Source of the DNA: Acidobacteriota bacterium
GTDB taxonomy: Bacteria > Acidobacteriota > Terriglobia > UBA7540
Assembly (NCBI GenBank): GCA_003225365.1
Contig: QHZN01000116.1
Span: forward strand, 1-42,631
Length of the DNA stretch: 42,631 bases
Reading direction: 5' to 3'
A program made the position numbers and the translations under genes. The notes beneath the pieces were generated by a model, which saw only the letters and a program-made list of their open reading frames with translations, ran no database searches and was not told the DNA's origin. Shown in pieces: positions 1-42,631 of the stretch. Position 1 is the first letter of the stretch. Each line of letters opens with the position of its first letter.

Positions 1-338
1 GACTTTCGGTCGCCCTTTCGAAGTGCCGCGCGCGCCCGTTCGATGACGGCTTGCGCGCGTGGCTCCTCACTTCCCGAGATTGAAGTGGCCTTTCCCTTTT
101 TGCCCTGGTCTGGGTGTGCCTCTGTGTCCTCTGTGGTATATGCCTTTTTCTGAGGCGGGCTGTACAAGAAATTCACCAGCGAGACCACAGAGATCACTGA
201 GCAAGAAAAACAGACAAGAATGGAAAGGCCGCGATGCATCGCCTTGGGATTGAGCAGGCTCGACGATTCTACAAAAAAATACGGAGCCGCAAAGCATCCT
301 CTCTGCGGCCCCGCAGGGTTTTACGATTGAAGCCTGGG
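1..338. other. Left-edge non-coding stretch with inverted repeat
   Basis: No convincing gene is seen between the window edge and the end of the receptor gene at 339. A 9-bp inverted repeat, CTCTGTGGT at 129-137 and ACCACAGAG at 184-192, could fold into a long-loop hairpin and has the look of a dispersed intergenic repeat. A terminator-like hairpin lies at 273-309. A few minus-strand codons at 1-80 read like an alpha helix, but no start or stop anchors them. Confidence 0.4.
273..309 (-). terminator. Candidate rho-independent terminator after the TonB receptor gene
   Basis: Reading the minus strand downstream of the receptor stop at 339, the arms GCCGCA (304-309) and TGCGGC (286-291) pair across a 12-nt loop. 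A run of seven T follows after six more bases (273-279 on the plus strand is AAAAAAA). The position, about 30 nt past the stop codon, suits the end of the receptor transcript. The stem is short and the T run is slightly offset, so this is only a probable terminator. Confidence 0.5.
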
Positions 339-3300
339 CTAAAACTCAAGTCTCAGACCGAATTGAATGTCCCTAGCGGGGAATGATCCGAAAGCCTGAC
401 CGAAGCCTCCGCTCGAAATGTCGCTGTCAAAGCTGTTGAGGTTTACGTTGTTGAACACATTGAAGAATTCGGCTCGAAATTCCAACTGAGCGCCCTCTTG
501 CCCAACGAACCAGGGAATGCGCGTTTTCTTGGCGGCGGAAAAGTCCGTGTTGATGTAGCCGGGCCCCACGAAAGTATTCCGTCCCACATTTCCGGGGGCA
601 AGCCCAGTCGGTGCCGAGAACAGGCTCGAGCTGAAAACACCCGTAAGGAACTGCTGCTTGGTAAAACCGCTGTGTGCAACGCTGCCCGAGATATCCGGGC
701 GATCCCCGAAGGTCCCGTCAGCATTATAGTCGCAGCCTCCGCAGAAAACTGTGAACGGTGTGCCCTTTTGGAGAATGGTGATATTACCCACCTGCCAGCC
801 GTTGACGAGAGCGCTGACGACTCCGGGCCCCCCGCTCAAGCGAGGCACTTGCCAGAGGGTGCTGAACGATAGGCGGCGAGAGACATTGAAATCCGCGGGC
901 CCGTATTCCGCTTTGAGGTTGAGGGGATCGAAGGGCTCGAGGTAGAAGGTTTGAGCCTGGTCAACCGCGTGGCCGAAGGTGGCTGCGGCCTGGAAATTCA
1001 CTCCGCGAGAGAAGCCACGGTTGTGAACACTCAGCGTGCCGCCTTCATAGTGCGAGTTGTAGTTCGATTGCCCGTAGCCGAGGAAGTCGAAGCTGCTGTT
1101 GTAACCCACCCTTCCGCCGTTCTGGATAATCTCCCCCGCGAAGCGGTTGACGTTGAAGAGCGAATACATGTGGTGGCCTTCCGAGCCGATGTAGTCGGCC
1201 TCCGCCAGCCAGGCATGCCAAACCTCATATTGCGCCCCCAGCGACCAGTTCTCGCCGTATTGGATCTTCATATTCGGATCGGTGAGCACCTGGCTGGTTG
1301 GGACGCCCACCAGCCCATTCTTGGCGTTCAGGCCCTGTACCTGCAGACCCGTTACGGCCGGGAAATTGTAAGGCGAACTGCCCGATGCGCCCAGCCCGTA
1401 GGCGGGCGTGCAGGCCGGAGCGCTCAACAGCGAACAGGAGGCGTTGGCGACCAGAGGCAGGTTGTTCCGATCGCCCGTATACAACTGGTTTTCTGGCCGG
1501 TCGTAGAACATTCCCCAGCCGCCTCTCACCGACATTTTTCCTTGCTTTGTCGGGTCCCAGGCAAACCCCAGCCGCGGCGCGATGTTATTGTCTCGCGTGT
1601 GCCAGAGTTGTGGCACGTGGTCCATCTTCATATTGGCAATCCGCTCCTGCCACGTGGTGCCGCCCTGAAACACTCCATTGTTCAGCCGGTCGAACCTTTC
1701 CGTAGGACCCGTGAAGACCTCCCAGCGAACACCCAGGTTCAGCGTGGTATTCGGCCTTAATTTGAAATCATCGTGGAGGAACGCGCCAAGGTCGGTGGAG
1801 CGATAGGCGAAGTCCACGTTGACCGAGCCGACCTGACCTGTTCTTGGGTCAAATTGGATGTTGCTCTCGTTATACGGCGTATCCGCCGCAAAGTGCAGGA
1901 TGCTGCGAAATTGGAAAGTCGGACGGCGAGTGGTGTCCGTAAAGAACTCGTCATCGTGATGGCGCGCCCAATTGCCGCCCACCTTGATGCTGTGCCGCCC
2001 GCGGACCAGGCTCGCCACGTCTTTCCACTCGTAGTTATTCTGCTTGAAGACCCCGATGAAGCCGTTGCCGGGGAGTGAAGTCCCGTCGTCCGTGCCCATG
2101 GCGGGCACCTGGCAGTTATCGCAGGGCGCGTCCCCAAAGGTCCGCGTGTAGCTCACCTTCATCTCGTTCACAAAAGTGGCGCTGCCGGTGTGCGTCCAGT
2201 CCAAATTGATCAAATGAGTGTATTCGGGCTCGGCAGGGCTGAATTTCGGGAAGTAGACGGACGGTGACGCAAACTCCACGGTCTGGCGAGTCGTTCGGTA
2301 GAAGCTGCCGTAGAGGCGGTCCTTGAAGTCATTCCAGTTATGGTCGAATCGTCCGCTCACTTGAACCCCGTTGCGGAAAATCGTGGCGTTGAAAGTGCCT
2401 ATTCCCGAGACCGGCATGTCACATGGGATCTGCGTAATGGGCCCGCTTGACACCATTCCAAACGAGCTCGACCCGAACGGACCGATTGGTGCGCTCCCTG
2501 TGCAACTGGATCCCACGTCGGTACCCGCAGTTGTAGGGGGGTGATTGGGCGCAAATGACGTCGGGAAAGAAGTCAGCAAATTGGTTGAGATGGCGTTCGG
2601 CGCGTTCGTTTTCAAGTAGCTGATCAATTGAGGCGTGGGAATTTGGGCTTGATTCCCGATCCCCACGCCGGAACGAAGCATGTCAAAGGAGCCAAAGTAA
2701 AAGTCTTTGTCTTTCCGGAGCGGCCCGCCGAAACTCCCCGCGAACTCATTTCGAAGGAAAACCGGCGCGCCTTTATTCAGATACCCGTTGGTGTTTTGGA
2801 AGATATTGCGGGAATTCAGATGCGTGTCCGTGTGGAACCAGCTCAGCGTTCCGTGATATTCGTTGGTGCCGCTCTTGGTGACCACGTTAACGATCGCTGC
2901 CGCGTTGCGCCCGTATTCCGCCGAAAAACTATTGGTCTCGATTCGGACCTCTTGAATGGAGTCGGCATTGGGCGTCAGATTGGTGACGCCTCCGCGAGGA
3001 TTGCCGTTGGTCGTGGCGCCGTCTACGGAGAAATTATTGGATTCCGCCCGCTGGCCGTTGGCATTCAGGTTGACGCCGTATTCAGCGTTGAAGATGTCCG
3101 CCGTCGCCTGCGCGTAAGCCTGTCCGCCGCCGCTGGGCAGGCCTGTTACGCCGGGTGTCAGCACCACCAGGCTGAACATATTGCGCCCCACGAGAGGAAG
3201 TTCGTGGACTTTGGTCTCGTTGATCTGGCCGGAAACGGCGCCCGAAGTCAGAGTCACCGGAGTCGCCGAGACGGTCACTTCAACCTTTTGGCTGGTCGCG

Positions 3301-3641
3301 CCGAGTTTCAGGTTCACATTGACTGTGCGCACTTCGGCCACTTGAATCCTGATCTCGCTCAACGTGGCCGTTTCAAACCCCGAGGCGCTCGCGGTGAGGG
3401 AGAAGACGCCGGGCGGCAGAGCCGTGAAGCGATAATTTCCTGCCGACATCGTCACCGTGTTGTGCTCGACGCCGGTGCTGACTTCGTGGAGCGTTACCGT
3501 GGCGTTGGGAACCACGGCGCCGCTGGGGTCGAAAATTGTACCTTCTAATCCGCTGTTAAATTGCGCCCACAGCGATCCGCTGCCCAGGACCGTCATGAGC
3601 AGCGCTGCGGAAGCTGTCGCTGCGATTCGTGAGAACCTCAT
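339..3641 (-). CDS. Oar-like TonB-dependent receptor with carboxypeptidase-regulatory domain
   Basis: A large outer-membrane receptor (1100 aa) of the kind acidobacteria use to import oligosaccharides or other nutrients. Residues 1-26 are a signal peptide ending ...GSLWAQ. Residues about 30-115 form a carboxypeptidase-regulatory (CarboxypepD_reg) fold with the typical GTIFDPSGAVVPNATV start. A plug-like segment follows (about 120-260, including QINETKVHELPLVGRNMF and SIQEVRIETNSFSAEYGR), then a long beta-barrel ending in an aromatic residue (...GLRLEF). The start is supported by AAGGAGGG seven bases upstream of ATG 3641. It is the last gene of the minus-strand carbohydrate locus but lies 352 bp beyond the TPR gene, so it may have its own promoter. 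The substrate cannot be read from sequence; the neighbouring glycosidases suggest a plant-derived saccharide. No SusD partner is present. Confidence 0.9.
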   Translation of the reverse strand: MRFSRIAATASAALLMTVLGSGSLWAQFNSGLEGTIFDPSGAVVPNATVTLHEVSTGVEHNTVTMSAGNYRFTALPPGVFSLTASASGFETATLSEIRIQVAEVRTVNVNLKLGATSQKVEVTVSATPVTLTSGAVSGQINETKVHELPLVGRNMFSLVVLTPGVTGLPSGGGQAYAQATADIFNAEYGVNLNANGQRAESNNFSVDGATTNGNPRGGVTNLTPNADSIQEVRIETNSFSAEYGRNAAAIVNVVTKSGTNEYHGTLSWFHTDTHLNSRNIFQNTNGYLNKGAPVFLRNEFAGSFGGPLRKDKDFYFGSFDMLRSGVGIGNQAQIPTPQLISYLKTNAPNAISTNLLTSFPTSFAPNHPPTTAGTDVGSSCTGSAPIGPFGSSSFGMVSSGPITQIPCDMPVSGIGTFNATIFRNGVQVSGRFDHNWNDFKDRLYGSFYRTTRQTVEFASPSVYFPKFSPAEPEYTHLINLDWTHTGSATFVNEMKVSYTRTFGDAPCDNCQVPAMGTDDGTSLPGNGFIGVFKQNNYEWKDVASLVRGRHSIKVGGNWARHHDDEFFTDTTRRPTFQFRSILHFAADTPYNESNIQFDPRTGQVGSVNVDFAYRSTDLGAFLHDDFKLRPNTTLNLGVRWEVFTGPTERFDRLNNGVFQGGTTWQERIANMKMDHVPQLWHTRDNNIAPRLGFAWDPTKQGKMSVRGGWGMFYDRPENQLYTGDRNNLPLVANASCSLLSAPACTPAYGLGASGSSPYNFPAVTGLQVQGLNAKNGLVGVPTSQVLTDPNMKIQYGENWSLGAQYEVWHAWLAEADYIGSEGHHMYSLFNVNRFAGEIIQNGGRVGYNSSFDFLGYGQSNYNSHYEGGTLSVHNRGFSRGVNFQAAATFGHAVDQAQTFYLEPFDPLNLKAEYGPADFNVSRRLSFSTLWQVPRLSGGPGVVSALVNGWQVGNITILQKGTPFTVFCGGCDYNADGTFGDRPDISGSVAHSGFTKQQFLTGVFSSSLFSAPTGLAPGNVGRNTFVGPGYINTDFSAAKKTRIPWFVGQEGAQLEFRAEFFNVFNNVNLNSFDSDISSGGFGQAFGSFPARDIQFGLRLEF

Positions 3642-3993
3642 TGGGTAACCCTCCTTGTTGATATGGCCCGAGAATGATGTCAGGCCTTACCACGTTGAGC
3701 TGGAACGAAACGGTCGACCGTCCTCCGATGCGAGAGACGGGCCACGGCACCCGCCGAGCACGGCAGCTACTCCAGCCTTTGGATTACTGACTGAACAGTC
3801 TCTAAGTGACTGCTCTGGACTTTGGGACAGATCTCCGAAAACTACCCAGCTCCCGACGCCAAGGTATCCGAACTCGTATACCAAGAGCGTAAACGTTTAA
3901 CCCACTAGCGTGTCGCTTGTCAAGAGATATTTTGTCGCCCAGCCGGCGCTATCATGGGTAATATTGACTAAAGATTTAGGCTCCTTCACTATT
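3642..3993. other. Intergenic region between TPR gene and TonB receptor gene
   Basis: 352 bp without a supported gene. It contains the receptor Shine-Dalgarno site, a perfect TAAACGTTTA palindrome at 3890-3899 and a GTATAC-centred site at 3876-3881. The latter resembles sites upstream of the GH127 gene and the TIM-barrel gene. No convincing -10/-35 pair was found by eye. Confidence 0.5.
3890..3899. promoter_or_regulatory. Palindromic operator candidate (LacI-type, CG centre)
   Basis: TAAACGTTTA is a perfect 10-bp palindrome with the central CG typical of LacI-family operators. It sits about 250 bp upstream of the TonB receptor start. The only LacI-like sequence in the window is the decayed fragment at 13838-14044, so the site may be orphaned or bound by a regulator encoded elsewhere. 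This is inference from motif shape only. Confidence 0.35.
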
Positions 3994-5649
3994 TCAGTTA
4001 TTCCTGAGGTGGGATTGCGCGATGGCGAGCTTTTGACGTGCGGCCTGGTCTGTTTCGTTCCAGGCCAAGACAGCTCCAAACTCGGAAATTGCCCCGGACC
4101 AATCGTGCGCTTTGAGGGCCGCCTCACCCAGCACACGATGGGCTTCTACAAGGCTTGGTGCCAGCTCGACTGAACGCCTGATCTCTCCCAATCCGTTCGC
4201 ATTCTCGCCCAACATCTCGAGGGCGAGCCCCAGCTCGAAATTTGCCTCGGCATAATCGGGCTTGAGGGCTATCGACCTTTGCAGCGCGCTAACAACCTCT
4301 CTCGGAGGCGCTCCATTCTTCTTGAGGGCGCGCGCGAGCTGAAACTGAACCTCGGGGTATTCCGGGCTCAGATCAGCGGCCTGCCGCAGTTCGTCTAGCG
4401 CGACGCCGGTCTCACCTTTGTGCAAATGGTCCTTGGCGGAACCCAGCAGCACGCGCGAACGCCCGGCATTCGCTGCCAAAGCGTCGATTTTCGCCGCTTC
4501 CTTCAGATGTTCCGCAGCGTCTTCGGACCTTCCGGCGCCCTGCAATGCCTTCGCCAACGCGACGTGAGCGGCAGACTCATAAGGATTGAGGCGCACTGCC
4601 TCGGTCAAATGGCGAATGGCGCCCTGCGCGTCGCCCAGCTTCATCAGCGCAGAGCCGAGGTAGTAATGAGAGTCGGCGTCGTTTGGATCTTGAGTGACAG
4701 CCTCCCTCAGCTCCGCGACCGCGGCCTCGTAGTGTCCCTGTTGGCGCAGAGCCAGCCCGAGCTGCCGGTGCGCTTCCGGATAGTGAGAGTCCAACTTGAG
4801 CGCGCCTTCAAACTCTGTCTTGCTCGCGTCGAAATCGGATTTCAACCGCAGGACCTCAGCCAGGTTGTAATGGGACTCTGCCCTGTCGGGGGCGAGTTTA
4901 ATGGCCTCCCGCAATGCTTCGATAGCGGCGTTGAAATCTTGACGGTCAGCGAGGGCTTGTCCGAGTGCGAGATAAACCCTCGGCAAAGTCGGAAGTAGTT
5001 GCGCAGCGGCTTGGAGCTCACGCACTGCTCCCTCCAGCTCGCCTTGCTCTCGCAACTCAACTCCGAGGTTAATTTGCGCCTCGGCAACAAAAGGCGGTCG
5101 CAATCGCACCACCTGACGAAGCAATTGGATTGCGCCGCTGCGGTCACCCAGCTTCCAGCAAGCGGCGCTGAGAGCGTACTTGGCCTCGACGAAAGCAGGG
5201 TCCACACGGAGGGTTGCCTCATACTGCTGGATAGCATCCAGGGCGCGTCCCATGCGGTCATAGGCCAAAGCGAGATGGAAGTGGGCTGAACTCAGGCCAT
5301 CCGAGACTTGGATCGCCCTTCGGAATTCTGCCGCCGCGTCATCGGGCCGCCCGAGTTCCGCCAAGGCCACGCCCGCGTAGTCGTGGGCGGCAGCATTCTC
5401 CGGATCAAGTTGGATGGCCGCGCGGAATTCATCAAGCGCCTTCGCGAATTCGCGGTCGGCAAGGTAACTGATGCCCCGACGTTGGCGGGATTCGCCGCCC
5501 GACATCCCGCCTCTTTGCGCGAGCGCGGCTGCTGGGGATTGCCCGAGCACAAGGATCGCTGCCGCCGCAGCTAGCAGCACCGAGCACTGGCGGGCAAGTT
5601 CGAGCGTGCCCAGCATTACCGGAGACGCCGCTGCCTGGGTTCGTCTCAT
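3994..5649 (-). CDS. Secreted TPR-repeat protein
   Basis: 551 aa, almost entirely tetratricopeptide repeats. After a signal-peptide-like segment (about 1-45, hydrophobic LLAAAAAILVLGQ and an AxA site near ALAQ), roughly a dozen 34-residue repeats run from about 55 to 545. They show recurring A..LG.AL...G....A...L..A..L.P spacing, for example GRPDDAAAEFRRAIQ and GHYEAAVAELREAV. TPR arrays act as protein-interaction scaffolds. The ATG overlaps the stop of the upstream FG-GAP/ASPIC gene by four bases (ATGA, 5646-5649), so the two are translationally coupled and probably act together in the periplasm. In this kind of locus the TPR protein may replace SusD-type solenoids, which are also TPR-based, but that role is inference. 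Confidence 0.85.
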   Translation of the reverse strand: MRRTQAAASPVMLGTLELARQCSVLLAAAAAILVLGQSPAAALAQRGGMSGGESRQRRGISYLADREFAKALDEFRAAIQLDPENAAAHDYAGVALAELGRPDDAAAEFRRAIQVSDGLSSAHFHLALAYDRMGRALDAIQQYEATLRVDPAFVEAKYALSAACWKLGDRSGAIQLLRQVVRLRPPFVAEAQINLGVELREQGELEGAVRELQAAAQLLPTLPRVYLALGQALADRQDFNAAIEALREAIKLAPDRAESHYNLAEVLRLKSDFDASKTEFEGALKLDSHYPEAHRQLGLALRQQGHYEAAVAELREAVTQDPNDADSHYYLGSALMKLGDAQGAIRHLTEAVRLNPYESAAHVALAKALQGAGRSEDAAEHLKEAAKIDALAANAGRSRVLLGSAKDHLHKGETGVALDELRQAADLSPEYPEVQFQLARALKKNGAPPREVVSALQRSIALKPDYAEANFELGLALEMLGENANGLGEIRRSVELAPSLVEAHRVLGEAALKAHDWSGAISEFGAVLAWNETDQAARQKLAIAQSHLRNN

Positions 5650-7373
5650 AATGACCGTATCCGCGGAAACGGGCGGTCGACAATTCCAGCGCCTTCTTTG
5701 ATGGCGACGATCTGATCCGACCGAAGCTTTTCAACCTTGCTGGCGGCGCCACTGGGCCATTGAACCTCGATCGAGTCCACAAACTCCCGCCTCCCGAGCC
5801 CGAAGTGGAGTCGCGGGTCTTGGGCGGACTGATAGCTCATGCCGCCTTTCCTTTGTTCATGCGAAATCAAATCTCCCGCAACCAATTTGACGCGGGCGCC
5901 GACGGCGTCACGGTTCGATCGCGCCCCGATCAGAAAAACTTCAAGCCAGTGGTTCGAGTTGCCGCCGTCGTTGCGGAAAAGCTGAGGGGCTTGCCCATTG
6001 TTACTTACCAGAATGTCCAAGTCTCCGTCGTTATCGAAGTCGGCGACCGCAGCCCCCCGGCTGACGCGCGGCAGCATGAAGTCGGGGCCCAGCTTCTGGC
6101 TCACGTTTTCGAACACTCCTTTACCAGTGTTGCGGAACATGAGTTTTGGTTCGGCGTACCGGGTCTCGGCGTGAAAGAGCCGGATGTTGTCCAGGATGTG
6201 GCCGTTGGCAATGAAGAGGTCGGGGACCCCATCATTATTGTAGTCCATGAAGCGCGCGCCAAATCCGCTCAAATGGAAAGTGGCGTACGCGAGCCCGGCC
6301 GCCGAGGTGGCATCCTCGAATGATCCGTCGCCGAGATTCCGGAGCAACCGCGCTTGCTCGAAATCGAGATGGGTCACGACCAAGTCCTGCCATCCGCCGC
6401 CTCGGGTATCCGCCGCGTCGGTTCCCATCCCCGCCTCGGGCCGGCCGTCGCTGCTTACGGCGACGCCGGCGAGGTAACCGACCTCCCGAAATGTCCCGTC
6501 ACGATTGTTGTGGAAAAGAAAGTTGGCCATGCCATCGTTGGCGATGAAGATGTCTTGCCAGCCATCGTTGTCGTAATCGAATGTAACCACGCCGAGCCCG
6601 TTGCCGGGCTTCAGGCCGACTCCGGAGGCCTTGCTGACGTCAGAGAATGTGCCGTCGCCATTGTTGTGGTAAAGCGTGGGCGTCTGTCCGTGATAGTCGT
6701 TAGGACGGCAATAGCCGCGGTAGCCTTCCTTGTGTTCCCCGCACCAAGCGTTGTTCTCCGGCGACCAGTCCACATAATTGGCAATGATCAAATCCAGCCG
6801 GCCGTCGTTGTCGTAGTCAAACCAAGCGGCGCTGGATGCCCACATGCCTTGGTTGGCAACGCCGGCGCGAGCGGTCACCTCCGTAAAGGTCCCATCGCCT
6901 CGATTATGGTAAAGGATTGACCGATCGTAGCCGAGAACATAGAGATCAGGATAGCCGTCATTATCGTAGTCTCCGACGGCTACTCCCATGCCGAACAGGC
7001 TCTCGGCGCCCACGCCTGCTTGGGTAGTGACGTCGGTAAAGGTCCCGTCACCATTGTTGCGATAGAGCGCGCTTCGGAGGGGGTGCTGAGGCGTATAGAG
7101 CTTCGTGGCAGCGCCATTCACCAGATAGAGGTCGAGTAGGCCATCCTGGTCGTAGTCGATCCAACCGCAGCCGGAGCCCATGGTTTCGATGAGGAACTTT
7201 TCGGGCGAGGCGGCATTGTCGTGCCGAAACGTCATCCCTGTGTCGCGCGCGATGTCGCGAAACAGAATACGTTCGGAACCCGACGAACGGGGGAGGTTGT
7301 GAAGAGACGTTCCGCCGGCGGCCAGCGCGGCCAGCGACTTTAGCAACTCTCTTCTAGGCATCCGGTTCCGCAT
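5646..7373 (-). CDS. FG-GAP/VCBS repeat protein with C-terminal ASPIC/UnbV domain (CRTAC1-like)
   Basis: 575 aa. The N-terminus has a Tat-type signal (MPRRELLKSLAALAAGG). Residues about 60-490 form a beta-propeller of FG-GAP repeats with calcium-binding DxDxDG loops that recur in order: DYDQDG, DYDNDG (three times), DYNNDG, DFDNDG. The C-terminal 70 residues match the ASPIC/UnbV domain (RDAVGARVKLVAGD ... LHFGLGRREFVDSIEVQWPSG). Such proteins are exported and thought to bind ligands or carbohydrate; no catalytic role is established. GAAGGA lies two to three bases before ATG 7373. It overlaps the downstream TPR gene by ATGA. CRTAC1-like/TPR pairs recur near TonB receptors in acidobacteria, which fits this setting. 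Confidence 0.88.
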   Translation of the reverse strand: MRNRMPRRELLKSLAALAAGGTSLHNLPRSSGSERILFRDIARDTGMTFRHDNAASPEKFLIETMGSGCGWIDYDQDGLLDLYLVNGAATKLYTPQHPLRSALYRNNGDGTFTDVTTQAGVGAESLFGMGVAVGDYDNDGYPDLYVLGYDRSILYHNRGDGTFTEVTARAGVANQGMWASSAAWFDYDNDGRLDLIIANYVDWSPENNAWCGEHKEGYRGYCRPNDYHGQTPTLYHNNGDGTFSDVSKASGVGLKPGNGLGVVTFDYDNDGWQDIFIANDGMANFLFHNNRDGTFREVGYLAGVAVSSDGRPEAGMGTDAADTRGGGWQDLVVTHLDFEQARLLRNLGDGSFEDATSAAGLAYATFHLSGFGARFMDYNNDGVPDLFIANGHILDNIRLFHAETRYAEPKLMFRNTGKGVFENVSQKLGPDFMLPRVSRGAAVADFDNDGDLDILVSNNGQAPQLFRNDGGNSNHWLEVFLIGARSNRDAVGARVKLVAGDLISHEQRKGGMSYQSAQDPRLHFGLGRREFVDSIEVQWPSGAASKVEKLRSDQIVAIKEGAGIVDRPFPRIRSL

Positions 7374-7499
7374 CGTCCTTCGTTCAATTCACCGAGGTGT
7401 CGCGAAAGCCGCCGCTTCCCAAACTTGATATGTTACCCGGGCGAGGCTTCTACCAGCCAGGAGTGGGTTCGCGCGGCGCCCGCTCGCACGGGTTTTGGG

Positions 7500-9767
7500 T
7501 TAAACCTGGAGGGTCACGGGCATGCCGTCAAACTGAATCGCCAGCGTGTGGCTGTTTGGGACAAGTCGCACTGTGAAAACCCTCGGTGAGGGCGCGCGCA
7601 TCTTCGAGCCTTCGGCCAGCCTGAGGGTTAACTGACGGTCGCGAAAGTTCCACAGAGCCCGCAGGCGCATGAACTCGCCCTGCTCATAGCCGTAACTCTC
7701 GCCATCATCTTCGTACAAAACGAACTCCCCTGCCGGCCCGGGATACAGGGTGATCGCGAAGAGCGGATCAATTTTCTCCGCCGCATATTGCTTGATAGGC
7801 CCCATCGGTAACACCGCGCCTGCCCGGACATATAGCGGCATCGTCGCGAGGTCCACCGGCCGCAGCACTTCTCGGCCGCCCTCCAGCCTTTCTTCCGTCC
7901 AGAAGTCGTACCAGTCGCCGCGAGGCAAGTAGAGGTTGCGTGATGTGGCGCTCCTCTCGGTGACGGGCGCCACAAGAATGTCGCGGCCCCATAGGTATTC
8001 ATCGCCCCGCTCTGTGGCCTGCAGATCGTCCGGATAGTGTAGCCAAAGGGCGCGCATGATGGGCAAGCCGGTGTCGTGGGCCTCGCGCACGACGCTGTAG
8101 CTATATGGCATCAAGCGGGAGCGCAACTCGAGGTACTTCCGGCAAATCGGTTCCACCCGCGCGTTGTGGAGTTCTTTCGGATCGGGAAGGCCGGCCTTTC
8201 CTCGATATCCGCTGAGCTCAGTCGGACCATAATCGCCGGTGTTCCAGCCCCAGGGCAGGCGCAGTTTCCACGTTCTGCCATGCGACCGGAACAGAGGGCA
8301 GAAGGCGCTGAATTGGAACCACCGGACGTAGAGCTCGCCAGTGAACTCCGGCGTGGTTACGAACCCTCCGGTGTCCGTGCCCCAATAAGGCATGCCGCTG
8401 AGCCCGGTGTTGATGCCTACAGAAACCTGAGCAGCGAGCGCCTCCCAGGTGGAGTCGATGTCTCCCGACCAAAGCCACCCGTAGCGCTGGATGCCGGCGT
8501 ATCCATTTCGGTGCAAAGCAAAAGGACGAAGGTTGGGGCGCTCCAGCCGGCACCCTTCCGAATACATCTGATTCCGCACCAGGCATGCGCGTTCTGTGAG
8601 CCAATCGCCCTCGTCAGGCCACCACCCGTCGACGCCGAGCCGAAAATCCGGGATGTGCTCCCGCCAGTAGTGCGCCGCATCCTGCGGATCTTCAGCCGCG
8701 GGGCCAGAGTCCCGCACGCTTCCGTGAAGGTCCCTTACCTGGGGAACGACGTGCAACGCGACCTTGAATCCTTCGCCGTGCAGTTCCTCGATCATTGACG
8801 CCGGGTCTGTGAAGACACGCTGGTTGAAGGTGAAGGACCCGTGGCCGGTATTCCAACCGGAAGGGCAGAAGCCCGTTCCCAAATAAATGAAGGCGTCGCA
8901 AGGCAGTTTCTTTTGGCGAAATGTTTTCGCCTCTGACAGGACCTCCTCGCTGCTCGCCAGAGTCCGATGAGATTGCAGGTAGCCGAGTGCCCAGATGGGC
9001 GGCATGTGGGGGACACCGGTCAGCGCGGCGAGCTCGGCATAGAGTTCGGAAGGACTCCCGGCAACGAGGAAAACGTCGAGCGGTATTTTCTCTCGGGTGT
9101 CTCGGGGCTCAAATCGGCCCTCCTTCCCTGTGAGATTAAAGCTCCCCAATGGCCGATGCAAAAAGATCGCCCACCCTTCCGGGCTTACAAGCCAAGGAAC
9201 CGGCATGCGACCGCCGATTTCCGAAAATTGCGGTCCCCCCTGGCCGTGCGCCATCGGATAAACCGCACCCCGCCGTTCGAACTGATGGCTTCCTTCGCCC
9301 AGCCCAAAGAGCGGACCCGCGCCGCAGGAAAATGTGACAGCACATGTGCCAGCATCAATCTGAAGTTTCTGGATGATTTTTCCAGCTTTGTCCTCGAGCT
9401 CGATGCTGATCGGGTCACTCGAGATGCGGACACTGAAGTCGGCGCAGGCAGTCACCTGAGTCGGCGACTTGGACCTCAGAGTCGCGGCCGGCGCCGGCCA
9501 CTCGTGTCTGACCAAAACCAGATCGTCTTCAACTTGCTTTGTTGCGTTGCGGGTCCCCAGGGGAAAAATTGTAAAGCGGATCGCGTGAGGAGAAACCAGT
9601 TTCAAAGAGAGCTCGACGGGCCGACCAGCCACAAGGATAGGACCGTCTTCGACGGCCTCGCAGGCGGGCTTATTCGGAAGTGCCAAGCGAAAACTTTTCG
9701 TGCCCGCCATGGTCCCGGTGGCGGCAAGGCGAGCGAGAGCTTGGCGGCGCGGGATTCGTTTGCTCAT
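7500..9767 (-). CDS. Glycoside hydrolase family 31 enzyme (alpha-glucosidase/alpha-xylosidase type)
   Basis: 755 aa, a typical GH31 length. A Tat-like leader (KRIPRRQALARLAATG) is followed by the N-terminal beta-sandwich (about 40-230, including the GLGEGSHQFERRG segment), the TIM barrel (about 255-600) and C-terminal beta domains (YLPRGDWYDFWTEE, YEDDGESYGYE). The GH31 nucleophile is probably Asp385 in GWWPDEGDW, and the acid/base Asp436 in WSGDIDSTW. Both motifs are intact, so the enzyme should be active, releasing alpha-linked glucose or xylose in the periplasm. The exact substrate is not predictable; a xyloglucan or arabinoxylan side chain would fit the neighbouring arabinofuranosidase. 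It starts 21 bp after the upstream gene's stop, without a strong Shine-Dalgarno site. Confidence 0.9.
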   Translation of the reverse strand: MSKRIPRRQALARLAATGTMAGTKSFRLALPNKPACEAVEDGPILVAGRPVELSLKLVSPHAIRFTIFPLGTRNATKQVEDDLVLVRHEWPAPAATLRSKSPTQVTACADFSVRISSDPISIELEDKAGKIIQKLQIDAGTCAVTFSCGAGPLFGLGEGSHQFERRGAVYPMAHGQGGPQFSEIGGRMPVPWLVSPEGWAIFLHRPLGSFNLTGKEGRFEPRDTREKIPLDVFLVAGSPSELYAELAALTGVPHMPPIWALGYLQSHRTLASSEEVLSEAKTFRQKKLPCDAFIYLGTGFCPSGWNTGHGSFTFNQRVFTDPASMIEELHGEGFKVALHVVPQVRDLHGSVRDSGPAAEDPQDAAHYWREHIPDFRLGVDGWWPDEGDWLTERACLVRNQMYSEGCRLERPNLRPFALHRNGYAGIQRYGWLWSGDIDSTWEALAAQVSVGINTGLSGMPYWGTDTGGFVTTPEFTGELYVRWFQFSAFCPLFRSHGRTWKLRLPWGWNTGDYGPTELSGYRGKAGLPDPKELHNARVEPICRKYLELRSRLMPYSYSVVREAHDTGLPIMRALWLHYPDDLQATERGDEYLWGRDILVAPVTERSATSRNLYLPRGDWYDFWTEERLEGGREVLRPVDLATMPLYVRAGAVLPMGPIKQYAAEKIDPLFAITLYPGPAGEFVLYEDDGESYGYEQGEFMRLRALWNFRDRQLTLRLAEGSKMRAPSPRVFTVRLVPNSHTLAIQFDGMPVTLQV

Positions 9768-9788
9768 GTGGGCGCAATTCAGACGGAT

Positions 9789-11594
9789 TTACGAGACACC
9801 CACGCGCTCCTTCGCCTTCGCGATAATGGCGGCCATCACGTCCCGGTAGCGGTCGAAGGTATCATCGACGATCGTGATCGTCGGAATTTGATGTTCGCTC
9901 AGGCTCAGGGTGTCACGATTGAATTGGCCGAACCCTGACTCGTGCACCCCGCTCGAGCCGCGGCCCGGCGCCGGATGGCTTAGGTGCTGGAAGGCGCGGC
10001 AGTATTTGCTGAACGCGACCGGGTAACTTTGTTCCGAAAAAACCTGATAGACCGGGATGCACGAAAGCAAAGCGTCATAAGACATTTCGCCGCAGGCCAT
10101 GACGTGGGGAAACTTCTCGCGCAGGCTTGCCACCAACCGGCAAGTCCCCTCGTGGGTGTCAGCTTTGGTGTTGTTCTCCCAGCCGCCCGCGATATCGAGG
10201 AAGTAGGCATCAGCTTCGAACCTTTCGATGATGTCCGCGATTCGATCGGAGAGCCACTGCCTCCACGACTCGACGCCGATATTCATATAAGGACTCCACC
10301 CTTCGTTGTGGCGGTCGTTATCCCAGTCCACCCAGTTCAAATTGAAAGCGTCGCCGTCGATTTGCGACATCGCGGCGTCCGCGAACTTTGGGAAAACGGG
10401 AAGCCTCGCATTCGCCGAGTTGGTGCCGAACATCGGCATGAAGTGAAAACCGAGGCCGTGTCCCTTACGAATGAGGCTGGAGAAGCCTTCCTCGCCGCCG
10501 AGCCGCGGGTCGGGCTGGTAAAGCGGATAGTTCCAGTAGTAGCGCCCGTCCCAGGCTGGTAGAAAAACCATTACGCGGCGAGGCTCGATTTGAGTCGCCA
10601 CCCATTCGAGAATCCTAGAGATTTTGGCGAAATCGTTGAAGATGTATCCGGTCCAATGCATGCCGTGCGGCGCGAGCACCAGCGCGACTTCGCGAAACCA
10701 GCCGGGAACGTCGTCCCTTTTTTCCCAGTCCGGAATATGGAACGCTTTTTCCACATGCTCAAAGTGCGGCCGAAAGGCGCCGTCAGCGGTCGGAACTCGG
10801 CCGGCTCGCCAGAGAGGGGTCACAAGCCTTTGGCTCTTCTGCCAGCCTGCACATTCATAGACCAGTTCGACGCGGTACTCCTTCTCGCCAGGCTGGAAGT
10901 AAAAGCGATTGGCTCGCACTTGATGGTTTAGGCAGGAAAGAAAGAAGAAATCTTCTCCGCCACCCTGGATCACTGCGATGGGCGAGTTCATTCCGCGCGC
11001 CGTGAAGAGTGAACCGCCGCCGAAGGGGTAGCCCAGGAGGATCTCGCTATCCCCCGGGTCAAAGAAGCTGCCTCCGCCCGCGGAGATTTTCCCGCGCGGC
11101 ACGCCACGGACAATCGCTGCCACCGACTTGATGGGTTGCAGCATTTCGGCCGTGGCGCTCCACTCGATGAATGGCCCTTTTTTGCTCACCCGGGCCCGCA
11201 ATTGGCCGGGCGCTTTTTCCTGCCCGCCCGCCCAAACGAATTGAGAGGCTCTGATTTCAATTCCATCCGCCGAGTCTTCAACGGTCATTCGCTCGCGATC
11301 GAGAGCGTAGGTGTTCTCAAAAGTGTAAATCCGAAAAGAAATCTGCAGGCCCTCAAATGCAACCGAGGGCTCGGGAAAGTCGAAGCTGAACTTGAAGAAG
11401 CCACCGCCCTTAGGGGGAACAAAGACGTCGTTGGTGGTAGTCAGAGCCAGGATGCGGTCCGCTGACGGGTTGGGTGCGCGTGGGGCGGCGAACGCGCCTG
11501 CCGGCAGCCTGGGGACACGGTCAGCGGCCGCGTAGCTGGCGCCTGTCGCCGCCGCAGTCTTCAAAAGGTCGCGTCGGGAGATGCGTTTGGCCAT
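9789..11594 (-). CDS. Tat-exported glycosidase-like protein of unrecognised family
   Basis: 601 aa with a clear Tat signal (KRISRRDLLKTAAATGASYA). An N-terminal beta-rich half (about 45-290) resembles the substrate-side beta-sandwich of clan GH-D and GH31 enzymes. The second half has barrel-like features: PRRVMVFLPAWDGRYYWNYP, GHGLGFHFMPMFG, FNLNWVDWDND, and RFEADAYFLDIAGGW, where the Asp of FLDIAGG is a good nucleophile candidate. HVMACGEMSYDALL may supply the acid. It may belong to a DUF6259-like alpha-galactosidase-type group, but I do not recognise it firmly. It lies between GH31 and GH127 genes on the same strand, so a role in trimming the same glycan is likely. The unusual 105-bp gap upstream contains an imperfect 24-bp tandem repeat. 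Confidence 0.6.
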   Translation of the reverse strand: MAKRISRRDLLKTAAATGASYAAADRVPRLPAGAFAAPRAPNPSADRILALTTTNDVFVPPKGGGFFKFSFDFPEPSVAFEGLQISFRIYTFENTYALDRERMTVEDSADGIEIRASQFVWAGGQEKAPGQLRARVSKKGPFIEWSATAEMLQPIKSVAAIVRGVPRGKISAGGGSFFDPGDSEILLGYPFGGGSLFTARGMNSPIAVIQGGGEDFFFLSCLNHQVRANRFYFQPGEKEYRVELVYECAGWQKSQRLVTPLWRAGRVPTADGAFRPHFEHVEKAFHIPDWEKRDDVPGWFREVALVLAPHGMHWTGYIFNDFAKISRILEWVATQIEPRRVMVFLPAWDGRYYWNYPLYQPDPRLGGEEGFSSLIRKGHGLGFHFMPMFGTNSANARLPVFPKFADAAMSQIDGDAFNLNWVDWDNDRHNEGWSPYMNIGVESWRQWLSDRIADIIERFEADAYFLDIAGGWENNTKADTHEGTCRLVASLREKFPHVMACGEMSYDALLSCIPVYQVFSEQSYPVAFSKYCRAFQHLSHPAPGRGSSGVHESGFGQFNRDTLSLSEHQIPTITIVDDTFDRYRDVMAAIIAKAKERVGVS

Positions 11595-11699
11595 TGCCGA
11601 TTTTCGATTGAGATTAAGTGTTTTTCTTCAATCGGAATCAGATGCTTCGATCCATTCCAGTTGAACTTCTCATCATCATTTCGAGCACAGGCGGCTCGC

Positions 11700-13649
11700 T
11701 CACGCCCCGCTCCCGGCAATTTTCCAATAGACAGCGTATCGGTCGCCGGACAATTGATGCAAAGGGACCAGCAACGTGCTTTCGCTTTGCCCAACGGTCC
11801 TGAAGGTCAAGGGCTGATCGCGCACGGGCTCCACCCACCCGGCGGGCTCCTTGGAGCTCTCGACTATGGCCCGCACAGGGATCGCCTCGCCTCCCGGCGC
11901 GGTGTCGTATTCGGGATACATCGAAGTCTCGCTCAAACCCGCGTTCCCGAGCTTGCCCGCGAGAACCAGGGGACCATACATCATGGCCTGAAGTGTCGGG
12001 TCGTCGGGCATCGGATGGATGTGAAGGTTCATGGGCAGACTCACTTCTACGTGGTCTCCATCCTTCCAAACGCGCTTCAGCCCGAGGTAACTCGAAGGGC
12101 TCGAAAATGCGGCCAGCGCCTCTCCATTGACCTTCACCGTGCCGCCGCGATTGACCCAGTAAGGGACGCGCACGCGCACGGTTAAATCACTGGGCTTCCG
12201 AGCATTTACGATAAGCGTGGTCCCTCCTTGTTCCGGGAATTTCGTTTCTTGACGAATCCGAATCCCCTTCTCGGGCCAGTTGAGCTCGGAGGGGATAAAC
12301 AGGTTCACATAAACTCCGTCGCCGTCTTGGAAGTATATGGTGTCGGCGAACTTGGCGAACTCTTCCGCACCCGTCCCCGTGCAGCACCAGAACGAGTCCC
12401 AGGGCGAGTTGTAATATTTCCAGTAGCCGGAACCCAGGGGCAGGAAATAACTCTTCATCCCCTTTGCGTCTTGCGTGCCCAGCCGATGGTTGTAAAGCGT
12501 CCGCTCGTAGTAGTCCATGGCGCGGGCATCCGCCGTCCAGCCGAAAATATGACGGGTGAGCTTCATCATGTTGTACGCACAGCAGCACTCTTCCGTGTAC
12601 TCGCCCAGTTCACTGGCGAGTTTGCCGGGGTCTGTGTTCCAGGATTCTCCGTTGCTGGTACCCCCCGTGCAATAGGCGCGCTCGCTGGTAACTTCATCCC
12701 AGAAATAACTTGCGATGTCGCGATACCGCTGCTCCCCCGTCAGCTCATAGCGGCGAGCGGCGCCGATGGCCTGAGGGATATGCGTGTTCGCATGAATGCC
12801 TTTGAGCTCGTCGCGATGTTGGGCGAGAGGATCGAAGAACATCGTTTTCTCGAAGCGGCCCGCCATGCCCAGGTACTGCCGCCGGCTCGTGACAGCGAAT
12901 AGGTTGCACAGAACTTCCTCCATGCCGCCGAACTCGGTCTGCAGGATGCGCTGCATGTGCTCGTCGCTGATGCTCTGGTGCCACGCGCCGACCCATCCCG
13001 CCATTCTTTCGGTCATGTCCAGAGCCTGATCGTTCCCGCAATAAAGGTACATGTCGAGCAGGCCGGCCATGATTTTGTGATAAGTGTAAAAAGGCGCCCA
13101 AACTCTGCGCACCTCGCGCAGGCGATCGAAGAGCTCCACCGGATAAGCGCTGAGATAGCCGTTCTTGAGGGCGTCCTGACACTTCCCCAACTCTGTCACC
13201 AAGGCGTTAGCTTTGTCCTTTAATTCGTCGTCACCAGTGCTGGCGTAAGCCAGAGCGCTGGCTGACAGGAAGTGGCCACCGGCAAAATGGCCGCGCAACT
13301 CGCAGTCGGGCTTCTCCCAGCCGCCCAAGGGCTCAGCCGAGGATGGAAGCCCAGCAGTTAAGCGGAACGAATGGAGAAGGCGGTCGTTGGGCAACGAAAG
13401 AAGCCATCGATGGTTCACACTCATCGCGTCCTTGAACGGGCCGTCAAGGAGGCGCACCTGGGACAACGGAAAAGGTTTCACCCGCCAAGCAACATGCTCG
13501 CGGGTCTCAGACTTGCCCTTGGCTCGGAGCGCATCGATGACAGGGTCCTGCGCCAGACCAACTAGCGGATTGGGGGAAGCCAACGCAGCCCCGGCCGCTG
13601 CCACGGTCATCTGAGCGAATTGCCTGCGAGTAACTTGGCGGGATGTCAT
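11700..13649 (-). CDS. GH127-type beta-L-arabinofuranosidase (DUF1680)
   Basis: 649 aa. The family is shown by VRLLDGPFKDAM near the N-terminus, GGWEKPDCELRGHFAGGHFLSA, EYTEECCCAYNMMKL (Glu353/354, Cys355-357) and DSFWCCTGTGAEEF (Cys422/423). In GH127 a zinc-bound cysteine is the nucleophile and a nearby Glu the acid/base; both clusters are intact. A Tat leader (SRQVTRRQFAQMTVAAAG) begins at once after the chosen start. The longest frame opens at 13823, but ATG 13649 is preferred: AGGAGGAGG lies five bases upstream and a good promoter at 13724-13752 sits inside the longer frame. It is the first gene of the minus-strand carbohydrate cluster. The likely role is release of beta-L-arabinose from plant oligosaccharides in the periplasm. 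Confidence 0.9.
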   Translation of the reverse strand: MTSRQVTRRQFAQMTVAAAGAALASPNPLVGLAQDPVIDALRAKGKSETREHVAWRVKPFPLSQVRLLDGPFKDAMSVNHRWLLSLPNDRLLHSFRLTAGLPSSAEPLGGWEKPDCELRGHFAGGHFLSASALAYASTGDDELKDKANALVTELGKCQDALKNGYLSAYPVELFDRLREVRRVWAPFYTYHKIMAGLLDMYLYCGNDQALDMTERMAGWVGAWHQSISDEHMQRILQTEFGGMEEVLCNLFAVTSRRQYLGMAGRFEKTMFFDPLAQHRDELKGIHANTHIPQAIGAARRYELTGEQRYRDIASYFWDEVTSERAYCTGGTSNGESWNTDPGKLASELGEYTEECCCAYNMMKLTRHIFGWTADARAMDYYERTLYNHRLGTQDAKGMKSYFLPLGSGYWKYYNSPWDSFWCCTGTGAEEFAKFADTIYFQDGDGVYVNLFIPSELNWPEKGIRIRQETKFPEQGGTTLIVNARKPSDLTVRVRVPYWVNRGGTVKVNGEALAAFSSPSSYLGLKRVWKDGDHVEVSLPMNLHIHPMPDDPTLQAMMYGPLVLAGKLGNAGLSETSMYPEYDTAPGGEAIPVRAIVESSKEPAGWVEPVRDQPLTFRTVGQSESTLLVPLHQLSGDRYAVYWKIAGSGA

Positions 13650-13714
13650 GGGCACCTCCTCCTGGTGTCCAACTGGGGCGATGAGAAATTGAGTGGCACG
13701 CCCCACTTGGTTTG

Positions 13715-13720
13715 GTATAC
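13715..13720. promoter_or_regulatory. GTATAC operator candidate at the GH127 promoter
   Basis: GTATAC within CCCGTATACCAAACC (minus strand) falls at the predicted transcription start of the GH127 promoter. The same core appears in the palindrome upstream of the TIM-barrel operon (17919-17924) and upstream of the receptor gene (3876-3881). Some FCD-type GntR regulators bind GTATAC-centred palindromes, and such a regulator is encoded at 14244-14996. The link is inference; the core also occurs inside coding sequence at 1477-1482 and 25914-25919. Confidence 0.3.
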
Positions 13721-13723
13721 GGG

Positions 13724-13752
13724 ATTGTATTCCGGATTTGTGACGAGGTAAA
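13724..13752 (-). promoter_or_regulatory. Sigma70-type promoter of the GH127 gene
   Basis: On the minus strand, TTTACC (13747-13752) and TACAAT (13724-13729) are separated by exactly 17 bases. Transcription would start near 13717, giving a leader of about 68 nt before ATG 13649. This supports the shorter GH127 start. It probably drives the carbohydrate cluster at least as far as the GH31 gene. Confidence 0.55.
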
Positions 13753-13837
13753 GCGCATGACTTGGAGCGCAGAAACACTTCGCTTCGGGCGGTCCGGTCT
13801 TCGAGGATACTGAGCTGATTCACCGGAACCGCGTCGG

Positions 13838-14044
13838 GTGGTTGCGCCGAGCAAACTCGGCATTATGGTTGATGCGGCAAACTATTCTATTCCCAGGCTA
13901 ACCACGGTCGACATGCCTCCCGACGTACTTGGGCGAACGGCCTCCGATGCCCTGCGCGACGCGGCATCCTCGGAAAATGTCAAGGCCAAGGAATTCGTCA
14001 TCAAGATCAATCTCGTGGCCGGTGGATCTCCGGGGCCAGCGCGA
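13838..14044 (+). pseudogene. Remnant of a LacI-family regulator (C-terminal end only)
   Basis: The open frame reads like the last 50-60 residues of a LacI-type sugar-responsive repressor: YSIPRLTTVDMPPDVLGRTA, then a helix, then VIKINLVAGGSPGPAR. These match the family's terminal P.LTTV..P...LGR.A and .V...LV.RGST.P segments. No helix-turn-helix or periplasmic-binding core lies upstream; the space to the GH127 promoter is under 100 bp. The frame then runs on to 14191 with unrelated sequence. I take it as the decayed 3' end of a local regulator of the carbohydrate locus. Remaining bases to 14243 hold nothing I can identify. Confidence 0.5.
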
Positions 14045-14243
14045 ATGGCAGTGGGGAGAAGGCAGTCAGCAGCAGACAGCCAATCTACAGAAATGCCATC
14101 CTGGAAACACCGAGTTTTGGTTTTGGGGCCAATGCTGGGAGACTCGGGCAAGCCCGCTCTTGCGAGGAGGCGAGAACGAATGAAACCTTAAAGGCCCACC
14201 CTTTTCTTTCTGCCCCTGTCTGTTACTTTCTACTTTGTGTTCT

Positions 14244-14996
14244 CTACCAGCTACCGCGCTCCCCGAGACTGGCGATGACGCTGGAAAGACGCTCGGCGCC
14301 GTTTTCCCAGTTCGTCTGCATGGCGCACTCGGCGGCATCGGCATTGCCGCGCGCGATGCTCTCGACGATCATCACGTGCTCGCCCACAGAAAGCCCGAGT
14401 TGATCGAGAATGGAGCTGGCGTAGAGGCGCCAATACCTTTCGGTTTGGGGTTTGATGGCCGCATGAAGGGCTCGCAACCGTGGTCCCCCGCCGGCATCGA
14501 CAATCGCCTGGTGAAAATTGATGTCGAGGTCGAAAATGACGTTGGGGTCTCCGCGCCCCGCGGTCGCCAAATCTCTGAGCCGTGAATTCAGCTCGAGCAG
14601 ACGAGTGATCAGTCGACCCCTTGTTTGCGAATCAACTTGCGCCGCCGCCCTCGCGGAGAGTCCATCGATCCGCGCAACGATGCTGTAGAGTTCCTTGGCA
14701 TCCTCTTGAGTCAGAGGAGCAATGACCAATTTGGCCTTGCTCCCGCTCCCCGCGATGACTCGGATGTAGCCTTCCTGCTGCAAGCGATGTAGGGCGGCGC
14801 GCACGGGCGTGCGGCTGACGTCGAGACGGTTCGCCACATCGGCCTCCACAACTCGGCTCCCCGGTGCCAATTTTCCGTGCACGATCAATTCACGGATTCG
14901 CTGGAAGGTGGCCTCGCTGATGTTGAGCGCTTCTTCTGAATGAAGCCCGGCCTCGCCGGCTGCGCCTGCGGTTGGAGGTAAAGGTCCAATTGACAT
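14244..14996 (-). CDS. GntR-family regulator with FCD effector domain
   Basis: 250 aa. Residues about 20-85 form a winged helix: SEATFQRIRELIVHGKLAPG, DVANRLDVSRTPVRAAL (recognition helix) and LQQEGYIRV. Residues about 100-235 are an all-helical FCD domain with the metal-ligand pattern FDLDINFHQAIVDAGG and a later H in VGEHVMIVESIARG. Such proteins repress catabolic genes until a carboxylate or sugar acid binds. ATG 14996 is chosen because GAGGAA stands four bases upstream; the longest frame starts at a TTG (15140) with no support. It diverges from the S9 peptidase gene, and the shared spacer carries an inverted repeat. Likely targets are the plus-strand run to 22598 and perhaps the carbohydrate cluster. 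Confidence 0.85.
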   Translation of the reverse strand: MSIGPLPPTAGAAGEAGLHSEEALNISEATFQRIRELIVHGKLAPGSRVVEADVANRLDVSRTPVRAALHRLQQEGYIRVIAGSGSKAKLVIAPLTQEDAKELYSIVARIDGLSARAAAQVDSQTRGRLITRLLELNSRLRDLATAGRGDPNVIFDLDINFHQAIVDAGGGPRLRALHAAIKPQTERYWRLYASSILDQLGLSVGEHVMIVESIARGNADAAECAMQTNWENGAERLSSVIASLGERGSW

Positions 14997-15208
14997 CGAA
15001 TTCCTCGCCACGCCGAAAGATCTGACGAGGGGGCCTTTTCGACCCCGTCGGCCTTGTGCCAGGTTCGCGCCGGCTGGATGAGAGTTCGGTTCGAGCCGGG
15101 AATTACTCGACCCGAAGAATCGCCTCGAATGGATGTCCAACCGTATTCACGAGAGCAGGCTGCGAACCGGAACCCCAAGCGGGGCATAAATTGACCCCCG
15201 CCCCGGCA

Positions 15209-15264
15209 GAAGCGTTATTGTAAACGCTCTTGCGCCAGGTGTGCTCCAAAAACGAAGCGTTATT
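15209..15264. promoter_or_regulatory. Operator-like repeats between GntR gene and S9 peptidase gene
   Basis: AGCGTT and AACGCT form an inverted repeat (15211-15228, six-base spacer ATTGTA). GAAGCGTTATT occurs twice as a direct repeat (15209-15219 and 15254-15264), 45 bp apart, or about four helical turns. The place, midway in the 446-bp divergent spacer (14997-15442), suits autoregulation by the GntR protein. Nothing else was recognised in this spacer. Confidence 0.4.
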
Positions 15265-15442
15265 CGATTCGCCCCCTGAAGTCAACTGGAACTTGGCGGG
15301 CTTCACAAGCTCCAGGTGCGCAAAGCTTGACGAATAGTTTACGATGCCGCATGCCATCTCGGCCTGGCGCCACGGCCATTTAACACGGAGGTGCGATTTG
15401 CCGCTGCATCGGATAGACGTTAGACGAGCCAGCCGTGAGGGG

Positions 15443-17737
15443 ATGAAGACGCTTGGGCCGCTGCTCCTGGTTCTCGCTACTCTCGTTATCGCTCCGACCT
15501 CGAGCACTGCTCAAGGCACGCGCGCCGACTACGAACGCGCCGACCGCTTTCTGCCCTGGAACGCCAGGCGTTTGGTATTTGAGGCGGAGGTAAACCCTCA
15601 TTGGATTGAACAGACCAGCCGCTTCTGGTACCTCAGAAGGGGGCCAACCGAAAAGCAATTTCTGTTGGTCGACTCCTCGGGAAAGACCGTGACTCCCGCC
15701 TTCGATCACGAAAAGATGGCAACCGCACTTTCGGGCGCTGCACGCCGGTCATTCAAGCCCACCCAACTGCCCTTCGACACGTTCGACTTCCTCGACGGCG
15801 AGAGCGCAATTGAATTCACCCTTGAGCAATTCAAGTGGAACTGTTCCTTGAAATCCTATACCTGCACAAGAAAGGGAGAAGCGCCGCAAGTGCCGCGCGA
15901 AGTGCTTTCGCCCAACGGCAGGTGGACGGCGTTCGTGAAACAGCACAACCTTTACGTGCGAAATACTTCAACTGGCGAAGTGGTCCAGCTCACGCAAGAC
16001 GGCGAGAAGCATTGGGACTACGCCACGCCGCTGCCCTCCTCAAGAATCATGGTGGAGCAGGGAACCGAAGATGTGTTGGAGCGGCCCGACGTTGAGTGGG
16101 CACCCGACTCCAGCCAACTCCTCACCTATCGCATCGACTCCCGCTTCAGCGGACGATTCACCACCCTGCAGTTCGTGCCCCCGGACCAGCTTCGGCCCAA
16201 GGCTTACACTCACACCTATCCGCTGCCGGGCGAGGTGCTCTCCACGGCCGAGCCCATGATCTTCCGGATTCAATCGCCAAAGCGCATCAATGTTGATACC
16301 GATCCGCTGGAACTCGAATTCCTGGGCGGCCCCTCCTTCACTTGGTTCAAAGACTCCCGGCGATTTTATTATTTGTTCCGTTCGCGCGGCGAAAAGCGCG
16401 CCGAGTTTCGTTTGGTTGACGCCAACACGGGCAAACAGCGCGTGGTGGTGGAGGAGGCGGCTGACACCTACGTCGACCCGGGCGAGAACGAAGTGGAGGT
16501 CGTGAATGACGGTGGAGAAATCTTGTGGGCGTCGGAGCGAGACGGCTGGAACCATATTTATCTTTATAACGGCGAGACGGGAGAGCTCGAAAACCAAGTG
16601 ACCAAGGGGCCGTGGGTAGTGCGCGGCATCAAGCATGTGGATGAGAAACGGCGGCAGGTCTACTTCCTTGCCGGGGGGCGCGAAACGGGAGAAGATCCCT
16701 ATCTGACGCATCTCTACAAGATCAATTTTGACGGTACAGGCCTGCAGTTGCTCACCCACGAACATGCCAATCACACCGTGAGTTTTTCCAAGGACGGGGA
16801 ATTTTTCGTGGACAACTATTCCCGGCCCAATTTTCCGGGCGAGTCGGCTTTGCGGCGCGCTTCGGATGGTTCGACGGTCCGCACGCTGGAAAAGACCGAT
16901 GCCGCAGAACTCCTGAAAACCGGCTGGAGATTTCCCGAACCGTTCCAGGGAAAAGCGGCGGACAACAAGACGGAAATTTATGGGCTGATTTGGCGGCCCT
17001 CGAATTTCAGTGAGTCAAACAAGTACCCGGTCATCGAGCAGATCTACACAGGCCCTCAGAGCTTCTTCGTCCCAAAAACGTTCGCGGCTTTTCGCAGGGG
17101 CGAGCAGGCGATGGCGGAGCTCGGCTTTATCGTGGTGATGGTGGATGGCCGCGGAACCTCGGGACGCTCGAGGTCGTTCCACGAGTGCTCCTACAGAAAT
17201 CTGGGCGGGGTATTTGACGACCATGTGGCGCTGATTCGCCAGATGGCCGCGCGCTATCCCTACATGGACCTGACGCGGATAGGCGTCTACGGAACTTCCG
17301 CGGGTGCCTACGCCGCCGCACACGCCCTGCTGATTCATCCGGAGTTCTACAAAGTCTGCGTCTCCATCTCGGGTGACCATGACGCTCGTTTGGATAAGGC
17401 CTGGTGGAACGAGTTGTACCAAGGTTATCCGATGGGGGAGGATTATGCCGCGCAGGCCAATGGGACATTGGCGGGAAGGTTACAAGGTCACCTGCTCCTG
17501 GTGCACGGCGATGTTGACGACAACGTGCATCCGGCGGAAACCATGCGGTTCGTCGATGCCCTCATTAAAGCCAACAAGAATTTTGACATGCTTTTCGTGC
17601 CGAACATGCATCACGGCGAAGGTGGGAATCCGTACCTCGTCCGCCGGCGGTGGGACTACTTTGTCCGCCATCTGCTGGGTGTGGAACCGCCGGAAGAATT
17701 TCAGGTCTCGAAGAGTGAAGAGGAGACAGACCGATAA
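15443..17737 (+). CDS. Secreted S9 family peptidase, dipeptidyl-peptidase IV type
   Basis: 764 aa. It has a signal peptide (KTLGPLLLVLATLVIAPTSS...AQG). A beta-propeller follows (about 60-500, with DPP4-like FVKQHNLYVRN, TYRIDSRF, WASERDGWNHIYLYNG), then the alpha/beta-hydrolase domain (about 510-755). The catalytic triad is Ser619 in YGTSAGAYAA, Asp692 in HGDVDDNVHP and a His at 723/724 in MHHGEGG. It should cleave N-terminal dipeptides, typically after proline, in the periplasm. ATG 15443 follows GAGGGG and begins the signal peptide; the longer frame from 15344 adds a charged, non-signal leader. It is divergent from the GntR regulator. Its metabolic link with the downstream Tm-1-like genes is unclear, and a 261-bp gap separates them. 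Confidence 0.88.
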   Translation: MKTLGPLLLVLATLVIAPTSSTAQGTRADYERADRFLPWNARRLVFEAEVNPHWIEQTSRFWYLRRGPTEKQFLLVDSSGKTVTPAFDHEKMATALSGAARRSFKPTQLPFDTFDFLDGESAIEFTLEQFKWNCSLKSYTCTRKGEAPQVPREVLSPNGRWTAFVKQHNLYVRNTSTGEVVQLTQDGEKHWDYATPLPSSRIMVEQGTEDVLERPDVEWAPDSSQLLTYRIDSRFSGRFTTLQFVPPDQLRPKAYTHTYPLPGEVLSTAEPMIFRIQSPKRINVDTDPLELEFLGGPSFTWFKDSRRFYYLFRSRGEKRAEFRLVDANTGKQRVVVEEAADTYVDPGENEVEVVNDGGEILWASERDGWNHIYLYNGETGELENQVTKGPWVVRGIKHVDEKRRQVYFLAGGRETGEDPYLTHLYKINFDGTGLQLLTHEHANHTVSFSKDGEFFVDNYSRPNFPGESALRRASDGSTVRTLEKTDAAELLKTGWRFPEPFQGKAADNKTEIYGLIWRPSNFSESNKYPVIEQIYTGPQSFFVPKTFAAFRRGEQAMAELGFIVVMVDGRGTSGRSRSFHECSYRNLGGVFDDHVALIRQMAARYPYMDLTRIGVYGTSAGAYAAAHALLIHPEFYKVCVSISGDHDARLDKAWWNELYQGYPMGEDYAAQANGTLAGRLQGHLLLVHGDVDDNVHPAETMRFVDALIKANKNFDMLFVPNMHHGEGGNPYLVRRRWDYFVRHLLGVEPPEEFQVSKSEEETDR

Positions 17738-17911
17738 GGTGTTTCGGCAAAAGTGCCGTGTGGCCTCCGCGCCTCGCCGTCAGTAATCAGCGAGGACTAA
17801 GAGATCGCCCTCGGGCCACAAGCTAAACACGGCCTGCTAAAAGTTAGCCGCTTAATGCGCCATTGCACCTCTACAAAACTTTGGCGCAGTACCTGGAGGA
17901 ACATTTGTCCC

Positions 17912-17933
17912 CCGGTCCGTATACGGAAACCGG
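17912..17933. promoter_or_regulatory. Nested palindrome upstream of the TIM-barrel operon
   Basis: A perfect CCGTATACGG palindrome (17917-17926) is flanked by CCGGT (17912-17916) and ACCGG (17929-17933), which pair with each other. It lies 66 bp before the GTG start of the TIM-barrel gene. It shares the GTATAC core with sites at 13715 and 3876 and is a good candidate operator for the nearby GntR/FCD regulator. The rest of 17738-17998 holds no gene I can support. Confidence 0.45.
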
Positions 17934-17998
17934 AAAATGGAAGCCGGTTCGGAGCGGGGCCAATATCCACTTTTCAATTTCCAGATGGGAGCGGTCCC

Positions 17999-18826
17999 GT
18001 GATTTGCACTAAAGAAGAGCGCCTCAGCCAACTTCGCGAAGTCGTAGCTTCGGGACGGCCCATCATCCGCGCCGGCGCCGGGACTGGCATTTCCGCCAAG
18101 TGCGCCGAGGCGGGCGGCGCGGATTTGATCGTCATTTATAATTCGGGGCGTTTCCGAATGGCAGGGCGGGGATCTCTGGCGGGACTCCTGGCGTACGGTG
18201 ACGCGAACGCGATCGTGGTGGAGATGGCGAGCGAAGTCCTGCCCGTCGTCAAGCATACGCCCGTCCTGGCGGGAGTGAACGGGACCGACCCATTTCGCGT
18301 GATGAGCCGCTTCCTCGCCGAACTCCGCGACCTCGGTTTTGCCGGCGTGCAGAACTTTCCCACCGTGGGCTTGATCGACGGAGTGTTTCGCGCCAACCTG
18401 GAGGAGACTGGGATGGGCTACGACCTGGAAGTTGAGATGATCCGCCAAGCGAGTGAGATGGGCTTGCTGACGTGCCCTTATGTTTTTTCGCAGGAACAGG
18501 CGCGCGATATGAGTCGTGCGGGAGCAGACATTATTGTGGCCCACGCGGGGTTGACCGCCAAGGGGACCATCGGCGCCAGGACAGCGCTGACCCTTGATCA
18601 AGCCGCGGCGCTGATCCAGTCGATTCGCGATGCCGCCGTGTCTGTCAACCCGGAGATCTTGGTGATTTGCCACGGCGGCCCGCTGGCGGAACCAAACGAT
18701 GTCGCCCTTGTGCTAAGCAAAACCCGAGGCATCGCCGGCTTCTTCGGAGCTTCAAGCATCGAACGGCTGCCCGCGGAACGAGCCATCATTGAGCAGGTGC
18801 AAAAGTTCAAATCGATTTCGCGCTAG
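17999..18826 (+). CDS. PEP-hydrolase-like TIM-barrel protein (Tm-1 C-terminal domain homologue)
   Basis: 275 aa, the normal length for the phosphoenolpyruvate-hydrolase-like TIM-barrel family. Diagnostic stretches are [98 protein letters not shown] and the C-terminal [12 protein letters not shown]. Members act on phosphoenolpyruvate-like compounds or are of unknown substrate; in plant Tm-1 this domain is fused behind a UPF0261 domain. The GTG at 17999 is chosen because a purine-rich GGGAG lies upstream and it gives the family's normal N-terminus (the longer frame adds 48 unmatched residues). A cupin and a UPF0261-containing gene follow closely, so the three probably serve one catabolic step. 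Confidence 0.85.
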
Positions 18827-18993
18827 CGCCGATCCAATTTAATGAGGCTATGCAATACACTTCTGTCTCGTACCGCATTGGCCCCTCCGGCTTGCGCGGA
18901 TTCGTTCCGAAAGTTGGTGCGGCACTTGGGGCAAGCGGCGATCGCAATGGCCTCCCGCGACGCCTGACCGTTCGGCCCAACAAAGGAGAATCT

Positions 18994-19422
18994 ATGGCAG
19001 AACTACCCGGACTTCGTTTTGTACGGCCTTCCAACGTCGAGACCATGGTATTCGACTGGGGGACGATCAAGTGGCTGAGTGAGCCGGGGGTCACTAACAC
19101 GAGCGGGTTCAGCACGGGCGTCGTCCTGCTCGAACCCGGCAAGGGACACACGCGGCACAACCACCCAGGCAGCGAGGAAATCCTCTACGTGGTCTCTGGC
19201 GAGGGAAAGCAGATGGTGGATGTGGATGGGGAGTGCTGGCAGCCCATCGTTGCGGGCGACCTGGTACACATTCCTCCCGACATCTTTCACGCCACCATCA
19301 ATACCGGATGGGAGCCTCTGAAGATGATTGCGGTCTACTGCCCGCCCGGGCCCGAGGCCATACTGCGAACCTTGCCGGGGTGCAGGCTGATCCCGCCCAG
19401 TGACCCGCCCAGGCAAGCCTGA
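18994..19422 (+). CDS. Cupin-domain protein
   Basis: 142 aa, a single cupin barrel. Motif 1 is HTRHNHPGSEEILYVVSGEG (two His and a Glu as metal ligands), and motif 2 is AGDLVHIPPDIFHATINTG (the third His). The metal-binding set is therefore complete. The real start is ATG 18994, preceded by AAAGGAGA at a good distance; the frame extends upstream to 18850 without support. It lies between the TIM-barrel gene (167 bp before) and the UPF0261 fusion gene (35 bp after). A similar TIM-barrel, cupin and UPF0261 grouping would suggest an enzyme or sensor for the same small substrate, but the reaction is unknown. Confidence 0.85.
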   Translation: MAELPGLRFVRPSNVETMVFDWGTIKWLSEPGVTNTSGFSTGVVLLEPGKGHTRHNHPGSEEILYVVSGEGKQMVDVDGECWQPIVAGDLVHIPPDIFHATINTGWEPLKMIAVYCPPGPEAILRTLPGCRLIPPSDPPRQA

Positions 19423-19457
19423 ACCTTGAGAAGCACGAAACGCGGGTTTCGAGATCC

Positions 19458-22400
19458 ATGGAACGCAAGACGGTCGCGGTTATCGGAACGCTCGATACGA
19501 AGGGCGAGGAGTTTGCGTATCTGCGCACTCGCATCGAGTCGGCAGGGCTGGCCAGTTTGGTGATCGATTGCGGCGTTGTCGATCCGCCCGCATTTTCGCC
19601 GGATATTGACCGGCGCGAGGTTGCCGACGCCGGCGGCTACTCTCTCGATGATCTTGTTGCCGAACACGACCGGGGCAGCAGCATCGCGGCCATGGCTGCG
19701 GGCGCCGCTGTCGTGGTCGAGCGGTTGTTCCGAGGGGGAAAGATCCACGGGGTGATTTCCCTCGGAGGCTCAGCGGGAACCACCATCGGCACCGCGGCGA
19801 TGCGATCGTTGCCTGCCGGATTCCCAAAGATGATGGTATCCACGCTGGCCTCCGGAGACACTCGCCCTTACGTGGGCTCTAAAGACATCGCGATGCTTTA
19901 TCCGATCGTCGACATCGCCGGGCTCAACCGGCTCTCTAGGCGGATCTTGGGGAATGCCGCAGGGGCCATCGCGGGCATGGTGAACCAGGAGGTCATTGAG
20001 CCTCGGGAGGCCAAGCCTCTGATCGCCGCCACAATGTTCGGAGTGACCACGCCTTGCGTAACCATGGCCAGACACATCCTGGAGCAGCGCGGCTTCGAGG
20101 TTCTGGTCTTTCATGCCACAGGCACGGGTGGACAAGCGATGGAAAGCCTGATTGCCGATGGCTACTTTGCGGGCGTCCTCGATATTACCACCACGGAGCT
20201 GGCGGATGAGCTGGTTGGCGGGGTGATGAGCGCGGGGCCTCATCGGCTTGAATCAGCCGCGGCAAACGGAGTTCCCCAGGTCGTGTGTCCGGGTGCCGTT
20301 GATATGGTCAACTTCGGTCCACTCGATTCCGTCCCGGAGAGGTATCGCCAGCGGCGACTTTATGCTCACAACCCGACTGTGACGTTGATGCGCACGACTT
20401 CCGAAGAGTGCGCCGAGCTGGGCCGCATCACCGCCGAAAAGCTCAATCGCTCGCACGGCCCTGCGGTGTTTCTTATGCCCTTGCGCGGCGTCTCGGCAAT
20501 TGATGCTCCCGGTTCAGCCTTCCATTCGCCTTTCATCTCAAGACTTGGGCCGCCCGAAAAAGGTTTCCGGGATGGGCGGCGTCCGGGTTCCCAGAGGGTC
20601 GTCGAAGTTTTGTTCGTTACGTACTCCGCGCTGGTTGCCATTTTGAACGCGCACGCGGCTCAGGCGGTCCATCCGTCGGCGGTGAAGAATCGCGTGCCGC
20701 TTCGAGCGAACGCTTTTTATCCTCTGCCCCTCTCTTCCGTGAAACCGGCCGGCTGGCTGCGCCGGCAACTTCGGATTCAGGCCGACGGTTTGACTGGCCA
20801 TCTCGACGAGTTTTGGCCCGACGTCGGCCCGAACAGCGGCTGGTTGGGCGGCAGCGGCGAGAGTTGGGAACGAGGGCCGTATTATATGGATGGACTCGTT
20901 CCCCTTGCCTATCTGCTCGACGATCCGAAGCTTATCGCCAAGGCGAACAAATGGATCGGCTGGACGCTGACCCATCAAGGCGCCGACGGATCAATTGGCC
21001 CGCCGAGTAACAAGGACTGGTGGCCCAAAATGGTGATGCTGAAGGCGCTCACCCAATATCAGGAAGCCACTGGCGACCCCCGCGTGATTCCACTCATGGA
21101 GAAGTATTTTCACTACCAAACGGCAAACCTCAATCCACAACCGCTTCGGGATTGGGGAAAATTTCGGTGGGCCGATGAATTGGCCAGCGTGATCTGGCTT
21201 TACAATCGCACCGGCGATGGATCTCTGCTCGATCTGGCGCGCGCCCTCGGCGTTCAAGGCTACGATTGGAAGGCGCAATTCGCCAACTTTCCATTCAAAA
21301 CCAAGACGAGCCGCGGAGACTTGATGGCGAAGCCGGGGGAGGGACTTGCCGACCTGGCGTTGAGCGCTCACGGCGTAAACAATGCCATGGCGCTAAAGAC
21401 CTCCGCCGTGTGGTCGCTGGTTTCGGGCGATCCATCCGACCGCGCCGCCGCCGCCGCACAACTGCACACGCTGGACGATTACCATTCTCTTCCCAACGGC
21501 ATGTTCAGTTGCGATGAGCACCTCGCCGGCCACGACCCGTCACAAGGCACGGAGCTTTGTTCGGTAGTCGAGTCGCAGTTCTCGCTCGAGGAAATGATCG
21601 GCATTCTTGGCGAACCAGCATTGGGAGACCGCTTGGAAAAGATTGCGTATAACGCCCAGCCGGCCGCCTTCACCAAGGACATGTGGGCTCACCAGTACGA
21701 TCAACAACCGAACCAGGTGGAGTGCAGTCTTTACCAGCGCGACTGGACGACCAACGGACCCGAGTCGAACATCTTTGGTTTGGAGCCCAACTTCGGTTGC
21801 TGCACCGCCAACATGCACCAAGGCTGGCCAAAGTTCGCTGCCAGCCTGTGGATGGCAACTCCTGACGATGGGCTTGCCACAGTGGCGTACGCGCCAAGCC
21901 TGGTGGAGACCGAAGTCAAGGGCGGGGTGCGCGTCAGCATTCGGGAAGCTACCGATTACCCCTTTCGAGAGGAGATTCGCATTACCGTGAGTCCGGCTCA
22001 GCCTGTTGACTTCCCGCTGGTGCTCAGGATTCCGGGCTGGGCACAGCAAGCTAGGGTGATCGTGAACTCGAAAACCATGGAAGGGGTGCATCCGTCCGCG
22101 TTCTTCCGCATCGAGCGTGTCTGGAAGAGCGGGGACCTGGTGCTTCTTCGTTTCCCCATGCCGGTCCGGGTTTCGCGATGGTACCGCAACTCCGCCGTCG
22201 TGGAGCGTGGCCCCTTGGTGTTTGCCATGCCGATCAGTGAAGACTGGAAAAAGATCACCAAGGGAATGAAGAATCCCGCCATCGATCCCGCGGCAGACTG
22301 GGAAGTGCATCCCACGACGCCGTGGAATTATGGTCTGATCGTTGCCGAGGGTGCGGCGCCCACGGAATGGCGGGTGACGGAAACCCTCATCGGCGATTTC

Positions 22401-22598
22401 CCATTCAGCTCCGATGGCGCTCCCGTCAAGATCACGGTGCAGGGCCGGCGGCTTGCTGATTGGAAATTAGTGGAGGGGTCGGCGGGTCCGCTACCCATCA
22501 GCCCGGTGTCGAGCCAGAACCCCATCGAAACTTTCCGTTTGGTCCCTTACGGGTCAGCGAGACTGCGGGTCACGGCATTTCCACAATTGGACCATTAA
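19458..22598 (+). CDS. Tm-1-like UPF0261 domain fused in frame to a GH127-like glycosidase
   Basis: 1046 aa made of two unrelated halves. Residues 1 to about 359 are a Tm-1-like ATP-binding (UPF0261) protein: AVIGTLDTKGEEFAYL, ISLGGSAGTTIGTAAM, FHATGTGGQAMESLIADG, CPGAVDMVNFG, HNPTVTLMRTT and PLRGVSAIDAPGSAF. The family normally has some 40 more residues, which are missing. After a linker, residues about 384-403 look like a bacterial signal peptide core (VLFVTYSALVAILNAHAAQA). Residues 404-1046 are a DUF1680/GH127-like enzyme with Glu candidates in ELCSVVESQFSLEEMIG and the cysteine nucleophile region FGCCTANMH (Cys781/782). The signal sequence in mid-protein implies that a deletion joined two genes. 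An internal start (TTG at residue 385) is conceivable but weak. The frame is open throughout. Confidence 0.8.
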   Translation: MERKTVAVIGTLDTKGEEFAYLRTRIESAGLASLVIDCGVVDPPAFSPDIDRREVADAGGYSLDDLVAEHDRGSSIAAMAAGAAVVVERLFRGGKIHGVISLGGSAGTTIGTAAMRSLPAGFPKMMVSTLASGDTRPYVGSKDIAMLYPIVDIAGLNRLSRRILGNAAGAIAGMVNQEVIEPREAKPLIAATMFGVTTPCVTMARHILEQRGFEVLVFHATGTGGQAMESLIADGYFAGVLDITTTELADELVGGVMSAGPHRLESAAANGVPQVVCPGAVDMVNFGPLDSVPERYRQRRLYAHNPTVTLMRTTSEECAELGRITAEKLNRSHGPAVFLMPLRGVSAIDAPGSAFHSPFISRLGPPEKGFRDGRRPGSQRVVEVLFVTYSALVAILNAHAAQAVHPSAVKNRVPLRANAFYPLPLSSVKPAGWLRRQLRIQADGLTGHLDEFWPDVGPNSGWLGGSGESWERGPYYMDGLVPLAYLLDDPKLIAKANKWIGWTLTHQGADGSIGPPSNKDWWPKMVMLKALTQYQEATGDPRVIPLMEKYFHYQTANLNPQPLRDWGKFRWADELASVIWLYNRTGDGSLLDLARALGVQGYDWKAQFANFPFKTKTSRGDLMAKPGEGLADLALSAHGVNNAMALKTSAVWSLVSGDPSDRAAAAAQLHTLDDYHSLPNGMFSCDEHLAGHDPSQGTELCSVVESQFSLEEMIGILGEPALGDRLEKIAYNAQPAAFTKDMWAHQYDQQPNQVECSLYQRDWTTNGPESNIFGLEPNFGCCTANMHQGWPKFAASLWMATPDDGLATVAYAPSLVETEVKGGVRVSIREATDYPFREEIRITVSPAQPVDFPLVLRIPGWAQQARVIVNSKTMEGVHPSAFFRIERVWKSGDLVLLRFPMPVRVSRWYRNSAVVERGPLVFAMPISEDWKKITKGMKNPAIDPAADWEVHPTTPWNYGLIVAEGAAPTEWRVTETLIGDFPFSSDGAPVKITVQGRRLADWKLVEGSAGPLPISPVSSQNPIETFRLVPYGSARLRVTAFPQLDH

Positions 22599-22689
22599 CT
22601 TGTTTGCCGGCCAACAATAGCGGCGGTCTACGCGATCAATCTGCCTGCCGGGTGGCGCCGAGGCCACAAGGAGGCGACGAAGCAGCGCG

Positions 22690-22832
22690 AGGCTAGTGCC
22701 CCGAGTTGTATAAAGGTTGAACAATTCCAGACCGTGGGGCGTCCCGGGAGTCCTTTGCGGGCATTGTCCCGCTGGGTGGGATGAAACAGGCTTTTTGTAG
22801 TTCGTCGAACTTCTGACTCGGGACACTAGCCT
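22690..22832. repeat. MITE-like element with terminal inverted repeats
   Basis: AGGCTAGTGCCCCGAGT at 22690-22706 and the complement of 22816-22832 (AGGCTAGTGTCCCGAGT) match at 16 of 17 positions. The unit is 143 bp long and has no coding capacity of its own. If the palindromic CTAG at each end is a target duplication, the element proper starts TGCCCCGAGT and ends ACTCGGGACA. A CTAG target would fit the YTAR preference of some IS5-type elements, though no parent element is visible here. Confidence 0.5.
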
Positions 22833-23102
22833 TGGAGCGTTGCGGCATTCGTTGCGTAACGCGCTTTTGGCGACACGGGGACTGTCCGCTCACGCGCGAT
22901 AGTACCGGTACAAGTCCCGTCGCCCCAACCAGCCAAACCGGCGTCCAACAAGCGCAAACCAAAGTTGAACTCTTTGAGAAAGTAACCACTGGGCAATATG
23001 CGTTCCCCAATTATCGACAAATTTGAGGTCACTCGTTACTGGAGTGAACCCTTGGAATGAGACAGTCAGGATGGGCACACCTTGACGGGAAAAGAGCCTC
23101 GA

Positions 23103-23225
23103 GTGAAGCGGAAACGATATTCCCGCCAGATTCAACGAAAGGCTGTCGAGCACATGAGGACCTGCGAAGGTCCGGGTAAGTTTGCGCAAGAGCTGGGCGT
23201 CACGCGGCGTTGTCTCTGCAAATAG
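23103..23225 (+). pseudogene. Transposase N-terminal fragment (helix-turn-helix, IS3-type OrfA-like)
   Basis: A GTG-started frame of 40 codons reads KRKRYSRQIQRKAVEHMRTC, then GKFAQELGVTRRCLCK and a stop. This matches the opening of helix-turn-helix transposase proteins, which normally continue with YKW(R/K) and a coiled coil. The match ends exactly where the tryptophan codon would be, replaced here by TAG. Only the first third of the DNA-binding domain remains, so it cannot be functional. Confidence 0.6.
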
Positions 23226-23345
23226 CTGAACCCGCGAATGAGATCGATTGGATTCTTCTCCGCCAGCTTCCATCGAAGTGCGGCCTGAAACAAGGTGTGA
23301 ATTAGTCTGCGACAATGGGATTTGATTCGAACGGGATTTTCAGTA
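23226..23345 (-). pseudogene. Tyrosine-recombinase fragment (core-binding domain end)
   Basis: On the minus strand the frame reads RIKSHCRRLIHTLFQAALRW then KLAEKNPIDLIRGF. This is the pattern seen where the N-terminal SAM-like domain of phage-type integrases meets the catalytic domain (helix ...LF..A..W.....NP...V). No catalytic R-H-R-Y residues follow; the frame meets the transposase fragment head-on at 23225/23226. It is a relic, probably left after a recombination event. Confidence 0.45.
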
Positions 23346-23383
23346 GCTTCAGGCCCCACGTCAGTTTGAGGTGGACCAGTTTG

Positions 23384-25477
23384 CTAGAAGTCGAGACGGA
23401 AACCCAGACGCGCGAGCAGTGGCGGTCCAAGCGTAAGGACGGGCGTCCGACCGATAGCATAGCGAGTGTCGGTCAAGTTCTCGACGGCAACAAACAGCCG
23501 CGCGTGCGGCAACAGCCGGCGCGAAGCTTCTGCGTCCAGGGTGAAAAAACGCCCTAGTGGCAATGTATTCAGATCGTCATCGAACTGTTTACCCACAAAC
23601 CGTCCCTGCAATCCCGCCATCCAATTCCGCTTGGCGTAGCTCAGTTGAAAGCTGAATTGGTTCCTGGCCATTTGCGAGACCAGCAAGCCCTCGCGTGCCG
23701 TATTGGCGGGGAACCGGACGACTCGGCTGTCCGTCAGAATGTATCCGGCAGAAAGTCGCAGTTGTTTCGAGAGGCGCATCTCTCCCGCCAGCTCGACTCC
23801 GCGTGCGCGCGTTTTTCCCAGGTTCTGCCGCTGCCGCGTGATGAGCATCGGTGCCACGGAGAGCGTCACATTAGCGACAGGGTCTGAGACTTCACTCCAG
23901 AAGAGATTCCCTCGCAGCGTCAATCGCTCCCCCCATTCTCGCAGGCTGATCCCCAATTCGCCGCCGGCCAGCTTTTCGGCGCGTAGATTGGAGTTCGCAT
24001 TCGTGACGACATTGCCCACACGGAAGTTTCGATACAGTTCGTTGAGGGTGGGCGCCCGGAAGGCTTGGTATGCGGAGGCGCTGACGGCGACGCCTGTCTT
24101 GAAAGTGTGCAGCAACACCAAGCGCGGGCTGAAGGCCGTCTCGGTCCGCTCCGGGAAGGAGTTGGCGGTTGCCGCGCCGCCCCTGAGGGGTGTGCGGCTT
24201 GAGAAGCCTCGGCTGTTCACCCAACTGTCCGCGCGACCGCCGAAGGTGAACAGCCAACTGGGCGCGAAGTAGAAGGCATCCTGCACAAAGAGACCGAGAG
24301 TGCGTTGCCGACCGCCCGCATCCAAGTCTGCGGTGGGCCCAGCAACGTTGAAGGACGTCTCGGCGCTTTCCCCGCGGACATCTTGGCCTTCCATTCCCAC
24401 TGCCAGGGTGTGTTTGCCGCTCAAGGTGCGCTGCCACTGCCCTACAAAACCAACCTGCTGGGAAGGGCTTCGCTGAACATTGGTCAAGGCCTCCGCGTTC
24501 CGGTCCGGCGAGACGGAAGAAAAGCTCTGGTTGAAGACTTCGTGCAATCCGTAGATCCGCACCGAAATGGAGCCCGCCGTCGGGCTCATCCAATCCGCAC
24601 CCAAGTCCATCGCCGGGATGCGTGTATTGTTGGTCTGCAATGGTGTGCCGTTGTGCCGCTTTTCGCCAAACGAACTCGCCCGGAAAAAGTCAGCGCTCCC
24701 GTAAGAGGCTTCGACCGTCGCAAAGGATTTGTGCACCGACCGGCTTTCGATGCTCACCACGCCGCCGAGTGCGCCACTGCCGTATAAATCCGACGAACCA
24801 CCGTTGAACACCTCCATTCTTTCGACGCTCGCACGCGGGATCCGATTCCAATAGATCCATCCGCCGAAGGGATCATTCAATGGTATGCCATCGAGGAGGA
24901 CCTCCGCACGGCTTGCGCCGCTCGCGCCCAATCCGCGCAGCGACACACCCTGCGAGGTCGGATTAGCAAATAAGCTTCCCGAGCGGCGGAAGAGTGTAAA
25001 CCCGGGTGCTTGCCGGAGAACGTCATCCAGCGCCAAGCTGCCGGAAGCTTCGATCTCCTGACTCGAGATTGAGAACTGACTGTTTGGCACCGGTGGGACT
25101 CGATCGTCCTCAGGCGCCGAGACCTCGATCCGTTGCAGGGGCGGCGCCGGATTCAAAACAATTCGGAGAGGAGGGCTTGATGAACCGCCCTTGATTTCCA
25201 AAGTGACGGTAGTGAATCCGGGGTACCGGGCCAGCAGCGTGCCGCCGGAAACATCCGCAATCTCGAAATTCCCCTCCTGATCTGTCGCCGCGAAGCGTAA
25301 GCCTTCGGTGGTCCGGAACTCGATGCGTGCGTTGCTGAGGGGGGAACCGGCCGAATCAACAACCATACCTCGGAGGGTTTGCTGTTGAGCAGAGAGGGTA
25401 GACGCGAAAGCAAGAAGGATGCAAAAGGACCCTGAATAGGACCAATCCCTTGCCGTTTGACGGCCACCGAGGATCAT
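23384..25477 (-). CDS. TonB-dependent receptor (BtuB/siderophore-receptor size class)
   Basis: 697 aa. A signal peptide (about 1-30, ending TLSAQQQ) is followed by a small carboxypeptidase-regulatory fold (about 33-110), the plug (about 130-245, with ALDDVLRQAPGFTLFRRSGS, GVSLRGLGASGASRAEVLLDG and SSDLYGSGALGGVVSIES) and a barrel ending in FRLDF. The plug is of the compact ligand-gated type used for vitamins, metal chelates and cofactors, unlike the large Oar-like receptor at 339-3641. GAGGT stands a few bases before ATG 25477. It diverges from two PQQ-dependent dehydrogenase genes, raising the idea that it imports PQQ, but no ligand can be read from sequence. No cobalamin-riboswitch core was found upstream. 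Confidence 0.9.
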   Translation of the reverse strand: MILGGRQTARDWSYSGSFCILLAFASTLSAQQQTLRGMVVDSAGSPLSNARIEFRTTEGLRFAATDQEGNFEIADVSGGTLLARYPGFTTVTLEIKGGSSSPPLRIVLNPAPPLQRIEVSAPEDDRVPPVPNSQFSISSQEIEASGSLALDDVLRQAPGFTLFRRSGSLFANPTSQGVSLRGLGASGASRAEVLLDGIPLNDPFGGWIYWNRIPRASVERMEVFNGGSSDLYGSGALGGVVSIESRSVHKSFATVEASYGSADFFRASSFGEKRHNGTPLQTNNTRIPAMDLGADWMSPTAGSISVRIYGLHEVFNQSFSSVSPDRNAEALTNVQRSPSQQVGFVGQWQRTLSGKHTLAVGMEGQDVRGESAETSFNVAGPTADLDAGGRQRTLGLFVQDAFYFAPSWLFTFGGRADSWVNSRGFSSRTPLRGGAATANSFPERTETAFSPRLVLLHTFKTGVAVSASAYQAFRAPTLNELYRNFRVGNVVTNANSNLRAEKLAGGELGISLREWGERLTLRGNLFWSEVSDPVANVTLSVAPMLITRQRQNLGKTRARGVELAGEMRLSKQLRLSAGYILTDSRVVRFPANTAREGLLVSQMARNQFSFQLSYAKRNWMAGLQGRFVGKQFDDDLNTLPLGRFFTLDAEASRRLLPHARLFVAVENLTDTRYAIGRTPVLTLGPPLLARLGFRLDF

Positions 25478-25549
25478 CCGAATACCTCGCTTGTGGTACG
25501 CATCATTCTACGCCACCAGGTATAAGTTACGCGGTTGGCACCTTTGGAC

Positions 25550-25578
25550 TTGACACGTATTCGGACCCTTTGGATACT
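25550..25578 (+). promoter_or_regulatory. Sigma70-type promoter facing the PQQ dehydrogenase gene
   Basis: TTGACA (25550-25555) and GATACT (25573-25578) are spaced by 17 bases, close to consensus. Transcription would start near 25585 and run into the first PQQ dehydrogenase gene, leaving a leader of about 170 nt to the preferred start. The promoter lies within the 277-bp divergent spacer shared with the TonB receptor gene. Confidence 0.6.
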
Positions 25579-25754
25579 TCCCTTTCCATGAAACGTTGAA
25601 TTGGTTTCGTTGCGGCAAAAGACTCGATTATTTACAGGGATGTAAGACGACACAATGGCCCGGCATGATTCACCAATTTGTGACTAGGGCCAGGGCCGCG
25701 GGCCCGAGCCGACTTAACTTCCTCCAGATTCAAAGGGCTGGCCGCTTTCAGCTT

Positions 25755-28145
25755 ATGCCAATGTGGATGGAAAGGACGGGGAACGTCGTCGGCCAAGGTC
25801 GCTACCGTGCATCGAGCCCGGCAATCATCATGTTGGCGCTGGGATTGGGTCGTGCGGTCCTAGGAGGGCAGAATCCTTCGCCTGGCTTCTCAAAACTGGC
25901 GGAAGGCCGGCGAGTATACTCGGAGAAATGTGTTGGATGCCATGGCGCTGACGCTCGTGGCACGGAACAAGCTCCCGGACTCATCGGCGACCGTCAGAAA
26001 GTGAGTCGGTCCATTCCGAAATTGCGCGACCTGATTCGCCGCGGGATCCCTGGGACAGGCATGCCGCCTTTCGATTTGCCCGCCGCACAACTTGATGCTC
26101 TCGCCGTGTTCGTGTACTCACTAAATTCCGGAGCAGCGAATAGTCTCGTGCCCGGCCAGCCTCAAGCCGGCAAAGCATTCTTTTTCGGAAAAGGGAAGTG
26201 TAGTTCCTGCCACATGGTCTTCGGAAATGGAAGGCCGCTCGGCCCCGACCTGTCAAACCTCGGGCATGAAATGACGCCGCACGAAATCCGCGAGGCGTTG
26301 CTCGACCCCAGCGCGCACGTCACGCCCGGCTATGAACTTGCCACAGTGGAGTTGCGGAACGGGGAAAACCTGCGTGGTTTCGTCAGGAGCCAGAGCAATT
26401 TCGACCTTCGCCTGGAGGATCTGGAGGGGCGGCTTCATCTGCTTCAGGAAGGCCAGATCGCCGCCGTCCGAGAGGAAAAGCAATCGGTGATGTCCCCTTT
26501 GAGTGCCAGCCCGCAAGAACTCCAGGATCTGATGGCCTATCTCAGCCGCCTGACCGGCGTGAAGCCGGGCGTTTTGGAATTCTCCGGTCCTCGCGAGCGA
26601 AATGATATTGATTTTGAGCGAATTTTGAATCCCAAGCCAGGAGACTGGTTGACTTTCAACGGAAACCTCAGTGCCAATCGATATAGCAACCTGAGCCAAA
26701 TCAACAGGGGAAATGTTAACCAATTAAGTGTCAAGTGGATTCTTACCGTTCCCCTTTGGAAGCAGTTTCTGCCGGACACGGACTATTATCACGAGAACAT
26801 GAAATACTTCGGGCTAGAGGTGACTCCTCTGGTTGCCGACGGCGTCATGTACCTGACCGGCCCTCACCAAGCATTTGCTCTGGATGCCCTTACAGGACGC
26901 AAAATCTGGGAGTATTCCCGCCCACGCACGCCGGGAGTGGTCTCGGATGCTTCCCTGGGTACGAACCGCGGGGGCGCCATCCTCGGCGACAAGGTATTCA
27001 TGGCAACCGACAACGCTCATCTGGTTGCCTTGAACCGTACGACGGGCCAGCCGGTTTGGGAAATGGCCATGCCGGATGCACTTCAGAAATACGGCTCGAC
27101 CGGCGCGCCCCTGGTCGTTAAGGATTTGGTCGTGGCGGGAGTTTCGGGAGGCGATTGGGGCATTCGCGGTTTTCTCGCTGCTTATAAGGCTGACACCGGA
27201 CAGCGGGCCTGGCGCGTTTGGACCGTCCCGGCCAAGGGAGAACCAGGGATCGAGACATGGAGAGGCAGCGAGCCTAAGCTCGGAGGGGGGGCCACCTGGC
27301 TCACGGGTTCCTACGATCCCGATACGGATACCTTGTTTTGGCCCACGGGCAATCCCTTCCCCGATTCGGACGACCGCGACAGGCCAGGCGACAACCTCTT
27401 CACCAATTGCATCCTCGCTCTGGATCCTAACAATGGGAAATTGAAGTGGTATTACCAGTTTACCCCGCACGACGTGCACGATATGGATTCAACTGAACCG
27501 CCCGTCCTAGTCAATACGCGCTATCACGGACAAGACCGAAAGCTCCTACTGTTTGCGAATCGCAATGGATTCTTTTACGTGCTCGACCGGACCAACGGCC
27601 AGGTCCTGCTGGGTAAGCCATTCGTCAGTAAGGTGACGTGGGCCAGTGGGATTGGGTCCGACGGTCGTCCCCAACCCTTGGTGGAGGGAGACGTTAGTTG
27701 CCCGGAGGCTGCAACGAATTGGAATGCCACCGCTTTCAGCCCGGCCACCAGGCTCTATTACGTTATGGCCTTGGAGAAGTGTGTGAGGCGAGTCTCCTCC
27801 CACGGCGGCGATATGGAGCAACCTCCTGAGGCGCCAGCAAAGAAGTATCTGCGCGCACTCGATATTGAGAGCGGGAAAATTGTATGGGAAATGCCTCAAA
27901 TCGGACCCGCCGAGGGTAAGCGAAACGCGGGTGTGTTGGCGACCGCTGGGGGGTTGTTGTTTTATGGGGACCCTAACGGGGATTTTGTAGCCCTTGACGA
28001 ACGGGACGGAAAGCCCCTTTGGCACTTTCCCACCAGCGGGGAAAACAAGTCGTCCCCCATGACTTACCTGGTAGACGGCAAGCAATTCATCGCTGTTGCG
28101 ATCGGCCCTAATATCATTTGCTTTGGATTGCCAGAGGCAAATTAG
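25755..28145 (+). CDS. PQQ-dependent dehydrogenase with two N-terminal cytochrome c sites
   Basis: About 796 aa from ATG 25755. A hydrophobic leader (SSPAIIMLALGLGRAVLGG) suggests export. Two c-type heme sites follow: CVGCH (Cys59) and CSSCH (Cys149), with a Met-containing GIPGTGMPPF loop for the first heme. From about 285 the quinoprotein propeller begins (DWLTFNGNLSANRYSNLSQI) and runs to the end, with GVSGGDWGIRGFLAAYKADTG, RPGDNLFTNCILALDPNNG, TPHDVHDMDST and repeated WE/W docking blades. It should oxidise an alcohol or sugar in the periplasm with PQQ, passing electrons to its own hemes. Heme position is reversed relative to usual quinohemoprotein alcohol dehydrogenases, which carry it at the C-terminus. 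The start is uncertain: ATG at 25755, 25761 or 25767, none with a clear Shine-Dalgarno site. Confidence 0.85.
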   Translation: MPMWMERTGNVVGQGRYRASSPAIIMLALGLGRAVLGGQNPSPGFSKLAEGRRVYSEKCVGCHGADARGTEQAPGLIGDRQKVSRSIPKLRDLIRRGIPGTGMPPFDLPAAQLDALAVFVYSLNSGAANSLVPGQPQAGKAFFFGKGKCSSCHMVFGNGRPLGPDLSNLGHEMTPHEIREALLDPSAHVTPGYELATVELRNGENLRGFVRSQSNFDLRLEDLEGRLHLLQEGQIAAVREEKQSVMSPLSASPQELQDLMAYLSRLTGVKPGVLEFSGPRERNDIDFERILNPKPGDWLTFNGNLSANRYSNLSQINRGNVNQLSVKWILTVPLWKQFLPDTDYYHENMKYFGLEVTPLVADGVMYLTGPHQAFALDALTGRKIWEYSRPRTPGVVSDASLGTNRGGAILGDKVFMATDNAHLVALNRTTGQPVWEMAMPDALQKYGSTGAPLVVKDLVVAGVSGGDWGIRGFLAAYKADTGQRAWRVWTVPAKGEPGIETWRGSEPKLGGGATWLTGSYDPDTDTLFWPTGNPFPDSDDRDRPGDNLFTNCILALDPNNGKLKWYYQFTPHDVHDMDSTEPPVLVNTRYHGQDRKLLLFANRNGFFYVLDRTNGQVLLGKPFVSKVTWASGIGSDGRPQPLVEGDVSCPEAATNWNATAFSPATRLYYVMALEKCVRRVSSHGGDMEQPPEAPAKKYLRALDIESGKIVWEMPQIGPAEGKRNAGVLATAGGLLFYGDPNGDFVALDERDGKPLWHFPTSGENKSSPMTYLVDGKQFIAVAIGPNIICFGLPEAN

Positions 28146-28192
28146 GCGAAGCCATATCATTCAGGATTTCGGGGCCCTTTAGTATCCAAGGT

Positions 28193-28259
28193 CGTAGAGG
28201 CCGCCTTTAGGCGGGCATCTCGTTGAATCAGCAGTGCCGGGCTGAAGCCCGCCGCTACG
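28193..28259. repeat. Intergenic palindromic repeat with two hairpins
   Basis: The unit is bounded by CGTAG (28193-28197) and CTACG (28255-28259), which pair. It contains two stem-loops, CCGCC-TTTA-GGCGG (28201-28214) and CGGGC-TGAA-GCCCG (28238-28251). It fills most of the 115-bp gap between the two dehydrogenase genes and looks like a dispersed REP-type element. It may also attenuate readthrough or stabilise mRNA ends. Confidence 0.55.
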
Positions 28260-28314
28260 AATGCGCCCAAGCAATCACTTTATGAGCCCAACATCAAGTT
28301 ACAATGTGCGCGGC

Positions 28315-30747
28315 ATGGTTCGTCTTACCTTCATTTTGAGTTGCCTGCTTTGGGGCTGCGGCCTGATTCTTGGGCAGACTTCTCCGAGCACATTCGACCA
28401 GGAGTGGCGAGTTTACGGCCACGATCCAGGAGGCATGAGGTTTTCAGGACTCAAGCAGATTAATCACACGAATGTGAGCAAGCTCCAAAGAGCCTGGACC
28501 TACGTGGTGAGCCGAGGTACGGGCATTGAAATCGAGGCGCTCGAGACGACCCCTTTGATGGTGGACGGGGTGCTTTACTTCACCACCCCGACCAGCCGCG
28601 CGATCGCGGTAGATGGTGAAACAGGTAAAGAGATTTGGGTCTTCGATCCCTTTTCCGGCCAAAGCGGTTCGCGGCGTCCCGTGCCCAATCGTGGCGCCGC
28701 TTACTGGCAGGGACACTCGCCGCTCACCTGCGGGGGTGAAAAGGACGGCGCCGACAAACGGATTTTCTATGCCACCCTGGACGGTCGCCTGTTCGCCCTG
28801 AATCCGCGAAACGGCAAGCCCTGCCAAGGCTTCGGCGAGGGCGGAGCAATCGACCTGCGGAAGGGAGTTACGGACGGTTGGCCGCAAGGAATGTACGAGG
28901 TCTCTTCACCGCCCACCGTTTATAAGGACCTCGTCATAACTGGAGCGGGGCTGCAGGAGTTTCCCTCGAAAGGGCCGAGCGGCGCAGTCCGGGCCTTCGA
29001 TGTTCGGACGGGGGGGCTGATCTGGAAGTTTGACTCGGTGCCGCGTCCCGGCGAAATCGGTCACGACACCTGGGAGGGAGACGATTGGAAGGACCGCTCG
29101 GGAACGAATGTCTGGGGGATCATGACGGTCGATATGGAGCGCGGCATGGTGTTTCTCCCCTTCGGCTGCCCTTCCTATGATTTCTACGGCGCCGACCGGA
29201 AGGGCAAAGGACTCTTCGGGAATTCTCTGGTGGCGCTCGACGCAGCAACCGGCAAACTCCTCTGGTACTACCAGATGGTCCATCACGATATTTGGGATTA
29301 TGATTTGCAAGCGCCTCCGGCCTTGGTTGTCGTGCGCCGCAAAGGCCATGATGTTCCGGCCGTGGCGGAAATCACCAAGATGGGATTCCTCTTCGTCCTC
29401 GACCGCCTGACCGGCAAGCCCTTGTTCCCCGTGGAAGAGCGGCCAGTAGCGCAGAGCAAAGTGCCGGGAGAGGCGGCCTGGGCGACTCAACCTTTTCCCC
29501 TCAAACCGCCGCCCCTCGCCAAAATCTCCGTGACTCTCGATGACGTCACGACGGTCACGGCCGAGTCACGGCGATACTGCCTCGAGAACTTCGGTTCGGC
29601 CCTGCCTGGAGGAATCTTCAAACCCTGGGGCCTGGAACTCACCATAGAGATGCCGGGCACTCTCGGCGGCGGCAATTGGTCGGGGACGTCGTTTGATCCT
29701 TCTCTGGGATATCTATTCGTTAATGTGAGCGAAGTGGGCGCAGCGGGGTATATGCAACCACAAAAGGCTGGCTCTCCGGAAGCCTACGTCCGCGCCAGCA
29801 AGTGGGGCGGGTACGCGCGCTACTGGGATGAGCATCATTATCCGTGCCAGCAGCCCCCTTGGGGAGATTTGAATGCCGTCAATTTGAACACCGGTGAAAT
29901 CGCCTGGAAAGTTCCCCTGGGAGTCGTGGATCAGCTAGAAGCGAAAGGAATTTCCGAGACGGGCGTTCCCAATCTGGGAGGCTCCATTGCCACAGCAGGC
30001 GGCTTGGTTTTTGTCGCCGCCACGGATGATCATCGGTTCCGGGCGTTCGACTCGCGGACCGGGCGACAACTCTGGGTCACCCAGCTCGAATCGAATGGTC
30101 ACGCGACACCAATCACCTATTGGGGGAAGCGAACGAAGAAACAATATGTGGTTATCGCGGTCGGGCCGGGGGGATACTTCAATCCCGACACGTCTGCCCC
30201 ACAGGTTCTGGCGGCTTATGCGCTGTTTCCGAAGGGGCAGGCCCCTCGAAACGTGACACCACAACTCTCGTCCCCCGATGTTTCCGGGCCAGGGCGCGAG
30301 CCTCCGGAAATCAGCGCCCTCGGTAGCCCCATTTCGCAGCCGGTCCCGTTCAGTCACAAGCTCCACATGCAGGCGGGAGCGAAATGTGAGAATTGTCATC
30401 CGATTTCCGAAACTGGCGACAAAATGGGAGTCCCGGCTCTCAGCGGATGCCTGCAATGTCATCGCGCGGTCCTGACGGAGAGTCCCGCGATCCAGAAATT
30501 GGCCGCACTCTCCAAAGAACCTCAGCCCCCCTCTTGGGCGCAGGTCTATCGGCTTCCGGATTTTGTTTTCTTCAGCCATCGGAAACACCTGAACGCCGGC
30601 GCGGAATGCGCGGTCTGCCACGGTCCGGTACAAGACCGGGACACTCTCTGGCAGGAGAAGGAGGTTTCTATGGTCGCCTGCGTGGGCTGCCACAAATTGC
30701 GAAAGGCGTCCATCAACTGCGATCTATGTCATAACATCGGGCGTTGA
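28315..30747 (+). CDS. PQQ-dependent dehydrogenase with C-terminal five-heme cytochrome tail
   Basis: About 810 aa. A signal peptide starts at Met 28315 (VRLTFILSCLLWGCGLILGQ); an earlier ATG at 28261 lacks any Shine-Dalgarno site. Residues about 25-650 are a membrane-GDH-like quinoprotein propeller: EWRVYGHDPGGMRFSGLKQI, LTCGGEKDGADKRIFYATLD, GEIGHDTWEGDDWKDRSG, QMVHHDIWDYDLQAPPALV and TAGGLVFVAATDDHRFRAF. The last 120 residues carry five CxxCH sites (Cys691, 712, 765, 789, 802) plus lone His residues (PFSHKLH, FFSHRKHL) typical of bis-His cytochrome c7/c3 modules. The enzyme should pass electrons from PQQ straight into a multiheme wire. The stop overlaps the upstream reach of the hydrolase gene, whose GTG lies 15 bp on. 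Confidence 0.88.
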   Translation: MVRLTFILSCLLWGCGLILGQTSPSTFDQEWRVYGHDPGGMRFSGLKQINHTNVSKLQRAWTYVVSRGTGIEIEALETTPLMVDGVLYFTTPTSRAIAVDGETGKEIWVFDPFSGQSGSRRPVPNRGAAYWQGHSPLTCGGEKDGADKRIFYATLDGRLFALNPRNGKPCQGFGEGGAIDLRKGVTDGWPQGMYEVSSPPTVYKDLVITGAGLQEFPSKGPSGAVRAFDVRTGGLIWKFDSVPRPGEIGHDTWEGDDWKDRSGTNVWGIMTVDMERGMVFLPFGCPSYDFYGADRKGKGLFGNSLVALDAATGKLLWYYQMVHHDIWDYDLQAPPALVVVRRKGHDVPAVAEITKMGFLFVLDRLTGKPLFPVEERPVAQSKVPGEAAWATQPFPLKPPPLAKISVTLDDVTTVTAESRRYCLENFGSALPGGIFKPWGLELTIEMPGTLGGGNWSGTSFDPSLGYLFVNVSEVGAAGYMQPQKAGSPEAYVRASKWGGYARYWDEHHYPCQQPPWGDLNAVNLNTGEIAWKVPLGVVDQLEAKGISETGVPNLGGSIATAGGLVFVAATDDHRFRAFDSRTGRQLWVTQLESNGHATPITYWGKRTKKQYVVIAVGPGGYFNPDTSAPQVLAAYALFPKGQAPRNVTPQLSSPDVSGPGREPPEISALGSPISQPVPFSHKLHMQAGAKCENCHPISETGDKMGVPALSGCLQCHRAVLTESPAIQKLAALSKEPQPPSWAQVYRLPDFVFFSHRKHLNAGAECAVCHGPVQDRDTLWQEKEVSMVACVGCHKLRKASINCDLCHNIGR

Positions 30748-30761
30748 CCGGAGGATTTGAC

Positions 30762-33260
30762 GTGGATTCCACGGACCGAAGGCGGTTTTTGAAGGCAGTT
30801 GCGGTGGCCGGTTCAGGCTTGGCAGGAACCGCGGTTGGTCCGAATCTTGCGAAGGAAGCGAGCGCAAGAGTCAAAAGAGGTGAGTTGGAACTTGCGGAGA
30901 CTTGCACGGCGATGGAGGCCCCGCTTGCAAGGACCGTATCCACAGAACAGATAAAGCAGCTTGATTTTCCATCAGGCCAGCCCCTGCCGGGATTGCCTGA
31001 GACTCTTCCGTTGACTTGGACGGGCGACCTCTCCACCAAGATGATGGATGGAGCTCATCGGTATGCGGAACGGAAGATCGGTGAGTCCGTCAGGACACGG
31101 CAGAAGCACTGGAGTCGCGACCTTTCCTCCCGCCAAGCCTACGAGAGATCGGTTGGACCCAATCGCAGGCGCTTCATGCAGAAAATTGGCGTGGTCGACG
31201 ATCGCTTGCCTGGAGCCATGGAGCGATTCGGCGACGATTTCGCAGCCGGCTTGGCGGGCGAAACGTCAACCTACCACGTCTACCAGGTCCGCTGGCCCAT
31301 CCTGGAGAGCGTCCTCGGCCTTGGATGCGTGCACGGTGAAGGCCTGCTGCTTCAACCCAAACAAGCGCCGGTCGCGCACATCGTTGCGTTGCCCGATGCG
31401 GACCAAACTCCAGAGGAGCTCGCGGGTCTGGCGCCAGGCTTAGAAGAAGGCGCACAATTTGCCCGCAGATTGGCCGAACAAGGTTGCCTGGTAGTGATCC
31501 CAACGTTGATTGACAGGTCCACCCAGTGGTCGGGTCATCCTGAATTCAGAATGACGGATCAAACGCACCGCGAATGGATTTACCGGCAGGCATTTCAAAT
31601 GGGCCGGCACATTATTGGGTACGAAGTGCAAAAGGTTTTGGCGGCAGTGGACTGGTTTCGCAAAAAGGACGAGCATGCCCCAATAGGTGTAGCCGGTTAC
31701 GGCGAGGGCGGCCTGATCGCCTTCTATTCGGCGGCGGTGGATACTCGCATTGACGCAGCCTTAGTGAGCGGCTATTTCAACTCGCGCCAACAAATCTGGT
31801 CCGAGCCGATCTACCGGAATGTCTGGGGATTGCTCGAGGAGTTCGGTGACGCGGAGTTGGCAACATTGCTCGCGCCCAGAGGGTTGGTCGTCGAGTTCAG
31901 CAAGTCTCCGGAGGCGGTCAGTGATAAGGGCGACCTCGCTACACCTTCGTACCAAAACGTCATGGCGGAATTTGAGCGTATCGACGCTTTGCTCAAACCG
32001 GGATTTCAGCCCCGCCAAATGATAAGCGGTCCGGGCAATCAGCCCGTCGGCCCTGGATCGCCGGCGGCCTTGCAGGCCTTCCTCAAACTGCTCGGCATCG
32101 GATCGCCCGTTCAGCCTCCTGGCCCGCTGCCCGTGGAACGCCGCATGGCTTCCAGCCACCGAGAAAGACAGAAGCGTCAAGTGAGAGAACTGGAAGGGCA
32201 TGTGCAGTCTTTGGTGCGAAACTCCAAGCACGCGCTCGAGAGGTTTTTTCTACATAAGGCGGAGCCCGATTTTGCCAATAAAGACTGGACGACGAAACTG
32301 CGCTTCGACCCGCGATCGCCGAAGCCGTTTATCGAAGCCGCCAGGTGGTACCGCGACTACTTGTGGGAAGAGGTTCTGGGAAAATTTGAGCAGCCTCCTC
32401 TCCCTCCCAACCCCCGCAGCCGCAAGATTTATGATACGGAGACGTGGATTGGATATGAAGTGGTCCTCGACGTCTGGGAGGATGTTTTTGCATGGGGCAT
32501 CCTGCTTGTGCCCAAGGACATCAAGCTTGGCGAGCGGCGGCCGGTGGTGGTGTGCCAGCACGGACGAGGCAGCGTGCCCCCCTATGTCATTGAGACAACC
32601 GCTGAACGAGACTACTACCACCAATTCGCGGCGAAACTGGCTGATCGGGGCTTCGTGGTATTTGCGCCTCACAATCTTTACTGCGGCGAGGACCGCTATC
32701 GGTGGCTCAGCCGCAAGGCGAATGGGATCAAGGCGTCCCTGTTTTCCTTCATCATCGCGCAGCACGACCAAATTCTGCGCTGGCTGCCGACTCTTCCCTT
32801 TGTGGATGGCAAGCGCATCGCGTTTTATGGGCTCAGTTATGGTGGAGAAACGGCGATGCGTGTGCCATCGCTTCTGGAATCATACTGTTTGTCAATCTGT
32901 TCGGGCGATTTCAATCATTGGACTCCGAAAGTTGCCGCGACGGATGAGTGGTTCAGCTTCATGTACACCATAGAGTGGGAAATGCCCTACTTCAATATGG
33001 GTAACACATTTGACTATGCGGAACTGGCGTATTTGATCTTCCCGCGCCCCATGATGGTCGAACGCGGCCATCACGATCAAGTCAGCCAGGACCGTCTGGT
33101 TGCCTATGAATATGCCAAGGCGCTTTGGCTGTACGTGCAATTTGGCCTCGCGGATAAAACACAGGTGGAATACTTCAATGGAGGCCACACGATCAACGGT
33201 GAAGGCACTTTCGAGTTTCTCTGTAAGCATCTGGACTGGCCTCCGACTCGCCAGCAGTGA
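30762..33260 (+). CDS. Tat-exported protein with two alpha/beta-hydrolase domains
   Basis: 832 aa. GGAGGA six bases before GTG 30762 fixes the start, at once followed by a Tat motif (TDRRRFLKAVAVAGSGLAG). Two alpha/beta-hydrolase domains lie in tandem. The first (about 120-440) has IGVAGYGEGGLIAFYSAA, where the nucleophile Ser is replaced by Glu315. The second (about 530-825) is intact, with Ser692 in FYGLSYGGETAM, an acid near VERGHHDQV and His in YFNGGHTINGEG. The fold resembles dienelactone-hydrolase or acetylxylan-esterase-like proteins common in planctomycetes and acidobacteria. The active domain probably removes ester groups from a plant glycan or lactone in the periplasm. It follows the multiheme dehydrogenase directly, so it may hydrolyse lactones made by that enzyme (inference). 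Confidence 0.82.
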   Translation: MDSTDRRRFLKAVAVAGSGLAGTAVGPNLAKEASARVKRGELELAETCTAMEAPLARTVSTEQIKQLDFPSGQPLPGLPETLPLTWTGDLSTKMMDGAHRYAERKIGESVRTRQKHWSRDLSSRQAYERSVGPNRRRFMQKIGVVDDRLPGAMERFGDDFAAGLAGETSTYHVYQVRWPILESVLGLGCVHGEGLLLQPKQAPVAHIVALPDADQTPEELAGLAPGLEEGAQFARRLAEQGCLVVIPTLIDRSTQWSGHPEFRMTDQTHREWIYRQAFQMGRHIIGYEVQKVLAAVDWFRKKDEHAPIGVAGYGEGGLIAFYSAAVDTRIDAALVSGYFNSRQQIWSEPIYRNVWGLLEEFGDAELATLLAPRGLVVEFSKSPEAVSDKGDLATPSYQNVMAEFERIDALLKPGFQPRQMISGPGNQPVGPGSPAALQAFLKLLGIGSPVQPPGPLPVERRMASSHRERQKRQVRELEGHVQSLVRNSKHALERFFLHKAEPDFANKDWTTKLRFDPRSPKPFIEAARWYRDYLWEEVLGKFEQPPLPPNPRSRKIYDTETWIGYEVVLDVWEDVFAWGILLVPKDIKLGERRPVVVCQHGRGSVPPYVIETTAERDYYHQFAAKLADRGFVVFAPHNLYCGEDRYRWLSRKANGIKASLFSFIIAQHDQILRWLPTLPFVDGKRIAFYGLSYGGETAMRVPSLLESYCLSICSGDFNHWTPKVAATDEWFSFMYTIEWEMPYFNMGNTFDYAELAYLIFPRPMMVERGHHDQVSQDRLVAYEYAKALWLYVQFGLADKTQVEYFNGGHTINGEGTFEFLCKHLDWPPTRQQ

Positions 33261-33369
33261 TGGTCGTACATTCGTGGGCGTGCCTGTCTCCAGCACACCC
33301 CCAGTTACGGCGAACCGCAGGAGGAGTTGATGGTTCTTCGGCAAAAAAGTGCCCACGCGAGGTGAAACG

Positions 33370-33681
33370 ATGCAACCCGACCGCACGCGCCGTCACAGCC
33401 TAAAGACACTCGCGTCGCTTGGCGTAGTTGCTGTCTCAAGCGCCATGACCCCAAACGTCGAGGGCTGCGACGCCGTTCTGACTGCTCAATCCGACGGCCT
33501 TCCTGGCGATCAAAACAAGCGTTGGAAGGGTTCGGCTCTGGACAACCTTCATCCCTCCGTTAAACAGGAACAGGAGCGTACGGGCCGGCGCTTGGCGTTC
33601 CTCAACCAGCGGCCTAAACACCTTGAGGCACGGAAAGCGGAGCACGTAGGTTATAAGAACAAGATCGATGCGGGTGTATGA
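33370..33681 (+). CDS. Short exported protein, probably a truncated hydrolase
   Basis: 103 aa from ATG 33370, with GAGGTG five bases upstream. The leader is Tat-like (RTRRHSLKTLASLGVVAVSSA). After a low-complexity stretch comes TGRRLAFLNQRPKHLEARKA, which recalls the N-terminus of acetylxylan-esterase-like alpha/beta hydrolases, where LNQRP..LE.W is followed by the catalytic domain. That domain is missing: the frame ends at 33681 and the next gene, on the other strand, ends at 33814. I read it as the start of a second hydrolase cut off after about 90 residues. It may still be translated and exported. Confidence 0.45.
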   Translation: MQPDRTRRHSLKTLASLGVVAVSSAMTPNVEGCDAVLTAQSDGLPGDQNKRWKGSALDNLHPSVKQEQERTGRRLAFLNQRPKHLEARKAEHVGYKNKIDAGV

Positions 33682-33813
33682 GCGATGAGGAACATCACCA
33701 AAAGCGGTAAACGGCACTCGCGCGAAAACTCGATTGAAGCGGCGCAGCCAAAAAACGCTGGCTGTGGTACGGGCCTCCTGCAAGGGCTAAAGTATTTATG
33801 CCAACAAGTAAAT

Positions 33814-34797
33814 TTATTTTGGCGATACGGCATGCTCTTTCACATAAGCGTCCACACGCGGGTCCCGGTCCGCGCCAGCAGCGCCCGGCGCGATGTAGCG
33901 GAACGCTTCGGCGTACTCAACGCCGTACTGCGCGCCCAATTCGCGGCTGTGGGTTAGAACGAATTCCTTGATGTAGTTCCGATCGGCGGTGACGTCGTCT
34001 TCGCCCAACAACGGCAGGCGCTGGTTTCGCTTCGCCATTTCCGCCCGCAGTCGCGATCCGAGGTGGCCTCCCGGTCCTTTCGCTTGGTTCGCGCGGTTGG
34101 CGTCTATCTTTTTGTCAATCTGCTTGCTGATGTCTACGACGCGCGTGATCTCCGGCCGCCGCGCGAAGTAGTACTTGTCCTGAACTTCCTTCGGCCTAAG
34201 GCCGGCCGCCAATTGCTCGGGGTAGTCGTGCTCCCGACCGGCCATCCAACACGCCGCTTCCACGGCTTTGGCCAGCACGTAATGGTCGGGATTTTCCTCG
34301 TCGTGCGCCCAAGGGTCCCAGCAGATGACTGTGTCCGCTTTAACCAACCTAATAATAAGAATGAGTCGGCATATCAGCTCGTTCAAAGACACATCGGCCA
34401 TGCGGTGGTTGCTGTAATTCAGGTCAAAGTGAGCTTGGCAGCCCAGCACCCGCGACACCTCCGCCGTGTCGCGTTCGTTGCCGAGCACATTCTCGCCGAT
34501 CGTCCCCGGCGTACCGAGTCCGGGCGAATCGCCCATGTCGTCGTTCGTGGCGCGGACGAGGTATCCCGTATAGCCCTCTTCAATCAGTTTGGCGACGGTG
34601 CCCGACGCCTCGAGCGCGATATCGTCGGCATGCGCCTGAAGCGCGAGGAGCACTTTGCCTTTGTGAGGTTGCCCTGACATCGGCCCTTCAAGAAAAATCT
34701 CTTTAGCCGACAGCGTCGGCGGTTGCTGCGGCGGGCTCGCCCAGTGCGCCAGGGCGCTTCCCGCGACCAGATTGCCAATGAAATTGCGTCGAAACAT
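33814..34797 (-). CDS. PIG-L/LmbE family deacetylase
   Basis: 327 aa. The metal site shows as AHADDIALEASG (family AHPDD, with Pro changed to Ala) and the later HDEENPDHYVLAKAV (HxDH-like). The two clusters supply the His/Asp/His zinc ligands. Such enzymes remove N-acetyl groups from amino sugars or related conjugates. A short hydrophobic leader (RRNFIGNLVAGSALA) may direct export. ATG 34797 is favoured because a TATAAT box sits seven bases upstream; the longer frame from 34833 would contain that promoter. The neighbour on the other side is an enolase-superfamily dehydratase, divergently transcribed. The 131-bp gap downstream holds nothing identifiable. Confidence 0.85.
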   Translation of the reverse strand: MFRRNFIGNLVAGSALAHWASPPQQPPTLSAKEIFLEGPMSGQPHKGKVLLALQAHADDIALEASGTVAKLIEEGYTGYLVRATNDDMGDSPGLGTPGTIGENVLGNERDTAEVSRVLGCQAHFDLNYSNHRMADVSLNELICRLILIIRLVKADTVICWDPWAHDEENPDHYVLAKAVEAACWMAGREHDYPEQLAAGLRPKEVQDKYYFARRPEITRVVDISKQIDKKIDANRANQAKGPGGHLGSRLRAEMAKRNQRLPLLGEDDVTADRNYIKEFVLTHSRELGAQYGVEYAEAFRYIAPGAAGADRDPRVDAYVKEHAVSPK

Positions 34798-34804
34798 GGG
34801 GCCG

Positions 34805-34810
34805 ATTATA
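34805..34810 (-). promoter_or_regulatory. Consensus -10 box implying a leaderless PIG-L transcript
   Basis: TATAAT reads on the minus strand with seven bases (CGGCCCC) before ATG 34797. Transcription would begin at or one base from the A of the start codon, so the mRNA would have almost no leader. No good -35 hexamer is seen 17 bases upstream. A GGGAG overlaps the upstream edge and is too far to act as a normal ribosome site. Confidence 0.4.
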
Positions 34811-34898
34811 CTCCCGCCCAGGCAGCCGAACACAGGTGGTTCATGCGAGCAAGATAGGTCCGATGATGTTGGTTGTTCGGCAATTGCTCGGGAGAAAT

Positions 34899-36047
34899 GT
34901 GAATATCACTGAGATCCGGTCCGCAGGCCTGCGCCATGGCACGCCCGAGGGTGGCTGGACCAACGAGATTCAGCCGGAGGATTGTGTCCATACTCTCATC
35001 GCCGTATTCACGGACGAGGGTATCACCGGGTGGGGGTCCGCGTCCACGAACGACGAGCTGGTGCGAGGGGCGCTTCACGTCTTGGAGCCGTTGTACACCG
35101 GCGAAAATCCGCTCGAACCGGAACGGGTCAGTGAGAAGTTGCATGCTCATACTTTCTGGATGGGACGCGGCGGCTCCATCACTCACACGATCAGCGGAAT
35201 TGATATCGCGATGTGGGACATCCTTGGCAAGGCCACCAGCCAGCCGGTTGGCCGGCTTCTGGGAGGGCGGTATCGCGACCGGGTGCGGCCTTATGCGTCC
35301 CTCCTGATGCGCGACAGCCGGGTCATGGCGGAGCATCTGGCTACGGTCCGATCTCAGGGATTTCGCGCCTTCAAGATTGGCTGGGGGCCTTTTGGGCGGC
35401 ATAGCAACGCCCGCGACGAGGAACTGGTTCGCGCGGCACGTAAGGCGGTCGGAGCGGAATCTCTTCTGATGGTCGATGCGGGCGCAAGCGACGCCCTTTG
35501 GCGGCAGGATTACAAGTGGGCGGCGCGGACCGCTCGCATGCTCGCGGATTACGCCGCGTATTGGTTCGAGGAGCCGCTTCCCCCCGATAATCTCCACGAC
35601 TACGTCCTGCTGCGCAACAGTTCACCTGTCCCGATCGCCGGCGGCGAGGTCTTGACTCGGAGACAATCTTTCACTCCATGGCTCGAGCTGAGGGCCTTCG
35701 ACATCGTGCAGCCCGACGCGACCAAGGTTGGGGGCATCAGCGAAGCGCGCCGGATCGCGTGGATGGCTGAGGAGCACGGTGTGCGGTTCATTCCGCACGG
35801 CTGGAACACGGCCTTGGGGCTTGCTTCGGATCTCCACTTGGCGTCCGCGAGCCGAAATACCGATATGGTCGAATACCTGACGGGATCTCCGTTTATCGAC
35901 GATCTGGTGGAAGCGCGTTGGAAACTGGATTCAGAGGGGATGCTACCTATCCCTGATGGCGCCGGATTGGGGATCTGTCTCAACATGGACGCCGTGGAGA
36001 AGCACACCGGCCAGCGCTTCGGATCGGCGGGACCGAGTGCCGGATAG
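34899..36047 (+). CDS. Enolase-superfamily dehydratase (mandelate racemase/muconate lactonizing type)
   Basis: About 382 aa from GTG 34899. The N-terminal cap domain starts NITEIRSAGLRHG and the barrel follows. The metal ligands are Asp193 (LLMVDAGAS), Glu224 (WFEEPLPPDN) and Glu250 (PIAGGEVLTR); the probable base is His300 (FIPHGWNTALG), with a Lys in FKIGWG. This is the mandelate-racemase subgroup pattern, which includes sugar-acid dehydratases. Which acid it acts on cannot be told. GGGAGA four bases before GTG 34899 and the family's normal N-terminus support this start; ATG 34863 is an alternative. The stop codon overlaps the GTG of the permease gene by one base (TAGTG), so the two are coupled. 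The permease may supply the substrate. Confidence 0.85.
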   Translation: MNITEIRSAGLRHGTPEGGWTNEIQPEDCVHTLIAVFTDEGITGWGSASTNDELVRGALHVLEPLYTGENPLEPERVSEKLHAHTFWMGRGGSITHTISGIDIAMWDILGKATSQPVGRLLGGRYRDRVRPYASLLMRDSRVMAEHLATVRSQGFRAFKIGWGPFGRHSNARDEELVRAARKAVGAESLLMVDAGASDALWRQDYKWAARTARMLADYAAYWFEEPLPPDNLHDYVLLRNSSPVPIAGGEVLTRRQSFTPWLELRAFDIVQPDATKVGGISEARRIAWMAEEHGVRFIPHGWNTALGLASDLHLASASRNTDMVEYLTGSPFIDDLVEARWKLDSEGMLPIPDGAGLGICLNMDAVEKHTGQRFGSAGPSAG

Positions 36048-37402
36048 TGGAGCGGACCATCGGACGCCAACACGATTTGCCGCGAAGATTGGGGATGCTG
36101 GATGCAACTGTAATCGTCATCGGTATTGTGATTGGATCCGGCATTTTTCTGCTTCCCAATTTGATCGCGAGAAACTTGCCGTCGCGTGCCTCCATCCTCG
36201 CAGCTTGGGTAATTTCCGGCTTGCTCTCCTTCTTTGGGGCGTTGGCCTATGCTGAGTTGGGGGCGATGATGCCTGCCACCGGCGGTCAATACGTGTATCT
36301 GCGCGAGGCTTATGGGCCGTTGTGCGCATTCGTCTGTGGTTGGACTTTCATGCTGGCGGTCTTGTCTGGCGGAAGCGCATGGCTGGCGGTCACGTTTGCG
36401 ATCTATGCCGGTTATTTCGTGCCGCTGACGCCCGCTATGAGCAAGGTGACGTCGATTGCGCTGATTGCGGCTCTTTCAGCGGTCAATTACGTGGGCGTCA
36501 GAGAGGGCGCCTGGGTCCAGCGCACCTTCACCTACCTGAAGATTGCGGCGCTGCTGGCTCTCATCGGGGCCGCGTTCTTAAGTCCACACTCCGCACCGGC
36601 GGCGGTGGTTCCCGCTAAGCCTCCGGTTTCTTTGGCGCATTTCGGTCTGGCCATGGCGGCTTGTCTGATGGCATACAACGGCTGGAGCTATGTCAGCTTT
36701 GTGGCAGGCGAGGTGAGGGATCCCCAAAGAAACCTGCCGCGCTCGTTGGCCATTGGCATGGCGGCAGTCGCAGTCCTGTATGTGCTTGCCAATGTAGCCT
36801 ACTTGAAAGTGATGAGCATTCCGGAGATCGCCTCGACCGAACGTGTCGGCGCGGATTTGGCAATGCGGACAATGGGCTCGATTGGGGGGATTTTTGTATC
36901 GCTGACCGTTCTGCTTTCGATTGTCGGCGCCGTGAACGGCTGCATTCTGACGGCGGCCCGTATCCCGTTCGCTCAAGCCCGGGATCGGCTGTTTTTCGCC
37001 AGATTCGGAGAAGTCCATCCCCGGTTTCAGACGCCCGCCTGCGCCATTCTGTGGGGGGGAATCTGGACTGCCGTCCTCGTCCTCACGGGCTCATACGAGA
37101 CGCTCTATTCTTATTCGATACTTGCGGCGTGGATCTTCTACACCATGAGCGTTGGGGCCGTGTTCGTCCTGCGCCGCAAGCTGCCGAATGCTGTTCGGCC
37201 TTACAGGATGTGGGGTTATCCTGCCACTTTGTTCCTCTTCATAGTGGCGTCCATCTGGTTTATGGTGAACGCGTATGTGACGCAACCGGGGCCCTCATTA
37301 ATGGCCTCTGCAATCGTTGCCACGGGAGTCCTTGCTTATTGGATCTGGCGAAGGCTGGAGCCTGCATGCGAGCCCCAGGAGGACGGTCGAGTGGACGTCT
37401 AA
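36047..37402 (+). CDS. APC-superfamily permease (amino-acid/organic-acid transporter)
   Basis: 451 aa with about twelve hydrophobic segments. TM1 carries the APC signature VIVIGIVIGSGIFLLPNLIA. TM2-TM3 include ISGLLSFFGALAYAELGAMM, then PATGGQYVYLREAYGPL, also typical of LAT/APC proteins. Further segments run to VATGVLAYWIWRRLEP. It should act in the inner membrane as a secondary transporter. Translation is coupled to the dehydratase gene through TAGTG at 36045-36049. No Shine-Dalgarno site is needed or seen. The pair probably imports and dehydrates one compound, though APC carriers more often move amino acids than sugar acids. Confidence 0.88.
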   Translation: MERTIGRQHDLPRRLGMLDATVIVIGIVIGSGIFLLPNLIARNLPSRASILAAWVISGLLSFFGALAYAELGAMMPATGGQYVYLREAYGPLCAFVCGWTFMLAVLSGGSAWLAVTFAIYAGYFVPLTPAMSKVTSIALIAALSAVNYVGVREGAWVQRTFTYLKIAALLALIGAAFLSPHSAPAAVVPAKPPVSLAHFGLAMAACLMAYNGWSYVSFVAGEVRDPQRNLPRSLAIGMAAVAVLYVLANVAYLKVMSIPEIASTERVGADLAMRTMGSIGGIFVSLTVLLSIVGAVNGCILTAARIPFAQARDRLFFARFGEVHPRFQTPACAILWGGIWTAVLVLTGSYETLYSYSILAAWIFYTMSVGAVFVLRRKLPNAVRPYRMWGYPATLFLFIVASIWFMVNAYVTQPGPSLMASAIVATGVLAYWIWRRLEPACEPQEDGRVDV

Positions 37403-37755
37403 AGCGCGACCCTTCCTTGTGCAAGTCATCAGCCGGAGGGTGAGAAATGTAAAAGCTTGAGAAAGATTCTTCGCTTATACATCCAGTAGCACATGCACCT
37501 ACCCCTACCAAAGATCTCGACCACATTGAAAGCATTGATGTTCCCGAAAGGGATTGGTATGGCTTCGACCCTATATTCGCTTCTCGACTTTCCGCGCTCT
37601 TTAGCTTCCGGTCTTGGTTCCGAACCCGGGCAGCGCGTAAATGTTTTCAAGACCCGTTCCCTTAATTCCAGGTATCACGATGCAGGGATGGTTTGGATTG
37701 GGCACAGAAGCCTCCAAAAATCGAACGGCACTGCCTTCCGGCGCTGAGTCACCAC
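37403..37755. other. Intergenic stretch between permease gene and right-hand cluster
   Basis: 353 bp between two convergent genes. No supported gene is present. A 70-codon stretch without stops (37453-37665, plus strand, read as ...LDHIESIDVPERDWYGFDPI...) looks protein-like but has no start codon, so it may be a gene remnant. No terminator with a T run was recognised. The base composition is less GC-rich here, and the region may mark the edge of the cassette to the right. Confidence 0.35.
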
Positions 37756-39936
37756 CTACTTCGTCACGTTTAGTTCTAATTTTTGCGTGGCTGTCTTCGA
37801 GTCTTTGTCAGTAACCTGCACGGAAACAGAGAATGTCCCGTCAGTCATGGGTACGCCTGTAATGGCGCCACTCGCATCCATCTTTAGCCCTTGAGGAAGT
37901 TGACCTGCGGTAATCGACCACGTGTAGGGTGGCGTGCCCCCCGAAGCGTCGAGTTTAACCTGCCCGTAGTCCTGCATGGTCTTCCCGTCTTTCAGCGTCG
38001 CGGTGATAATCTTCAGCGACCCCGGACCGGTTGAGGTTGCCTGTGCCTTCTGTGCAGCCACCCGATCTTCGAGCTGGCCGATCACGGTGTCAAACAACCG
38101 CTCCGAAAAGCCAAAGGCCACGGCGATGCCGAGAGAGAGCGGCGCGCAAGGTTTGCACCAATCGACCTTCAAAGCATTCCCGACTATCCCAAAGTCTTTG
38201 AGAATTGAGATTAGGAGCACGCCAGCCCATCCGTTCAGCGCGCCTATCACCGGGCTGAGAAATAGGGTCATCCAGGCCGCGCCGTAGTCAGTGGGAAACT
38301 CGGCACGTTTCAGTTCGCGACTAAGCCGGCTGAGCAGTCCTCCAACCCCGCCCACCAGGAACAGGACACCATTTTGAAACAGGCCGGCCAGCGGGACCAT
38401 CAGAAGGAGCGCGCACCCCGTCAGCCAAAGCCCCTTATTCTGCCAGCTCGCGTAAATTGACAGTTCAGTGTCCGTGCTGTCATAGACCACGTGCAGAGCT
38501 TCCTGCAACACAGCTCTCCCTCTCTCCACCGGAGGTTTATCTGCAGATAAAGCGTCGCTGAGTCCCTGCGACCACCCTGCCCGGAGGCCAAGGAAATCGT
38601 TCAGCGCCTTCAAGAATGCCGTCCAGTCATTCGCGGCCGTTGCCGCGTTTGCCGCTAACACCTGGTCGGCGGCGCCCGCCAGTAGCTGAATCTGGGGCGC
38701 GAGAGCTGCCCTGAAGTGGTCAAGCGCTGTCCGGCGGGGGTCGGGAGGAGGGGGCATTGCAGCGAGGCATTGATCGATGGCGTAGAGAAGGTCGTTAGCC
38801 TTGAGTTCCAAGGAATTCACAACATCGGTCGGCAGCGTACTGGATGGATCACCGGCCAGAGGCGGCGAACCGGGCGCGTCGCTAGCGCGTTTTGCTAGCG
38901 AATATTGCGAAGTGAGGAAGTCTAGAGCCTGGTAAATCGCGTACGTGCTAGCATCCGCAGTCGGGGACCACTGCCCGAGGACGGTCTGAACCGTGTCAGC
39001 AAGCGCGTTGGCAACGGGGGTGTTAAGTTTGCGCAAGTTTGCTTGGCAGCTTTCGAGCCGGGCCCGGACTTGCTCGGGGGGAAGCAGGCTGGCGAGTTGC
39101 TCCTCGGCGTCATGCACGTAACCCCAGCCCGACATTTCGTTGCCGCGCGACCAAAAAATCCAATCAAACGGGTTTGCGCGCTTATGGAGAATGGCTTGGG
39201 CGCTTTCAAGCAGGCTGGTGATCGCCTTCTTCCGCTCACCCGAAGGGCCGCCGTCGGGCATCACTTCGACTCTGGACTCTACGGCAGCGATCTGTGCTTC
39301 AAGGAGTTTCTGGGTTGGATGGGCGATCATGTTCCATCGAACCAGCACAATCCCCGCGAAAAAGAGGGAGACGAGAACGAACGGCCGGAGGGACTCAAAG
39401 AATATGTCCCGCCAGGGCCGGGGCTTCTTGCACAAGCCACAGTCCCCAGGCGTCAAGCCTTTGCCTTTGAGTGCGATCCTAGCAAGCATTTTACCGTCAA
39501 TGCCTGTAACCATAACCGTTCCACTTATATCGCCTGAGTGGATAGGCCTGAAGGCGATGCTGATTAGGCAGCCGTCCGTCCCCACGATTGCACCGCAGCC
39601 ATTGCCTTGTACGATGAAATCATCGCTGACGACCAGTGGCGCAATCCCGACGGGCGTCGTGGATTTGGCCTTGAGCGTTACTTTTTTAGCGTCACTAATC
39701 GTATTGAGGTCTTGCTCTCCGAAATCCGGAAGCGAGGTTGGCTCCGCCGCCAACCCATTCGAGTCGCTGGGTGAGAGTTTAGCAGGTTCGACTTGAGGAG
39801 CCGTGCCACTTACCTGCGCTGGCGGGTTCTGCATTTGGGCCGGCGTTCCATGAGCGCGGGCTTCGGCAGCTAGAAAGAGGCACAACAACGTAGCCAATAT
39901 GGTAGTGAACTGAGCCATGGATCCGTGTTCTTTCAT
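37756..39936 (-). CDS. Exported membrane-anchored protein with Ig-like domain at each end
   Basis: 726 aa of unknown function. GGAGGT five bases before ATG 39936 fixes the start. A signal peptide ends about residue 28 (LLCLFLAAEARA). Residues about 70-160 look like an ASH/choice-of-anchor-type beta-sandwich (SISFRPIHSGDISGTV-like pattern, ending RIALKGKGLTPG). A transmembrane segment (about 185-205, FVLVSLFFAGIVLVRW) follows, then a long helical region to 500. Two more hydrophobic stretches come next (about 505-600, including LLLMVPLAGLFQNGVLFLVGG). The last 85 residues are a putative Ig (He_PIG-like) domain: GGTPPYTWSITAGQLPQGLK ... SGAITGVPMTDGTFSVSVQV. The architecture suggests an envelope-spanning scaffold. 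It lies 188 bp from the GH25 gene on the same strand, with a GAGTA/TACTC hairpin (39983-39997) in between. Confidence 0.65.
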   Translation of the reverse strand: MKEHGSMAQFTTILATLLCLFLAAEARAHGTPAQMQNPPAQVSGTAPQVEPAKLSPSDSNGLAAEPTSLPDFGEQDLNTISDAKKVTLKAKSTTPVGIAPLVVSDDFIVQGNGCGAIVGTDGCLISIAFRPIHSGDISGTVMVTGIDGKMLARIALKGKGLTPGDCGLCKKPRPWRDIFFESLRPFVLVSLFFAGIVLVRWNMIAHPTQKLLEAQIAAVESRVEVMPDGGPSGERKKAITSLLESAQAILHKRANPFDWIFWSRGNEMSGWGYVHDAEEQLASLLPPEQVRARLESCQANLRKLNTPVANALADTVQTVLGQWSPTADASTYAIYQALDFLTSQYSLAKRASDAPGSPPLAGDPSSTLPTDVVNSLELKANDLLYAIDQCLAAMPPPPDPRRTALDHFRAALAPQIQLLAGAADQVLAANAATAANDWTAFLKALNDFLGLRAGWSQGLSDALSADKPPVERGRAVLQEALHVVYDSTDTELSIYASWQNKGLWLTGCALLLMVPLAGLFQNGVLFLVGGVGGLLSRLSRELKRAEFPTDYGAAWMTLFLSPVIGALNGWAGVLLISILKDFGIVGNALKVDWCKPCAPLSLGIAVAFGFSERLFDTVIGQLEDRVAAQKAQATSTGPGSLKIITATLKDGKTMQDYGQVKLDASGGTPPYTWSITAGQLPQGLKMDASGAITGVPMTDGTFSVSVQVTDKDSKTATQKLELNVTK

Positions 39937-40124
39937 GCCAACCTCCAGAGGCTGGATCTTTTGCGCCAGACGACCCGATTATGAGTAATTGATACTCGCC
40001 CTTACTTTGAGCCCGCGAAAGCTGGCCGAACCGCTGGATCTTTATTGCCAACCACATGTCCACTTTCGCTAGGCGATCGGCGAAATGCCCACGGTCAGAA
40101 AGGCGGCGGCAAAGGGCGCCCGCT

Positions 40125-40772
40125 CTATCCCGCCAATGGAGTTGCGGTCGGCGCTCCCCATAACTTATTCAGAGCATCCATATCCCCGTTAAACTTGTCG
40201 CGGTCGCAGCGCCCAATGCCTGGAACCTCGTAGGGCGGCGAACCGAGACCTCCGTCGGTGTATTGCCACATCGTCCACGTCGCCCAGTTGACGGGCACGA
40301 CGGGTGTTGGACCATACTGCGCGAGCCAAAACCAACAGTTGGCCAAAACCGGATCGGAGGTCGTTCCAAGCGCCTGTTTAATGTCATGCCCGGAGTAGAA
40401 TCCCGGAAACCTTCCAAGGGTTTCGTTGATGTGCGTCACGAACGCACGAGCTTCTTCCAAGGTCATGGTGGGTCCTTGACGGTTCGACTCAAAATCGAGA
40501 ACTAACAGATCCTGCGGCCCTGGCTGTACCACTTGGAGAAAATGGTCTGCCTGTTCTACTCCGTCGGCGCCCACGCCAAAGTGATACGCGCCCCACAGGA
40601 GCCCGGCGTCTTGGGCCTTGGCCCTGTTCGCCTCGTACATGGGGTCTGTGTACCCCGTCCCCTGCGTCGCCTTTTGGATTACTCCAACAATGCCGGCAGC
40701 CTGGGCTTGGGCTAAGTCCACGTTTCCATTGTGATGCGATAGGTCAACGATTACGTTGATAAGGTCCGGCAT
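40125..40772 (-). CDS. GH25-type lysozyme (N-acetylmuramidase)
   Basis: 215 aa, one GH25 domain and nothing else. The family is shown by VIVDLSHHNG at the N-terminus, GVIQKATQGTGYTDPMY, GLLWGAYHFGVG, LLVLDFESNRQ (catalytic Asp/Glu strand), GFYSGHDIKQ and CWFWLAQYGPTP with WTMWQYTDGG. The enzyme should cut peptidoglycan between MurNAc and GlcNAc. No signal peptide is present, so it would need lysis, a holin or a dedicated secretion route to reach the wall. ATG 40772 is preferred to the longer frame because GGAGG precedes it and it opens directly into the domain. It lies 49 bp downstream of the barrel-like gene. GH25 enzymes of this size often come from phage or toxin cassettes. Confidence 0.85.
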   Translation of the reverse strand: MPDLINVIVDLSHHNGNVDLAQAQAAGIVGVIQKATQGTGYTDPMYEANRAKAQDAGLLWGAYHFGVGADGVEQADHFLQVVQPGPQDLLVLDFESNRQGPTMTLEEARAFVTHINETLGRFPGFYSGHDIKQALGTTSDPVLANCWFWLAQYGPTPVVPVNWATWTMWQYTDGGLGSPPYEVPGIGRCDRDKFNGDMDALNKLWGAPTATPLAG

Positions 40773-40821
40773 CCTGGCAACCTCCGCTTGTACGTCACTA
40801 ACCTCTTCGCCCAAGAGTGCC

Positions 40822-41817
40822 CTAGGGCCGAAAGAGCTGGGCAAGACGCCCAAGGTCGACGTTCAACCCCATGCGAACCTCTGAACGGGTTTGGTCAATC
40901 AAATCTTGCCGATTTGCCCACCTATAGACAATTGGGAAGTCGACTCCCGTCTGAATAGGTATTGTTAGCGAGGCCTGAAACGAATATTGGGGTCTTGTCT
41001 TGGTAAGCCATTTTGCCTCGCCTGAAAACGACAACCAGATGGGGCCTTTACCGAAGGGGTCACCGCTATCACTGGTCAAGCGTCCTTTGAATTCAGTTGC
41101 GAGCCTGCCTCCGATGGAACTCTTTGCTAGCTTCCTATCGATGTAATCGGCGCTTCCGTTCACCGTCCACGTGATGCTGTCGGTAATTCCATTGTCGTAG
41201 ATGAGCTCCGCCCGATGATTGTCATTGCCGTTTGCGACTCGCTTGATCACCTGGTACGAGAGGGCGAACTGTCGGCCGCCGTGTATGTTGTCGTACGCCC
41301 TGTTAACGGTTTCCTGGTAGTTCAGAGAAGGTGCAAGACCGACCCGGACGAGGTCATCAATCTGATCGAGCACAGCCTTCGAAAACTGGATCGTCGACAC
41401 CTTCCCTTGGTACTTCGCAACGAACTCCCCGAAAGCGGAAATCTTGTCACTCGGAATATCCAAGACATCTTGCCGAATATTGCGGCATACGCCATCGGGT
41501 GCGCACGATAGAAAAATAAGTTGTTGGACTTTCTGCAAGAGCCCGGGAAAGGAGTTGGCTTCATTCCGCAACGCGTCCCGGACGTCCTGTATAGCCTTCT
41601 TGCCCGTTTTGGAGTACAGGTCTCGTTGGTTGATAGGCGTCCATTTGAAGCCAAGTACAGTGCCCGGCTTATCCGTGTTGTCGGTAGGTTTGTCTGAGAC
41701 TACCGTGCCGACAGTTATCGACATGTTCCGAGCGCCGGTGTGTTTCGCGTAAAAGTCGGGGTTGGTGAGGCTTTCCTTACTCAGAGCAGCTAGCAGACTA
41801 TAGACTGATGCCGTCAC
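40822..41817 (-). CDS. Unrecognised protein, probably a secreted or outer-membrane beta-rich protein
   Basis: 331 aa as read from GTG 41817. The C-terminal half alternates polar and hydrophobic residues in strand-like runs (GRQFALSYQVIKRVA, AELIYDNGITDSITWTVNG, GPIWLSFSGEAKWLT, QYSFQASLTIPIQTGVDFPI), as in outer-membrane barrels, and ends ...RLAQLFRP. The first part carries two cysteines (SCAPDGVC). No known family was recognised. It has no signal peptide of its own. One lies directly upstream in a different frame (41814-41960), overlapping by GTGA. The true protein may therefore start at 41960 with a frameshift near 41820-41850; the in-frame extension before GTG (THATGPGT) looks natural. It is followed by the GH25 gene. 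Confidence 0.55.
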   Translation of the reverse strand: MTASVYSLLAALSKESLTNPDFYAKHTGARNMSITVGTVVSDKPTDNTDKPGTVLGFKWTPINQRDLYSKTGKKAIQDVRDALRNEANSFPGLLQKVQQLIFLSCAPDGVCRNIRQDVLDIPSDKISAFGEFVAKYQGKVSTIQFSKAVLDQIDDLVRVGLAPSLNYQETVNRAYDNIHGGRQFALSYQVIKRVANGNDNHRAELIYDNGITDSITWTVNGSADYIDRKLAKSSIGGRLATEFKGRLTSDSGDPFGKGPIWLSFSGEAKWLTKTRPQYSFQASLTIPIQTGVDFPIVYRWANRQDLIDQTRSEVRMGLNVDLGRLAQLFRP

Positions 41818-41960
41818 AGTCCCAGGACCGGTCGCGTGCGTCCAACGGCGCGATCAACCGCGGCGGGAGTTCTTGCTGTCAGCCACTCGTCCCAGGTTTG
41901 CGCCCTGAGCGGACCTGACAACGCAACTACGCAGATTATTGCAAAGCACAAGCGTTTCAT
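41814..41960 (-). CDS. Signal-peptide ORF overlapping the beta-rich protein gene
   Basis: 48 aa: KRLCFAIICVVALSGPLRAQ is a clean signal peptide with cleavage after RAQ or nearby, followed by TWDEWLTARTPAAVDRAV and a quick stop. Its ATG overlaps the stop of the 130-aa gene by ATGA, so it is surely translated in register with that operon. Its stop overlaps the next frame's GTG by GTGA. Either it is a tiny secreted protein coupled on both sides, or it is the true N-terminus of the 331-aa protein cut off by a single-base frameshift. I favour the latter. Confidence 0.5.
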   Translation of the reverse strand: MKRLCFAIICVVALSGPLRAQTWDEWLTARTPAAVDRAVGRTRPVLGL

Positions 41961-42349
41961 GGAATCACCACCAGGAATGATTCTGGGGCCGCCGAGTCGG
42001 TGGACGCCCCAGTATATTGGATCTCCAAAACTGTTTGTATAACGGTCCCGACCTTGTCACACAGCTCCACTTTGTATGTGTACTGTGCGTTGGAAAAAAA
42101 GGATAGTAGAAGGCTAAGAGTTTCAAGTTGCTGGATGTCCGATGGGTTCCTTAAATGATCCCATTCGTAGAGTGTCGTTGGGGGACCGAAATCTGCCGCT
42201 TCGTAGATTGTGCCTTTCGCGCTGCTGCTGAATGCAAATATTGGCACAGGACCAATCGCGTTCACCGAGAAGTGCAAAAACTGTCCAGTTGTATGAGATA
42301 TAGCCAATGAAGCAGGATTGTCAGTAATTGGTGTACGTGTGACTGCCAT
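41957..42349 (-). CDS. Hypothetical 130-aa protein
   Basis: No family was recognised. The sequence is beta-rich and lacks a signal peptide or membrane segment (AVTRTPITDNPASLAISHTT ... FSVNAIGPVPIFAFSSSAKG ... YTYKVELCDKVGTVIQTVLE). ATG 42349 is chosen for the excellent AAAGGAGGA upstream; the frame reaches back to 42424 without support. The stop shares bases with the ATG at 41960. It sits between the probable peptidoglycan hydrolase end (98 bp upstream) and the beta-rich secreted protein, so it belongs to the same transcription unit. Confidence 0.65.
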   Translation of the reverse strand: MAVTRTPITDNPASLAISHTTGQFLHFSVNAIGPVPIFAFSSSAKGTIYEAADFGPPTTLYEWDHLRNPSDIQQLETLSLLLSFFSNAQYTYKVELCDKVGTVIQTVLEIQYTGASTDSAAPESFLVVIP

Positions 42350-42447
42350 TTCATTCCTCCTTTGAATTCGTCTTTGGATCTCGCAATGCGCCGACAATGA
42401 ATTCTGACCAGTGCAAGTCTGCAATCCGATCCTTAGAACGCCCGCCC

Positions 42448-42631
42448 CTAGGCGACCTGCACCTCATCCGGGACAAGGTCCTGGCCGCGGTTGAACGCGT
42501 CCGAAAAGTCTGCCAGACCGTGACTGCCGCCATTGACGAGCTTGCGGGCGGTGGCCAAGTCGCTGGCCTCGAGCGCCTGACGAATCTTGTCTTCCTTGCT
42601 TTTCAAGAACGCCGCGAGAAGCTGAGCGGCG
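42448..42631 (-). CDS. C-terminal end of a probable peptidoglycan hydrolase (partial)
   Basis: The gene enters from beyond the right edge; 60 residues and a stop (TAG at 42448-42450) are visible. The segment ALEASDLATARKLVNGGSHG followed by LADFSDAFNRGQ resembles the C-terminal R.(I/V)NGG.NGLADR motif of phage-type lysozymes and GH19-like/N-acetylmuramidase domains. The frame is confirmed by an even codon pattern up to the edge. A second cell-wall hydrolase (GH25) follows three genes later. The family call rests on one short motif and is tentative. Confidence 0.45.
   Translation of the reverse strand, partial: AAQLLAAFLKSKEDKIRQALEASDLATARKLVNGGSHGLADFSDAFNRGQDLVPDEVQVA

Follow-up and report, generated by a model that had tools for sequence, protein, structure and literature searches.

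A 3'-truncated UPF0261 gene joined in frame to a GH127-like glycosidase gene in a single Acidobacteriota draft genome

In one Acidobacteriota draft genome, we found a 3'-truncated UPF0261 (Tm-1-like) gene that continues in frame into a complete gene for a GH127-like glycosidase, and we regard this arrangement, with somewhat better than even confidence, as the scar of a recent truncation in one lineage, with the glycosidase still made separately and exported. In this reading, UPF0261, the last gene of its operon, would recently have lost its 3' end by deletion or recombination, and a separate gene for an exported GH127-like glycosidase would have come to lie immediately behind it and in frame. 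The UPF0261 part would be a non-functional remnant, and the glycosidase, presumably now co-transcribed with the operon, would still be produced as an exported enzyme of its own from an internal start in the region of TTG 20610 or ATG 20572. A long, clean in-frame ORF with two well-known domains would automatically be annotated as a bifunctional enzyme; the relatives speak instead for either a misjoin or the scar of a truncation. Provided that the junction is genuine, the locus offers a snapshot of operon decay by gene truncation, and the corresponding locus of a sister genome bears another scar of a different form.

The window, that is, the whole stretch of DNA that we analyzed (42,631 nt), is the entire contig C150 of a draft of 421 contigs and 92% completeness, whose nearest named relatives belong to the Terriglobia (Acidobacteriota). 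The genes of the locus are the following:

17855 to 18826, + strand: PEP-hydrolase-like TIM barrel (PEPh, PF09370), the usual partner of UPF0261 (Pfam, operon comparison)
18994 to 19422, + strand: cupin, the middle gene of the PEPh-cupin-UPF0261 operon (Pfam, operon comparison)
19458 to 22598, + strand: fused open reading frame of 1046 codons, the sole fused frame among the relatives sampled
19458 to 20531, + strand: 3'-truncated UPF0261 (Tm-1-like) gene, residues 1 to 358 (Pfam PF06792 and PF23189, DNA homology to genome G003)
20682 to 22598, + strand: GH127-like glycosidase, complete to the C terminus, with E699, C701, C781, and C782 (Pfam, homologue and structure alignment)

The fused ORF is a single open frame without an internal stop. 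Pfam entry PF06792 matches residues 4 to 177 (E value, 5.9e-66), and PF23189 matches residues 186 to 358 with positions 1 to 173 of the 218 in its profile, so that the C-terminal UPF0261 domain stops short. The remainder contains a GH127 catalytic domain (residues 475 to 794; 51.7 bits against a Pfam cutoff of 24.9) and a GH127 middle domain (residues 807 to 901; 70.2 bits against 24.2). As one open frame carries the Pfam domains of both proteins, the in-frame join described in the original prediction is borne out. So is the claim that the Tm-1-like part halts at FHSP (residues 355 to 358, positions 20520 to 20531): protein similarity ends at residue 358, and DNA identity with the operon of G003, a genome of the same family, ends at position 20519. 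Residues 1 to 358 align throughout with UPF0261/Tm-1-like proteins (PDB entries 9mpy, 3wrw, and 3wry); a literature search returned no paper on 9mpy, and the phrase "spurious gene fusion" likewise yielded none.

Complete UPF0261 relatives have 410 to 433 residues (410 to 429 in the same family), and compared with an intact relative of 410 residues, about 50 are missing here; the truncation had been correctly recognized in the original prediction, which put it at about 40 residues. The missing part bears the HIND-xx-FA motif, which is kept in the PF23189 domain of homologues and absent here, and in an alignment of 24 diverse homologues, N385 of this tail is invariant and F389 is nearly so. An AlphaFold2 model of the intact G003 protein (pLDDT 92.9) folds the tail into a helix (residues 357 to 370), a strand (376 to 380), and a second helix (387 to 409). 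In the model of the fusion, which rests on a shallow alignment and has low overall confidence (pLDDT 67.8), residues 359 to 395 and 397 to 418 fall below pLDDT 50, with a lone helix at residues 387 to 402, over the signal core. We found no frameshifted tail in any of the three frames between 20532 and 20760, no significant match to it elsewhere in the host genome, and no second UPF0261 copy in that genome. The tail was likewise missing 3' of the glycosidase within the window, where an insertion model predicts it, and this argues against an insertion. The loss of a near-invariant tail that has no significant match elsewhere in the genome, together with the absence of a second copy, makes it likely that the UPF0261 half does not work. 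This half is 83% identical at the amino acid level to its counterpart in G003 (L038), is under purifying constraint against it (dN/dS, 0.08), and shows no faster evolution than the other operon genes (19 v 13 unique changes in the UPF0261 half, 18 v 6 in PEPh, and 13 v 6 in the cupin). The lack of acceleration points either to a recent event or to a join that is not real; it fits a recent scar, and it also fits the absence of any scar.

The PF09370 partner and the cupin lie in the same operon as in UPF0261/Tm-1-like relatives. In the same-family genomes G003 and G007, the PEPh-cupin-UPF0261 operon ends with UPF0261, the order is the same in G301, from another family, and in G031 the contig ends within UPF0261. 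Of the genomes carrying the PF09370 protein, 97% also encode UPF0261 (PMC5028733), and thus the host operon is probably broken or decaying. Plant Tm-1, a natural fusion of UPF0261 with a TIM barrel (PMC5028733), resembles the present ORF in that another protein follows the C-terminal side of its UPF0261 domain. However, plant Tm-1 keeps a complete UPF0261 (PDB match to residue 428) and is fused to the usual operon partner, whereas the present ORF has a cut UPF0261 joined to an exported glycosidase.

We then looked for the same junction in related genomes, a check suggested along with the original prediction. The fusion occurred in none of 39 family, 399 class, and 396 phylum genomes (samples that partly overlap), and both proteins are encoded separately in every relative examined. 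In same-family relatives, a full-length UPF0261 ends the operon and GH127 is a stand-alone gene with its own signal peptide; in G003, the two genes are on different contigs. The same-genus genome G012 has a contig (C361) that shares FG-GAP, GH31, and GH127a genes with the window. On this contig (L152, 2849 to 3418), PEPh breaks off after about 50 residues, where foreign sequence is joined to it, and another GH127 gene follows the remnant in the same orientation. Since this operon is truncated in G012 too, in a different way and with the GH31-GH127 neighbors of the window again alongside, the locus seems to be truncation-prone, or unstable, in this genus, although G012 is itself a draft and its truncation counts as support, not as proof. 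By eye, a stretch near the PEPh remnant of C361 resembles the start of an amidase.

The glycosidase half is complete and has its cysteine motif, as had been claimed. It is intact to the C terminus, and alignment to GH127 structures showed the zinc ligands Glu-x-Cys and Cys-Cys with the nucleophilic Cys (E699, C701, C781, and C782), for which the mechanism is described in PMC10728902; the motif is common to the solved relatives 4qjy, 5mqo, and 3wkw (HypBA1). Stand-alone GH127-like glycosidases of Acidobacteriota match it over the full length with the motif conserved, the closest homologue being 66% identical and from another family. In our tree, the glycosidase half falls within Acidobacteriota and outside the clade that the GH127 proteins of its own family (G003, G002, and G007) form; given their different affinities, the two halves have different histories. 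The best match to a characterized NCBIfam, aceric acid hydrolase, scores 77 bits, far below the cutoff of 950, and both the characterized beta-L-arabinofuranosidases and the solved GH127 enzymes are distant. "Arabinofuranosidase" is therefore a family label and not an established activity, and both the beta-L-arabinofuranosidase activity and the substrate are putative, judging from sequence.

The signal-peptide core said to be trapped inside the frame is indeed present, at residues 385 to 403. The most hydrophobic 15-residue stretch of the whole protein is 381 to 395, followed by NAHAAQA. All close GH127 homologues examined have their own N-terminal signal, of the Sec or Tat type, whereas the core lies 384 residues inside the frame here, so that a product with an N-terminal signal peptide is conditional on an internal start. 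The relevant features around the junction are the following:

20532 to 20609, + strand: junction segment of 78 nt, with the breakpoint inside or adjoining it; no UPF0261-tail match in any frame, single copy in the genome
20572 to 20574, + strand: ATG that may be the native start of the glycosidase, 8 nt after a Shine-Dalgarno-like AAAAAGG (MGGVRVPRGSSK...); suggestive only
20610 to 20666, + strand: signal-peptide-like core from an in-frame TTG (residue 385), MFVTYSALVAILNAHAAQA (hydrophobicity, start survey, N termini of relatives)

The in-frame starts closest to the core are TTG 20610 and TTG 20643, the latter inside the core; the product of TTG 20610 would have a signal peptide without a basic N-region. 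ATG 20572 would supply a basic N-region and is offset from the frame of the core by one base, at TTTT 20608 to 20611.

For a truncation scar, we observed directly that the frame is open, that the tail is missing, that the glycosidase half is intact, that both genes are separate in every relative examined, and that the sister genome bears a different scar at this locus. Counting against it are the single occurrence, in a draft of 421 contigs and 92% completeness, the position of the GH127 half outside the clade of its own family, and the lack of a basic N-region in the signal peptide from TTG 20610. Among the readings offered with the original prediction, deletion or recombination with an internal start is the best supported, a chimeric assembly is possible, and a two-function protein is not supported.

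A chimera, which we consider a real but not a probable alternative, would have arisen by the misjoining of two loci of this or a close strain near 20532 to 20609, with the real UPF0261 intact and the GH127 gene standing alone. The fusion is indeed seen in one draft only, its halves differ in affinity (83% identity to G003 for UPF0261 alone), G003 has the genes on separate contigs, and the truncated half shows no acceleration. Nevertheless, the junction has only short chance matches in the host genome and no other copy that would invite a repeat-driven misjoin, and a displaced UPF0261 tail has no significant match on any other contig. Moreover, GC content and codon use are constant across the junction (GC3 of 0.707 in the UPF0261 part and 0.704 in the GH127 part), and the genes on both sides have same-genus or same-family relatives, those on the right matching G012, which makes a join between unrelated organisms unlikely. 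The truncation that G012 independently shows at the locus also speaks against a chimera. Promoter and terminator scans of the junction gave nothing informative, and an Rfam search of the window gave no match.

It is also conceivable, but improbable, that the junction is real and the frame join results from a one-base error or indel at TTTT 20608 to 20611, in which case the glycosidase would start at ATG 20572 and no fused frame would exist; this is a sub-case of the truncation scar, and the confidences of the two overlap. ATG 20572, with its AAAAAGG at 8 nt and its basic N-region, precedes KNR by 38 to 39 residues, and several relatives have similarly placed starts at -39/-40. However, chance produces a comparable start in 8% of shuffled fillers and in 3% of random local 78-mers, and a short T run is an unusual error site for short-read data.

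That the ORF encodes a functional two-domain protein, with UPF0261 in the cytoplasm, residues 381 to 403 as a signal anchor, and the glycosidase held in or released into the periplasm, or else with the whole fusion in the cytoplasm, is very unlikely: the long in-frame ORF, the constraint on the UPF0261 half, the intact glycosidase half, and the strength of hydrophobic segment 381 to 395 would suit it, and a membrane anchor can in principle follow a cytoplasmic N-terminal domain, but the UPF0261 half has lost its near-invariant tail and three secondary-structure elements, no relative conserves the fusion, and all close GH127 homologues examined carry their export signal at the N terminus. Judged on about 60 stand-alone GH127 homologues, about 15 to 24% of random joins would have the right frame and an equally long open lead-in, so the in-frame join says little and exceeds chance only weakly. 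The new two-function protein or cytoplasmic arabinofuranosidase first envisaged finds no support, given the loss of a near-invariant part of the UPF0261 fold, the occurrence in one genome only, and the retention of the export signal and internal starts. We find scarcely credible the version in which a shortened cytoplasmic Tm-1-like domain, a signal anchor, and a periplasmic GH127-like glycosidase form a genuine two-domain protein that couples sugar release to the catabolic enzymes of the operon.

Repeats also lie in the neighborhood. A dispersed MITE-like element of about 140 bp (22693 to 22836) with 14-bp terminal inverted repeats (consensus CTAGTGTCCTGAGT ... ACTCAGGACACTAG) starts 95 bp past the fused ORF, away from the junction; it has 14 copies in the host genome, with 72 to 86% identity to the window copy, and only end matches of ∼25 bp in G012, G003, and G007. 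The segment from 23039 to 23221, downstream of a TonB receptor gene, has no Rfam match and recurs with 79% identity on two contigs of G003 (C117 and C46). A second short intergenic repeat (28190 to 28268), with several further matches in the genome at up to 95% identity, lies between PQQ dehydrogenase genes. At least two PQQ-domain dehydrogenase genes stand in a row between 25596 and 33260, together with a further frame (30744 to 33260), and their order is rearranged on contig C8 of G012.
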